A DNA stretch of 64,000 nt. Source: Kingdonia uniflora (Eukaryota; Streptophyta; Magnoliopsida; Ranunculales; Circaeasteraceae). Both the position numbers and the translations under genes were made by a program. The stretch covers positions 806,001 through 870,000 of the forward strand of contig JACGCM010000428.1 in NCBI GenBank assembly GCA_014058105.1, written 5' to 3'. The notes under the pieces are model-generated. The model searched no databases. It saw only the letters and a program-made list of their open reading frames with translations, and was not told the DNA's origin. Below, in pieces: positions 1 through 64,000 of this stretch (positions are counted from its first letter, which is position 1; every line of letters begins with the position of its first letter).

Positions 1-640
1 GGGCAACCTTTGATCACCACCATCAATAAACCTTGACATGGCCCACCTTCTACTCCTTCCCCCCTGATGGCTCCTGTCTCACTGGAGATTGAGAGCCGCA
101 AACGCCCTCACAATGACAACAATGCCGAAGCTCGTAAGAAACGGCCAAAGCCGGTCTTACCTAGACCTACTACCCCCATCAGTACCCTTCTACCACAGAT
201 ACATGCAGATCCCATATGGCGTATCCCTTTCCTCATCTAGGTCAAACCAGACGAACCTTACTGCACCAACCACAAGTGTAAATGCCATCCCACCAATAAA
301 TGCTTCACTTTGCAGAGTTCCCTCGAAATCATCCTCAAAGCAGGTCCTCTACATCAGTATGTTGCTGACCTTCCCAGTTTCCTTGACGAATCATACCTCA
401 AACCTTAACCCACTTCTGCTATCGACCCAGCCGAGGTCCGCATCTAACAAATAAATTTCATTGAAGTCAGCAATATCGACAGCGGCCGCTCCAAGAGTAA
501 ACGCAAGCGTGTCGAAGAATGCTCCAAACTCACCTACCAGGAAAAGCTGCCCACCCTCCCGCCAAAATCAAGCCTCTCCCCTCAACCCGAAGGCATCTCT
601 TTCATCGATTGCGACACATCACATGTCCATTTTCCCCATT
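1..640 (+). pseudogene. gag C-terminal/nucleocapsid remnant of R1
   Basis: Frameshifted gag sequence. The recognisable part, at about 259-305, is a Cys/His cluster with the spacing C-x2-H-x4-H-x4-C (YCTNHK, then CH, then TNKCF), as in the nucleocapsid part of Tat-type Gag. The same cluster occurs in R4 and R3. Gag packages the RNA into virus-like particles and this cluster would bind nucleic acid. Downstream is a low-complexity Ser/Lys/Pro-rich spacer leading into protease. Several stops and frame changes exclude a functional product. Confidence 0.6.
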
Positions 641-1085
641 TCGACCCCTTAGTCATTATGGTAAAAATCAAGACCTCGTACTCCACACCATGCTCATAGA
701 CATAGAAAGTGCAGCCGATGTACTTTTTCTTCAAACTATCCAAGCCATGAAGAAAATAAACCTCATCACTCCTACCAATGTCGAACTCAAAGGCTTTAAT
801 AGGGCTGCAAAAGTTGTTGTTGGTCCGATTAGCCTCCCAGTCGCCACCAGTCCTGTCACACTTCAAACCAGCTTTCTTATCATCGATAAGAAGTCCAAAT
901 ACATTGGTATCCTCGGGCGTGATTGGTTCCATGCCATGCGTGCCATACCTTCGACTTATCATCGGACCTTTCATTTTACCACCCCCTTGGGTACTTGGAA
1001 TTTAAGAGACTCTCAATGCCTCTCCCGTTCATGCGAGCATCCGGAGATCGATCAGACCCGGAGGCTCATCAGATTCCCATAGTAA
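641..1085 (+). pseudogene. retropepsin (protease) domain of R1 pol
   Basis: An open stretch of about 140 codons encodes an aspartic protease of the Ty3/gypsy type, which would cut the Gag-Pol polyprotein. The active-site loop is at about 690-722 and reads LIDIESAADVLF, where D-[TI]-G is expected, so the catalytic Asp is present but the following Gly is Glu. The downstream conserved block GILGRDWFHAM at about 900-940 and the PSTYH motif are clear. The Gly-to-Glu change should abolish activity. The reading frame shifts again before RT. Confidence 0.8.
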
Positions 1086-1189
1086 TCACTATCTCTCTCT
1101 ATCTCCATACCTTCAACAGATACCACCTCACCCATCGATCCTACTCTCTATATCAAACTTGACGGTCTGGTCGAGGAATATTCATTGCA

Positions 1190-1657
1190 GCCTTTCTCGA
1201 TGAGGCCGAGCGCCTCGAACTCGCAGACTTCCTTCGAGCAAATAAAAAGGTCTTTGCACGGACATTCCAGGAGATGCCCGATGTCGACCCCAGTTTGGCA
1301 TGCCACCACCTTGATCTCATCCCCCATTCCACAACAGTAAAATAGGAGAAGCATACTTTGTCCCCACGACTTCGATAAGCTGTAAACCTCGAAGTCGACA
1401 AGCTCATTGCCACCGATTTCATCTGAGAAGTAAAATATGTTGATTGAATATCAAACATTGTTGCAGTTCCCAAAAAGAATGGCAAGATCAGAATCAACGT
1501 CGACTTCACAAACCTCAACAAGCACACACCGAAAGACAGCTTTCCCCTCCCGATCATCTCTGCACTCCTTGATGCCACTGCTGGACATGAACACCTATCT
1601 ATGATAGACACAACCTCGGGTTATAATCAGGTACCCCTCCTTCCCAAAAAACAGAGA
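1190..1657 (+). pseudogene. reverse transcriptase N-terminal half of R1 pol
   Basis: Fragments in the correct frame show the RT entry region (FARTFQEMPDVDPSLACH), the fingers motif VPKKNGKIR at about 1467-1495, NLNKHTPKDSFPLP at about 1516-1556 and the palm start SGYNQVPLLP near 1618-1645. The sequence then stops matching RT, before the YxDD catalytic motif. At least three in-frame stops are present. The break at about 1657 is the left edge of a deletion that removed the rest of pol and aORF1. Confidence 0.82.
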
Positions 1658-1767
1658 AGACCTCCTAGCACAATCATACAAAAATCTACAGAGATCAAAT
1701 AAGCAACAACAGAAACCTTCTAAATACAACCCTACAAAAAATCCATCACCATCACCTTGCCAACACT
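1658..1767. other. deletion junction spacer in R1
   Basis: A short A-rich stretch joins the broken RT to the stop codon of the antisense gene aORF2a. I see no coding signal. In the complete relatives R4 and R9 several kilobases lie between these points, so this marks the internal deletion. Confidence 0.55.
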
Positions 1768-2109
1768 TTAAGAAGAAGCCACCTTATTTTTAGATGGGCC
1801 AGCTCCATTCACCGACTTCTGCTCCTCCAACTGGGTCTCTGCCTGAATGAGACACTCGGCCAAGCTCGACAGATAGAGATAATGTTTCTCAGCAGTGGTC
1901 AAATGAAATTTTATCTGCTCCCACAAATAAGCGTAGGACTTCCCGCTGATGGGTTCCCTAGCTTCTAACTCTACCAGGTCAGACATGTCCCAGTAAAGCT
2001 CATGGTGACCGAAGAACTTCAACTTCAGTTCAGTAGTCTTCCGCCTTATACGACGGTCTCGGGCGAATCCCATCCGTTTATGGTATAGGGTATTGGGCGT
2101 GGTATCCAT
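1768..2109 (-). CDS. aORF2a of R1: small antisense accessory protein (114 aa)
   Basis: An uninterrupted 114-codon gene on the strand opposite pol, ending about 290 bp from the 3' LTR. I chose the second of two adjacent Met codons because the homologue in R4 starts MDTTPNT. Visible features are a basic N-terminal third, a block FFGHHELYWDMSDLVELE, then YAYLWEQIKFHLTTAEKHYL, and an acidic/Gln-rich tail. R4 (11494), R2 (4088) and R9 (50129) carry homologues in the same place; 12411 and 48911 hold more distant relatives. No signal peptide, membrane segment or catalytic motif is evident. I do not recognise the family. It is the only copy in the window with no internal stop. A TATA box lies about 85 bp upstream. 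Confidence 0.72.
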   Translation of the reverse strand: MDTTPNTLYHKRMGFARDRRIRRKTTELKLKFFGHHELYWDMSDLVELEAREPISGKSYAYLWEQIKFHLTTAEKHYLYLSSLAECLIQAETQLEEQKSVNGAGPSKNKVASS

Positions 2110-2190
2110 CACAATTTTTTAGGAAATTCTAAGAAAGGAGAGGACAATGCAGCAGAAGTAGCCTCTACAGCATTACCACCTTCATATCCA

Positions 2191-2199
2191 TATTTATAA
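2191..2199 (-). promoter_or_regulatory. TATA box of aORF2a in R1 (antisense promoter)
   Basis: On the minus strand this reads TTATAAATA within CTTATAAATATGG, about 85 bp before the start codon. A near-identical box precedes aORF2b of R9 (around 48960), and TATA boxes sit at matching places in R2 and R4. It lies inside the element, outside the LTR, so it would drive antisense transcription independently of the LTR promoter. Confidence 0.6.
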
Positions 2200-2396
2200 G
2201 CCTCATCCAACCCATTTATTACTCTATAACCACTAAAATTTCTTAATTACCCTCTATTATTACCCCTCTTGGAATTATAATACGTAACAGTCAACTTTGC
2301 AACTCCCAATTAACTTTCCAACTCTCAATAACCAACAGTCTTTCTCTGCAAACGCTTTTACACTTATTTTTGAGACCCTGGTTGAGAGGGGGCAAA

Positions 2397-3146
2397 TATA
2401 GTAGCCTACTCGCAGCCTTCTACCCTAGTCAAACACTCGAAGGCTACCTCGAAGCCTACTCGAACATCTTCAAGCCTACTTAACCCATGAACAGCATCTC
2501 AAAGATTATTGGAAGACGAAACTTCGATTCTAAATAAGGCCTCAAAGACGAACTCCACATCAACATCAAAAACACTTCAACCATATCCGTACATGGTTGA
2601 AGTGTGACAAGATAGACAACCAGCTTATCAGACAAGATGGTGGCGTTGTTGGTCCTTACAGCTACAGTGACAGACCTAACAACTGCTACTGTATCAGAGC
2701 ACAGAGATAGATCCAGCAAATGCTACAGTGACAGACCCGACATTTCTGGCATCAATACCAATTTTGGGATACCCGCTCGATATCTGGATGGTACACTTGT
2801 AATATGACCTAACCTTGGTAGCTCAGCCCTTCCAATGTTTTATAAATAAAAGAGATGGACAACCAAGGAGGGGTTACACACAAAATCTCTCCCTCAAGCC
2901 CTTACAGTTTATCTTTGACCACCTTGTAAAAACCCAGTACTCAAACCTTCGACTAGTCGATTAAAATATAAACTCTCTTAAAAGTCCTTATCAGAGGTCG
3001 TGGAGCGTCACATTCTAGGCCTCCACGCAAGTATATTGTCAGTGGAGTAATTACATTATAGATTATATACTTGAACTCCTTTGATAAAGGATTAATCCCG
3101 TAGTGTAAGAGCTGACTTCCCTTCTGCACGAAGTTAGGCCCCTACA
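2397..3146 (+). repeat. 3' LTR of R1
   Basis: Preceded by a purine tract (GAGAGGGGGCAAA at 2384-2396). It starts TATAGTAGCC, a decayed form of the TGTAATAGCC start inferred for R4, and ends CCCCTACA. Repeats of AGCCTACT occupy the first 90 bp. A perfect 13-bp inverted repeat with an 8-nt loop is at 2572-2605, and TATAAATAAA is at 2841. It is homologous to the R4 LTRs but clearly diverged. Confidence 0.8.
2841..2850 (+). promoter_or_regulatory. LTR promoter TATA box of R1
   Basis: TATAAATAAA, within TTTTATAAATAAAAGAG, lies about 300 bp from the LTR end, as expected for the U3/R boundary. Confidence 0.55.
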
Positions 3147-3784
3147 ATTTTTCTCCCTTGCCTATTTAAAACACAAATTATACTTACATCACAATGTCAT
3201 TGTCAGCACGTACTCATCTTAGTTTGAGCATCACAATAATAATGTTCTTATTACTTGTAGACTTTTATTCATTTTTCACACCCTGCACAATTTAGTTTGA
3301 TTTTAATTTTTTTTTTCTATATACAGATTATTGAATGACCACTTTTATTCATATCAAAAACAAAACATTAAATAGGATTTGTAGATAACAAAATTTTTAG
3401 TACATCGATCTCAGGAATACAATAAAATGTTATCCGTCCAACACAAAGCTCCAGGTAATTTATAGATAACAAGTTTTTCCCTGTTTATTAAAAGTCATAG
3501 GTCATTCAGGCATTGGAACCAGCAAAGAGCTTCCCTCATATGAGTTTGGTTGAAGTCTGGTCAAACTTCAAATGGAAACTATGCAAGCAGTAAACTCAGT
3601 GCTAGAACCAAATTCACAAACTAAGAGTCTTCTGAGAGCCAAAACGAGATGGAAATGCAGAAGCAGACTCCCACTGGTTGTTTCCCTCATTTACTACCAT
3701 CACCCCTTCCACAAAAACTACCACCTCTGAAGAATTGGTAAAGATGATGAGGGCCTGGCCTTAGAATTAATGGTGACACATGAA
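3147..3784. other. noncoding 3' region of R2
   Basis: AT-rich sequence homologous to 49150-49840 in R9, including the paired phrase 'gatttgtagataac'/'tttatagataacaag' seen in both. I see no coding potential; it lies beyond the stop of the antisense gene aORF2a. Confidence 0.6.
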
Positions 3785-4088
3785 ATTAGCATATCTGCCC
3801 CGCAGATACACCTATCCCTGCATATAACGTCCTAACCCTGTCTTCCTCAAGAGTACGGAGACAGTCCCACCGATCCTCACCTCTCAAGACGACGACATGA
3901 AACCTCCACTTATAGTAGAATTCCTCCACTGCTTCAATCGTTTCCTCTTTCGACAAGCCTTGATACATCGGAGGAATAGAAGCGAGTATCAACATCTCCA
4001 AGGAATGATCACCAAAGTATTTCAACTTTAACCTCTACATTTTCGATGCAATCCTCTCTTCAAGAACCATCCTTTGAGTCTTTATCAT
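3785..4088 (-). pseudogene. aORF2a of R2: small antisense accessory gene, one stop
   Basis: Homologue of the R1 and R4 small antisense proteins. From an ATG at 4088 the frame reads MIKTQRMVLEERIASKM, then a stop, then RLKLKYFGDHSLEM. The middle block LKLKYFG corresponds to LKLKFFG in R1, and FYYKWRFHVVVLRGEDRW to the YLWEQIKFHLTT segment. The copy ends VSAGQIC. R9 carries the closest relative at 49842-50129. The single in-frame TAG makes it a probable pseudogene. The function is unknown. Confidence 0.6.
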
Positions 4089-4160
4089 TTCACAAATAAC
4101 ATTTAAGTTTCAGAATAAGTTACGCAAGCAGGCACTGTTTCATATATTTGCTGCATGTAC

Positions 4161-4170
4161 TATTTATATA
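4161..4170 (-). promoter_or_regulatory. TATA box of aORF2a in R2
   Basis: On the minus strand this reads TATATAAATA within GGCTATATAAATAGTAC, about 75 bp upstream of the ATG. The R9 counterpart at 50135-50145 is decayed to TTAAATAAATA but keeps the following AGTAC. Confidence 0.55.
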
Positions 4171-4410
4171 GCCTCATATTTATTGTACAGGTATGTTTTC
4201 CCAAGCATCATCATTTATTACAGACGTGATGATTTAATAGCAACCGTCATATACATCTGCATCCACATCATCATTTACTATCCATCACTTCCCAATATTG
4301 TATAACTTCCATCCAGTCAAACGCTATCATTACTCCATTTCAAATTTTAAAGTTTTCTCACATTTTTTCTTAACCAAAGCCACTCGTGACTTTGGTTATG
4401 AGGGGGCGAT

Positions 4411-4979
4411 TGTAGGGACTTATCCCTCGATCTCATTCAAAATCGAGCTCACCCAATTTGAATTATCTCCATCTCAGGCTCGCGCATTAATAGCACTCCA
4501 GTTAACATTCCAACCAGCCCCACGAACTGCTCAAGGGCATGGACTGAGCTAAACCTGAAAAACATTACCCAGTCAAAGACACCTATCTCCCACAAACTCG
4601 TCAGTCATTCAGTCAATCGCCACTAACCACATTATTCAGAAAACGTATTCTAGCACGATGGAAAACTGTGGGGAAGGCCTATATAAAGAAAGAGTTTCAG
4701 AAGAGACAGGGACCAGAGATTTTACACAAACTTCTTATTTACGAGATTCAAAGCATTTATATACTTAAAGATTACTTGTAATAAAAATATCCGCCTCAAG
4801 CAATAAAAAGACTTTCATAAAAATCATCCATACGAGGTCATGGTTTTTACCTATTCAGAGGTTTTCCACGCTAAAACCACCTGTTTCAGTTCTAATTTTC
4901 CATTAGAATATTATTACAGGTTCGTTGGTGTGATAACAAATTCCAAGTTGTTTTGAGCTCACAGAATTTGGCCATTACA
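4411..4979 (+). repeat. 3' LTR of R2
   Basis: A 569-bp LTR starting TGTAGGGACTTA after the purine tract GAGGGGGCGAT and ending TTTGGCCATTACA. It is homologous over its whole length to the two R9 LTRs (38215 and 50379). A TATA box (CTATATAAAG) is at about 4679-4688. Confidence 0.88.
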
Positions 4980-5327
4980 GATATGATAATGTTGAAGAAC
5001 TTAAAACTTGCTTAAATAATCATTTCCTGCGGTTGAGAACTAGATAGTAGTAGGTAGGATGAGTAGTTGGAGAGTAATACTAAACAATTGCATGTAGACT
5101 AACAGATAAGTGCATGAATTATATAATATACGGTATCTTAATAACTTTAAAAAGGAAAATATATTTCACATTAAAAATAAATTGCTGAACCAATTCAAAA
5201 TGCTAATTGTCTTGATGCTGACGCAAAATGAATTTTTGTAAACCTTGTCGATGTAGAACCAATAATAATTGATGTGACTACCTCTATACAAGATTTGGGT
5301 AGGAACTACAGAGTTAGAAGTATATAC
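4980..5327 (+). other. upstream region of R3 aORF1
   Basis: AT-rich sequence between the R2 LTR and the first Met of aORF1. A plausible 3' splice site (AACTACAG at about 5310) precedes the Met by about 20 bp, which would match the 5'-UTR intron seen in R4. Any aORF2 genes of R3 would lie further left, beyond R1 and R2. Confidence 0.35.
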
Positions 5328-7463
5328 ATGGCTCAGGAGAATCAAGCTAGGTTAGAAAATGAGGTTATTGATGTTTCTGATGAGGAAAGAACAAAAATAG
5401 ACTTAGAACATGCCACAGCCCAGTGATCGAGAAGAATGTACTGGTGGGTATGAAGAAGGAGGAGAGGAAGATGGAGAGATGTATTTTGTTCGGGAGTGTA
5501 ATGGGGATGTCGGGGAAACAAATGAAATCTTGGTTTTTAAATAGAAGTATGACTTCCTGATGATATTAGGCTGGAGAAGTACCTTGGGGAGATGATTGAA
5601 CAAGAGCTCCCTATGGAGGGCATTATATTTCATCCAAATCAAATAAAGACGGGGTTGAAGTTACCCCATCGAGCTGATCAAAAGAAGTTTTTAAACTTCT
5701 ATGATGTTGCTCCCGGGCAACTCAATCCCAATGTATGCGACTTTTATAGGGTGGTGGTGGTAGTGTTAAATGGGCGACTGCGAGAGAAGGGGGAGGATGT
5801 AATTTTTGTTGATGATTTGTGTGTGTACTACACGCTAAAGCAAAATCTGCAGAAAGTAGGTTATAGATACTTAACCCATTTTCTTAAGAGGCCGTTGTTT
5901 TATGAGATGGTGTCGATTGGGGGGCAATACTTTGTCGAGTGCTTACTTGTTTTGGGAAACTATGAGTTCTACCCTAAAGACCTTGGGGAGCCTTTGAAGA
6001 GGAAGAGTTTCCATCTAGGTTTGTGTTGCATATGCTTGATTTAATGTAAGAGTAGTTTGTTGTCTTGAAGTATTTTTGTTAGATGTTGTACTAATCGAAT
6101 TTATTTGTTATTGCAGCTGCAAAGGAAGTGGATAGGAACTCGAATGTGGTAGAGAAATTGTATAACCTGATAACTAACTAATTTGGGCGAGTCGACTCCC
6201 TCGTTGCAAATCAAGGGAGTGTCGAAGAGCTATTCAAAGAGGTTGGCATAAAAATATCTCGAACGAAAGGAGCTAAATCCTTCTTATCGATGGGAAAATG
6301 TTAGCAAGAATTAAGAGGGCCGCTAAGTCAAGTCTCCTTCTCGAGAACCCTGCACTCATTGGGTATATTACTATCTCTACTATTACAAAGAGAGAAAAAG
6401 CCATCTTGAGTGGGTCTTTCAACAAGTTTAAGAGAAAGAGAGCTGCCATCCCCCCTGCCCCTGCACAACCATCAAAGAGGTTAATTCAATAGGCTCTAAT
6501 CGAGATTGTGGAGAAGTATGGAGTGGTCAGATTGGGAACTTCCAGTGTCCCTAAGTCGACTACTATAATGCAGAAAAAGGCTGGGTCTAGGAAGAAAATT
6601 TATCTCAGTAAGCCGAAGACAAAGACTACTGGGAAGAAGATTTTACTGACTGCTTTGTGGTCATAGATAGTTTGTCGACCTTCTTTATAGAAGGACACCG
6701 AGCAATGAATAAGGTGAGATACTTTCCTGCCTTATTTCGATCAACAAAGTTATTTCCGCATTCGATATCTTATATTATTGCTATTATGTATATCAAGAAG
6801 TTTATGATCAATGGGAAACCCCATCTTCTTGGTACCGAGGCTTTGGTGAACCAACTCCTTGTCTACAAAAACATCGAGAAAGAGTTTGTCAAGGAAAAGG
6901 ATGAGCTGGTTCAGGTGAAGGAAGGCCTGGAAGTGAAGCTAGAAAACCTTAAGCTTGGCACAGTCAAGTCGAAGGAAACTACCATTTGTGAGGCTAAAAA
7001 GATATGGGAGACTGAGAAGAGGAAGGAGATCGAGAAGATAAGGTTCAATCTAGCGAAGGAGAGGGAAGACGCATTGGCTCTGTAAAAGTTCAACTTTGAG
7101 GACGATGTTCATGAACAGATCTTATCTATTCGCAGGCTGATGGAGGCAAAGGGGGCCAAGGCTCTTACTGAAGTTAATGCATAAGCATATTGAGTTAACA
7201 TCGACTCTCTTAAGCGTATGAAAGCTAACTTTTTTGGGCAGCTCGACCTGATGGAGAAGAGGAATTTTTTTTACAAAAGCTTGGCTGTTGCAGCGGGGGT
7301 ATCTTTTCTTAACTCTGATGCTGAAGAGGAGGTGCTCGATTCTCAAGAAGTGGCCCCTACCTTGGACAGTGGTGCAGAGCAGATGGGTGGGGAGCTTCTT
7401 GATGATCTAACTATTGGTCTTAGAGTTAAGGTTATAAACCCAATAATCTCCCTAGAAAAGTAG
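5328..7463 (+). pseudogene. aORF1 of R3: antisense 'putative gypsy type transposon'-like gene with coiled-coil tail
   Basis: A large gene running against pol. The N-terminal part (5328-6045) starts MAQENQARL, is acidic, has several stops, then shows a well-preserved domain: [28 protein letters not shown] and so on. That is the pattern of the plant 'putative gypsy type transposon' family (Pfam Transposase_28-like), known as an extra ORF of Tat elements. A 71-bp intron follows. The second part is Lys-rich, then a heptad-like, charge-rich stretch (6840-7080; EKEFVKEKDELVQVKEGLEVKL) typical of coiled coils, ending in an acidic tail. The biochemical role of this family is unknown to me. Frame shifts occur near 6000 and 7085. 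Confidence 0.72.
6046..6116 (+). other. intron of R3 aORF1 (71 bp)
   Basis: Begins AAT|GTAAGAG and ends TTATTGCAG|C, with a branch-like CTAAT about 25 bp before the end. The position, just after the conserved N-terminal domain, matches introns in R4 (14814) and R9 (46892). The AAT|GTAAG donor context is shared with R4. Confidence 0.6.
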
Positions 7464-8384
7464 ATAACAATGTTCTAATCTCTTCTCCTTTTATTTTTTA
7501 TTCTGAAGCTGGTAAGCAAGTTTTTTACAAGTGATCAATGGGACCGGATAACTTTTGGTATTTTGATATTTGAAGGAATTTTTGATAAGTTTTATCTTTG
7601 AAATTATGTGGTGTGAACTAATGAGAATGGATGGAAAGATATTCTACCGTAATGAATATGATGTTAAATAGCTTGGTAAATGGTTTAGTGTTTTGCATAA
7701 CATAATATGTAGATTTATCGATGAACAAGGCAGAGGTATGTTCTTTCTTGAACATATTTTTTGCATTCTATGAAGGATGGTATTCGATATTATTGATTGA
7801 AGTATATCATAGAGTAAAAGATTTTTTAGAAGTTTCTCATGTAAGAGATATCTGAGTGTAACAAGAAGATAGCAATGTTATGTTCTATCGAGTATGAAAT
7901 TAATTTTTAGATAGATTCCTCTATGGGATATCTGTTCGATCGATAAGATAACCAAAAATTAGTTGTTGATGGAGTAATGATGTGGAATATGTTAAGTGTT
8001 TTGTTCGAAATAAGTGTTGGAAAGGAGTAAGATATACTCTTTGTGAGGTGTTTAAGAATCACTTAACTAAGTGTGCATCTGAGTGTATGGAGAGGAGTTT
8101 ATGGATTTGTTGACTGAGAAATTTGCCCAGATGTTTTTCCATGATGGGATATCTGGCTTGACTTATTGGGTAGATATTTTATGAAATGTCGAATGTAGTA
8201 ATGTAGGACAAAAAGAGGTTCCTGTATTAGGAAACCTGCTTGTCGAAAATATAATATTGAGGTTGACATACACTGTTTCAAATATTGTCAAAAGAAAAAA
8301 ACATAGAGCAAATAATTTATTGATGGTAAAGATAACTTCTTTATTGAAGAAAAAAAGAAGATTATCACTCGAGTTGTAATTTAT
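7464..8384. other. convergent 3' spacer of R3
   Basis: Noncoding AT-rich stretch between the ends of two convergent genes, aORF1 (plus) and pol (minus). GATATCTG-type words recur at about 7845, 7928 and 8148, but I see no regular tandem array, unlike the same spacer in R4, R5 and R9. Confidence 0.5.
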
Positions 8385-9345
8385 TTTTAGCCATCAACCA
8401 GTATGTACCATTGTTTGTTTTGTCACTGATAATGTATGGTCCTTCCCAATTTTCTGACAATTGCCCGAGTTTTTTGGCTGAGTGCTATCTTGAATTCGTC
8501 GAAGCACAAGATCGTCGAAGTCAAATGTGTGTTTTCTCACTTTCTTGTTATATGTCATTGTCAAAGCGTCATGGTATCGCCCCAAGTTTGTAATGGCATG
8601 ATCACGAGATTCTTTGATCCAATTAAGATTACAGATAAGTCCAAGCTCATTCTCTTTATCGGTAACTTGTCTTCGAGCGGTGGGAAGATCGACGTTTGAA
8701 GGAATAACTGTTTATGTGCCAAAAGCCATCATAAATGGTGTACAACCTATGGAGGTTTTAGGTATAGTCCTTTACGTACATAAAACGTTGAGTAGTTCTT
8801 CAACCTATCTGCCCATCTATTCATCGAGACGTTTGCGCAAGCCAGACTTGATATTTTTATTAATAGCTTCAGATTGACCATTTACTTTTGGATAATAGGG
8901 TGTCGAAGTATATAACTGGATTTTGTAGTTGTTGAGAAATTTGAGGACTTTACTGCTGATGAATTATTTGCCATTATCCGATCTTATCATTTGTAGATAA
9001 CCAAATCTGGTGATGATATGTTCCCAGAGAAATTTAATCACTTTATTTTTACCATTGTGGTAAAGTAGTACAGCTTTGACCCATTTTGTAAAATAGTCTG
9101 TGGCTATAAGGACAAATTTTCTATTTTCCGATGCATGGTCGAATTGACCAATGATGTCGATGGACCATCATTTAAATGGCAGAGGACATTGCTGACATGT
9201 AAGTCGAGGGTTAGACTTTTGATGTCTTAGGCATAGATTTGGCATTTGCAACATTTACGAAAGAAGTCTTTATAGTCCTGTCTTATCTTTGGCCAGTATA
9301 AACCTTTTGCAAATACTCTTTGCACTAGTGTTCGCCTAAAGAAAT
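8385..9345 (-). pseudogene. integrase of R3 pol
   Basis: Decayed integrase, which would insert the cDNA. Visible: a degraded zinc-finger region (around 9200-9300), the block VIKFLWEHIITRFG, the second Asp in MIRSDNG, and STPYYPKVNGQSEAINKNI (around 8890-8930) with the catalytic Glu present. The C-terminal part NLGRYHDALTMTYNKKV and DLVLRRI is at 8394-8530. Stops interrupt it repeatedly, for example SDNGK-stop-FISS. Confidence 0.8.
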
Positions 9346-9589
9346 ATGCAGCACCAATTCCTTCATTAAGTTCCTTGATTTTGATTTGGGATTGTTTCTA
9401 TAAGATGTATTTGATCAGTGGGCCTCCTCATGTAATTCGGTATAACATTCCTTCTTGGACTTTGAATCTTGGACATTTGGCTAACAAAGATCAAGCTTCT
9501 TCCTTATTCTTGGGGAGGGTATTAGAATTGAGATATGTAAGAAACGACATTTTCCAATCTTCGGGATAGTCATTATCGACAACTTGGAT

Positions 9590-9976
9590 TTACATGGCAT
9601 AGCTTGTTTCGAGGCTGGAATGTTCAATCACTTCAATATCTAGTGTTCTTTTCTCACTATCTTCGAACATTGCTGCAATGTATGCCAGAGCATCGGCATG
9701 CGGGTTTTCTGCCCGTAGCAAATATAAAATTATGGCGTATTTGAATTTCTTCATTCTGTCTTTGACCAGCGCAGCGTAGTCAACCTTTTTGCCCAATGTT
9801 TTGAATGTTTTGTTGCAGTGTGTAGCTACGAGTATTGAGTCTATGTAAATAGCTAGTTTTTCTGCTCCTAGTGTTAGTGCGAGGTCAAGGCCATGCAAGA
9901 TAGCTTCATTCTTGGTTTCATTGTTTGTTGCATTAAACTTGAGTTTGATAACCTTTTCAATTTGGTGATTGGACAC
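9590..9976 (-). pseudogene. second RNase H (aRNH) domain of R3 pol
   Basis: A 128-codon open stretch with the 'archaeal-type' RNase H that Tat-lineage elements carry in addition to the normal one: NEAILHGLDLALTLGAEKLAIYIDS (Glu and Asp of the active site), then LLRAENPHADALAYIA near the end. Dual RNase H is diagnostic of Tat. The start of the domain upstream of 9976 is frameshifted. Confidence 0.82.
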
Positions 9977-10534
9977 TTTAACGAGAACTATGCCAATCTT
10001 TGATCCTCATGGTCCTGCAGACCCATTTGTAAGGAGTCTTCATCCTGTACTTTTGACCATGCGTCTAGTTCTGCAATTGAGTCATCGGCTAGTACTTCTT
10101 CGAGTTCCTCCCATTCTGGGTTTTCGACCAAAAAGTTTGCCAAGAAGTCTGCTACTGCTTGTCCTTTGACTGATATTTGTGTCTCGAAGGAAATGTCATA
10201 TTCTCCTAAGAAAATAGACCATTGTTAGACCCTTCAAGATTTCTCTTTTTTGGACAACACGAGCTTGAGGAGAATTTGGTAATTACTATGATAGGGTGTG
10301 CTTGGAAATAAGGTTAAAGTTTTTGGGAACTGTAAACCAGGGCCAACAGCGGCTTCTCAGTTGTTGTGTATCATTTATCCGCAGGCATGAGAGTTTTGCA
10401 GATAAAGTAGATTTGTTTTTTCACGCCATTGTCTTCTCGAATAAGGACATAACTGATTGAGTCTTCTGATGTTGATAAATACAGTATAAATACTTCACAA
10501 TCGACAGGAGTACTTATTATGTGAGAATACCCTA
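9977..10534 (-). pseudogene. RNase H / connection region of R3 pol, distal part
   Basis: Continuation of the polyprotein between RT and the second RNase H. At the right edge the minus-strand frame reads YSHIISTPVDCEVFILYLS, the start of the RNase H connection, and it joins directly to FQDLKQYLG at 23870 on the far side of R4. Further downstream the RNase H core is strongly degraded. Confidence 0.72.
10530..10534. repeat. target-site duplication of R4, left copy (CCCTA)
   Basis: CCCTA directly before the R4 LTR, repeated exactly at 23870-23874 after the other LTR. A 5-bp duplication is standard for Ty3/gypsy integration. Confidence 0.92.
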
Positions 10535-11240
10535 TGTAGGGACCTAACTTTGTTCGGAGGTGAAGTTGGTTCTTGCAACGTAGAATTAATCTTCAATAAA
10601 GGAATGCAAGCATTTGGTTTAGAGTAAGAACTAACTAAAGACAAACACTTGCGTAGAGTCCCGAATGTGACTCTCTACAACCTCTGACGATGATTTTTAA
10701 GATATATTATATTACTGAAGAATAATTGGTGGGTCAGAGTATAGTGTGCACTGGGAGGTCGAAGGTAAAATTCAAGAGGCCGGAGATAATTTTTCTAACC
10801 CCCACTTGGTTTCCCCTCTCCTCTATTTATAGAGTCATAGGAAGTTGAGTCACCAAATATGGGTAAGGATTACATGATTACTGTCAGGAAATCCAGGCGA
10901 GTTATGGCGCTGGCTCTGTCTGTACTGTCACTGTGATAGCTGTCTGATATGTCTCTGTACTTCAGCACTGTGGCATAGTGTTTGGCCTGTCACTGTAGCT
11001 GTAAAGGCCAATCATTACAATGGCCAATCTGGTGTGCTGATTGTCTGTCCCGTTATACTTCGACCATGTGTAGATATGGTCGAAGTGTGTCTGTCGCGAT
11101 GTGTTAGTCCGTCCTCAAAGCTTTGTCTTTGGGGGATCTCTGAGGAGTCTATTTTAGGGATTGAGTAGGCTTCGATACATTCGAGTAGGCTCTAAAGTAG
11201 GCTTCGTCTGTTTGTCAAAGGCTATGAGTAGGCTATTACA
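10535..11240 (-). repeat. 3' LTR of R4
   Basis: In plus coordinates it starts TGTAGGGACC and ends GGCTATTACA. GAGTAGGCT-type repeats lie at about 11163, 11180, 11196 and 11225, an 11-bp-arm hairpin at 11057-11086, and the U3 TATA box (CTATAAATAG on the minus strand) at 10823-10832. The adjacent minus-strand purine tract GAGAGGTGGCAAA (11241 onward) marks the second-strand primer. Confidence 0.92.
10823..10832 (-). promoter_or_regulatory. LTR TATA box, R4 3' LTR
   Basis: On the minus strand this reads CTATAAATAG within GACTCTATAAATAGAGG. The 5' LTR counterpart at 23453-23462 reads CTATAAATTG. Confidence 0.6.
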
Positions 11241-11405
11241 TTTGCCACCTCTCAGCGAAGGTCTCGAAGCCAGGTGAAGACGTGTTCGCTGAGAAAACTA
11301 TTCGGTCTTGGAATCTGAGCTATTTAACTGTTAGTTTTTGAGTAAGTAAAAAAAGAGGGTAATTAAGAGGTGTAGGTGGTTGTAGGGTAATAAATGTGAT
11401 GAAGG

Positions 11406-11412
11406 CTATAAA
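11406..11412 (+). promoter_or_regulatory. TATA box of aORF2a in R4 (antisense promoter)
   Basis: GGCTATAAAGATGGG lies about 88 bp before the ATG at 11494 and 165 bp inside the 3' LTR, on the strand opposite pol. R1, R2 and R9 have a TATA box at matching spacing. Confidence 0.6.
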
Positions 11413-11493
11413 GATGGGTTATTGTAAAGGGATGCTATATCTTCTCCCTTTTACAGTAGTCTTCTGCTCTTTCTCCTGATTCTAAACATTTGA

Positions 11494-11832
11494 ATGGATA
11501 CCACGCCAAACACGCATTACCAGAAGAGGATGGGCTTTGCTCTCGATCGTCGAGTGGAGTAGAAGATGGTGGAACTTTATATAAATATTTTTGGGCAGTA
11601 TGATATGAACTGGGATATGCCGGACCTTGTGGAGGTAGGACCTGAGGATTTCATCAATGGTGATCCTTATGCTTATCTGTGGGAACAGTTGAGGTTTCAC
11701 TTTACGACTGCTGAGAGGCGCTATTTCTTTCTAATGGCTCTGGCCGAAAGTCTTATTTGTGCAGAAGAGATCATCGAGGAGCAAAACGCAGCAAGCGAAG
11801 ATGGACCTTCCGGACGTAGGGCTACTGGTTGA
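11494..11832 (+). pseudogene. aORF2a of R4: small antisense accessory gene (113 codons, one stop)
   Basis: Starts MDTTPNTHYQKRMGF, almost the same as the R1 copy, which fixes the start. Conserved blocks are NIFGQYDMNWDMPDLVEV, then DPYAYLWEQLRFHFTTAERRYF, then an acidic tail. The single defect is an in-frame TAG at about codon 23 (VE-stop-KM). Its order relative to the neighbours is LTR, TATA, aORF2a, TATA, aORF2b, aORF1. No known domain is recognised. Conservation of protein sequence and position across four elements argues that it was a real gene. Confidence 0.68.
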
Positions 11833-12326
11833 TGTGGTGGATATTTGTATTTTAGCATGTTTTTATTTTTTTGTATGCGGTTTTTTGCTTGGGGTGGTAG
11901 TATGAATATAATTTGTTTGTTTGATCGGATATTTGGAATGGACATAATATTTTATGCACACTGGTATTACTGTGTTTGATTGGTAATGTAGACGAATGGA
12001 GATAAAAGTCTTGTAGGCGCGTTTAGCACACACATGCTATTGAACTGTTAGTGGTGTCGAGGTATGATAATATGATCGAGGGTAATGGTAGTAGAAGGTT
12101 ATGATGAGATGTTGTTTGTGGTGATCGATGGTTATAATGGATGAATACTCGATGTTGGAGATACACTCGACTAGAAGTCCTCGGGAATGAGGTTTGAATG
12201 CAGGTACCGATGAATCAGTTACGTCTAAGAAGTTGGAAAGGCTGTATGTTGACCTTTTGAGGTTAAAAATTAAAATTTGCCATTAATTTGGTTAGGGAAG
12301 AGGGAAAGTTGTGGTGGGTTTGTTGG
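11833..12326. other. spacer between aORF2a and aORF2b in R4
   Basis: AT-rich, no coding signal. It begins with a T-rich stretch that could serve as the 3' end of the aORF2a transcript and ends at the aORF2b TATA box. Confidence 0.4.
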
Positions 12327-12333
12327 TATAAAT
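12327..12333 (+). promoter_or_regulatory. TATA box of aORF2b in R4
   Basis: GGTATAAATGGGG lies about 84 bp upstream of the ATG at 12411, nearly the same spacing as for aORF2a. This suggests a duplicated promoter-plus-gene unit. Confidence 0.55.
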
Positions 12334-12410
12334 GGGGTAGGGTGGAGAGTATGTCTTCATTTGTCCTGCAGTATTCTCTTCATCTATTTCTTCAACTTGG
12401 TTTGATCAGC

Positions 12411-12728
12411 ATGGCTGGAAATGTACCCGTTCAGGAAGATTAAGCGGTGGTGAGGGCCAGGAGAATCCAGGAGGCCTTGTTGGGTCTGCAATGGAGGTTT
12501 GGTATAGAGGAGGATATTAATGCTGAAATGCCAGACCTTTTTGAAGTTGAACCCGGGGCACCACTCTACGGCATGCCCTTCGCGTACTGGTGAGGAATAG
12601 TGCAGATGAAAGGGACGTTGCCCGGCCATCGGTTGTCTCTTCTCAAAGGCTTCGCAGAGGATATAGTGGACCAGGAGGATGCAGATGCACTGGCCGTGGT
12701 TGAAGAGGAGCATCCCGCTAATAACTAG
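12411..12728 (+). pseudogene. aORF2b of R4: second small antisense gene, paralogue of aORF2a (105 codons, two stops)
   Basis: Starts MAGNVPVQED. The middle (EMPDLFEVEPG, then GMPFAYW) aligns with MPDLVEVGPE and DPYAYLW of aORF2a, and the tail is equally acidic (DQEDADALAVVEEEH). The N-terminus is Arg-rich (RARRIQ), as in aORF2a (LDRRVE). Two in-frame stops (codons 11 and about 61) mark decay. I read it as a diverged tandem duplicate; R9 has a candidate counterpart at 48618-48911. The function is unknown. Confidence 0.55.
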
Positions 12729-13969
12729 GGACCTTTGTCATATGTTGGTGCTGTTGCTTTCCTTTGCTCTATTTTTTTTGTACGAGATTTGTAATGCTTT
12801 CTTCCTCTCTGAATGAAAATGGTTTCTTGGAAAAAATAGCTTTGTCGAATAGTGAGTAGTAGTAATATAATCTGAATTCTGGACATAGTATCTTGGATTG
12901 TTGAATTGATAGTACAACTGTCGGAATATATTGTTTGTGTTGTTCGAAGATAAAAATAAATTTTATCGAAGCGAAAGATACGGTGTGTCGAAGCTGAAAA
13001 TATCATCTGTATGCATAAGTTTTTGATGGATCGAAGTTTATGATTGTAGTCGGTCAGGGGGCCAAAGTTTTTGAATTGAAGGGTGTGCCGTACATCGAAG
13101 GTCGATATATTTTATCAGTAAATTTGAGGCTATCTGTTGAGGATTGTTTGAGATGCAGAATGGTCGAGTACTCGAGTTCGGGGATTATGTCGAAGGTTAT
13201 GCTTAATTTGAATAGCCATTCTGACAGTCCAGACAGCTGGTCTGTCAGACTGGTACGTGCACCTGGGGCAGTGTGGAAAAAGTAATAATGGCGTTTTACT
13301 TGTATTACAGAAAAGCTTATGATGCGATTGTTTGGATTTCATTATTTAGTTTCGAGTCAAGGAAAGAAGGTTCGAGAAGCTTCGGATTTTGAAGGCAGCT
13401 TGAAGTGAGGGTGCTATTCGCATGTGAGATATACAAGGGGTTCATTGGTCATAGCACATTGTAGCCAAAAAGCTGGGATAGTGGGGTCGTGATAATGATA
13501 ATGGTTAGAAAATCGAGGCAGTTTTGGTTTTTCGAAATATATGTAAGTATGAGGAGAGTAGTTACTGTACGATTTACTGTAAAAATCAAAGAGTGTAAAG
13601 AGAAGAGAACGTACACCATTTTGAACTTGGTGGTGGTTGTTGCATTTGCTATTTTGATCTTGCTGATTCGAGGATAGTACTGTTAATCACCGGTAAGTCA
13701 TTTGATCTCTGCCCACTTTTCTTTGTTTTTCCCTTTTGAGGGTGAAGGACATTCTGTGTTTGGGGTTTATGTGTTATTTTCGAGGGTAAGGAGACTTGGT
13801 GGATCTAGGTTTCAACCCATTCTTGGGTTTAAGGTGGTTTGGAGGAGGTATAGGGTTTGAGATCTAAGTTTTGATAAATTTCAAGAGGGGGTAGACGGGA
13901 TAAGGGGCGTGAACACAGAATTGCCGAGTTTATCGATCTAATTGTGTGCCTCATCTTATGTAGGTTAAA
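12729..13969 (+). other. 5' region of R4 aORF1, with probable 5'-UTR intron
   Basis: No coding signal up to the aORF1 Met at 13970. A donor CCG|GTAAGT (13693) and acceptor TTATGTAG (ending 13963) bound a likely 271-bp intron in the 5' UTR. R5 has a similar donor (CTTG|GTAAGA at 28775) upstream of its aORF1. No convincing TATA box is visible. Confidence 0.4.
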
Positions 13970-14813
13970 ATGCATAACCGTCAAGCTTCATGACGGAGAG
14001 TGATAGATGAGGAGATCGAGGAATTCGAAGCTATTATTTTTGGTCGAACCCCAATGGATGAGGGTAGTGATGTAGAAGTGTTAGATGTTGTGATCGAGGC
14101 TCCATTATCAATGGTTCTGCCAGCTGAGGAGATTCTGGTTATAAGACGTCAAAAGACGATAGTGACCAAAGATAGTAATGAAGAAGAAACAGTATGGGAG
14201 GAGATGGGCTATGTAGGGCCTTTGGGTGGTGGGGAGGGAGAAAAGGTGTAGAGTGACAATAGTGGGGATTCGACTGAGCTGGATAGGGTCGAAGGTACCA
14301 TTTCTGCTAAAAATAAGATTACATTAGATCGGTTTGCAGCCAAATTGGAGCTCTCGAAGGTGGGGGTGTATCTGAGTATTGTGGGGGCAGGGTTGACCTT
14401 CAATTTGGACCCTGGGGAAGGGATTATGGCTTATAGAGGCCAAATTCGATTGGGACTGGATCTTCCTCTTCGAGGACTGGTGAAAGAAGTACTGAATTTC
14501 TGGGGGGTGGCTCCGGTGTAAATGAACGACAATTTTTATGAGATGATGAGGGTGATAGAGGGGATGAATGTAAAATTGGCTGGTGAAGGTCAAAGTTTGA
14601 TTAAGTGGTTTGACATTATTACCTTTTACTCAAGGATGGCTAGTCAGAACCCAAAGACCTATCACATCTAATGTCACCCAGAGAAACCTTGGTTCTTTGA
14701 TCTGTGCCCGACAGGCTAGGGGTGGAAGAAAGATTTGTTGATAGTAAGGGGTAACTATGAGAATGTAGACGATGATGACCCTTATAAATTACATCATAGG
14801 GTATATAATGAAT

Positions 14814-14889
14814 GTAAGTTTACTATCAAAGGGTTGTTGTTGATGTGTATATGAAATAAGTAATAACTGTGTTCTTGTTTTAATCTGCG
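14814..14889 (+). other. conserved intron of R4 aORF1 (about 76 bp)
   Basis: Donor AAT|GTAAGTT just after DDDPYKLHHRVYNE; the acceptor is now TCTGCGG, with the expected CAG apparently mutated. It has the same protein position and nearly the same length as the introns in R3 and R9. Confidence 0.55.
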
Positions 14890-15480
14890 GGTCCGAAGAG
14901 TTCATCTTGGGAGAATCCGGAAAATTATATTGATACTCTGCTCGAAGCTAGTGAAAACTGGGTAAATTCTATGTTTGGCAGTCTTAAAATCAAAAGGCAA
15001 AGGGGGAAGAAGGCGGATTCCCTGCTTTGAGACGTACCCGCTACGCCGAAACTACCAAAGAAAAAAAGAGGTGAAGGTGTTTCAAAGGGGCAAAAAGAGA
15101 TGGAAGGGGAAGAGTTGCCAAGGAACTACCAGCTTGTGTCGAGATCGCGTAGGGGATCGAAGCAAGCAGCGCCAGTGCCCGAAGTGGCAGGAGATGCTTC
15201 GAAGTTGAGGCCGAGGCCGGTAGCAACTCAAACTGAGATGGAGAAGGTCTGGGTAACTCCCAAAGCCTCGAAGGTACAGGAATAAAAGACTGGCCAACGC
15301 AAGATCCATAAGGTGCTGGGGGATGATGATGCGCTGGAGGAGGATGAAGAAATGGTGGTGATTGAATGACAGAAGCAGGCTATGGTGATACAGGCTATGG
15401 TGAAGCAGGCTTCAATGATCGAACTCTGGGAAGATGATCCAGATGAGGTTTCGATGGAAGTAAATAAGCACATGTTTCAG

Positions 15481-15570
15481 GTAACTATGCATGGCTTTAT
15501 GTTGTGGTACTTTGAGATTTCTTGAAAATTCTTCGAGTTTTGAGGTGCACTGATTTCTTGAATATTTTAG
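15481..15570 (+). other. second intron of R4 aORF1 (90 bp)
   Basis: Donor TTTCAG|GTAACT and acceptor ATATTTTAG|CAG. T-rich before the acceptor, with coding-like sequence on both sides. Confidence 0.5.
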
Positions 15571-16118
15571 CAGAGGAATGTTTGGGTGCAAACTTGCAAT
15601 AAGACAATGAAGTCATTAAAGGTGAAATTTCAACAAGCAAAGGAAAACCTGAATCTTTCTCGTGGGAAAGAGGCATCATTGGTGTCTGAAGTCTGGAAGT
15701 TGAAGCAAGATCTGGGGGTGCTTACTGACTCTTATGATGAGAGGCTCGAGCTACAGCGGTCGAGGCTGGAAAGAGAGTGGTCTAGAAAACTTGCAGTGTG
15801 TGAGAGGGAGAAAGTAGAACAGAAGGTGAATTTCCAGTGGTAGTATGTTGGTGAATGCAAGGTGAATGTTAGGTTGAAAAGCTTTATAGATGATAAGGGG
15901 TATGGCCTCGACACATTGCAACCTTACCTTGTGTCTCCTGAACTTGTTGAAGGGGATGATTTGAAGATGAAGGGAAGAGAGGCAAACATTGTTGAAGAAG
16001 TAGTTGGGAGTACTGGGGGTAGTACAAATACTTCCCTTATTGGAGCGCCCATTGGTAGGACTGTTGATGGTTTGGCTGTCGAAGGTGCGAATGAAGCTGT
16101 TGGGGGATCTGTGGAGTA

Positions 16119-16689
16119 AGAAGGTGTAACCGCGCCGATATGAGGTATTTGGGGTTTGGGCTTCATGTCTTCTTCTGCTGATTAAAATGTTAAGTTGTAC
16201 TATGTTGAACGATGGAGTTGTTTTCTGTTGGTCTCTGAACTCGGTAGGTTTTTTTTTTGTGTTTTTGTTATATGTTGAAATTTTGAAGTTGATGCTGAGC
16301 ATATTGATACCTATTTTCTGAAATGAATTCCGCATATATTGATTCTGAGCATACTGATTATGAACTTCTGATTTGATATTGATTTTCTAGTTGATTGTGT
16401 TATTTTGCTCAAACCTTGAATTGTTGGAATTTGGATGCGTATTATATTGATTTTGCTTGTTTTGGACTCATGACAATTGATCTTTAAATTGTACCGCAAC
16501 TGTGCCTCTGATGGATAATATGTTGAATGTTCTCAGCACTTGATAAAATTGTAGATAGTATTTTTGTACACTGTTACTGTTTAAATGACTATAGTGTGAT
16601 TGAACTCTGAAGACTGTCAAAGATATTTTGATCGAACTCTGTATGCTCTGCTGGACATCGAAGGCCGAAGCCACAACGATGTTTAAAAT
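16119..16689. other. AT-rich spacer after R4 aORF1
   Basis: No coding signal. Short phrases such as 'tgagcatattgat' recur at about 16293, 16346 and nearby, hinting at a very decayed short repeat, but no clean period is visible. Confidence 0.4.
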
Positions 16690-17345
16690 TTTAAAAAATT
16701 TCCAGGTTGCCTCCGAGTATCAGTCGGGCCGAGGGGACGCGATACCTAGACAAAACCCAAAAATTTATTGGACTTTGAAGGCCTAAGCCATAACGAAGCA
16801 ATATCTGATTGCCTCCAATGCATTCCTGAGGGTTCGGTCTTTCAACCATTCGTGCCCCTCGAGTTTTTTTGAATGTTGGAAACTTGAGCAATTCAAGGTC
16901 ACCTCCAAGTATCAGTCGGGGCGAGGGTAGACATGATACCCGGGGTAAACCAAGAAAGGGACTGGACTTCGACGGTTTTAGAGCCTGGACGAAGTATATC
17001 TGATCTCCCCCAATGCATCCTCGAGGGTCCAGTCCTTCGACCATCCTTGCCCCTCGAGTTTGCTCAAATTTGGAGACTTAAGCAATTCAAGGTCGCCCCC
17101 AAGTATCAGTCGGGGTGAGGGTGGACATGATACCCGGGGTAAACTAAGAAAAGGACTGGACTTTGAAGGCCTTGGCCACAATGAAGCAATATCTGATTAC
17201 CCCCAATGCATCCCTGAGGGTCCGGTCTTTCGAGTATCCTTGCTCCTCGAGTTTGCTCGAAATTGGGAGCTTGAAAAATCTCAAGATTACCCTCAAGTAT
17301 CAGTCGGGTCGAAGGTCGACATGATACCTAAGTTAAATCAAGATA
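16690..17345. repeat. tandem repeat array of R4 (period about 193 bp, about 3.4 copies)
   Basis: The marker GTATCAGTCGGG recurs at 16717, 16909, 17103 and 17297, with CCCCTCGAG and CCAATGCAT in fixed relation. Copies are about 80-90% alike by eye. It lies between the convergent ends of aORF1 and pol. Tandem repeats in the 3' region of Tat/Ogre-type elements are known to seed plant satellites. Confidence 0.9.
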
Positions 17346-17394
17346 TTCAAAAATGAAACAGGAGACGAAGTAAGGGATACAAAACTTATTTATT

Positions 17395-18560
17395 AAATAT
17401 TCTGGATTACATCAATTGTACATGGTTGGAGATATGGCCTGTTATAGGAGACCAGCCGTATTGTATTCCAGGGGTTTGGTAGAGGCTCTTCGTCTTCTGA
17501 CATTAAGTAATAAGAACCCTTATTTGTTTTATCGTAAACGACATATGGTCCTTCCCAAGATTCGGCTAACTTGCCGGCATTTCGAGGTTTCTAAGATTGG
17601 TTAACGCGTCGAAGTACTAGATCTCCAATGTTGAAACTCCGTGGTCGAACTCTTTTGTTGTAGGATTTCTGAAGTGATGTGTGGTACCGACCAAGGTTGG
17701 CGATAACTCGATATTTGGTTTTATCGATCCATGACATGTTGCATGCAAGTTCAAACTAATTATCTTCGTTTGGGAGGTTAGGGTCTCAAGTGGGTACTTC
17801 GAATTGAGTTGGTAATGCAGCTTCGGTTCCATATGTTTTGAGGAAGGGAGTACATATTGTAGGTTATCTTGGGGTTGTACGATAGGCCCAAAGGACATGT
17901 TGCAACTATTAAACCCATTGTCCTTTATTTGCATCGACTTTCTTCTTAAGATCATCGATAATGGTTTTGTTAATTGCTTTGACTTGACCATTATCCTGGG
18001 GATAGTAAGGTGTGGAGGGTGAGAGGATGATGTTGTGTTTTTTGAGGAAGTTTCTGACTTTGCTGCCAATAAATTAGGGACCATTGTCGCATCGAACCAT
18101 ATGGGGACAGCTGAGGCGAGTGATGATGTTTTCCCATAAAAATTTGACAACTTCCTCTTCTCTGGTTCGGCAAAGAGGTACAGCTTCGACCCATTTGGTG
18201 ATGTAATCGGTTGCGACGAGGATGTTTTCTCTTCTACCCAAGGCATTTGGGAAGGGTCCAATGAGGTCGATGGCCATCTTTTGAATGACCAGGAAACTTA
18301 ACTGAAATAGAGGTCTTGAGAGGGGCAATGGATGTCATGAGCATGACGTTGGCATTTATCACAATGTTTTGCATATTTTGAAGCTTATTTTTTCATATCA
18401 GGCCAAAATAATCCTTGGGTGATAGCATGAAGGGCCATAAAACGACCAGCAGTATGAGCACTGCAGGTTCCTTCGTGAAGTTAGGCTAAGATTTGAGAGG
18501 CTTCGGCTTGGGATATGCATCGAAGGAGGACGCCATTTGGGGATTTTTTATGTAGTTGGT
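17395..18560 (-). pseudogene. integrase of R4 pol
   Basis: Zinc-finger part with CDKCQRHAHD (about 18330-18360). The core begins with the first Asp in MAIDLIGPFP (about 18272) and the second in VRCDNGP (about 18080). The third position reads QDNGQVKAINKTI (about 17955-17995), so the catalytic Glu is Lys. The C-terminal end is typical: NPWNTIRLVSYNRPY near the stop at about 17395. In-frame stops are also present. It would insert cDNA into host DNA, but this copy cannot. Confidence 0.85.
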
Positions 18561-18789
18561 TTTTGTGGATAGTGTATCTGCGGCAAGTTTCTAGCAGCGA
18601 CCGTTTGGCTTTGACATCATCTGGGAGGATGGCATTGTTGAGGTAATGAAGAAATGGTGTTTGCCAATCGTCTGGATCGTGACTCTCACCCCCAGTATTG
18701 ATGGTATTGATTTACATCTGGTCGATACTTGGGCGCTTGAGTATTTCGATATGGAGGGTCTGTGATTCTGATTGTCTGAGCATAGTTGC

Positions 18790-19240
18790 TATGTAGGCGA
18801 GGGCATATCTGCATGTCTATTTTCTCCTTAAGGGTAATGAGCGATTATGGATTTTTCGGGGAACCGGTCCATGCGCTGTAGCACAAAAAGAGCGTAGTCA
18901 GCCATGCGACTATTAGCTTGGTTTTCTCCTGTGTAATGTCTTTGAACAAGTTGGGAATCTGTAAAGACTGCAAGTTTGGGAATGCCGAGGTCGAGTGCGA
19001 GGTCGAGGCCATGGATCAAGGCTTCATACTCTGCTTCGTTCTTGGAATATTCGAAGGTAAGTTTGACAGCTTTTTCTATGCGGTTATTAGTGGGTGTTAC
19101 CAAGGCAATACCAATTCCTTAGCCATTATGTCCTGCCGATCCATCTGTGAATAGATGCCAGCCAGTGAGAAGGTCCCAGGGATCTGCTATTTCGGGTTGG
19201 TCTTCTGATAAGTTGTCTTCGTAGTCTTCCCAATCTGCAT
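18790..19240 (-). pseudogene. second RNase H (aRNH) domain of R4 pol
   Basis: The 92-codon stretch 18828-19103 contains NEAEYEALIHGLDLALDLGI and LAVFTDSQLV with the expected acidic residues. Just upstream is the frameshifted domain start (DGSAGHNG at about 19125-19150). This additional RNase H supports the Tat assignment. Confidence 0.85.
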
Positions 19241-19259
19241 CTTCGACCGGGAAGTCAGC

Positions 19260-19690
19260 TAGAAAGTCTGCTACTTTTTAGCCTTTTTGGGATATTTGCT
19301 TCTCGAAGGTGATGTGATGTTCACCAAGGTATACGGACCACTATTGTACTCGTCTGGATTTTTCTTTTTTGCTGAGTACTTCTCGAAGGGGATAACTGGT
19401 AATAACATGGATGGGATGAGCCTGAAAATATGGTTTGAGCTTACGGGCAGAATAGACAAGTGTGAGGAGCAAACGCTCAAGTTTGGAATATCGAGTTTTT
19501 GCGGGGGTAAGAGTTTTGCTGATGAAATATATAGGTTTTTCAATGTTGGAATCAAGTCGATTAAGCACTGAGCTGAGAGAGATTTCTGTGGCAGCAGGGT
19601 ATAATGAAAGTGCTTCGCCTTCGATAGGATGCTGATAATAGGTGGACAACCAAGATAAATTTTGAGTTCAAGGAAGGCTTGTTTGCACTC
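19260..19690 (-). pseudogene. first RNase H domain of R4 pol
   Basis: The stretch 19341-19649 reads EKPIYFISKTLTPAKTRYSKLE and LVYSARKLKPYFQAHPIHVIT, the classic gypsy RNase H signature, which degrades the RNA template. It is fused downstream of RT. Frame changes occur at both ends. Confidence 0.85.
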
Positions 19691-19699
19691 AGGGGTCCA

Positions 19700-20600
19700 G
19701 TCGATCTCAGGATTGCTCTTCTTTTTTTACTTTGTGGATGCCGTGATCGCGTAAAAGGGAAAAGAGCCAGGCACATCGATCTGAGGATTTAGAAATGAAA
19801 CGATTGAGGGCTACTATCCTGCCCGCTACTTTTTGGACGTCTTTCTTGGTTTGTGGCGAAGGCATGTCTATGAGGGCTTGAATGTGGGTGGGGTTAATCT
19901 CTATTCCGCGTTTACTGATAGGGTGACCTAAAATTTTTCCGGATTACACACCAAATTGGTACTTGTCTGGGTTGAGTTTTATTTTATACGTGCAAAGTAT
20001 TGTGAAGATTTCTGAGAGGTCTTGGATATGGGTATTTTTCTGAAGGCCCTTGCATAACATGTCGTCGATATGGACTTCGACTGATTTGCCAAGCAAAGGT
20101 TTGAACATGGTTGTGGCAAGGCATTGGTAGGTGGCCCCGATATTTTTAAGGCCGAAGGGCATAACATTGAAATAGTAAAGGCCTTGATCAGTTATAAATA
20201 AAGTTTTAAGTTGATCATCAGGGAGGAGGGGTACCTGATTGTAAACCGAAGCCGCGCCCATCATGGATAGGCGCTCGTGTTCAGTAGTGGCATTGAGGAG
20301 TGCTGAGATAGTCGGTAGGGGGAAACTGTCCTTCGGTGTGTGCTTGTTGAGGTCTGTAAAATCGGCGCAGATTCGGATCTTTCCGTTCTTCTTAGGAACT
20401 GCTACAATGTTTGATATCCAGTCTGCGTACTTCACTTCTCTGATAAAGCCTACAGCTATGAGCTTGCCTACTTTAAGGTTCATGGCTTCTCGAAGTCGTG
20501 GTGCCAGGTTACGCTTCTTTTGTTTTACCGCTGAGGAATAGGGGATGAGATTGAGGCGATGGTAGGCCAGGTTGGGGTCGATACCAGGCATCTCTTGAAA
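19700..20600 (-). pseudogene. reverse transcriptase of R4 pol
   Basis: A long open stretch (19944-20591, 216 codons) covers entry MPGIDPNLAYHRL, VPKKNGKIRICADFTDLNKHTPKDSFPLP, the palm NQVPLLPDDQLKT, FITDQGLYYFNVMPFGLKN, and the catalytic motif EVHIDDMLCKG at about 20045-20085. The usual Tyr of YxDD is His here, while both Asp remain. The thumb continues to SPQTKKDVQKVAGR. It is the best-preserved RT in the window, but stops lie on each side. Confidence 0.9.
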
Positions 20601-20759
20601 TGTCTAGGCGAAGATGTCTTTGTTTGCTCGTAGGAACTCTAAAAGTTTGAGGCGCCCTGACTCGTTGAGGAAGGTTCTGATAAATGTACGCTGACCAAGA
20701 CCGTCAAGTTTGATAAATACAATGGGTTTGATGGGTGAGGTGGTATCTGTCGAAGTCTA

Positions 20760-21200
20760 AGGGATAGAAAGATGCTGTGATTACTATGGGCGGCTGACAA
20801 GTTTTCGAGTTTGGTCAGTCTCTAGGTGCTCGCATGAGCGGGCAAGGCGTTTAGAGCCTTTCAAATTCCAAGTACCCCTGTGATTGCTGAATCGAAGGGT
20901 CTGATGGTAAGTCGAAGGTTTGGCTTGCATGGCGTGAAGCCAATCTCGTCCGAGTATACCAAGGTATTCGGACTTCTTGTCAATGACGATGAAGTTGGTT
21001 TGAAAGGGTAATGAGGCATATAGTAACGGGTAGGCTGATACGACCGGCAATGACTTTGGTCGATCCATTAAAACCTTTTAGTTCAATGTTGGCAGCGGTT
21101 ATGAGGTTTGTTTTCTTCATGGTTTGGATTGTTTAGAGAAAGAGGACATTAGCTGCGCTCCCAATATCTACGAGCATTGTATGGAGGACGAGGTTCTCGA
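20760..21200 (-). pseudogene. retropepsin (protease) of R4 pol
   Basis: The active site reads LVDIGSAANVLF at about 21140-21185 with the catalytic D-I-G intact, followed by a stop. The C-terminal half (20784-21068) has YLGILGRDWLHAMQAKPSTYH, close to the R1 protease. This is the only protease in the window that keeps its catalytic triplet. Confidence 0.82.
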
Positions 21201-21215
21201 TCTTAATCATGATGA

Positions 21216-23077
21216 CTAATGAATCGGAATGGGGGAAACGAACGTGTGATGTATCACAGTCGATGAAAGAAATACCCCCGAGTCGAGGGTGACAACTTGA
21301 TTCGGGCAGATGGGTAGGGAATTTCTTCTGATAGGTGAGCTTGTAACATTCTTTGACGTGCTTTCATTTTCTCTTGGAATGTCCACTGTGTATGTTGTTG
21401 ACTTCGATAAACTTGACTCTATAGATGTGTACCTCGGCTGGGTTATTAGTAGGGGTGGATAGATATTTGAGGTAAGACCCATCGAGGTAGTTAGGAAGAT
21501 CAGCAATATACGGGTGCAAACGTCCATCTCTGAAGATAAGTTCGAGAGAGTGCTAAAGGGCGAAGCATTTATTGGTATGGTGACAGTTGTATTTATGGTT
21601 GGCGCAGTAAGATTAGCCTGGTCTAACTTCAATGGGGAAAGGGACGCGCCAAATAGGGTTTGCCTATATGTGTGGTAGAAGGGTGCTGAGGGGGGCAGTG
21701 AGTATAGGCAAAACAGGCCTTGGTCGCTTCTTGCGAGCTTCGGTGCTGCAATAATTGTTGGGGAGTTTGCGGCTCTTAGTCTCCTATGAGACAGGAGCGA
21801 TCAGGGGTGTGGGAACAGAGTGGGGGTGTTGCCGAGGTTTATTAAAGTTTGCTGCTTGCGAAGGCTGGCTCTGTTTGCGGGATTCTTGAAGGCGCCCGTG
21901 ATCGATATAACCATTGACCTTCGAGAGCATCTCTTCGAGTATTTTTGGTTTGTAGAGGACTAGGTGCTCTTTTACTCGGCTATGATTCGGCAGAGCATTC
22001 AAATATGCCAGAATACCATTCGAGCAGTCAAGGTTCTCTATTTTCGGGGATTCGTCGAGGAATCTCCTGGTGAAGGCTTCGAGGATCTTACAGCCAGATT
22101 TTCTAAAATTGAATAGAGCGTCAACACTGACCTCTCTACCTTTGTTGAAGGAAAACTGGGTAATGAAAAGTTGTGATAGTTGCTCGAAGCTTCGTATCGA
22201 GCCATTTGGGAGGTTGTGGTACCATCGAAGGGGGTTGTCAGTAAGGCTCGTTGGGAAAAGGTGACATAATAGGTAGTCAGTCGTAGAGTAGATGCTCATG
22301 GCATTTTGGAATTCTAGGATATGGGATTTTGAGCCTGTGTTACGGTATTTGCTGAGTTTGGGGTCATAGAAGTTGGAGGGTATTTCGATAGCCAAAAGTT
22401 TGGGGCAGATCAGGTTATTGAGGCGGCTCCAGAAGTTTGTGGCTAGACTCACGCTAACGCGAATGACGGGTTGTATTTTGTGATCGAAGTCCTGTTGTGT
22501 AACATATGCAGGATGTGGGGGAGATTGATGAATTCGGGGGTTGTGAGGTCCAGCATGTGGTATAAAATTAGCGCTGCGTTCCCCGAGCCGTTCCTGAGCT
22601 GAACGGCGTCTGGGGTGTTTGGAGGAGCGGAGGGTTGAGTCAGAAGAGTCTTCTGTGGGGTGAATCCTGAGGTGGATGGAGTCGGTTGGGGGAATAATAC
22701 GGGGGAAACCTTCGGCACCGATGTAAACAGGGGGTATCTCGCGGTTTTTGTGAGGGTCGTAGGCGGGCGCGGGCAGATACGCGTGATGGTTCTAGTGCCT
22801 GGGATGGGCGAGGAGGTTCCAAGGGCTGTAACCTTTGTAGCTCTCGGACGGTATTGCGCAGTTCATCAATTGCTCTATTTTGTCTATTTTCATCATCCAA
22901 GCAGCGATTCTGTGCAGTTTCCAGTGCCAAGCGGTGGCTTTCACGCTCCTGGTTTAGTTGGTTCTGGTGGCGCTCTTCTGCCTGAGTAACTTGTTAAGAT
23001 AATAAGGCTATTTGGGCAGCTACTCCGTTAATAGAGTTGCCTGCCTGGGTTGAGTTGGAATGGCGTGTCGGTGCCAT
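21216..23077 (-). pseudogene. gag of R4
   Basis: Starts MAPTRHSNSTQAGN at 23077, with an early stop about 26 codons in. The N-terminal part is Gln/Arg-rich and likely helical (ALETAQNRCLDDENRQNRAI). The capsid core lies at 21784-22452 (FYDPKLSKYRNTGSKSHIL, then WYHNLPNGSIRSFEQLSQLFITQF, then FTRRFLDESPKI), the retrotransposon gag pattern. The nucleocapsid cluster C-x2-H-x4-H-x4-C is at about 21566-21608. Gag would form the particle. Confidence 0.85.
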
Positions 23078-23142
23078 TGAAGATAATCAGTTGGGGTAAA
23101 AAACAAAAGAAGGGGAAAGAGGAAGGGAGATTGGTAGGGTGG

Positions 23143-23162
23143 GAAGCACAGACGGTGCCAAT
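23143..23162 (-). other. primer-binding site region of R4
   Basis: Immediately inside the 5' LTR, the minus strand reads ATTGGCACCGTCTGTGCTTC. It is related to the TTTGGCGCC(A/G)TCTGTGGG-type sites of R9, R8 and R3, and decayed. I cannot name the primer tRNA with confidence. Confidence 0.6.
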
Positions 23163-23869
23163 TGTAGGGACCTTACTTCGTTCGGAGGTGAAGTTGGTTC
23201 TTACAACGTAGAATCAATCTTCAATCAAAGGGATGCAAGCATTTGGTCCAGAGTAAGAACTAACTACAGACAAGCACTTGTGTAGAGGCCAGAATATGAC
23301 TTTCTACGACCTCTAACGAAGATTTTTAAGATAGATTATATTACTAAAGAGTAATTGGTGGGTTTGAATACAGTGTGCACTGGGAGGTCGAAGGTAAAAT
23401 GCAAGAGGCCGGAAATAATTTTTCTAACCCCCACTTGGTTTCCCCTCTCCTCAATTTATAGAGTCATAGAAAGATGAGTCACCAAATGTGGGTCAGGATT
23501 ACATGAATACTGTCAGGAAATCCCGGTGAGTTATGGTACTGGCTCTGTCTGCACTGTCACCGTGACAGATGTCTGATGTATCTCTGTACTTCAGCACTGT
23601 GGCGCAGTGGTCGGCCTGTCACTGTAGCTGTAAAGACCAATCATTACGATGGCCTATTTGGTGAGCTGGCTGTCTGTCCCGTCATACTTCGACCATGTGT
23701 AGATATGGTCAAAAAGTGTCTGTCGCGACGCATTAGTCCGTCCTCGAAGCTTCATCTTTGGGGGATCTCTGGGGAGTCTGTTTTAGGGATTGAGTAGGCT
23801 TCGATGCATTCGAGTAGGCTCTGAAGTGGGCTTTGACTGTCTGTCAAAGTCTACGAGTAGGCTACTACA
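23163..23869 (-). repeat. 5' LTR of R4
   Basis: Pairs with 10535-11240. In plus coordinates it starts TGTAGGGACC and ends GGCTACTACA. The hairpin (23686-23715) is damaged on one arm. The TATA box is at 23453-23462. Confidence 0.92.
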
Positions 23870-23874
23870 CCCTA
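23870..23874. repeat. target-site duplication of R4, right copy (CCCTA)
   Basis: Exact copy of 10530-10534; R3 pol resumes here. Confidence 0.92.
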
Positions 23875-24830
23875 AGTATTGTTTGAGATCTTGGAAAGCT
23901 AATTCGTATTCTGGGGTCTAGATGATTTCCTTGGGTTGGCTTTTTTTTTTGGTGATGGGTTTCCCCAAAGAAGAAGGTAAAGAAGTTTGCATCTATCAGA
24001 TGACTTGGAGATAAATATGTGGTGAGCTGCGACTTTCTTCGTGAGTTTTTAAACGTCTTTCTTGGTTCGTGGGGGGGGGGGGGATGGTATGGCCAAAAGT
24101 TCTTTGATTTGTTATGGATCAAATTCTATTCCCCTTTTGCTTACTAGGTGCCCCCAAAATTTCCCAGATGCAACCCCTAATTGATATTTTTTAGGGTTTA
24201 GCTTCATGCGATATGTGCAGAGGATGTCGAAGATTGTTTGTAGGTTGGTTCAATGATCTTCTCTTTTCGAGATTTAATAGATCACGTCGTCGATGTAGAC
24301 CTCCATGATTTTGCCCAAGTGATCTATGAACATATTTGTGACAAGTCTTTAATATGTTGCTCCAGCATTTTTTTGACCAAAAAGCATGACTGTATAGCAG
24401 TAAAGGCCTCTTTCTGTTACAAATGTAGTCTTTTCTTGATCTTCTTTACCAAGTGGGACTTGATTATACCTCAAAATTGCATCCATCACAAAAAGAAGCT
24501 CATGTCCTGCTGCTGAGTCAAGGAGTTGAGGAATTAACAGAATGGGGAAGTTATTCTTAGGTGTGAACTTGTTTGGCTCGGTGAAGTCAACACAGACCCT
24601 GATTTTTCCATTTTTCTTCAGGACCGCGACTATATTCGAGATCTACTTAGGATATTTGGCTTCACAAATGAATCCAACTCGAAGAAGCTTATCAATTTCT
24701 TCATTAACCGCTTTTCGTAGCCGAGGGGTTAAGTTACGATACTTTTGTACTATGGCCTCACTTTCTGGGACAAGGCTCAACCGATGGCAGGCATTAGAAG
24801 GGTTAATTCCTGGCATTTCTTGAAAAGACC
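23875..24830 (-). pseudogene. reverse transcriptase of R3 pol
   Basis: Minus-strand RT. Visible are PGINPSNACHRLSLVPES at the start (about 24770-24830), LKKNGKIRVCVDFTEPNKFTPKNNFP, TTFVTERGLYCYTVMLFG, and the catalytic EVYIDDVIY at about 24280-24305 with YIDD intact. The thumb and connection reach R4 at FQDLKQYLG. A run of about 12 G at 24071-24082 shifts the frame. Stops occur at several places. Confidence 0.85.
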
Positions 24831-24999
24831 ATGGAAAGATATCGATAATCTTCTTTAATAATTGTTGAAGGGATTATTTCTCTTCTGATGAGAGTATATA
24901 GCCAATAAACGTACTTCGTCCTGGTCTATCAAGATCTATGGATTTAACTATTGTAGTATCGTGTTGCTTGAATGCTGGAGGTGGTTCTTGCTATAATAA

Positions 25000-25606
25000 C
25001 TATCCCTTTAAAAGATTTGATGCGTGAGAGTTTTTGGTGGAATTCTCGCATATTCGTGCTATAGCTTAACTCCCTTTGGTTTCATAGATTTTATGATCAG
25101 TTGGAAAATGTAATGCCAGGTGATATATCAAAGGTATTGCCTTGATAGAGTGAAACCAACTGTTTCCTAAAATTCCCAAGTATTTTAATTTAGCATAATT
25201 TAACAAATGTGGTTTCGGGTCCTACTTGAACAGGCAATGCTACTTCTTTTAAGGCTGATTCTTTCAAACCATTAAATTTTGTGATGGTTATTGTCGAAGC
25301 TTTGATTGAATCTTTGAGGCCTAAAATATCGACCACTCTCTTAAATAGTACGTCAACTACACTTCCAGTGTGAACGAGGAGCGTGTGCAAATAGTCCAAT
25401 CCTATTTTGAGCATTATCACCAATTGGTCATCATGAGGGTACTTGACATAGCTGGTATCACAGTCTTCAAAGGAAATGTGATATAGGCGTTTGGCTTTGC
25501 TAAAGATGGGTAGAAGTTTTGTAGAATTCTTGGATGATGTCATTTTTTTGCATGATGTGATTTTAGCATCTTTCTTTCGCTTCTTACCTTTTTCGTTCTC
25601 AATCAT
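25000..25606 (-). pseudogene. retropepsin (protease) of R3
   Basis: The 138-codon open stretch 25190-25606 begins with a Lys-rich linker and contains the active-site loop LLVHTGSVVDVLF (about 25338-25378), so the catalytic Asp of DTG is His. The flap and C-terminal part (YLGILGNSWFHS) continue past a stop to about 25000. Confidence 0.75.
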
Positions 25607-27224
25607 GTAAAGGTGGCGAGCTTGATTTTGTCACTTCTCTTGTTCGACTTTTTTCTTTCTGTTTCTTCTTCGAGGAACTTCTGGAGATTGATGAATTACT
25701 CCTGGAGCCTCCCTGCCAGGATAATATGATAAAAATATGTATACGAGAGTAACAGTTGTCAGTCTCATGACTATGGACATTATGATACTGACACAAGGGT
25801 TTATTCGGTATGTTTGGAATTTTCTGAGCTTCTCGAAATAACTTATCCCTCCTTAGGATTGGTAAGATGGCAGATAAGGTTGCCGTCATAGGTGGTAGGA
25901 TCGGGACAGGTATTTTTTTTTCCCGTCTTTTCTTTTAACGTTGTCGTTAAACCACCTATGTTGTTTGACAAATACATGATTGCTTACCGGTTTCGTGTGT
26001 GTCGGTGAAAATACATCTTTAAAATGAATAATTGAGAAGCTTTTCATTTTATTCTTCTTGGAACGTTCAAGCTCGATATAGTTATTAACCACATCAATTA
26101 TTTTGGTGACTGTCTTGGGTGTGTAAAGTGTAAGCTCTTCTCAAACTTTAGAATCGATGTGGAGTGCTAAAGTGAATGCTGGTACGATAATTTTTGGATC
26201 TAAATTCCTAATCTTTCTTGTTTCTTGCAAGAAATGCTTGTAGAAGTTTGCTAAGGTTTCTTTCACACCTTGTACAAAAAATAATAAAAAATCAATTATT
26301 ATCTCACTCTCTTTAGTATGTGCATAGTTTGTATCGAACAATCATTATAACTGGGCGAAGCTGGCTATCCATCCTTCGGGAATGGTGTAAAACCACCTGA
26401 GAGGCTCATGTTAAACAAATGACATAACATGTGATCAAGTTTAGAATACGAATCGACCGCTGCTTTGAAGTAACAGACGTAGGTGAGTGGATCGGTGAGA
26501 CCTGCTTATTGATGAAATTTTGGTATGTAGAAGTTATCTGGAATTAGCATGACTTCGAGGTGAGGGAAATTGGATTTGTCTTGATCCATTCCAGAGTGGA
26601 TCTTGGAATAGGATTGTTAAAATGTATTGCTTGAATTCGATTATTCATGTTATCTAAGGTAATGAATTGCGGGAGAGTGTTTGGTACAGCTACTGTATGA
26701 GGATCAAAATCTCCTTGTCTTTCTGGGCCCAACCACCCTTTAATTGGTCATGTCGAAGGAGGTGGTGGGGTTTGGTGACGTGTTCATCAACTTCTCTAGG
26801 TTGTCGATGCTGATAATGTGAGGCTAAAATGTCGTGATACCCTATCTGGGTTCCTCGATCTAGATCTGGAATTACAATTTTGTTCTTCCCTTGGTATGTT
26901 CCCCCTCTCTGAAGCTCTAGATCGATGATCACTTTGAGCCTATGGAGGTGATCCTTGTCGAATAGTGAATCTACCTTGTTGCCTTCGCGAACTCTTAATT
27001 TATTTATGATAAGTTCAGCTATATTGTTCCAAGGCATTCCTCCTTTCATCTCTCTCGACTTGGAGGGCATGAGCATGAATCCTTTAATATTTGAGCCACT
27101 GAAGCCTGTCTGATTCCATATGCTTCGAAAGCTCAATTAGAACATTATGAAAATTAACTGGTAAGATGCCAGCTGGAATGTCCTCGTTGTTTCTCTGGGC
27201 TCTAGAGGTACTTCTGGGGTTCAT
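25607..27224 (-). pseudogene. gag of R3
   Basis: Starts MNPRSTSRAQRNNEDIPAG at 27224, the first Met after the primer site. The capsid region is at 26141-26700 (VLYIPKFHQ-like phrases; ETLANFYKHFLQETRKIRNLDPK) and the nucleocapsid cluster C-x2-H-x4-H-x4-C (CQYHNVHSHETDNCY) at about 25755-25800, followed by a Ser/Lys-rich spacer. There are many stops. Confidence 0.72.
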
Positions 27225-27225
27225 G

Positions 27226-27290
27226 TTCCTGCAGACGACGCCAATTGGTTAAGAAAAAAGTAGAGTAAATTCCTGCAGACGACGCCAATT
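27226..27290 (-). repeat. duplicated primer-binding site of R3
   Basis: The 21-bp word TTCCTGCAGACGACGCCAATT (one base omitted here: positions 27226-27246) recurs at 27270-27290 with a 44-bp period. On the minus strand each is the primer-site sequence TTGGCGTCGTCTGCAGG. The LTR-proximal copy abuts the LTR; the second ends 2 bp before the gag Met. Confidence 0.8.
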
Positions 27291-27815
27291 GTAATAGTTA
27301 GTTTTTCGAATGGTAAACTTCGCAAATACTTTTAGTAATAAAGTTATGATGATCATGAAAATAAGGCTCTTCATACTAGATTTTACGTGGAAACTCAGAA
27401 AAACTTGGGAAAAATCACGACCTCGAGGAGGATTTTAGATGTAAATCAAATATGTGCTAGATTATTACAATTTTTACAGATATTTGATAAGTATACTCAA
27501 GAATGATATGTAAAAATCCATCCCATTTGACATTTGCTCTGCCAGTATTTATAATGGATACAGATAGTTACAAAATAATTGGTCTCCTAGTTTTATGGGT
27601 GATGGGCAAACTTTGCGGATTATGTGCAACGACTCTATTTGACCAAGTACAACAGTTACTGTAGAGCTTTGGATCTGTAGACATGGGCCTGGCACCTTCA
27701 ACTTGGTAATGTTAGTATTTCCTTGTTGAATCAGGGGATTAAATGATAAGATATATATCTTCGACTTGACTCTATTTAGCTTATCCTTATCGTATCTGGG
27801 GAATATGCTACTGCA
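27290..27815 (-). repeat. 5' LTR of R3 (right end inferred)
   Basis: Starts TGTAATAGTT next to the primer site; I place its far end at GCTACTGCA (27815) by analogy with GCTACTACA in R4. No second copy lies in the window, so the outer boundary is an estimate. Confidence 0.5.
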
Positions 27816-28364
27816 CCTATGGATCCACTACCGATCCATGAACACTATATATTAGTAAATATATACTATAATATTAATTTATACTATACAAGCATAATAT
27901 ATATTGGCAACATGGTACATTTTTAGCCTCTTAAATTTTAAAAGGGACGACAATACATGAAATGTTGTTTGAGGCTTGACACATCTCACCATAGGAGGGC
28001 ACCACTCAACTCTCTCTGGGTCTCTTCTCCCTCATCTTCTAGAGCTGTTAGGGTCTCGAAGATGGACGTGGTTATAAAAAAAGGATCCCTTCTTAGGTCC
28101 CTCCATGCCTAAATTTGTAGGGCAGGTTTTAAAGACCACGGGGTACTCGGGCTTACGTGATGCAGGTAATTTTAAAAGTACCTCCGCGGGGTTTTAGGCT
28201 TTATCTTTCCACGAAGGCCTGACAAAAAGTATTTTATCAATTTTAATGCCTTTTGACATGGCATGTAAGATGTTGTACTAGCTCCCCCTGAGACGTTATC
28301 GTTCAGGGTCGAGGAGGCCACCAACAATCCCCAAGCTCATGGGTAGCGGGAGCATGCTCCTACA
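27816..28364 (-). repeat. probable 3' LTR of R5 (outer end undefined)
   Basis: In plus orientation it ends GCTCCTACA at 28364, followed by a pyrimidine run (TTCCCCTC) whose complement, GAGGGGAACGAT, is a purine tract like that of R9 and R2 (GAGGGGGCGAT). The first about 100 bp are very AT-rich and may be flank. No partner LTR lies in the window. Confidence 0.45.
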
Positions 28365-29196
28365 ATCGTTCCCCTCAGCTCGCACTTGAAACGAGATTGT
28401 TATCATGAAGGGCCTATACTGCTGTGCTTGGTTATCCATTCTCTGCAATAATTGTTATCATTTAATAGAGTAATTTGATTATCCCCTAAATCAAGGTGAC
28501 ATGTGATGGGGAGTAATTATGAAAAAGTGTGGTTTGAAGTGTCCCATTACGGTGCACGCGTGAGCATGTTTCCCATGTATTGGCCTAACCACTCCCTTTG
28601 CCTTCTCACTCTCCTCTATAAATACACCTTTTCACTGAAGAAAATTTTCTTTCTTCTCTGCACATTCAAAGTTTAAAAGTTTCTTGTCTTTTGTCTTCTT
28701 TTGTGTTGTTTTGTAGTCTTGCTAGTGAAGTTTGGAGTTGGCGCTGTGGCATCTGCATTTTTCCTATCATCTTGGTAAGAAGTTTCTAACTTGCATTCCT
28801 GTTTTCATTTCTTGATGCAACTCCTATTTTGTGCTTAAATAGTGCATGAGTGACAATGTTAATTGCTAAGAGATTTTTAAGTCTCTATCACTTTCTTGTA
28901 CCAGTCACTTGCTATTTAGAACCATGTTCCTTTGAAAATACTTGTTCCAGAATATAACCTCTTTGGGACTTACCATCGGTCATAATTGCTACCTCCGTTG
29001 AAATGGTCGCCTCCTTATGCGTGAGGTTGCTAGGGGTAGTGGGGGCCTGCGGTGCTTTAGAATGTCCTAGTTTTCTTTTGGCCTGCTAGGTTATCTATTT
29101 TGGCCCTTTAATGGGCCACGAGTCATTCCTTTGCAAATGTTAGTTAACACTTTGCATGGGTGGTGCATATCGTGTTGTGGTCGTTGTGTTTAAAAG
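28365..29196 (+). promoter_or_regulatory. antisense promoter and leader of R5 aORF1
   Basis: TATAAATA at 28617-28624 (CTCTATAAATACACC) lies about 250 bp inside the LTR and is followed by a T/C-rich leader, then a donor CTTG|GTAAGA at 28775 and noncoding sequence up to the Met at 29197. The layout resembles the R4 aORF1 leader. No aORF2 gene is seen between LTR and aORF1 in R5. Confidence 0.5.
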
Positions 29197-29992
29197 ATGA
29201 ACTTTTTCAAAAATAGGTCTACGATCGGGGAGTCATCATCTAAACCCCTGGGTATTGTCCCCCTTCTCTGGGAGGGAAATAATGACCACGAAGTTGGAAC
29301 CTGTGCACCGTGGGACCTAGAAGCTGAATCCAAGATGGATATTTTTTACCAAAGTATAGCTTCTTAGGGGACCGGGCCCACGAGGCCTTAATAAGTGGTC
29401 ATCTTTGTGATATGTTTGAGACTTTCTTGCCCTACCCTAGTGAGTGGATGCCCCCTATCATGCTCGTTGCTTATGAGATAGATGAAATAAAAATAGAATA
29501 TCAGGACGCTGTCAGCTAGTGTATATGTTACTTTGGACAATTTGATACTGGTCTCCATTTCCCTCTGGATGACCTAATTAAAAAATGTTTGAATTCTTTT
29601 CGACAAGCGCCTGGCCAAATGAACAAGAATTTTTATCAACTTATGATGGGGTACCACCTAATCAATTAGTACGTACCTCCTTGTTACAACGTGGGGTATG
29701 CAGATGTAATAATAGCTTATAAGACTAGATATTACCCAAGGTAGTGGGATTCAGTCCCCATCGTCCCTTTGAACGAGTCTGAGAAGGTTGGGGCCTCCGA
29801 TAACCCAATTTCATTGCTCCGTATGACGCATGCGCATTCGACAGGGCGCCCTCAAGGTTTTCAAACATGTACATCTGCGAATGCGAGGGTTAGCGTCGTA
29901 TTGAAGAAGTCCCCCAAGAAGAAGAAAAGGGATGGAAAGCCAGAGGTATTGAAGGTTATGAGCTTAATTAACACATTTTTGTATAGAATTTA
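29197..29992 (+). pseudogene. aORF1 of R5, N-terminal part
   Basis: Antisense accessory gene. It starts MNFFKNRSTIGESS. After a frameshift near 29390 the conserved domain appears: MFETFLPYPSEWMPP, then GLHFPLDDLIKKCLN, then RQAPGQMNKNFYQLMMGY (about 29540-29660), matching the G-x-x-F/L-P and APGQLNPN pattern of R3. A basic linker (KKSPKKKKRDGK) follows before it breaks off at the edge of R6. At least four stops are present. The coiled-coil half probably lies on the far side of the R6/R8/R9 block, at 60543-61096. Confidence 0.62.
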
Positions 29993-30018
29993 AGCCTCTT
30001 TTACAGGTATTTTTATAC

Positions 30019-30728
30019 TGTCCTGAGACCCTTTTCCCCTAATTATTGCCTAGTTACCTCATTTTTAGGTTCTCTACTCTACAGGAGTCAATTTGGCAAG
30101 AAAAGTACTAAATCATAGCTAAAATGGCACAAGAACCACACTAATGAATTCCAGCAGTTTAGTAGAGCAGTTATTATTAAAATTTGTCTAGTTGGGCTAC
30201 ATGAAAATCAAGATTATCACTGAGACAAGGGACCAAAAGGATAGACCAGAATTCATACTTTACTAGTCAATCGAAATAAATCCTAAGAAGATGGAAGATT
30301 TTGGCCACCATCTACCGGCGAATACCACTAGCCCAAGGCATCTCACTAGTGATCACTGACTGAGGGTGGTCTATGATTGTGATTTGAAAATTTTGATCCC
30401 GAGGTGATCTAAAGTGAGCAAATCTTTGTCAAATACTTAAATTTCACAGTTGGAGAGAACTGGGGGTAGTTATAGGATAATTTAATATCAGAGTTTTCCC
30501 TATTTAATGTTCTATTCTATCTCTCCAAACCAACTTTTCATTTTTGCAGGGTTTTGGTGAGATTGAGAGCTAAATTTTAGTCTCATAGCCTTAAGCTCAA
30601 GTTTAATGATAGTTAACTTATTTTCTTTCATTAATATTGCTTATTAAGATGTTGCAGGGCTAATCCCCTCAAACTAGATCTAAGGGGGAAGCTTTATAAG
30701 TTTATATTTGAATTTTCTTGTAGATTAT
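30019..30728 (+). repeat. R6 5' LTR, left part
   Basis: Noncoding sequence interrupted by R7 at 30729; the LTR resumes at 34235. It includes the polypyrimidine/AT pattern and the phrase 'ctagatctaagggggaagctttataag'. The start TGTCCTGAGA is a guess, as no matching 3' LTR lies in the window. Confidence 0.4.
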
Positions 30729-31294
30729 TAATCCACAATACGAATTGAGAAACCCTAAATAGAAGAATAGAAGAACGCACAAATTGGTGAGAGAATTCTC
30801 TTTTAGAGCTTCAATTGCAAATAAAAAAAATCAATTACAGGCAAATTACTCTCAAACCCTAAGTCTTTCACTTAAAACTTGGATTGATCTAACATCATCT
30901 AATCTTACCTAGCCTTACCCCTTTATGAGGGTTACAAGATCCAAGTTACAAAACTTGGACAAATATGCCCTTAGATACTTAAAACAATAGGCTGAATCGC
31001 ACCTATGTTCAAACAGAACAAGTTTTTGTTTGAACAGAAAAAAATATATTTGAACAAACTAAAAGTCGGCTCGAATAAAATACTCAGACAGGTGTTTATT
31101 CGAATAGAAATAAAAGTCTATTCAAACTTAATGGGGGTGTATTTAGTCTGTTCGAACAAAACACTTAGACACCTATTTCTTTGTATAGAAAATGAAGTCT
31201 ATTAGAATACAAAGGGGTGTATTCGAGCAGACTAAAAGTCTGTTCGAATATACATTAAAAAATTCTGAAAAAATACTTAGATCCTTCTAGATTA
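30729..31294 (-). repeat. 3' LTR of R7
   Basis: Homologous to 33726-34234. It contains several inverted repeats built on TTCGAACAGACT/AGTCTGTTCGAA, the clearest at 31221-31249. Confidence 0.88.
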
Positions 31295-31309
31295 TGGCTC
31301 CCCCCTTTA

Positions 31310-31960
31310 GGTGCCTTGAGCTCCTGCTTAAGCAAGAACTAGAGATGTGGGAATACGGCGATGCCCATTTCCCTGTTGTACCAATTTGACTTGCTAGGTA
31401 GTTGACCTTTCTTCTTAACTCAGAATGACTCAATACTACCTTATCTTGTAGCATGAACATTCCTCTCTAGAATGTCATCCTCCTGCAACAGATCTTCTCT
31501 TTTCATCCATAAGTCATTAACTGACGGTAGGCGAGTGTTGATTGTAGAGTCTTCATCTAAAAGGGATGGCTCAAACAGATTTAAATGCTCAGCATTAATC
31601 ACCGAATACATCTTCATGAAAGGTGGCAATCCAATTTAAACTTACATGTCTTGCCTTGCAGCAACTTTCGGTAAAATACACTACGCCCTTTGGGATCATC
31701 ATATCTTACGACATACTATGACGGAACAATAGGCGGTATCTGCATAGGTACCAATATAGCGGAAATAGTTAGTAATAGGGGTTGAGATAACCAATCAGCT
31801 ATTTTTTTGTACACTCCCTTCTTATAATGTATAATCACTGGGAATTGTTGGAGAGACGACATCCACTTTATCTGGCAAGCTTATTGTAGTTTGGACTATA
31901 TAGCTAAAAACTGGAACGGTTAGTGATCAGAATGTACCGCAAACTCCTCTTAAAACTTCA
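31310..31960 (-). pseudogene. residual RNase H and integrase C-terminus of R7 pol
   Basis: At about 31850-31950 the frame reads QFLAI, then KWMSSLQQF, then IHYKKG, the end of a gypsy RNase H. After a deletion, 31441-31650 reads MKMYSVINAEHLNLFEPSLLDED, LPSVNDLWMKREDLLQEDDILE and so on, the C-terminal tail of chromovirus-like integrases. The catalytic cores of both enzymes and all of RT are missing. Confidence 0.7.
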
Positions 31961-32530
31961 CCATTTTGATTTGTTGCCTATGAGACATTGTCATTATAAA
32001 CAATACTCTAGCCAATGTATCCTCTTGAACCGGTTGTACCAATAACACAAACTTGCCGTATGCATTAACCAACCGCTTCACCTGAGTCGCCATTACTAAA
32101 TTAATCGTGGTGATATGCTCCTTACAAGCATTGATATGAAACTCCCTTCTTTCTTTCACAAGATGATACTTGCAAGCTCTACGGTAATGAATCGTATCTC
32201 AGTCCCATAAATAAGGGCTACCCAAGATGACCTGACACACATATAAAAGAACCACCCCACACGTTACCTCATCAATAAACCTTTCAGTGATCACAAATTT
32301 GAATGTTTACTGCTTCGTGATCATCAAATTTGTATCTTTCTGAATCCACCCCAAATCATACAACTTAGGATGAGCTATCGTAATCAAACCCATCTTCTTC
32401 ACCAACGTCTCAAAAATCAAAAAAATTTGACTACCCAGATTAATAATGGCCTCGACTAAGGTCTGCTTCACCTGAATACTGACATGAAAATGGTCTTCCC
32501 CACTCTCTTCCTCGATAGCCATAGTCTGTT
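31961..32530 (-). pseudogene. retropepsin of R7
   Basis: The active site reads LVEAIINLGSQIFLIF at about 32405-32462, so the catalytic Asp of D-[LT]-G is Asn. Downstream, HPKLYDLGWIQKDTNLMITKQ and VILGSPYLWD match the protease C-terminal half of this family. Two further frames continue to about 31961. Confidence 0.72.
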
Positions 32531-33678
32531 AAAACATAAGTGTCAGCTTAGGATTCAGTTTATCTAAGTCTGGGAGGTCAACAACTGCTACAATTAGTGG
32601 ATATCTATCTTTCTCGTTCTTCTCATCCTTCGACCTAAGCTCCAGGTGAAGTTTTTAACATTTATTTAAAATATGCCCAATCACCTTACAATGACTGCAA
32701 TAATTCTCTTTGGACGAATGCTCCTCTCCTTTGGACTCTCCCTTATGCTAATTTTTCCAACTAGACTAGTACCCAAGCTATTCTTGTCGTCTTCCCTGTG
32801 ACTTATCAAGTACTTGCCTTCAATGGAAATTGCCTTCACGATAGTTTCTTCGATATTGGCCACAGTAAAGAGCTTCAACTATCTTCTAATGGACTCTGAA
32901 AACCCCCCCGTGTACTTCATGAACACCTCTTACTCATCCACATCGATGTCCAAAACCAAATTTGGTTATAAAATGCGGTAGTGCACTCTTGTACAGATTA
33001 CTCAAAATTTTGGCACAAATTGTACCATTTATACCATCGTTCTTGTTCATACCCAATTGGATAAAATTGTTTCCTCATTAACACCTTGAACTCCTACCAA
33101 CTTAAACTTCCTACTTCGTGATGTTTTCGATAGGATTTCCACCACGTGAGTGAGTGACTTGCGAATTTCAATGTAAATTTTTTTTTCTGGGCATTGGAAT
33201 ATTCATAAACAGAAAAATAGGTTTCTAACCTATCTAACCAATTATCCAAATTCTTGGCATCGATTGAACCATCGAATGCTAGAATTTCAATCTTAAAATT
33301 GATACGAAGATTATGCATATGATTCATTGACTTATCTATACCCGTGCGCTCCTTGACGGATTCGGCATCATTAGAATCAATATCTATTTCCTCAGCACCC
33401 TCGTTTCAATCCTCCTCCGTAACACTTTTCTTCTTCAAGCGTACTCACAGTTTCACCAAATTAGAAGCTTTCGCGAGGTTCGTGAGATGTAATTGCTCTA
33501 CCAACTCTCCTTGAGTAGTAGTTAGGTCAGAAACTTTCATTTCTAAATTTGTGAGTCGATCTTCAAAATCACCAATCTCCAAATTGGCCTTCTTCTTTAA
33601 GTTAGGTTTTTGGTGAATCTTTAACGGACTCACTAGCTTTTCATTCGTTTGCTTGAGTCGGTCACGTGTAGAGACCAT
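32531..33678 (-). pseudogene. gag of R7
   Basis: Starts MVSTRDRLKQTNEK at 33678, the standard opening of this gag family, with a coiled-coil-like DRLTNLEMKVSDL. The capsid core at 33094-33327 has AFDGSIDAKNLDNWLDRLE and HSLTWWKSYR. A classic CCHC knuckle (CSHCKVIGHILNKC) is at about 32658-32699. Stops and frameshifts separate the blocks. Confidence 0.78.
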
Positions 33679-33714
33679 AAACTACAATCACCCCTGAGAA
33701 TCATTACTGAAAAA

Positions 33715-33723
33715 CTGATACCA
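33715..33723 (-). other. primer-binding site of R7 (initiator Met type)
   Basis: TGGTATCAG on the minus strand, 2 bp inside the 5' LTR. This is the standard match to the 3' end of plant initiator tRNA-Met. Confidence 0.82.
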
Positions 33724-33725
33724 CT

Positions 33726-34234
33726 TAATCCATAATACAAAATTGAGAAACCCTAAATAGAAGAATAGTACGAAGAATACACATATTGGTGGGAAAATTT
33801 CCTTTTAGAGCATCAATTGCTTAATAATTTTTTTGTAATTGCAGTCCAATCACTCTCAAACCTTTAGTCTCTCTCTTAGAACTTGGATTGATCTAACATC
33901 ATCTAATCTTGCTTAGCATTGCCCCTTTATGAGGGTTAATAGTTTCTAGTTACAGAACTTGGACATATATGCCCTTAATGCCTAAAACAATAGGCTAAAT
34001 CGCCCCTCTGTTCAAACAAAACAAGTCTCTATTTGAACAGAAAAAATATATTCAAGCAGACTAAAAGTCTGTTCGAACGGAATACTCATACACGTGTTTA
34101 TTCGAATAGAAATAAAGTCTATTCGAACAGAAAGGGTTGTATTCAAACATACTAAAAGTCTGTTTGAATAGACTTTAGTTTGTTTGAATCGACTTTAAAA
34201 AAGTCTAAAAAAGTACTCAGATCCTCCTGGATCA
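33726..34234 (-). repeat. 5' LTR of R7
   Basis: Pairs with 30729-31294; about 85% similar by eye with indels. Inverted repeats are at about 34050-34079 and 34141-34169. Confidence 0.86.
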
Positions 34235-34722
34235 TTTATAGGTCTGACCTAGAGGTCTTTGTTAACTCTTTAGGGTTGTTCTTCAACTCCCTTGAACATA
34301 AAGAGTTGGGAGAAGATGAGAATAATTCTAACCTGGAAGAGATATTAGTTGCCTTAAAATAGAGTTAATCTCTCATACCATGTAGTGAGCTCAATACTTA
34401 GGGATCATTCTTATTATCCTAATTAGAAAGATCAAAAAATAAATTTTTCGCAAATTCAGGTCGAAAGAAAGAGTTCGAGGAGACGACCAAAAGACCTATT
34501 AAATTAAACCCTTATATGCTAATATAGAGTAGAACCCAAGGATCTAGTTACCCTTATTAATCATTTTTCAAAATCTAGTTTAAGCGGAGATTTTTGATAA
34601 AAAAAACCCAATTTTCCCTAGATTTTAGTTTACCCTAGAATAATGTACCTTTTAGCAGATTGACACCCTACTTTCCCTTTTACTACATTATTAAGAAAGT
34701 AGGTGTTGATAATGGTTTATCA
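34235..34722 (+). repeat. R6 5' LTR, right part
   Basis: Continues R6 after R7 and ends TTATCA at 34722, two bases before the primer site. Noncoding. Confidence 0.5.
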
Positions 34723-34724
34723 AA

Positions 34725-34742
34725 TGGCACCGTTGTCGGGGA
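34725..34742 (+). other. primer-binding site of R6 (Asp-tRNA type)
   Basis: TGGCACCGTTGTCGGGGA. The plant Asp-tRNA complement is TGGCGCCGTTGCCGGGG, so only two bases differ. This primer is typical of Athila-like elements. Confidence 0.78.
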
Positions 34743-35579
34743 GGTAACCGCACCATTTCCAAGTTTGATAGAAATCGTAGATTAGGTTTAAAGTAGGATT
34801 TCTTAAGTTTTTATGTTTTTGCAGGTAATTTTAAGTCTAAGTTAGAATAATTTCTCAATGCGATTGACCTAGGGTTAGGGTTCTGTTTACCTGAGAAGCG
34901 CACGATAAAAATTTGAGGAGACAGGTCCTACCAACTAGCGATTATCGCTAGTCAAAGGGCTGCTAGTTATGATTATCAGCCACTGAGCTCCCTTGACTCC
35001 TCTATTTTTGGGTTTTGTTCCCCTAACCTTAAATAGTTATAATTTTTTATCATTGTAGTATTTTTGTTCTTCCAGTTTGCTAAAAAAATCAATCTCTGTT
35101 ATGAACCTCTCTCCGCTTTTATGCTTTGAAGGTATTTTTTTTCTTCTGATGAGAGCGATAGAAAAGGGTTTAAAGAAGATTTTGTTGTACCCCAACACAG
35201 ACTAAAACTTGACCTCTTTATTTATTAATTTGTTAGAAAAAAGAATTATAATAAAAATACCCAAAAAAGAAAAGATAACGTAATTTAGTTAGTTCCTAGG
35301 ATTACTTAGATAATATTAGTAAAAATTTATCATCGTAACACTAGTACTTTATTATTAATATTAATAGTAAAAGTAATAGTGTGTCATCTTATAAATTACA
35401 AATATTTAGAAAATAATTAGTGGTAGTTAATAATAAGAGAAAAAGATAGTGAGAAAAAGATAGACCTAAAAAAACTAAACGAATATATTTTTAACTTTGT
35501 CTACTTTATTAAATTTGTGGTTAAATTATTTTCAAAATGTCATTCATGCATATTTATTAGCATTCTTATACCCTATTAG
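34743..35579 (+). other. R6 leader region
   Basis: AT-rich, noncoding leader between primer site and gag-like sequence. I see no feature beyond short A/T runs. Confidence 0.45.
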
Positions 35580-37174
35580 TTGTTAATCCTCAACAATCTC
35601 AATCATGTTACGATCAATGGTACCATCCAAATCTACTACAATCCCAACCTTGTTATGCCCAATCTCTCCAACCAACCACTCAATTTGTTTCACCTTGCCA
35701 ATATCCAAATACCTAGCACCAAGATGATCAATATCATTACCAACTTAGCCAAAACCTCTCAACCCAATAAAACTATTATTTGCCAGCTCAACCAAACAAT
35801 TCATTTGGACCTTGTGACTTAAAGAAAGCATTATCTGACTTCATAAAAACAACAACACGAATATCACAAGTTCTAACACCAGCCACTCCTCCAGTTAAAG
35901 AATTACCTCAATCACCCAATAAAGATATACTTATTTTCTTAATACCCTTGAAAGATCAAGAAGAGTTGCCTAATACCAAAGAATGGTAATTCAATAGTAC
36001 TATGACCCCAACAACATCGCCTCAGCCTATACGTTTACCCAAGAAGTAACCATCATTATCGATTATTCATATTGACATACCATTTTTCAATAATGATACG
36101 ACATACCAAGAAGAATACCTTAATTCCAATGTTCATGGCATAGGTACCAAATGGAATAATAAGACCTCTATAATGAACACTATTTAATGAATAACCCCAA
36201 ACAAGTTGTCTCCATCCACACATATCCTAAAGCAATCTCACAGACTTGAAAGTTGAAATGATAAACATTTCTCATGTGATCCAGATCATGTTAAATTTGA
36301 ACATTATAAACATCCTCATACATCTTAAGATGCAAAGACTGATCCTGGTGATGACATTAGGGAAGATCAGATATTGAATGACCATAATTAGACTAAACCT
36401 AAAAGTCAAAAATATCTTGAGACGGTCAATGATCACCTTTAACTCCGATACATGATGACCCAATCAAGTTCAGACACAATATTTGATTCTTATGCAACTC
36501 TCGAGGACTATCAAGAATTAGAGGATGACTTATAATTTGACTCATCTATACTAGATAATGATATCTACAATATCTACTTAAATAAGGATTGAGACCAACT
36601 TACTAACATCAACACCCTTACCATCCAAGTACTCGAAGCCAGCAGGTGAAAAAGGTTATCATGACTGAGAATAAATATTTTTCAAATACCTATAATGATT
36701 TCTCAGCTGATGATGAGGATGAAACAATCTTAGATATTCCAAACATGTCCATCTCCTACCATAGAACAAAATAGTAACTTATCCACAACCTTGCCTTCAT
36801 CACCATCAGTGTCATCATCAGTGCCTACCGTTCTATATCTCTGATATTAGTTGAACTACACAAAGGCACCATAACCATAATCGGTTTTGAGGAATTATAT
36901 GGAGAACCTTATTCACTTGAGCTTAATGGGGAATACCATCACCTTGATTGATTTTGATGAATTATACGAGGATGACAATGGTTGCGATAAACTGGTAAAT
37001 AAATGTATGGATTTTTTTTTCCAAAATAGGGATGACCCACTAATTTAAGATGTAATACAGCCATTATCAACTGCACCTAAATCTCAAATTTGCCAAAAAA
37101 TTAAACTAATACATAAGCATATTAATAGGTAAGTTGATTCTCAAGAGGTAATACATGACCTTGCAACCAATCAT
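35580..37174 (+). pseudogene. degenerate gag-like region of R6
   Basis: Two overlapping frames at 35580-35989 read SQSCYDQWYHPN, LQSQPCYAQ and similar, then PATPPVKELPQSPN, a Gln/Asn/Pro-rich composition like the C-terminal part of Athila-type Gag. Beyond 36000 there is acid-rich, heavily interrupted sequence. No protease or RT motif is visible. Homology is judged by composition and position only. Confidence 0.35.
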
Positions 37175-37669
37175 ATGAAAAGTCCCTTTGAAGTTATAAG
37201 ATCAGCATTAAAAACCTTTATGGTGCCCACATCATCCCAATACATACATGGACCTTTACTTTTTCATCCCATCAACGAAAACATCTTTTTGAAAAAATAT
37301 GATTTTAGGGAAATTTCACAAGTGAATTTCGCCAAAACCATTTCTAACATTTTAAAAACAATTAGCGATATTGCAATGGCTTTGAAGGTCCTCAAAGAAA
37401 ATATTAGCCTAGGGAATCTATCTTTTAAATTCAAATATATATTAGGGAAATATATTTTTCAAATAATCTCTTATAATTATAGTGGACGACATGATAATTT
37501 GAGGATTCTAGGATTATTCTCTGGGGCAATATTAACTATGTTTTTAGGAAAATTATATTTTGTGTTTCGCCTATATTTTTCAACGTATAATCACCTTATC
37601 ATAGGCAATTCTTGTAAAGAGAATATTTTCCCCAGGAAATTGTTGTTCAAATTACCCCATTTCTTATAG
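37175..37669 (+). CDS. unrecognised 164-codon ORF in R6
   Basis: Open from an ATG with no internal stop: MKSPFEVIRSALKTF, then a hydrophobic, Phe/Ile/Leu-rich C-terminal half (LGLFSGAILTMFLGKLYFVF looks like one membrane-spanning stretch). It sits where pol or env-like sequence would be in an Athila element, just before the conserved 3' phrase. I recognise no domain. It may be a chance ORF in AT-rich DNA or a remnant. Confidence 0.25.
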   Translation: MKSPFEVIRSALKTFMVPTSSQYIHGPLLFHPINENIFLKKYDFREISQVNFAKTISNILKTISDIAMALKVLKENISLGNLSFKFKYILGKYIFQIISYNYSGRHDNLRILGLFSGAILTMFLGKLYFVFRLYFSTYNHLIIGNSCKENIFPRKLLFKLPHFL

Positions 37670-37872
37670 ACTATATCCACATCCATAAGTTCTGCTGGAG
37701 AGAATAACCATTATGGTATTATCTGGTTCGTTAAAAAGAATCTACAGCCAGGATAGTTTCTTGTTCGTTTACAATGTACTCCTTTGGCCATAATGCAAAA
37801 AATAAGTTTGGGGGTACATTTGTCTGCCTGAAGACGTTAAAACACTTTTTGGGAGGCAACCCAAGTACTAGG
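37670..37872 (+). other. R6 3'-region phrase before R8 insertion
   Basis: Contains GTTTGGGGGTA and TTTTTGGGAGGCAACCCAAGT (37848-37867, last base omitted), wording typical of the region downstream of pol in Athila-like elements. It ends in the CTAGG duplication (37868-37872) at the R8 insertion. Confidence 0.5.
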
Positions 37873-38214
37873 TGTAAGATCCAAAATTCTTATCTCGAAC
37901 TTAGTTTCTCATACCAAAGATGAGCAGAACACCTGTAGTAACAAATAACCACTAATACACAAGAAATAGCATGGAAACCTTTGAATAGGTCACCTCATTT
38001 GAGGATTTAGAACTGATGATGATATTTGATTGAATGATTACTTATTAATATAAGTATTTTGAGTAGTATTGCTTTGATCTTCTATATAGAAAAATCCATC
38101 GTTAATCTGCTCTCTCTTGGTTATATTTATAGCTTTCCTATTATGACCGTTTAATGAGCACTGTCTACCTTTAATGGCGTACATTACAAAATAGTTTTGA
38201 CGAGTCTTCATAAT
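37873..38214 (-). repeat. 3' LTR of R8, left part
   Basis: Starts TGTAAGATCC; 342 bp matching 54272-54623. It is interrupted by R9 after ATAAT. The remaining 17 bp (50956-50972) lie on the other side of R9. Confidence 0.9.
38210..38214. repeat. target-site duplication of R9, left copy (ATAAT)
   Basis: Repeated exactly at 50956-50960. The undisturbed R8 LTR has AAAAT at this position (54619-54623). Confidence 0.9.
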
Positions 38215-38792
38215 TGTAGGGACTTATTTCTCGATCTCACTCATAATCGAGCTCATGTAGTTCGATTTACCTCCATCTCAGGCTCACGCAATTTTAACAC
38301 TTAACACTCCAGTCAAACATTCCAACAAGCCCCACGAACTACTCAAAAACGTGGGTCGAGCTAAACCCAGAAAATGTTATTCAGTCAAAGACACCTGTCT
38401 CCCATGAACTTGTCAGTTATTCAATCAGCCGCCACTAACTGCATCATTCAGAAAACGTGTTCTAGCACGATGAAGAGCTATGGAGAAGCCTATAAAAAGG
38501 AAAAGTTCCAGAAGAGACAAGGACCAGAAAAATTACTCAAACTTCTTATTTTCGAGATCAAAAGCATTTCTATATTCAAGATATCACTTGTAATAAAGAT
38601 ATCCACTCCAAGTAATAAAGATACTTTTACTAAAATCCTCTATACGAGGTCGTGGTTTTTTACCTGTTCAGAGGTTTTTCACGCTAAAAATACTTGTCCT
38701 CGATTCTTGTTTTACAGTAGAGTATTGTTACAAGTTTATTGGTATGATAGTTAATTCCTAGATATATCGAGCTATGAAATTTGGCCATTACA
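38215..38792 (+). repeat. 5' LTR of R9
   Basis: TGTAGGGACTTA to GGCCATTACA, 578 bp. The TATA box is at 38490-38498 (CTATAAAAAGG). Confidence 0.93.
38490..38498 (+). promoter_or_regulatory. LTR TATA box of R9
   Basis: CTATAAAAAGG context, conserved in the 3' LTR (50652-50661) and, as CTATATAAAG, in R2. Confidence 0.65.
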
Positions 38793-38813
38793 TTTGGCGC
38801 CATCTGTGGGAAA
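38793..38813 (+). other. primer-binding site of R9
   Basis: TTTGGCGCCATCTGTGGGAA directly follows the LTR. This is the site form common to Tat-like elements in this window. I do not assign the tRNA. Confidence 0.72.
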
Positions 38814-38864
38814 GATTGCATTTCCACTATATCCTAAGGCAGCCTTTCATTAAAAAATTTAATT

Positions 38865-39935
38865 ATGGTTTCTTCTAGACGACAGGCCGCAGGAACTCAG
38901 CTCAAAAATTTTGTGGATCTAGAACAGCTCACCGAGTTACGGGCGAATCTTCACGTAGAGGCAGAAAAACATGCCAAACTCAAACTTCAATTGACAAAGG
39001 ATCGCGAGCTCCGAGAGAAAGAGATCGATGTAGAACGACAAGCTCGTTTGACTGTGCTCAAATGGTACGAAGATCAGATGATGACAATGCAGACTGCACT
39101 AGAAGCTCTGCAAAATACTCAGTAGGCTCCTCCTGCCAAGGGTCGCGATCAACTTCCAGAGGCCTCCCGCATTTCACAAGGGAGAGGTTGGGACCTCGAG
39201 GAGCCACTAGTAAAGCCATTTCCTAAAATCTACCACATGGACTGCAACCCTCCATCTATTTGGGGGGAGAAGTTCAATCTGAAGCCTACCGAGGTCACCC
39301 TCATTCCATCCGTCAGGAGGAAGACCAGCGACCTCTACATCAAGTTCCAGTACGAGATCACTTGAGTGAAGGTATGGGAACTCATCATCCCCTACCAGCA
39401 CGTCCAGTGATTCAGCCGACGCGTCATTACGTCCAAAAAGAACATATGGATCAGCGAATAAAGGAGCTGATTGAGGCACAAGTTCAAGGTACTATTGGTA
39501 ATACCACAAAGTTACAAGGAAGTCCGACTGCCAAAGAACTATTCGATATGGAAATACCGAAAGGTTTCCATACTTTCCAAATTCACAAATACAAAGGTAC
39601 TGACCCGAAGGAGCATATTCAGCAATACGGTGATTCAATGGGGTTGTACTCCAATCTCAACCACATCCTATGCCGACTGTTCGCCACAATTTTATAGGAG
39701 GAGCCACTCTGATGGTTCTACTCTCTTCCTGAGGAATCTATCTATATATTTGATCAGCTGTAGAAGCAGTTCATTAGAACATATACTCACAACAGAGACA
39801 AGGAGGAGAAATTGTATTCTCTTATCGAACTTAATCAGTCACATGGAGAAAAGCTTGAAGATTTTTCAAAGAAGTTCCTAAAGCTTGTGAGAAAGGTGGA
39901 TAAACTCGACCAAAAAACAGCCGTAACCCCCTTCA
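38865..39935 (+). pseudogene. gag of R9
   Basis: Starts MVSSRRQAAGTQLKNF at 38865. An 86-codon N-terminal part, strongly helical and charged (LTELRANLHVEAEKHAKL), ends in a TAG. The capsid core resumes at 39440-39930: FDMEIPKGFHTFQIHKYKGT, WYSLPEE-like text, KLEDFSKKFLKLVRKVDKLDQK. It then fuses to protease at NAKSRYPG, so the nucleocapsid and the start of protease are deleted. Confidence 0.8.
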
Positions 39936-40111
39936 CCAATGCCAAGTCTCGCTATCCTGGGATTATGGGCCATTGCTGGATATACAATATGGAAGCAATC
40001 GCTTTTACCTATCATCAAGCCCTCCGGTTCAAGTACGGTAATGGTATTTATGAGATCAGAGGTAGTCAGAAACTCTCTCGAGCTTGTAAAATACTGTCTC
40101 TGCCATCCTAG
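39936..40111 (+). pseudogene. protease C-terminal remnant of R9
   Basis: YPGIMGHCWIYNMEAIAFTYHQALRFKYGNG corresponds to the GILGRDWLHAMQAKPSTYH block of R4. The catalytic loop is missing because of the gag-protease deletion. Confidence 0.72.
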
Positions 40112-40239
40112 ATACTTCAGACAGATTGGTCGCAAATCAATTACAAAAAATTGATCACCTAGATGGCCAATCACCTACAGAAGAGTTCACAGAATATGCC
40201 AATATAAATGGACCTGGCAGAGGCATGTTCATCGGAACC

Positions 40240-41190
40240 AAGCTGGTTCAGCATGAGAAAGACGTTCTTATTTGTTCCTGTAACTCAATCGAGATGTTTT
40301 TGCATGGTCTTTCGAAGAGATGCCCGAAGTCGATCCAACTATGGCTTTCCACAAGTTAGCCATCAACGTCAATGCCCCTACGGTCAAACTAAAACAGTGA
40401 TGACTGTCACCTCGTTTTCGAGACAAAGTTAACACCGAGATCAAGAAATTGATCAAAGAAGGATTCATTCGAGAAGCCAAGTATCCGTACTGGATATTCA
40501 ACATTGTCGTTGTCCCAAAGAAGAACGAAAAAGTTTGTATTTGCGCAAAATTCATAGATCTGAACAAACATACCACGAAGGACAGTTTCCCTCTTCTCAA
40601 CATTTATCAGATCCTCAATTCCACTTCATGCCATGATCTCCTATCTATGATGGACGCTGCTTCAAGATATGATCAAATACTACTTCTGGAAGAAGATCAA
40701 GTGAAGACAACATTCATCACCAAAAGTGGCCTTTACTGCTACAAAGTCATACCCTTCGGGCTCAAGGATACAAGGGCCACATATTAACGATTGATGACTG
40801 CTATGTTTAAAGCGCACCTGGGAAAAATTATTAAAGTCTACATCGATGATCTCTTGTGCAAAAGCATACTGTCAGAAAATCACATCTCAGATCTCAACAC
40901 AATATTCAATATCCTTCGATCTTATAGAATGCACCTCAACCCTGATAAGTGTCAACTCGGGGTATATTCTGGCCACTTCTTAGGCTGCCTCATCAGCAAG
41001 AAAGGGATTGAGGCTGATCCAGATTAAATTCGGGCTCTCCTTGACATGCCTTCTCCAAAGACAACAAAAGACGTTCAAAAACTCGCTGGCAAAATTGCCC
41101 CGATCAGCCGTTTCGTCTTCAAATCTTTAGACCGTTGCCGTTGGCTATTCCTATTACTTCGCGGATGTACCAAATGAGGAAAGGTTCAGC
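40240..41190 (+). pseudogene. reverse transcriptase of R9 pol
   Basis: RT blocks in order: EMPEVDP with MAFHKLAIN (about 40318-40370), FIREAKYPYWIFNIVVVPKKNEKVCICAKF (40470-40550), TKDSFPLLNI, YDQILLLEEDQVKTTFITKSGLYCYKVIPFGLKD, and the catalytic KVYIDDLLCKS at about 40835-40865 with YIDD intact. The thumb ends at KLAGKIAPISRFV. Stops: TAA at 40785 and TAA near 41026. Confidence 0.9.
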
Positions 41191-41640
41191 CAACTGCGGA
41201 AGTCACATGGACACTAGAATGCGAAGCAGCTTTTCAGGATCTCAAAATTTAATTGGGGAGGTCTCCCATAATGAGCACCTCAGTAGGTAATGAGGAACTG
41301 ATAATCTACCTAGCAGTCACCGACACTTCTCTCAGCTCAGTTCTCATTCGCCTGGGAGGGAAAATCGAGAAACTAGTCTTCTTTATCAGCAAAACACTTA
41401 CACCAGTAGAAACAAGGTACTCTTAAATTAAAAAAATTCTTCTCACCCTTGTTTACACTTCAAAGAAACTCAAGCACTACTTCCAAGTGTATTCTGTCAA
41501 AGTGATGATGAACTACCCACTTCGGGAAGTTTTGTCCAAAAAAGAGATGTCACGCAAAGTGTAACAATGGTCAGTCAGTTTGGGCGAACATGATATCAAG
41601 TTCGAACAACGTCATTCCTGAAAAGGTCAGGCCGTTGCCG
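41191..41640 (+). pseudogene. first RNase H of R9 pol
   Basis: IMSTSVGNEELIIYLAVTDTSLSSVL, then ISKTLTPVETRYS and LVYTSKKLKHYFQVYSVKVM give the domain. It is frame-broken at several stops (for example 41425). Confidence 0.8.
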
Positions 41641-42200
41641 ATTTCTTGTAGATTTTCCAGTAGAAGATCCCGAGTGAGAGGAGCACGACCTGGACCTTAA
41701 CAAAAGCACGCCAGAGAATCCAACTCCCAAGCCATTCGACGAACGAGCTGACTGGATTACTGCGTCAGGGTGGAGGCTTCTCACAGATGGATTAGCAGGA
41801 CCCACAGGGTCAGGAATCGGGATCGTTTTGATTACCCCTTCAAATGACAAAATTGAGAAATCAATCCGCTTGAATTTTGAGGCCTTAAATAATATCACCA
41901 AGTATGAAGCTCTCATTCATGGACTCGACCTCACACTTGAGCTCGATGTCTTCGAACTCTCAGTTTGCACAGATTCATTACTCATCGTTCATCATTATTC
42001 AGAGTAGTACAAGAAGAATGGGAAAATAATCGAATACCAACCCTCGTTGCTGATAGGATGAGTAAGTTTGCGAAAGAAACTCTCGAATATCTTCCTCGAG
42101 GAGAAAACAGACACGCTAACTCCTTGGCATATCTAGCCGGGGTCTTGGGTACAAAAACTAGATATCTTCAGATCGAGATCATTTCAACCCCATTTTAAAT
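41641..42200 (+). pseudogene. second RNase H (aRNH) of R9 pol
   Basis: WRLLTDGLAGPTGSGIGIVL (around 41770-41830), EALIHGLDLTLELDVFELSVCTDS (41905-41975) and LPRGENRHANSLAYLAG (42085-42145) give the domain with its key acidic residues. It confirms the Tat lineage. Confidence 0.82.
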
Positions 42201-42929
42201 ACTAGCTGAAAAAGAGGTCATCTCATTAATCTGGAACCACATAATTACTCGATTCGGGTTCCCCCACCTAATTTGTATCAATAACAATTTGTGGGAGATA
42301 AGGTCGTAACCTTCCTCAATCACCACAATATCATCCACTCATCATCAAATCCATACAACCCTCAAGGCAGTGACCAAGCCGAAATCACCAACAAAACCAT
42401 CGTAGATGGACTTAAGAAATTGCTTCACTCACAGAAAAAAGGAAATTGGGTTCACGAGCTACCTCTCGCCCTGTGGGCGTATCGATCAACTCCTCGACAA
42501 TCCACTGGGTGTACCTCATTTCTCCTCGCTTATAGTACTGAGGCAGTCATTCCTTCTGAATATTATCACCCAGTCTGTGATCATGAGCTGACTAACAAGG
42601 AAAATGAGTTCGAATTGGCTTGCAACCTTAATATGATTGATGAAAGCAGGGAAATCACAATTGCTAACCTAGATCGATATCATCATATGCTTGCCAAATT
42701 GTATAATAATCGAGTCAGGAGCCGTACTTTCCAAATCAGAGATCTCGTCCTTAGAGAGATTCCATAACATTGCAAAGAGCCTCACGCTATAAAATTGGCC
42801 AATAATTGGGTGGGTCCATTCATTATCACAGCTCTTTCAGGCCTGAGATTATACTATCTCATGACAGAAGAGGGAGTCCCTATTTTAAATCCTTGGAACA
42901 CTAGACGATTGAAACGATACCATCGTTAG
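42201..42929 (+). pseudogene. integrase of R9, N-terminal half deleted
   Basis: After EIISTPF-stop the sequence jumps to AEKEVISLIWNHIITRFGFPHLI, skipping the zinc finger and the first catalytic Asp. The second Asp position now reads INNNL. NPQGSDQAEITNKTI keeps the Glu (about 42358-42402). The C-terminal region is long and open (42291-42767), and pol ends NTRRLKRYHR at 42929, the usual Tat ending. Confidence 0.85.
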
Positions 42930-43163
42930 GCGTCTTACTACTCCATTTCCCTTTCTCGCCTTTTGTTTTTCAATTCTAAAAGTGAGATTATTATCCCCAT
43001 CCAATGTAAATTCTAAACTTAGCAATAATTTTTTTGTTCTGAACAATGTCATTCTCTTCACGAACATTCGTCCACATTTTACTAATTCAAGCATAGATAA
43101 TACTAGCTGATAATCAATCTTTTCCAAGTTCAATCAGGGATATTACTTGATTGGCTTCCATTA

Positions 43164-43950
43164 CTACATATCTGCGATTGTGGTATGTATAAAAACTTGG
43201 TTCACATCAAAGACTTAACCAAACAAGAGATAAGACAAAGGTCATACTAGTCTTCATCTTTTACAACTTGTTTGGATCATTACAGTAGGCTGGACCGAGG
43301 ATAATACTTGGTTCAGCTCAATCTCTACATCTCTGCTATTGCGGCAAGTATAAAAACTTGGTTCACATCAAAGACTCAACCAAACATGAGATAAGACAAA
43401 GGTCATACTAGTCTTTATCTTTTACAGCTTGTTTGGATCATTACAGTAGGCTGGATCGAGGATAACACTTGGTTCAGCTGAATCCCTACATCTCTGCGAT
43501 TGTGGCAAGTGTAAAAACTTGGTTCAGATCAATGACTCAGCCAAAACAAGAGATACGAAAAATGTCATACTAGTCTTCATCTTTTATAACTTATTTAGAT
43601 CATTACAGTAGGCTGAATCGAGGATAACACATGGTTTAGCTGAATCTTTACATCTCCGCGACTGTAGCAAGTATAAAAACTTGGTTCACATCAAAGACTC
43701 AGCCAGGCATAAGATAAGGCCAAGTTCATACTAGCTTTCATCTCTTTCAATATGCCTGTGACATTTCTATAGTTCAAATCAAGTTTCAACTTAGTTTTAC
43801 TCAACCCGTTTCTGTGATTAAAACGAATGTGAAAATTTTATTTTATATCAAAGACCCTGCCTGACACAAGATAAGGCAATGGTCATACTAGCTTTTATCT
43901 ATTATAATGTGTCTGCGACAATTCTATTTATTTTCAGGTCAAAATCATAC
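43164..43950. repeat. tandem repeat array of R9 (period about 161 bp, nearly 5 copies)
   Basis: CTACATCTCTGCGATTG-type starts at 43164, 43325, 43486 and 43648, with a decayed fifth near 43808. Each unit includes AAAAACTTGGTTCACATCAA and GTAGGCTGGATCGAGGATAA. It lies between pol and the end of antisense aORF1. Its sequence is unrelated to the R4 array. Confidence 0.9.
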
Positions 43951-43964
43951 TATAAAAGATTATT

Positions 43965-46900
43965 TTATGCTGATGGAGCATCAACAATGCTTTCCCCCAC
44001 ATCATCAAGAGGTCTATCTTTCAGTTCGCGGGTCACAGTAGCTCTACCTTGATCTATTGATTTAGCAGTTCGAGGGACCAGTTGGGTCTCCATGGCACCT
44101 AGACAGTTACCTCGATCCATCTTAGCTCCACAGGTGCATCCCTTATCTGACAGAGTTTTGAGCAAGGTATCTCATTCTGACTCAAGTCTTTTAACTTTCT
44201 CTGCAAGATATTCAATGATCACCCTTAATAGGCCAGATCGAGACATACTAGGTACTACCGCTAATACAAATCTCACCTTCAACCTCTTGAGGCGTACCTT
44301 TAGCCTAGCATAATTATCCTTCCATTCAATTATTTTAGCATCAACCCTATCATGATAAATGACATCCTCCTCCAACTTGGCAATGTACTTCGCTAACTCT
44401 GCTAGGTTCATGGCTTCTAAGTCTACTATATGAGTATGAAGTCTCCCAAGCTCAGCGTTCAACTTTTCCCTCGTCGGCAGCACTTTTAATAATTCTTCTT
44501 TCTTCTTCACCAGCAATTCATTTGCTTTGATCTCCCCCTCTAGAACTTTCTCCCTAATAAGAGCAGTATCCAGCTTATGCTGGCATTCCCTCAAATTTAC
44601 ATTTCTCTTCTGAAAGTACCGCTGAATTTGAGATACGTCACTTTCTAGCTCTCTAATCCGACCTGAGAGACTAACTACATCCCCTCGAACTAAAGGAGCC
44701 TAAACCTCAGTTCTACTTCCCCCAGAATGCTCTCTAGCCTCAGCTTTCTTAGCATGAGCAGTGGCTTGGTCCTTTTCGGCTTTCAGTCGAGCAACTCTCT
44801 CCTTTATGTCATCACACCTGCGCTGTATTTTTTGAAATTCCATATCCTTGGTGGGGAGAATTGTTTGCAAATGTTTAGCTGCAGCCTCCAAAGTCTATAA
44901 TTTTCTCGAGCTACCCTCAGTTCGTCATCCTTTTCGATATATTTTTGTCTCATTCTCTCCAGATCATTCCTACATCTTTGAAGATCAGATCGAAATCGTT
45001 CTTCTATTTGTTCCAGGGTCTAAATACGGTATTGAGCCGTCTCGGCCTGCTTACCCTTTGCAGCCAACGCGTCGACCTGACGTTGGAGATTCTCGGCACG
45101 TTCTGTGGCCTCGGATAGATTTTCTAATCCCTTTTTAATCTCAGAATATTTCTCCTCAACCTAAAGAGTTAGGTCGGAGACAGTCTGATTCAACTTTTCG
45201 AGTTTAAAATGTGCCTTTACGTATTGATCCTCTCTATTCTCAGTCGCCTCTTTCATCCTATCGAACTACTCCACAAATTCCCGATGGCGCATGAGTACAT
45301 TGTCCTCACGGGCACGAGATGAATCCAATTCAGCCTGGGAAATATAACAAGTTTTAATACAGTTCGATTCAGGAAAGCCTTAGAATATATACATACTATA
45401 TTACTAATAAGATTATGTATTTTCTAAACATCTATTTTCAAATATTTTTAAGTTAAAGGTTTGAAATCCTTTCTCAGATAAACACTTCATGAATCTGTTT
45501 TCAGCGTACAAGGTACATACTTTCGATATATTATTCCGTATTAATAGCGTTAGATTTTTTACCATTTGTATCAATCCTATTTACTAGTTAACTTAACATT
45601 GGTATAACCTGTAAGTCAAAAACCTATTCGGTTCTAACCTGCAGCTCCGCTTGTGCAGACAATAAGGCTTTAGAGGTCTCTTTTTAACTCGCAAATCTGA
45701 ACTCTAGGTCATTTATTCTGAGACTCATCTCTCTAAATACCTACATGACGTTTATAAACAAAGTCAATCAATAGAAGTTTCGTCCTCCAATACAATTTAA
45801 ACAACTTACACATATTTATACAATGTCTACCCTACCTTCTCACTCCCATCTTCTGGGAGCTCGACATCATCCCCTTGGTTGTCAAGTACTGTCTGGCGGG
45901 AGATACCATCCAGACCATCCACGACTCCCACCACTTCTGCCTCCTCATCTTCCACCTCAACATAAGTATCAGCCTTAAGGGCATCTACCTCCTCCTGAGA
46001 CTAACCCTTCAGCATCAAGTGACAGCCCAGTTTGTCACGCTCCTCCATCACCTCATCTAGATTGGCCTTTTCCTTGACCTGCAGTTGGTCGATCGCCACA
46101 TCGTGAGTGGCCTTCAGTTGCCTGACTTCCTTCATGGCTTCAGTCTAGGCTTGAGCTAAGTCTTTCTCCAGCTCGTTCTTCGCCTTCTTCAACTCAGATT
46201 TTCCTTCTTCAATACCGAGCCAAATCACCTTGACAAGACGAGCAACCTGCAAAAATTATACCGATCTCAGTTACTAGCTCGAAGTATATTAAACATTTCT
46301 TTCTGATAGTAAAATACTTACCATCTTGCTCGTGTCTTTCTCCCCGTGGAGAGCAGCCAACCTGGCCCTTTCCTCGACCTCCCTAAGGTCATCCACCACA
46401 GTAGGTCGTACCTCAGCGACCTTCTCCCCAGAGGATTTAACCCTCCTCCTTTTCTCTTTGGCGACCTCACCACTTTCTGTGGCGTCCGGGGCCGGCAAAG
46501 TCTTTGGCATCCGTTTCTTCAGAAAGACTTGAGCTACTTTGCTCAGCTTAATGGGTTTTGGCAGGGCCGAACTGCCAGTTCCAGGAGTCTTGGATGGATT
46601 TTCTTGACCATCCTCACCACTTGTTTGCCTTTTTCATTCATCGACCCCCGCCATCGACCTAGTAAACTAAGCCTTTCGAACCTTGTTCGACCTACTGTCA
46701 ACTCTCTTCTTTCAACTAAGGCCAAGTTCCCCCAAGAAGAGTTCAAGTTCAGTCTCCTCCTCCGTTACTTCGTCCAACAGGGATTCTTTCCTTTCCACTA
46801 TAGACTTCACACCTGCAATAACACATTTTACTATCAACTACAGTTGTCAACGAAGCATAACAATAATTCTATCTATGCATGTCTATACTTACTTTGCTTT

Positions 46901-47639
46901 ACAGATCTAAATTGAAGGTCCAAAGGTTCGTCATCATCTCTTTGAAGGAAATTACCCTTCACCCATATAATATTGTCATTCCAGGTTCAACCTGCTAAAT
47001 TCAGATCGAAAAAGCACGCCAAGTTACGCTCGCATAGAAATACGACCCCCCACTGGCCTTAAAATTTTTCACCCCGTAAAACTGCAGAATGTCCTCAGGG
47101 GTCATCCACCTCACACTTTCCTCCCTTTCCCACCATTCATTCAGATGGTCATACACAGTTATTACCTCCCACATGTTCCCGTTCATTTGAATAGGACATG
47201 CCCCAATTGCATTCATAATCCCCTTCGCCAAATTTGTGCGGGGGAGGCTCAACCCATACTCTAATTGAGATAGGTAATATAGAAATCCCCCCGAGAGGTC
47301 ACTCCGGACATCCCCATCAAAATACTCTGACGAGATCGATTCATCATTACCTCTATCTCATTTTTCTGCTTCCAAATCTGCCTACAGATAAAAATACTCT
47401 TCCCCCTCCACTACCGTACAACCCTTAAACTGCCTACCGGCAAACTCTATACATTTACCCCACTTCCCTCCTACAGCCGCCTTAGCTTTACAAAATTCTC
47501 AAAAGGCATCAGAACCCGGGGGATAAGATACCAACTAACCAGGGAAACCTAGGAATTATTCCAATCCTCCTCCCCCTTCGTTATCAGGCTCATTCGCCGG
47601 ACCAAAGGTCGAAACCTAATTAACAGACAACCTACCCAT
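43965..47639 (-). pseudogene. aORF1 of R9: antisense 'putative gypsy type transposon'-like gene with long coiled coil
   Basis: Runs from an ATG at about 47639 to a stop at 43965. The conserved domain is at 46950-47300: LGLSLPRTNLAKGIMNAIGA-like text, WMTPEDILQFYGVKNFKASGGSYFYAS, then FFDLNLAG and WNDNIIWVKGNF. A short intron follows (46813-46892). The rest, 44100-45350 and 46000-46800, is rich in Glu/Lys/Leu heptads (EKVLEGEIKANELLVKKKEELLK), a long predicted coiled coil, broken by probable further introns and stops. The C-terminus reads DDVGESIVDAPSA, acidic as in R5. Its function is not known to me. Confidence 0.75.
46813..46892 (-). other. conserved intron of R9 aORF1 (80 bp)
   Basis: Minus-strand donor CAAA|GTAAGTATAG and acceptor GTTATTGCAG|GTGTG. 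It occupies the same place after the conserved domain as the introns of R3 and R4. Confidence 0.6.
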
Positions 47640-47744
47640 ATTAAAAATAGATTCTACAAGAACTTTTTCGACCTACACAGACGCCTCTCACGCTCGACCT
47701 ACATACAGGTTATGGTATTTATCATTCTTCCATCTATCTATTCG

Positions 47745-47784
<40 letters not shown>

Positions 47785-48617
47785 CAACATATATCTCTGA
47801 ATAATAATTCACGTATAACACATCTTTAACTATAGAAAAATTAAAATATATTGCATATATCTTCACTAACCTTCAGTATCCGAATGGAAATCGACAGTAG
47901 AATCAAGTTTTCCCCTCACAACGCTATTGTACTGCCACTTACTAGATCCCAAATCTTTTGCCCTCTTTAACCATTTATCGCCTTCAGATAACTCTTTATC
48001 GACTCCCCTGATTTTTCATCTTTCTCTATGAGTGCTCTCTAAGTTTATTTTGATAAAACATTTTTTTGGAGACGAAGAAGAACTATTTATCCTTTCTCTC
48101 TTATGCGGCTGACATTTATTACTCCTTGCACGAACCGTCCTCGATCCAGAACCGAGGCGTCCTTTCTACTCTCCATGCTAGACGCCTTGTAACTTTTCGA
48201 TAAAACCACATTTCCATCATTACAACCCCCCTCATTTTTTAGCATATTTTTTCTCCTTATTTTAATATCTTTTCTTGACCTTCCCTCACTTATGATGACT
48301 TACACTGCATGATGTCAGAGCTCTATTTCCTTTTGCATACAAAACAAAACTAGAAGCTTTTGCATTTTCATATTTTTGTTTCTCAGTCCTTGTTCATCAT
48401 ACTTATAGTGATTAACGTCATTTTCAAAATTGTACAAATATTCAAATTTATTCAAAATGTTTGCAAGATAGTCTCAAAATAGATTTGCCCCTATAGAGGA
48501 TCCGATTGACTTATATTATTTATGTTACATTCACAGTATTTATGTTATTTATATGACACACTTTACACAACATCCATCACAACTTTGGCACACTTAAGCA
48601 ACCAACATCTAATCACA
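47640..48617. other. spacer between aORF1 and aORF2b in R9, with (TA)n
   Basis: Noncoding, AT-rich. A TA dinucleotide run with one interruption lies at about 47749-47782. The aORF1 promoter should be in this interval, but I cannot single out a TATA box. Confidence 0.45.
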
Positions 48618-48911
48618 TCATTCGTCGATCCTCATATCCTTAAATTCGATCTCTACTCCAACGATCAAACCTACCAACCTTTCTTGTTTTACCGAATAAC
48701 TCACGAATGCATGAAAAAATATTTCATAAAAATAATGAGCATACTCAAATTCTCTGCTCCTTATATCTAATCCTTCGAGCTGACATTCCCTCACTGGTAA
48801 CTCAGTATCGTAACCAAGTGAACCAAAGATCCTCCCCCGCACTTCAGCAGCTTTTATAGCCAATTATCCTTCTGCGGCATGACGAATCCTTTGAGATCGA
48901 GTCTGTACCAT
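48618..48911 (-). pseudogene. aORF2b of R9: second small antisense gene (one stop)
   Basis: Starts MVQTRSQRIRHAAEG, has one in-frame TAA, then reads LAIKAAEVRGRIFGSLGYDTEL and FEYAHYFYEIFFHAF, ending FKDMRIDE. The layout (Arg-rich start, aromatic YA-Y block in the middle, acidic end) and the position between aORF1 and aORF2a match aORF2b of R4, though direct sequence similarity is weak. No domain is recognised. Confidence 0.45.
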
Positions 48912-48934
48912 CCTAACCTTCCCCCGTATTTTCC

Positions 48935-48966
48935 TTTTATAAATCGTATTACCCATATTTATAAAT
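48935..48966 (-). promoter_or_regulatory. TATA boxes of aORF2b in R9
   Basis: Two minus-strand candidates, TTATAAATATGG (about 48954-48965) and TTTATAAAAGG (about 48934-48944). The first is nearly identical to the box in front of aORF2a in R1. Confidence 0.5.
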
Positions 48967-49841
48967 TTATCAATCACTTCCCCTTTTAACGTGGTTTATA
49001 CCTAGTATCTATGAATAAAATGCCTAAAATCTTGGAGTAAATTATTTGAACTTATCTCCCCAGCCAAACCTACACTAATTACCATTTCGACCTCATGCGG
49101 CGAATAGTTGTTCCTTTATCGACCTATAATAGTTCGAATTTCCAATTTTGTATTTCCTATAATTTTTATCCCTGACCTGTTAAACATAAATCAATTATAT
49201 CAGCACGACATTGACAACACATATCCATCTCAGTTCGAACAACATTACGACAATGTTTTATCCCCTAGCAACAGTTATTCAACTAACACCCAACACAATT
49301 CAGTTCGATTCAAGACATTTTTCTATACACAGTTTAGTAAATATCAACTTTTATTCATATCGAAGATATTACATACGATTTATAGATAACAAGTTTTCAC
49401 ACAGGAATACAACAAAATATTATCCATCCAGTACCAAACTCTAGGTACTTTATAGATAACAAGTTATCCCTATTTGTTAAAAGCTACAGGTCATTCAGGC
49501 AGGGCGAGGTATCATGTTTTCCAGTTCTTCTTACTTCAGCGACTTTTCACCTTAATGCAAAGAAGATAGTGGAACCAACAAAGATCTTCCCTCACATTGC
49601 TCGGTTGATGCCCAGTCAAACTCTAAGCGAGAACTATGCTAGAAGTAGACTCAGTGTTGGCACCCACAAAATAAGATGGAAGGACTTCTGAGCGCAAAAA
49701 TATGATGGAAATATGTCAGCAGGATCCCCCTACCCGCTCTCCACCTCCACTGCCATCGCCACCTCTTCTATAACCACTACCATCGAAGAGTTGGTAGATA
49801 TGAAGATGTCCCAACCTTAGAATACATGGCGACATAAGAAA
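48967..49841. other. spacer between aORF2b and aORF2a in R9
   Basis: AT-rich, noncoding; 49110-49840 is homologous to the start of R2. No ORF is supported on either strand. Confidence 0.5.
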
Positions 49842-50129
49842 TCAACATATATACCCCACAGATACACCTTTCCTTCCATATAAATCCCTAACTTTGTCTT
49901 CCGTAAGGGTGCGGAGACAGGCCCAACGTTCTTCGCCTGTCAAGATGAAGACATAAAATCTTTACTTGTAGTAGAAATCTTCCACAGCTTCAACCGCTTC
50001 CTCTCTAGACAAACCTTGGTACGTCAGACGAACTGGGGATGGGATTGCCATTTCTAGGGAACGATTACCAAAGTACTTCAATTTCAAGCTCTGCGCTTCA
50101 GACGTGTATTGTTCCAAAGAATTGATCAA
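49842..50129 (-). pseudogene. aORF2a of R9: small antisense gene, start codon lost
   Basis: Close homologue of aORF2a in R2: LKLKYFGNRSLEM, then YQGLSREEAVEAVEDFYYK-stop-RFYVFILTGEERWACLRTL, ending VSVGYIC. The codon at the start position is TTG where R2 has ATG, and one in-frame stop splits the frame. A decayed TATA box (TTAAATAAATAGTAC) is at 50130-50145. Confidence 0.58.
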
Positions 50130-50365
50130 GGTACTATTTATTTAACCCCAACTTTATTATGTAGGTACATTTTCCCAAGCGTCATCATTTATTACGGATG
50201 AGACTATTCAATCACAACCGTCATATACATCTGCATCATCATTTAATAACCATCACTTCCCAATATCACGTAACTTCCACCAAGTCAAACACCATCATTA
50301 CCCCATTTCGAAATTACAACTTTTGACATATTCTTTCTCTACCAAAGCAACTCATGACTTCGGTT

Positions 50366-50378
50366 GCGAAGGGGAGAT
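50366..50378 (+). other. polypurine tract of R9
   Basis: GCGAAGGGGAGAT immediately before the 3' LTR, the plus-strand primer site. Confidence 0.7.
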
Positions 50379-50955
50379 TGCAGGGACTTATCTCTCGATC
50401 TCACTCATAATCGAGCTCACGCAATTCGATTTACATCCATCTCAGACTCACGCAATTTTAATACTTAACACTCCAGTCAAACATTCCAACAACCCCATGG
50501 ACTACTCAAGAATGTGGGTCAAGTTAAACCCAGAAAATGTTATTCAGTCAAAAACACCTATCTCCCACGAACTTGTCAGTTATTCAGTCAACCACCACTA
50601 GCCGCATCATTCGAAAAATGTATTCTAGCGCGATGAAGAGTTGTGGAGAAGCCTATAAAAAGGAAAAGTTCCAGAAGAGACAGGGACTAGGAAAATTACT
50701 TAAACTTCTTATTTACGAGATCAAAAGCATATCTATATTCAAGAGATCACTTATAATAAAGATATCCACTTCAAGTAATAAAGATACTTTTACAAAAATC
50801 TTCCATACGAGGTCGTAGTTTTTTACCTGTTCAGTGGTTTTCCACGTTAAAAACACTTGTCTTCGATTCTTGTTTTACAGTAGAGTATTGTTACAGGTTC
50901 ATTGGTGTGATAGCTAATTCCTAGATATATCGAGCTATAGATTTTGGCCATTACA
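50379..50955 (+). repeat. 3' LTR of R9
   Basis: TGCAGGGACTTA to GGCCATTACA, 577 bp, followed by ATAAT. Confidence 0.93.
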
Positions 50956-50978
50956 ATAATAGCTGTGTAACGTTCTTC
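50956..50978 (-). other. R8 3' LTR stub and deletion junction
   Basis: ATAATAGCTGTGTAACG (17 bp) matches the R8 LTR at 54619-54635 (AAAATGGTTGCGTAACG). It is followed by TTCTTC, also in that LTR six bases further on, and then by RNase H coding sequence. The junction therefore deletes RNase H through LTR U3, possibly using TTCTTC microhomology. Confidence 0.78.
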
Positions 50979-51960
50979 ACCTTTGATGGAGGTACTCATT
51001 ATGGGAAATTTTCCCAAATAATTCTTAAAATCCTAAAATGTTGTATCACACTTGTTATTTTACCCGATCTCAGGATTATTTTTAGTCTTTCATTCTTGGA
51101 GTCCCTTAAAGTAGTATGTTAAATAACTATCTACACCGATCTGATGATTTTGATTCAAACTGGTTAATTGCTACAATTTTACCATATAATTTTTGTACGT
51201 CTTTATTTATTTTCGGTGAAGACATCAACAACAGAGCTCGAATACGATTGGGGTCCGCTTTGATCTCCTTTTTACTGATTAAATTCCCCAAAAACTTTCT
51301 CGATTGGATTCCGTACTGACATTTATCAGAGTTGTGTTTTATCCTGTACGACCGAAGAATTTTAAAAGATGTATGAAAGTCTTCAAGGTGATCTTCTTTC
51401 TTAAGACTCTTACATAGCATATCATCGATATAGACTTCCATTATTTTCTCGAGATGATTTTTAAACATCTAGGTCATCAATCTTTGATAAGTAGCTCCAA
51501 CATTTTTAAGTCCAAAAGGTATGACTTTATAGAAATATAATTCGTATTTTTTGATAAAAGCTATTTTCTCCTGATCATCAGGCAATAGTATTATCTGATT
51601 ATATCCTGATACAACTTCTATTATTGATAGAAGCTGATTTCCTGTGATTGAATCTAGTAAATGATTGATTATAGGAAAAGGAAAACTATTTTTCGGAGTA
51701 TATTTATTTAGCTTAGTGAAATCCATACAAACTTTGATCTTATCATTTTTCTTTGGAACTATTACAATATTTGAGATCCAGTCGGGGTAATTTGGCTTTC
51801 TAATGAACCCAATTTCAATAAGTTTGTTGATTTCCTTATTAACTTCTTCCTGGAGTATTGGTGCTAACGTTCTCTATTTTTGTTTGATCGTAATAGGTTT
51901 ATCTTTCAAACAGAGTTTATGGTAGGCTAAAGTAGGATTGACGCCTGTCACCTCTTAAAA
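50979..51960 (-). pseudogene. reverse transcriptase of R8 pol
   Basis: Blocks from the right: the FTKLNKYTPKNSFPFPIINHLL start (51726), GYNQIILLPDDQEKIAFIKK, FYKVIPFGLKNVGATYQRLMT, one TAG, then KIMEVYIDDMLCKSLKKEDH with YIDD intact (about 51415-51440), and the thumb FLGNLISKKEIKADPNRI to KLYGKIVAINQF. It ends at IMSTSIKGEE, the RNase H entry, where the deletion starts. Apart from the TAG the 51127-51726 stretch is open, so it is relatively young. Confidence 0.88.
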
Positions 51961-52640
51961 CGTCCATGCGAACACATCGTTATTTTCCTTTAAAAATTAG
52001 ACAAAGGCATCACGTTCTGTGATTTCTATGGTTGATGGTTGGTTCTCTGTAGGTTTAGTGTTTGGTAATTGCTATGCTTCAAACTCCTCAGAAGGTTTCA
52101 TCACGATAGTCATGATAATTTTGTAAGCTCGAGCTAACTTTTGAATGCCTTTGATTTTGTATATTCTTTAATTACAGTCAAATGGCAACGCCAAAAGATA
52201 AGTCGAGGGAATGGCCTTCATATTGTGTAGCGAGCATCGTTCCATGATTCCCAAAAATCACAATTTTTGCATTCATCACATAAAATATTATGTCTATTAT
52301 CGTTGGTCATGCTGTGATAAGAAGTATGATTTTACCTACTCGTTCTTCTTTTGACCTAATAAAGCCACTAATGTCTATATCACTAGCTTCGACTTGATCT
52401 GCTAAGCCCATTTGATCGATTGTACTTTAAAAAAGTACTTTAATACCGCCCCTAGTATCCACCATCATCGTGTGTATTATTATATTCCTCATTTTTAACA
52501 TAACAATGAATGCGTTAGGATAAGCGAACTTGACATAGTTGACGTCACAATCTTTGAAGGAGATCCCCGTTCTCCTGTTACAAGACTCTGAAAGCAATCG
52601 ATCTTCCTTTTCAACTATTAAAAGATCATGACATTAAATG
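51961..52640 (-). pseudogene. protease region of R8
   Basis: The active-site loop reads MMVDTRGGIKVLF at about 52430-52480, where D-T-G is now D-T-R. The preceding GISFKDCDVNYVKFAYPNAFIVMLK matches the R3 linker (HISFEDCDTSYVKYPHDDQLVIMLK). It is degraded downstream. Confidence 0.68.
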
Positions 52641-54250
52641 AGTTGACGTCTTATGAATTTGACTAATCTATTTATTTTATGGGTCTCGATAAAGTGGCCA
52701 TGATAAAGATGGCAGAAGTATTTCTCCTCTGTCCCTTCCCTGATCTGAACGACTTTATTATCAAGTTTATGGCTTTCATTCTTATAGCTCTCCAAATCGA
52801 CTATGTATTCATGCAATCTTCCGCCCTTAATTATGTACTCCATGAGTCTTTGTAGAGCATAACGTTGTTCGATATCATGATATCTGACCTTGTAGTGTTT
52901 ACAGTATGGCTTGCCCTCAATGGTTTGGAGGGGTTGGGTATTTATGAAGAACTTGTCTTTATGAAGTATGGGGTATATATCAACCAGCTTAACAGTTAAT
53001 CTTGGAAGACAAGGCTTTGGAAGGTCGCTTCCCTTTTGAGGCTAATCTACATCTGATTTTGTTCGCTTTCTGTCCCCTGAAGTATCTATAGTGCGCTTGA
53101 ATTCTCATTAAATATTTTGTCCTTTTGTTGTCAGGATTAATTTTAGTGGCTTCTATTTTTCGGACATCATTCTCTTGAGATTGATATTACTGTTCACCTT
53201 TTAAATCATATCTTCTAGAGTCATTGGTTTGTTCAAGATGAGATGCACCTTAATTTGCTCGGCTTTCTATGAGCAGAGCATTTGTAAAGGTCAAAACTGG
53301 AATTTTCGGGTTAAGACTATCCACCCTCCTTGCTAGATCCATAAAATTATTGGTGAACACTTCAAGCTTTTCCCCCAACATTTGTTTAAGACAGAAAAGG
53401 GAGTAAAGATTCCCCTCTTTGTTCCTGTTGTGTAAATAGTTTTTGACAAAAAGTTCTCACAACTGTTCGAAAGAATGAATTGATCATTCTTTCGGCGAAT
53501 GCAACCATTGTTGCGGTTTACCCTGGAGACTGGTAGGGCATAGTCAGCACAAAATGTGGTTTGATGTTGAGTGTAAGCCAAAATAATCTTGGAACTCCTG
53601 GACGTGCTCGATGGGATTAGTCTCCTTGTACTTTTAAATTTTTGGCGTAAGAAAGCCGGACGGTACTTCACTATAAATATTGTGCAATTTGACTCTTCTG
53701 TAGTCTGCTGAAGATGTTCTTTCTTGCACGTATCTGGGCTTCAAAAAGCTTTTTAATGCGCTTGTCCATGTGTTCTGGAGTAACGAACTGTCGAGCTGTA
53801 ATTATGTGACGTTGGAGAGTTTGTATGTCTTCTAACTATCTGAGGTTAGTGAAGACTTTATTGACTTGTTGTTAAACAGCAGGTACCGGTATGATCTCGG
53901 GTCCATGCTAGTTTTGTTATGGTCAAATATCAACTCCCTAGCTAATGCCTCTTGAAGGTCTTAACCTATCTCGAGTTGAAATTCTTGACGTAGCTGGTTG
54001 CACCTCTATATTCTTTTGTGTCGTCATTTATCCTAAAGAATTTTTAGCGCCTCTCCTACTTCTGTCAATTGTTGCTCTCGAATCGTTCGCCTTTTTGTCT
54101 TTAAGTAAACTGTAGCATGTAATTCTGCCATTTGAATCACTCCTGTGTCGATTCCTTCTGTCTGTCTGATCAGAGGATTTTAACTAGGGCTTAACATTTT
54201 ACGAAGATGATAAGCACCTGTTGTATTCAAGAATCGGAGCTGATTTTGTC
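52641..54250 (-). pseudogene. gag of R8
   Basis: Broken gag. 52634-52843 gives the spacer (IIKGGRLHEYIVDLESY, typical of the Gag C-terminus); 53300-53700 has capsid-like phrases. It starts within about 80 bp of the primer site. There are many frameshifts and no clear zinc cluster. Confidence 0.55.
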
Positions 54251-54251
54251 A

Positions 54252-54271
54252 TTTCCCACAACGGCGCCAAA
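54252..54271 (-). other. primer-binding site of R8
   Basis: On the minus strand, TTTGGCGCCGTTGTGGGAAA abuts the 5' LTR. Confidence 0.72.
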
Positions 54272-54777
54272 TGTAAGAGCCTAAATTCGTATCTCGAACT
54301 TAGTTTCTCACACCAAAGATGAGCAGAACACCTATAGTAATAAATAACCACTAATACACATGAAATAGCATAAAATTCTTTGAATAGGTAGAAACCACGA
54401 CATCTTTCAAGGATTTAGAAATGATGATAGAATTTGATTAAGTAATTGCTTATTATAATAAGTATTTTGAGTAGTATTGCTTATATCTTCTTGATAGAAA
54501 AATCCTTCGTTAATCTGTTTTCTCTTGGTTCTATTTATAGGTCTCCTATTATGACCGCTTATCGACCACTATCTACCCTTAATGATGTACATTACAAAAT
54601 AGTTTTTGATGAGTCTCCAAAATGGTTGCGTAACGGCATGATTCTTCTTTTCTATAACGGTTTCTTTAATAACGTCGTGTGATAATGGAGTCAAACTATT
54701 TGTACTAAGGTCGATATCAAAGTTTTAGGAGGTCGAGATTAATGCTTGAGTTTGCTAGTGGGAATAAGTCCTTACAC
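54272..54777 (-). repeat. 5' LTR of R8
   Basis: TGTAAGAGCC to GTCCTTACA, 506 bp. The minus-strand TATA box CTATAAATAG is at 54531-54540. Confidence 0.92.
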
Positions 54778-56506
54778 TAGGGATTGCCTTTGTGGTCACT
54801 ATTTTTTATTTAGATTTTATTAGTTTAGTTAAATATTAGGGGTATTTTTTCGAGAGCTAAAGTCGTCATTAGGACCATACATCAATGGTCTAACACCATA
54901 ATGTACATTAGGGCTTGGTTACAACCATAAAGCTTCTAGAAGATTAGGACATAGGTAAATGTCAAGTATACCCCTCCACTCGAGTTCAAAAGCCAAGCAT
55001 TTTAATTTACCACTCAAATTATGGGAGGAAACTTTGGAACACACCCATGGGAGGCATTAGGAGTTGGTTTCCCACCACTCCACCCAACGTTCCCTTATTT
55101 ATACAAATACCACTTTCCCATTCAAAATTCAAAATTCAAGAGGCTTTCTATATAAATACAAGGGGGGGTGGGTACACACCCAATCTACCTCAGTTCCAAA
55201 TATTTGCTTCCAACTCGCAGTGTGGTGTATAAACAGTATGTAGCGAACATCCACCCTTCTTTTACCAAACAGCCGCGTACCACGAACTCCGATCCCATCT
55301 TTCTCATCCACGAACAGTATGTAATGAACATCCACCCTTCCTTATACACTCTAGGGATCATGGCTAGGGGTCATAACACTTCTAAAAAGCTTCTGAAAAT
55401 GAACTACAAGTCTATTAAGAATAATGAGAAGTGCCAAAACGACACGTTCGATATCGCCGCTCCAGCGGAGACGCTTCTCCAATTTATGTCCTAACACAAT
55501 GAGGTGGGAATTTTTCAACCCCCACCAACGCGATGTCACCGATCTACAAGCTCCCTAAGCTATTGAAGCCCTCTATCTTATTTTTTTTATTTTAGGATTG
55601 AGTCTAGTTTGTTTCACCGTTCAGTGCGTGTCCTGTATCCCTTTTCAATTGAATGAATAAATTCCAAGTCTTTTCTTTGAAATGTGTTAAATTCAAATTG
55701 GGGTATTTCAAAGTCTAGATATGGGTAAAAAATTTACTTTCTCTCTCTATAAACGGTAAACCCTAAAACTGGTAGTTTTCAATGATTAATTTTTTAGGTT
55801 ACTGAGGCTAGGGAGTTAGGAATTGGAAAGAACTCAAAACTTTGATTTTGCAGACAATTGAATCTTCTTTTCAAAGAAATTAAACTTACCTCATTATGAT
55901 TAAAATTGACGGAGTTATTCATGTTTTTCAGAACAGCAGTCCGGGAAAAGCGAAAACCTTATGCCATTTTATTGAGGTTGTTATATCATGGTTTAGGAAA
56001 AAGTCAAATGTTCACATTTAGGAGTTTTTCAAGACCTTTTGAAATTGCCCTAGAATATTTTTTTATCCAAGGTACAGTTTTTGTGAAATGACCCCCATGC
56101 AGTTAGGGTACTGTTAGGTAGAAATTCAAATTCCTCACCTTACATCTCTGATAACATTTCACTGATTGATCTTTCAAGATAGTTGATTTCATATTCATTC
56201 CACCCCATAGCTCAAACGCTACTATCATTCCTGAGAGGCCCTATTCTTCACTTTTATTAGATAGGCAATGTGAGCCCATCTATGCCTAGCGCGCTACCCA
56301 GAGGGGACAAAGCTCATTGTTATATTGGTGGAAACCATTGGAGTCGGCATCCAATACTTGTTATCAGGGAATCAATTTTGATGATGGACCCAATCGTCAT
56401 TTTTGTGATAGCCTTTTTAACACTTAGTGTATGTATTCTGTCCTGGTATTTACTTATGTACCTGGTGTTATTTATGTGATTACTCTTTCATGTTCACTAT
56501 AGGGGC
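54778..56506 (+). mobile_element. R6 continuation after R8 (right block)
   Basis: Starts with the second CTAGG (54778-54782). Largely noncoding. A short open frame starting MARGHNTSKKLLKMNYK (55360-55494) sits where Athila-like elements have an env-like ORF; another (56270-56479) ends in a hydrophobic segment (VIFVIAFLTLSVCILSWYLL). ACAGTATGTAGCGAACATCC recurs 85 bp on (55229 and 55314). I do not find a 3' LTR for R6, so its right end is a guess. Confidence 0.4.
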
Positions 56507-56917
56507 TACTCTTGCGGGTGTGACCTACAAGGGTTATGTTGCGCTGGTTGTGGCTACAAGACCGAGAGTGCTATGTCTTAAAGCAAATTATTAACTAGGA
56601 CCTCGAGGTGGGTAAGTTTTGGTCTCCTACTAAGTAAAGCGAGCAGCGTCGATGAGCTCCTAACAAAGTTATTTTAGTGTAGAGCACTCATTCTTACAAC
56701 TCAACTTACTGGGTATTACTCTTGCGGGTGTGACCTACAAAGGTTAAGCTTCGCTAGTTGGGGCTACGAGACCAAGAGTGTCATGTCTTGAAGCAAATTT
56801 TTAACTAGGAATTCGAGGTGAGTAAGTTTTTGTCTCTAGCTAAGTAAAGCGAGCAATAATGATGAGCTCCTAGCAAAGTTATTTCAGTGCAGAGCACTCA
56901 TTCTTACAAATTTACTA
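56507..56917. repeat. tandem duplication, period 210 bp, two copies
   Basis: TACTCTTGCGGGTGTGACCT starts at 56507 and 56717; both copies run through 'gagctcctarcaaagttattt' and 'cagagcactcattcttaca'. Noncoding. It may be part of R5, R6, or the R5 antisense-gene intron. Confidence 0.85.
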
Positions 56918-57356
56918 AGACCATTCAGATGCCACCTAAGCCTCATTTCTAAGGTTGGTGAGCCAAGGATTCTCCTACCGCTTCGTGGAGTTAAATGCTC
57001 ATTTCTAGCTTGAGCCTTTGCCTTAAGGGCATTAACATTAATTCTGACAAGGACCTTCCCAACCCTAAGCACTAGAAGATGGGTAGAGAACAATGTGATG
57101 GTGATGACGAGCTCTCTGATCTTAAGGGTTGGGAATGGGTTACTCTTTCTCAGACTCTTGTTGTGGATACGAGTAGCTCTGCTAGGAGTGGGAAGCAATT
57201 CTTCGGCCTCCAACAAAAGGGGGAAGTTCAGAGTACCCCTTATAAGGACAAAGAGAAGGCTCATCTCGCCGAGGTGCTCAAGGATTCTCACGTCCGAAGG
57301 ATTGTTGTTGTGGCTGCAGTGTGTATAAGTTATACTTCGTCACCTATTAATTGTTT
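56918..57356 (+). other. unassigned segment, possible middle exon of R5 aORF1
   Basis: An open frame from 57079 (MGREQCDGDDELSDLKGWEW, then DTSSSARSGKQ and EKAHLAEVLKDSHVRR) runs into M1. Its plus orientation and place before the coiled-coil exon fit aORF1, but there is no clear similarity to the R3, R4 or R9 linkers. It ends in the 9-bp duplication TAATTGTTT (57348-57356). Confidence 0.3.
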
Positions 57357-57480
57357 GGGTTTACATTCAGGGACCTTAAGAGAATTGACCCTAGCCAGAC
57401 CCTAAAGGAGAACCTCTCATCTAATAGAGATGAGTGGCTAAGATAAATTGAACTTTTCTTATAAAGGAAATGAGGTGGTA
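57357..57480 (+). repeat. left terminal inverted repeat of M1
   Basis: Inverted match to about 60400-60533, roughly 70-75% by eye. AGGTGG words at the inner edge recur (57473 and 57492). Confidence 0.8.
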
Positions 57481-57502
57481 TTGTGGTAATAAGGTGGCAT
57501 CC

Positions 57503-57529
57503 CCTCTCTCTCTCTCTCTCTCTCTCTCA
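57503..57529. repeat. (CT)n microsatellite in M1
   Basis: About 13 CT units immediately inside the left TIR; further CT-rich sequence continues to about 57640. A GA-rich counterpart lies at 60240-60290, inside the right TIR. Confidence 0.9.
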
Positions 57530-58099
57530 TAACGTGTCACTCTCCTTTCTCCTCTATTATTGTTTTGAATTTCAAAAGGGAAATACTCTTCACTCTCTCA
57601 CTGTACCTCTCTCTTTTTCTCTCTCTCTTTCTAATTTGCCATTGCCAACAAAATTCGAAATTCAAAACATAAAATCCTCCCAAATCTATTCTCAAAGAAA
57701 GCAAATACAATTTTTACCTTTGGTTTAAGAGAGAACCAACGACTCCCGCAAAATTACTAGCAATCGATTGAAAGAAGATATTAGAGTTTGTGGAACTACG
57801 TAAAAACATGAAGCTACGATTTCGTTAGGTTTATATGTTGGTAGTTGTATGTTAATTTTTGTGGGTTAAAGTAATTGTATATTGGGACCCCTTGTATGTT
57901 TTTCCCCTTATTTATGTTGTTTGCTAAATTTGTAGGGTTTCAGATCTGAAACGGTTTTCTTTCTGAAGAACAACAATTTTCTCAGTCCCGAACAACAGTT
58001 CCCCACTTTTCTGGTCCCCCAGAAAAGAACAGAAATAACTGGGGTAGTGTTTTCATTCTTAAACATTTAACCACAAATCCTATATGCAATTGTCGATGT

Positions 58100-58620
58100 A
58101 TAAGGGTAGTTGACAATGTTATAGATTGTTGTGAACTAGCCCTAATTCTTAGTATGTTATTTCAATGTGCTCCCCAATATGATGTGGTTGTTTGTTGTAA
58201 TTGATAACCCATTACTTCCCGCGTAAAACATCTACTTTTGTGGACTATATGCACCCTATATGGCATGCTTTATGTTGATAACTCCTAGCTTCCAATGTAT
58301 AACATCTAATTTTGTCGACTGTATGCCCTGATTGACAATATGGTTTTAGGTATGTAGTACTTATGGGTTGTCAACAATATTATAGATTGTTGTGAACCCT
58401 ACCAAATTTTGTGTATGTGAATCTATGTAATTGTTTGTTTTAGTTGATAGCCCCTAGCTTCCGATGTAAAACTTCTGCTTTTGTGGACTATATGCCATAC
58501 TTTATATTGATAATTATTAGCTTCCAATGTAAAACATCTAATTTTTTCGATTATATGCCATGCTCGACAATATGGATGGGTATATAGTTTTTATGATCAT
58601 CTTGATTGTCGTGTAATCCA
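58100..58620. repeat. degenerate internal repeats of M1
   Basis: Phrases of the type 'cttttgtggactatatgcc' and 'gcttccaatgtaaaacatct' recur at about 75-bp and 245-bp spacing (near 58230, 58305, 58475, 58545). Noncoding. Confidence 0.5.
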
Positions 58621-59114
58621 TTAATTGATAATTCTTCTACTTTAATTATACTGTTCACAAAGTTTCAATATCCGAGGTGAGAAGGTGTATGATTCATTTT
58701 AATATCCTTGTTTGAGAAGGTGTATGATTCGTTGTTACATTTTTTTTGTTTGGTCATCAGAATGTGGAGTATAGACACATGGGCATTTGCTAGCTACAAA
58801 CTATTACTTGGAATATAAGTGGTTTTGACTTAATTTCCCACTTGAAATTGGCTATTGTTTCCATTATGTTGTTGTTCTAATTATTATTAGATCGCCAATA
58901 TATAGGCCAACTCGACAATTTAAATATGTTTTTGTCGATTACTTAGAATAGTCGCCAATTTTGATTCATTATACCTGGTTTTGTTGGGATATGCATTACT
59001 CGACAATAAATACACACACATGCATATATAACATTCTCATTGACATCGAGCATTTGACAATTAAGGTCCAAAAATACAATTAATCGACATTACAATGGAT
59101 ACAAACTCACACTA

Positions 59115-59558
59115 CTAAACTATCATAATCCATAAACTGAGAAGGGCAACATCAATTTCAACTTCGAATACATAGTAAATCAATGTAGTTACAATACAAT
59201 TTAGGAGTTTCTCAAATAGTTTTGAATATCCTAGTAATAAAAGCAAATACATAGATCTTAAAGAAAAATCATAACTTCTAGATGACTCAATTTTAGCTTG
59301 CGCACTTTCTTCTTCCTCCACTTGTTCAACAATCTCATCTCTCTCTTCACCAGGTGGGGAAACTGGAATGTGGACATCATCCTGCCTCTCCTTCTCGTCC
59401 ATGCATAAATACCCCGTAAGTAATTTATACACCCATGCGATACATCTAAACCCTATTGCCATTCTAAAGGTAATGAAAGAGAAGGCAAAATTACTCGGCA
59501 ATAAATTGGAGCAGAAGGCAAAATTAAAAACCCCATCTAAATCCCAAATTAAAAACAA
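59115..59558 (-). CDS. unrecognised 147-codon ORF in M1
   Basis: The open frame has an internal Met start option (MAIGFRCIAWVYKLLTGYLC), an acidic centre (VEEEESAQAKIE) and a hydrophobic C-terminal third. It resembles no transposase. It may be a piece of captured host sequence, as in Pack-MULEs, or chance. No splice or promoter evidence is specific to it. Confidence 0.25.
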   Translation of the reverse strand: MFLIWDLDGVFNFAFCSNLLPSNFAFSFITFRMAIGFRCIAWVYKLLTGYLCMDEKERQDDVHIPVSPPGEERDEIVEQVEEEESAQAKIESSRSYDFSLRSMYLLLLLGYSKLFEKLLNCIVTTLIYYVFEVEIDVALLSLWIMIV

Positions 59559-60399
59559 AAGGCTAAATTATAACAGGCCATAAATGTCAAGGGTACAGAT
59601 GATCGACAATAAATTATCGATCATAGCAGTCTCCGACAATAAGGTCTTCTACGAGTTATCAATTGCCAACGTCGGCGACAATAACAATCTCACACATTGA
59701 CCTAACACAAGGTTTTCATAATGGGTTATGTATTTCTTGAGGCCATCAAAATCCAAATACTCATTTCACTGTAGGAAAATAGCTTAGGAAAACATACAGG
59801 GGATACTATTACTCACCTTGCTAGTTATTTTGCAGTAATTTCCAATTTCCAGATCTGAAACACAAAGGGGAACCCACAAAAAATAAGTAATTAGTAATTC
59901 CCAAAACAATAAACAAACAAGGATTTCGGGAAAATTACTCCTCCAAACAATTTGATTTTACTGAAAGTAGACAAACCCTAAAAACAACAAATTACTCCAC
60001 CAACAAAGAAATATAATGGGGAAACAAACCCTAAGCAGAAACAAAAGAAAGAGAATTACCAAGGTGGCTACTCCAAGTTCCTAGGGTCTCATCACCACAG
60101 CTCCTTCCACCCACAAATTGCTTCCATCTCAAAAATTCTCACTCTCATCCTCAACAAGATTCAGAACTGCTTCTCTCCTACACTGCAATCACTCCATTCA
60201 CACTACAATCTCTCACGCTGCCGTCAAATCATAAAAAAAAATTGGTCTCAGGAGAGAGAGGAGGAGAGACACAGATCAGAGAGAAAGAGAGAGTTTGTCT
60301 GACAGAGGGATGGGCTTAAAATTTTGGGGAATATGTTTTACAAATTCAAACAAGCCACCTCATATGAGTGAGCCACCTCATTCCTTAAGAAAAAGCCAC

Positions 60400-60533
60400 C
60401 TAATTCCCTAATATCCACCTAATTCTCCAATAACAAAAAGCCATATTTTTGTCATCCACTCATCTCATTTGATGTGTGGCTCTGCTTTAGTCTCGTTAGG
60501 GTCAATTTCCTTAGGGTCCCCGAATCCTCCCCC
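60400..60533 (-). repeat. right terminal inverted repeat of M1
   Basis: Partner of the left TIR. Four AGGTGG words (as CCACCT on plus) are spaced about 18-24 bp apart at about 60353, 60371, 60395 and 60413 at its inner edge. Confidence 0.8.
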
Positions 60534-60542
60534 TAATTGTTT

Positions 60543-61096
60543 TGCTTCAAGTTTGTTTACCTTACTTAGGGTAATGTATGGTGGATATACATGCCAACGA
60601 AAATAGTCTATCACTGATAGGGTGCAGCATGTGCCAGAGGATTATATGTTTGACCAAGTGCTGATTTTGGAGGGCAAAGTGAAGTATTTTACGGATGAGA
60701 AGGTGCAGGTGGAAAGAGACCTGGAGACCACCAATAATCGGGTAATCGCTTTTAACGCTCAACAGAGTGGTGATCAGGAGCAGTTCACGACCTAGTTCAG
60801 TGACGAGCACTTTGGTCAGGTAGGAGGTAAATGTGATGGATCTCATAAAGTGGCTTTCTTTGATGGAGGTTGAGTTCCCAGAATCCACTAATTGGTGGGT
60901 CCCTACCCTAACATCCCCTTTACTCGCCCTCCACGTACTCCAGCCCGTTCTAGAGTTGCGCCACTTGGGTTACTCTGGGAGACCGTGTGTGTTGCACTCC
61001 AATGGCGTAAAATATATTACTCCTGAGGAGGATGCAGAGATTACGAGGGAAGATGTAGCCGTGGCTGAGGGCCCTATTTCAGATGTTGGCTCGTAG
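60543..61096 (+). pseudogene. aORF1 of R5, coiled-coil C-terminal part
   Basis: After M1 the plus strand reads FDQVLILEGKVKYFTDEKVQVERDLETTNN (60650-60740), a charged heptad-rich coil like the tails of aORF1 in R4 and R9, then a stop and frame change, then an 87-codon stretch ending EEDAEITREDVAVAEGPISD. The acidic ending is shared with other aORF1 copies. It runs antisense to R5 pol (62660-64000), as expected. Confidence 0.55.
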
Positions 61097-61364
61097 AAGC
61101 CTTGTAATAGTGTAGTTTACACATTTTCTTATATTTGGGAACTCTTTGATGTTGGCCCTTAGTAACTATAATTGTTCTCTCGCCCGTGGTAGAAATTTTA
61201 AACTTGGCATTGTATTATGATGTATCTGTGCCCGTGGTGGTGATACTATATTTATTAAAAATGGCTATATTAAATGCTTCTATTCTGTTGATCTGTTTGC
61301 AACTTTTTTGTTAGATGTGCTCTTTTCATAAAAGGAGTTTTCTTTATTCTTCTATTACTTGGGA
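61097..61364. other. noncoding stretch after R5 aORF1
   Basis: AT-rich; the phrase 'gcccgtggt(a/g)' occurs twice (61182 and 61230). No gene. Confidence 0.4.
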
Positions 61365-61690
61365 TTTTTAGGGTCCCATCTACTCTTTTACTAGTCCTCG
61401 TCAGACTCTAACCTTGGGTCGTTCGAATGACCTAGCATAAAAATATGTAGGGATTCGTAGTTCCCACAAACTTCTTTGCTAGTCTTCGTTGGACTATAAT
61501 CGTGGTCGCTCTTATGACCTAACAAAAAAATTACTTAGGGATTTTGGAGTTCCCACCACCTCTTTTACCAGCCCTCGATGGACTATAATCCTGGTCGTTC
61601 GTACGACCCAACGAATACTTAATTAGGATTTTAGAGTTCCCGCCAACTCTTTTACCAGTCCTCCTTGGACTATAATCTTGGCCATTCTAT
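61365..61690. repeat. tandem repeat array 1 of R5 (period about 88 bp, about 4 copies)
   Basis: CTAGTCCTCG/CCAGCCCTCG starts at 61391, 61479, 61568 and 61655, each followed by TTGGACTATAATC, then GGTCGTTC, then TAGAGTTCCC. It lies in the convergent spacer between aORF1 and pol, the same place as the R4 and R9 arrays but unrelated in sequence. Confidence 0.85.
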
Positions 61691-62350
61691 GTTTGAAACT
61701 TGCTTGGGAATGATACGTGGACTGGTCAATTCGTTGCATCTTCCCTATGTGCATTAACAACTAATTATAATTAGTATCATTAATGGAAATGTGAGCTAAC
61801 ATCTGAAATAGGTGCATTCTCCTCTCCAAATTTTTACTATTTCTTTGTTTTGCTTTGTAAACTTTTTATAAGGCTGTTAAATTACTTATGGAAGCACGAT
61901 TGCAAACTCGTCGTGAATCCTATATTATTACTCAGGTGGCATTTTATACTAACATGGACTTCAGTAGCTAGGGTTTAGCGGGGAAGCCTCTGGAGTGCGC
62001 GTATATGGATTTTGCCATTCTTCTAGAAAGGTTACGAAAATACGCATAAGAAGTATTGGTTTTGGTACCAAATTCTGTGAGACCAAGTGAAAACCCTTTT
62101 TAGGCTTACGGTCATCTTGAGGACTATGGTCCTATAAGATGTGAAGGAACAGGACGAAACTGAGGATCACAGCTGCAGTGCAGGGCAGTAGAACTACCTT
62201 GGGTGTTTGTAGTTATTTAGGATGTTATAACCCTTGTAAGCTATGGTGTAATCGTTTTCATTTCATAAATGTTATTGGCCTATTATTTTAAGAATTGTCT
62301 CGTGCTCTTTATATTATTGCTTTGCTTAAATCAACGAGCTTCTCCTTGGA
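61691..62350. other. noncoding spacer between R5 arrays
   Basis: No coding signal on either strand; mixed AT-rich sequence. Confidence 0.45.
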
Positions 62351-62560
62351 GGGACGTATTGAGGAGGGCATTTTTGCTTTAAAAAATGCCCAAAGTATTA
62401 GGGGATGACGTTTTTAATCTAAAAATGACCCTAGTATTACAGAAGGGCATTTTACTTCTAAGCACTCCCCCAGATTGGGGAGGGCATTTTTACTTCAAAA
62501 AACACTCTTAGTATTAGGGGATGACACTTTTACTTCTAAAATTGTCCCCAGTATTTGCCA
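62351..62560. repeat. tandem repeat array 2 of R5 (period about 38 bp)
   Basis: Alternating GGAGGGCATTTTT and GGGGATGACGTTTTT-type units near 62366, 62402, 62443, 62478 and 62518. The copies are diverged. Confidence 0.65.
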
Positions 62561-62659
62561 TATATTTTTATCTACAAGTAAGATTATCATTAATCCCCTG
62601 CTCACAAAATTTGTTCAGCACTGTTTACATTTCTACTGGTTCAATTTCTTAAGTTCATG

Positions 62660-64000
62660 GCATTCTAAGGAAATTTAAGCACCTCCTCATCACTATTCAT
62701 AAAGTGGAAGCATTTTGCTGAAAACCCTTGAGATGATATATGACCTTCCTAGTTTGGCTGGAGCTTATCCTTGTTGTGGTTCTAGGCCGTGGGGAATACC
62801 TTTTTCAAGACATATTCTCCCTCTTGGAACCCCCGTAGCTGAACCCTCTTACTAAAGTTTCTCTCAGGGTCTTATGGTACCTCAACATCTTTGACGAGGC
62901 TTCCTCTCTTGTTTTGCCATTAAAGTCAAGGTTCTTTGCGAGGAGTCGTTCATTGATTTTATTATAAATGACGCAGACCTTTTCGTATGGGCTATTGTTA
63001 CCTTTGTAGATAACACTGCCTTAAAATCATGGGTTAACATGAATGGAGTAGAGCCTATAGACTTTTGAGGCATTGTTCAGTACGACCATAGCACGTGGGG
63101 TAGTTCATTCCCCTATAGGTCATTGGCTGATTCTATTGATAATTAGTTGTATCTAACATCTTGGCATTGGCTACATCTAACATCTTGCTGATACCTTCGA
63201 TAATTGTTTTATTAGTTGCCTTGGCCTGTTCGCTCCCCTATAGGTATCTTGTGCTTGACGATAATATCTTAATGTTGTAGGGTCATACAAAGTCTGCAAT
63301 TTTACGGCCCGCGAACTATGTTCTATTATCTATCATCATGGTTGTTGGAACACGGAACCTTATGATTATGTGTTTCTACAGAAAACTAAGTACCTCTTCT
63401 TCTCGTATACGAGTGAGGGGAGCATCTTCTACCCACTTAGTAAACTAGTCTGTTACCACTAACACCACTTTTGTTGCTCGCTAGCCATTGGGAGTGCTCC
63501 GACTATGTCCAGTCTCCATTTTGTAAATGGCCATGAACTCTAGACTATATGAAGGTCTACTACTGGGGCGTGGATAAGGTGACCACAAAATTAATATTTC
63601 TCTCACTTCTTCATATATTCTATGAAGACTTGAATCATTGTTGGCCAGTAAAGTCCCTGGGTACGTACTCACTCAGCCATGGATCTGCCAGCTGTATGTG
63701 CTCCATATATCCTCCATGTATTTCATCGATGAAGGTTATCACTCATTCTCCTACGATACAAGTGAGATGTGGGGAATATAGGCTCATTTTGTATAGCTCG
63801 CTATTTATCAGTGTATATTTTCGTGCTTTGTTTCTAATACTTTCGGCCGCCGATTTGTCGACGGGGAAGATATGGTGTTCACCGAGGAAATCAATGAGTG
63901 GGTTCCTCCAGTCGGGTTGCTCATTCTGGGTCCCGCTGTAGATTTGCATTACTTCTACTTTATGCTCTAGTTTGCTCGGTTGGTCAAGGACCTCTATATG
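62660..64000 (-). pseudogene. integrase of R5 pol
   Basis: Minus-strand integrase continuing beyond the window. N-terminal part (63743-63949): WRNPLIDFLGEHHIFP, RNKARKYTLINSELYKMSLYSPHL, the entry to the zinc finger. First Asp in RLDIVGALPMASEQQK (about 63500). Second in MMIDNRT (about 63330). Third position GSEQAKATNKTI (about 63200-63235), where the catalytic Glu is Lys. The C-terminal part, GSTPFMLTHDFKAVLSTKV and LQPNWEGHI-like text, ends near 62660. Several frameshifts. Confidence 0.82.

Follow-up and report, generated by a model that had tools for sequence, protein, structure and literature searches.

Small tandem genes antisense to pol, with putative TATA boxes of their own, beside the 3' LTR of Tat-type retrotransposons in Kingdonia uniflora

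A family of small genes, aORF2, was found on the strand opposite pol, immediately inside the 3' LTR of Tat-type Ty3/gypsy elements of Kingdonia uniflora. Five copies of this 100–113 codon gene lie in the window (the whole stretch of 64,000 nucleotides that was analysed). Homology, position, tandem arrangement, codon-level selection and a conserved position of the TATA box were observed directly, and aORF2 very probably represent protein-coding accessory genes with internal antisense promoters. The best explanation as a whole, to which a probability of about 0.6 was assigned, is that they form an accessory family of Tat-lineage Ty3/gypsy elements that has antisense promoters of its own and would encode nuclear regulators. 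The family is known from one species, and its description is based on sequence. Features of the five copies are given below, numbered from the first letter of the window.

1768..2109, minus strand: aORF2a of R1; frame 1771–2109 (113 codons), stop codon 1768–1770; the sole open copy
2191..2198, minus strand: TATA box of R1 aORF2a (TATAAATA), about 89 bp before the ATG and outside the LTR
2213..2222, minus strand: upstream motif GTAATAAATG of R1 aORF2a
2397..3146, plus strand: 3' LTR of R1, with an approximate start; 65% identical over 834 bp to the LTR side of R4
3786..4088, minus strand: aORF2 of R2, third subfamily; one in-frame stop
4161..4170, minus strand: TATA box of R2 aORF2 (TATATAAATA)
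4212..4221, minus strand: upstream motif GTAATAAATG of R2 aORF2
11387..11396, plus strand: upstream motif GTAATAAATG of R4 aORF2a
11407..11412, plus strand: TATA box of R4 aORF2a (TATAAA); R4 LTR edge at 11240
11494..11832, plus strand: aORF2a of R4; frame 11494–11829, one in-frame TAG
12327..12332, plus strand: TATA box of R4 aORF2b
12411..12728, plus strand: aORF2b of R4, divergent tandem paralogue; two in-frame stops
49842..50093, minus strand: aORF2 remnant of R9, R2 subfamily; one in-frame stop; C-terminal part only
50186..50195, minus strand: upstream motif GTAATAAATG of R9 aORF2

The first-pass annotation had described one such gene in each of four elements (R1, R2, R4 and R9). Position and homology were real, but the copies number five, with two of them in R4, and the start that had been given near 12360 belongs to the second, divergent paralogue of that element at 12411–12728. 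The annotated length of about 100–115 codons agreed with the 100–113 found, but the frame is open in one copy of the five, R1 aORF2a, which was matched at 100% in the genome search (G000:C1140:807771-808109). TATA boxes had been placed 70–90 bp upstream and outside the LTR; this held at a near-fixed distance for R1, R2 and R4, but in R9 the TATA box is degenerate, and the N-terminal part of the R9 gene was unrecognised. The R1 box lies outside the LTR because the 3' LTR begins only near 2397, and the R2 LTR begins at about 4409.

R1 and R4 aORF2a share 53–56% amino-acid identity. When the R1 protein was searched against the window by tblastn, R4 aORF2a was recovered at 11494–11811 (E 5e-37), and R4 aORF2b was recovered at 12453–12734 with E 5e-5 from the R1 query and E 5e-8 from the R4 aORF2a query. 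The proposed kinship of the R1/R4 proteins with those of R2/R9 was not significant in this search with the R1 protein alone (E 0.029 for R2 and 1.1 for R9), but it was recovered with profiles: aORF2a against the R2 type gave E 1.1e-8, and aORF2a against aORF2b gave E 1.1e-10, each score being reached by none of 200 column shuffles. The direct comparison of aORF2b with the R2-type profile was not significant (E 0.015; four of 200 shuffles equal). Judged from these alignments, the R1 type would be kin to R2/R9 on the strength of profiles of more copies, and aORF2b would be kin to the R2 type through aORF2a as link. A second gene in the R2/R9 type was looked for by window-wide tblastn only, and one gene was recognised.

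The host element was examined in R4, whose LTR pair was located as follows.

10535..11240, minus strand (R4 being a minus-strand element): 3' LTR of R4; 89.4% identical to 23163–23869
23163..23869, minus strand: 5' LTR of R4, paired with 10535–11240

On the minus strand of R4, gag (PF03732), RT (PF00078) and RVT_3 RNase H (PF13456) all passed the Pfam cut-offs; the protease match fell below the cut-off and the integrase-like ORF had no Pfam hit. With gag, RT and the extra RNase H inside a flanking LTR pair, R4 was classed as a Tat (Ogre/Retand type) Ty3/gypsy element. The lineage rule places the extra RNase H between RH and integrase (PMC6317226). The RVT_3 ORF of R4 sits between ORFs resembling RH and integrase, both of which were called by eye, so the expected Tat domain order is in part a reading by eye. 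R4 carries its antisense genes on the plus strand, in the interval from the 3' LTR to pol. A larger decayed antisense ORF region was seen in the same element at 13994–16119 (plus strand); a Pfam scan of three pieces from it returned no family. A stretch within this region has, by eye, what we take to be a resemblance to Retand TRP28 proteins. A tandem array (16769–17328; 194-bp units, 2.9 copies) lies between pol and the R4 antisense genes, and another lies inside R9 (43164–43750; 161-bp units, 3.6 copies). Arrays between pol and antisense genes have been reported in many Retand elements. R1 is an internally deleted derivative, in which a truncated RT ends about 110–130 bp from the aORF2 stop and is joined to the 3' flank of aORF2a. 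An RT match beside aORF2a was found at one of 30 aORF2a loci taken with 1.5 kb flanks, that of R1 itself. A non-autonomous family built like R1 was ruled out by the uniqueness of this joint among the 30 loci.

Copies were collected from the 1,003,380,622 bp assembly (2693 contigs). The first-look candidates, listed without de-duplication, numbered 7304 for aORF2a, 6161 for aORF2b and 13682 for the R2 type. All of the 150 that were scored in each list matched, with E values of at most 2.4e-41, 8.9e-45 and 1.4e-31, respectively. The frame was free of in-frame stops in 22 of 70 fetched aORF2a copies and in 13 of 30 fetched aORF2b matches. With 1.5 kb flanks, an aORF2b match lay downstream of aORF2a at 26 of 30 aORF2a loci (the others being L001, L014, L026 and L028), and an aORF2a match lay upstream of aORF2b at all 30 aORF2b loci, the piece at L082 amounting to 35 residues. 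Homologues at the same position in other elements, whose absence would have refuted the first-pass reading, were found in many copies. Two aORF2a loci (L045 and L046) differ by 0.1% over about 940 bp, set against a median nearest-neighbour distance of 13.5%; they represent either duplicated contig ends or a very recent duplication, and were counted as two.

Upstream sequences were scanned for TATA[AT][AG] between −105 and −60. Of the 70 aORF2a copies, 61 had a match (mode −89; 0.114 expected from shuffles), as had 28 of 29 aORF2b copies (mode −81; 0.100 expected from shuffles), one of the 30 aORF2b copies having been dropped for lack of a start. The box stood at −88 in 16 of 21 R4-type aORF2a copies, an upstream TATAWR was present in seven of eight R2-type copies, and 17 of 20 aORF2a copies sampled by DNA had the box at −88 to −90, but here the DNA query included that stretch. 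In a profile of the 70 aORF2a copies, the block from −150 to −106 and the TATA box had a mean pairwise identity of 83–88%, against 62–76% for the 15 bp before the TATA block and for the stretch from TATA to ATG; conservation was equally high (85–90%) at the edge of the LTR, around −315 to −286, and the conservation of the TATA box is partly a matter of common descent.

The decamer GTAATAAATG, which was picked after the sequences had been inspected, has five occurrences in the window where 0.24 would be expected, and none of 100 shuffles reached five. Four of the five sites lie just upstream of aORF2 genes (R1, R2, R4 and R9). The fifth (48113–48122, minus strand) lies in R9 ahead of a TATA-like stretch at about 48060 (minus strand) and an ATG; it possibly marks the promoter of a larger R9 antisense gene (coiled-coil-like ORF, 44172–44594). 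Across the genome, TAATAAATG was found at −140 to −85 in 48 of 70 R1-type copies and within 150 bp in seven of 21 R4-type copies, and the exact decamer was present in one of eight fetched R2-type copies, with variants in the rest. A slightly relaxed motif and the TATA box were both present in 43 of the 70 aORF2a copies, at a spacing of 23–24 bp in 40. The longer pattern GTAATAAATGNNATGA, with two mismatches allowed, was not enriched (two matches against 1.10 expected).

Selection was assessed at the level of codons. R1 and R4 aORF2a share 63% nucleotide and 53% amino-acid identity, with 34, 28 and 61 differences at the three codon positions (dS 2.08, dN 0.34); the corresponding differences between R2 and R9 were 16, 16 and 30 (dN/dS 0.26). 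Between the R1 and R4 families, dN/dS was 0.18 for aORF2a, well below the value near 1 that would have refuted the first-pass reading, and for aORF2b pN was 0.278 against pS 0.753, with dS saturated. Among 67 aORF2a copies (three of the 70 were dropped for odd tails), mean differences by codon position were 0.165, 0.124 and 0.310. Changes were then divided into shared (single changes with both states in at least four copies) and private (seen in one copy only). For the 67 copies N/S was 0.60 for shared and 3.92 for private changes against 3.75 expected, and for 26 aORF2b copies (four of 30 dropped) 1.27 and 3.23 against 3.41 expected, the neutral expectation weighting all changes equally and ignoring a transition excess (kappa about 5 and about 7). 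Maximum-likelihood codon w over the whole trees was 0.46 (aORF2a) and about 0.74 (aORF2b), with internal branches making up 16% and 8% of tree length, as expected for a mixture of selected and neutral change. Nine R2-type copies gave position differences of 0.157, 0.120 and 0.269 and a shared w of 0.24 (states in at least three copies); their private w of 0.45, from a small sample taken by protein similarity, was not neutral.

As the first set came from protein similarity, 20 further aORF2a copies, absent from the protein list, were sampled by promoter DNA. In these, with frameshifting gaps in 13 of the 20 and just nine codons mapped in one (L111), shared w was 0.13 and private w 0.92. When the 67 and the 20 were pooled, shared w was 0.18 and private w 1.50, and for pairs within the 20 in this pooled set the values were 0.25 and 2.78; private w needs caution, as the division into private and shared depends on sample size, and the pooled private value is skewed, probably because recurrent synonymous changes cease to be private. 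A pure artefact of protein-based sampling was rejected, since the control sampled by DNA keeps the low shared w.

Frames were compared over the 70 aORF2a copies. Shared w was 0.16 in the true frame, 1.15 and 1.70 in the other two frames of the same strand, and 1.00, 2.05 and 0.22 on the opposite strand. Third positions of the opposite-strand frame with w 0.22 coincide with those of the true frame, and it holds 7.5 stops per copy against 1.04, by which coding on the sense strand was rejected. The start ATG was present in 66 of 70 copies and a terminal TAA or TGA in 68. Of the six frames, the stated one alone combines w far below 1 with few stops, and a chance ORF was rejected by the frame and stop controls. 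Flanking non-coding frames gave shared w of 0.45 to 1.12, and the shared ratio is therefore noisy by about two-fold. From these sequence comparisons, purifying selection acted on the aORF2 proteins while the elements multiplied, and private changes look roughly neutral.

The small protein had been described as unrecognised, and it matched no Pfam family at the cut-off and no solved relative. Pfam searches with three window ORFs, 30 members of A2 and seven of A7 gave weak matches under the cut-off only (RFX5_N, E 0.11; Top6b_C, E 0.066; others). With nothing over the cut-off, TRP28 (PF04195) and other Pfam domains were rejected for aORF2. A genome search with PF04195 gave no match among 150 scored candidates; control genomes were likewise silent, so this negative is not decisive. 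Sequence searches of the PDB gave no solved relative (best E 0.59 and 0.028), and nothing was found in a single-sequence protein search. Two profile searches of 5.8 billion proteins gave four proteins in total, all from Kingdonia. Unannotated small ORFs in other plants would escape these searches, because they need shared five-residue words and annotated proteins. P0001 and P0002, Kingdonia 'hypothetical proteins', are gene models that by eye span remnants of both aORF2a and aORF2b, and were interpreted as remnants of retrotransposons wrongly modelled as genes of the host. Both paralogues were modelled by AlphaFold with three helices, although confidence was low (pLDDT 61 and 55), and a Foldseek search of the PDB with one AlphaFold model gave no match at E ≤ 0.001 (single match, E 2.3). 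The region of the first predicted helix is basic, with a mean net charge of +7.1 in aORF2a (19 copies) and +5.1 in aORF2b (eight copies); the C-terminal part is acidic (−2.7 and −8.0), as are the whole proteins (−3.6 and −11.5). This overall acidity does not favour simple DNA binding. Taken together, the interpretation made in the first-pass annotation was partly supported.

The preferred reading may be put as follows. A cassette that adjoins the 3' LTR on its inner side, opposite pol, consists of aORF2a followed by aORF2b, or of one recognised gene in the R2/R9 type. Each gene carries a putative RNA polymerase II core promoter with the TATA box 80–90 bp before the ATG. In many aORF2a copies a GTAATAAATG-like motif within a conserved block stands about 24 bp upstream of that box. 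Transcription would begin some 30 bp downstream of each TATA box, independently of LTR transcription, and each gene encodes a protein of 100–113 residues whose N-terminal segment is basic. These proteins may have a nuclear role in regulating expression or replication of the element, in keeping with proposals made for the antisense proteins of Grande and of retroviruses. A regulatory role is slightly favoured over a structural or other one. In a more speculative and rather less likely form of the proposal, the cassette would resemble the accessory genes of complex retroviruses: duplicated and diverged small proteins, made from autonomous antisense promoters that share a cis motif, would bind their own promoters in a feedback circuit and so control or protect the element independently of the LTR.

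A related but rather doubtful reading, drawn by analogy with the VANC proteins of VANDAL transposons, is that aORF2 proteins are silencing-escape factors, which would bind the promoter region of their own element and lift or prevent silencing by the host. The putative promoter outside the LTR and the basic N-terminal segment would suit such a factor, and the decamer, four of whose five sites in the window are at aORF2 promoters belonging to divergent elements, could be its target; yet few R2-type and R4-type copies have retained the decamer, the net charge of the proteins is acidic, and no known factor in the searched libraries proved related to them. Small, predicted helical proteins with charged ends could also be structural or packaging accessories, partners of Gag or of the particle rather than regulators of expression. 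This was considered unlikely: no Pfam Gag match was obtained, and with antisense promoters of their own the proteins would be made in amounts independent of gag-pol, which would be unusual for a particle component.

If function resided in the RNA alone, the ORF would be incidental. Antisense promoters that make non-coding RNA are known in other retroelements (PMC7264820), and the promoter block of aORF2 is conserved about equally to the ORF. However, a function of RNA alone predicts no codon phase, whereas the rate of change at third codon positions is about double that at positions 1 and 2, and the stated frame alone combines codon phase, few stops and a kept start and stop, which makes this reading very unlikely. 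RNA and protein functions could coexist. Passive carriage of a captured host gene fragment has a precedent in the gene capture known for LTR elements (PMC7264820), but its passive part is refuted by purifying selection. The genes occupy the same site in divergent families (the LTR sides of R1 and R4 being 65% identical), and of the four Kingdonia proteins returned by the protein searches at least two were read by eye as element remnants; capture was thus regarded as highly improbable. The reading of aORF2 as accessory genes with their own antisense promoters gives a small, abundant and selected protein pair with putative promoters, which lends itself more readily to expression and assay than the large antisense ORFs do, and which opens the function of antisense retrotransposon genes to direct tests.

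Antisense ORFs have been described in print for Retand, Grande, RIRE2 and PvRetro13. Extra ORFs were counted from 250 codons upwards by Neumann 2019 (PMC6317226) and from 600 bp upwards, unless TRP28, by Vicient 2025 (PMC11963269); with these cut-offs, both surveys would pass over a family of 100–113 codons. No small tandem antisense family was seen among the sources consulted. For maize Grande, an antisense gene with a promoter of its own has already been published: gene23 (aORF-3R) lies antisense between pol and the 3' LTR, its transcription is reported to begin at a promoter upstream of it, and its protein was reported to be nuclear (PMC7264820). In Retand, 97% of clusters are reported to have antisense TRP28 (Transposase_28, PF04195) ORFs in the pol–3' LTR region (PMC11963269); aORF2 share the orientation and the interval but have no PF04195 match. 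Structure prediction has linked the extra ORFs that Tekay and Athila elements carry in sunflower to silencing (PMC11728184), and these belong to another lineage and are ORFs of another kind. Retroviral antisense proteins such as HBZ of HTLV-1 are, like aORF2, antisense accessory products (PMC11963269), a likeness taken from description. The antisense proteins of both Grande and retroviruses have been proposed to regulate element expression or replication. Retroviral antisense promoters sit within the 3' LTR (PMC10186651; for HTLV, PMC7264820), whereas the TATA boxes of aORF2 lie inside the element, beside the LTR. In position and description alone, aORF2 are similar to Grande gene23, being antisense, placed in the interval between pol and the 3' LTR and present in many copies; they differ from it as tandem paralogues of 105–113 residues that adjoin the LTR, each with a putative TATA box.
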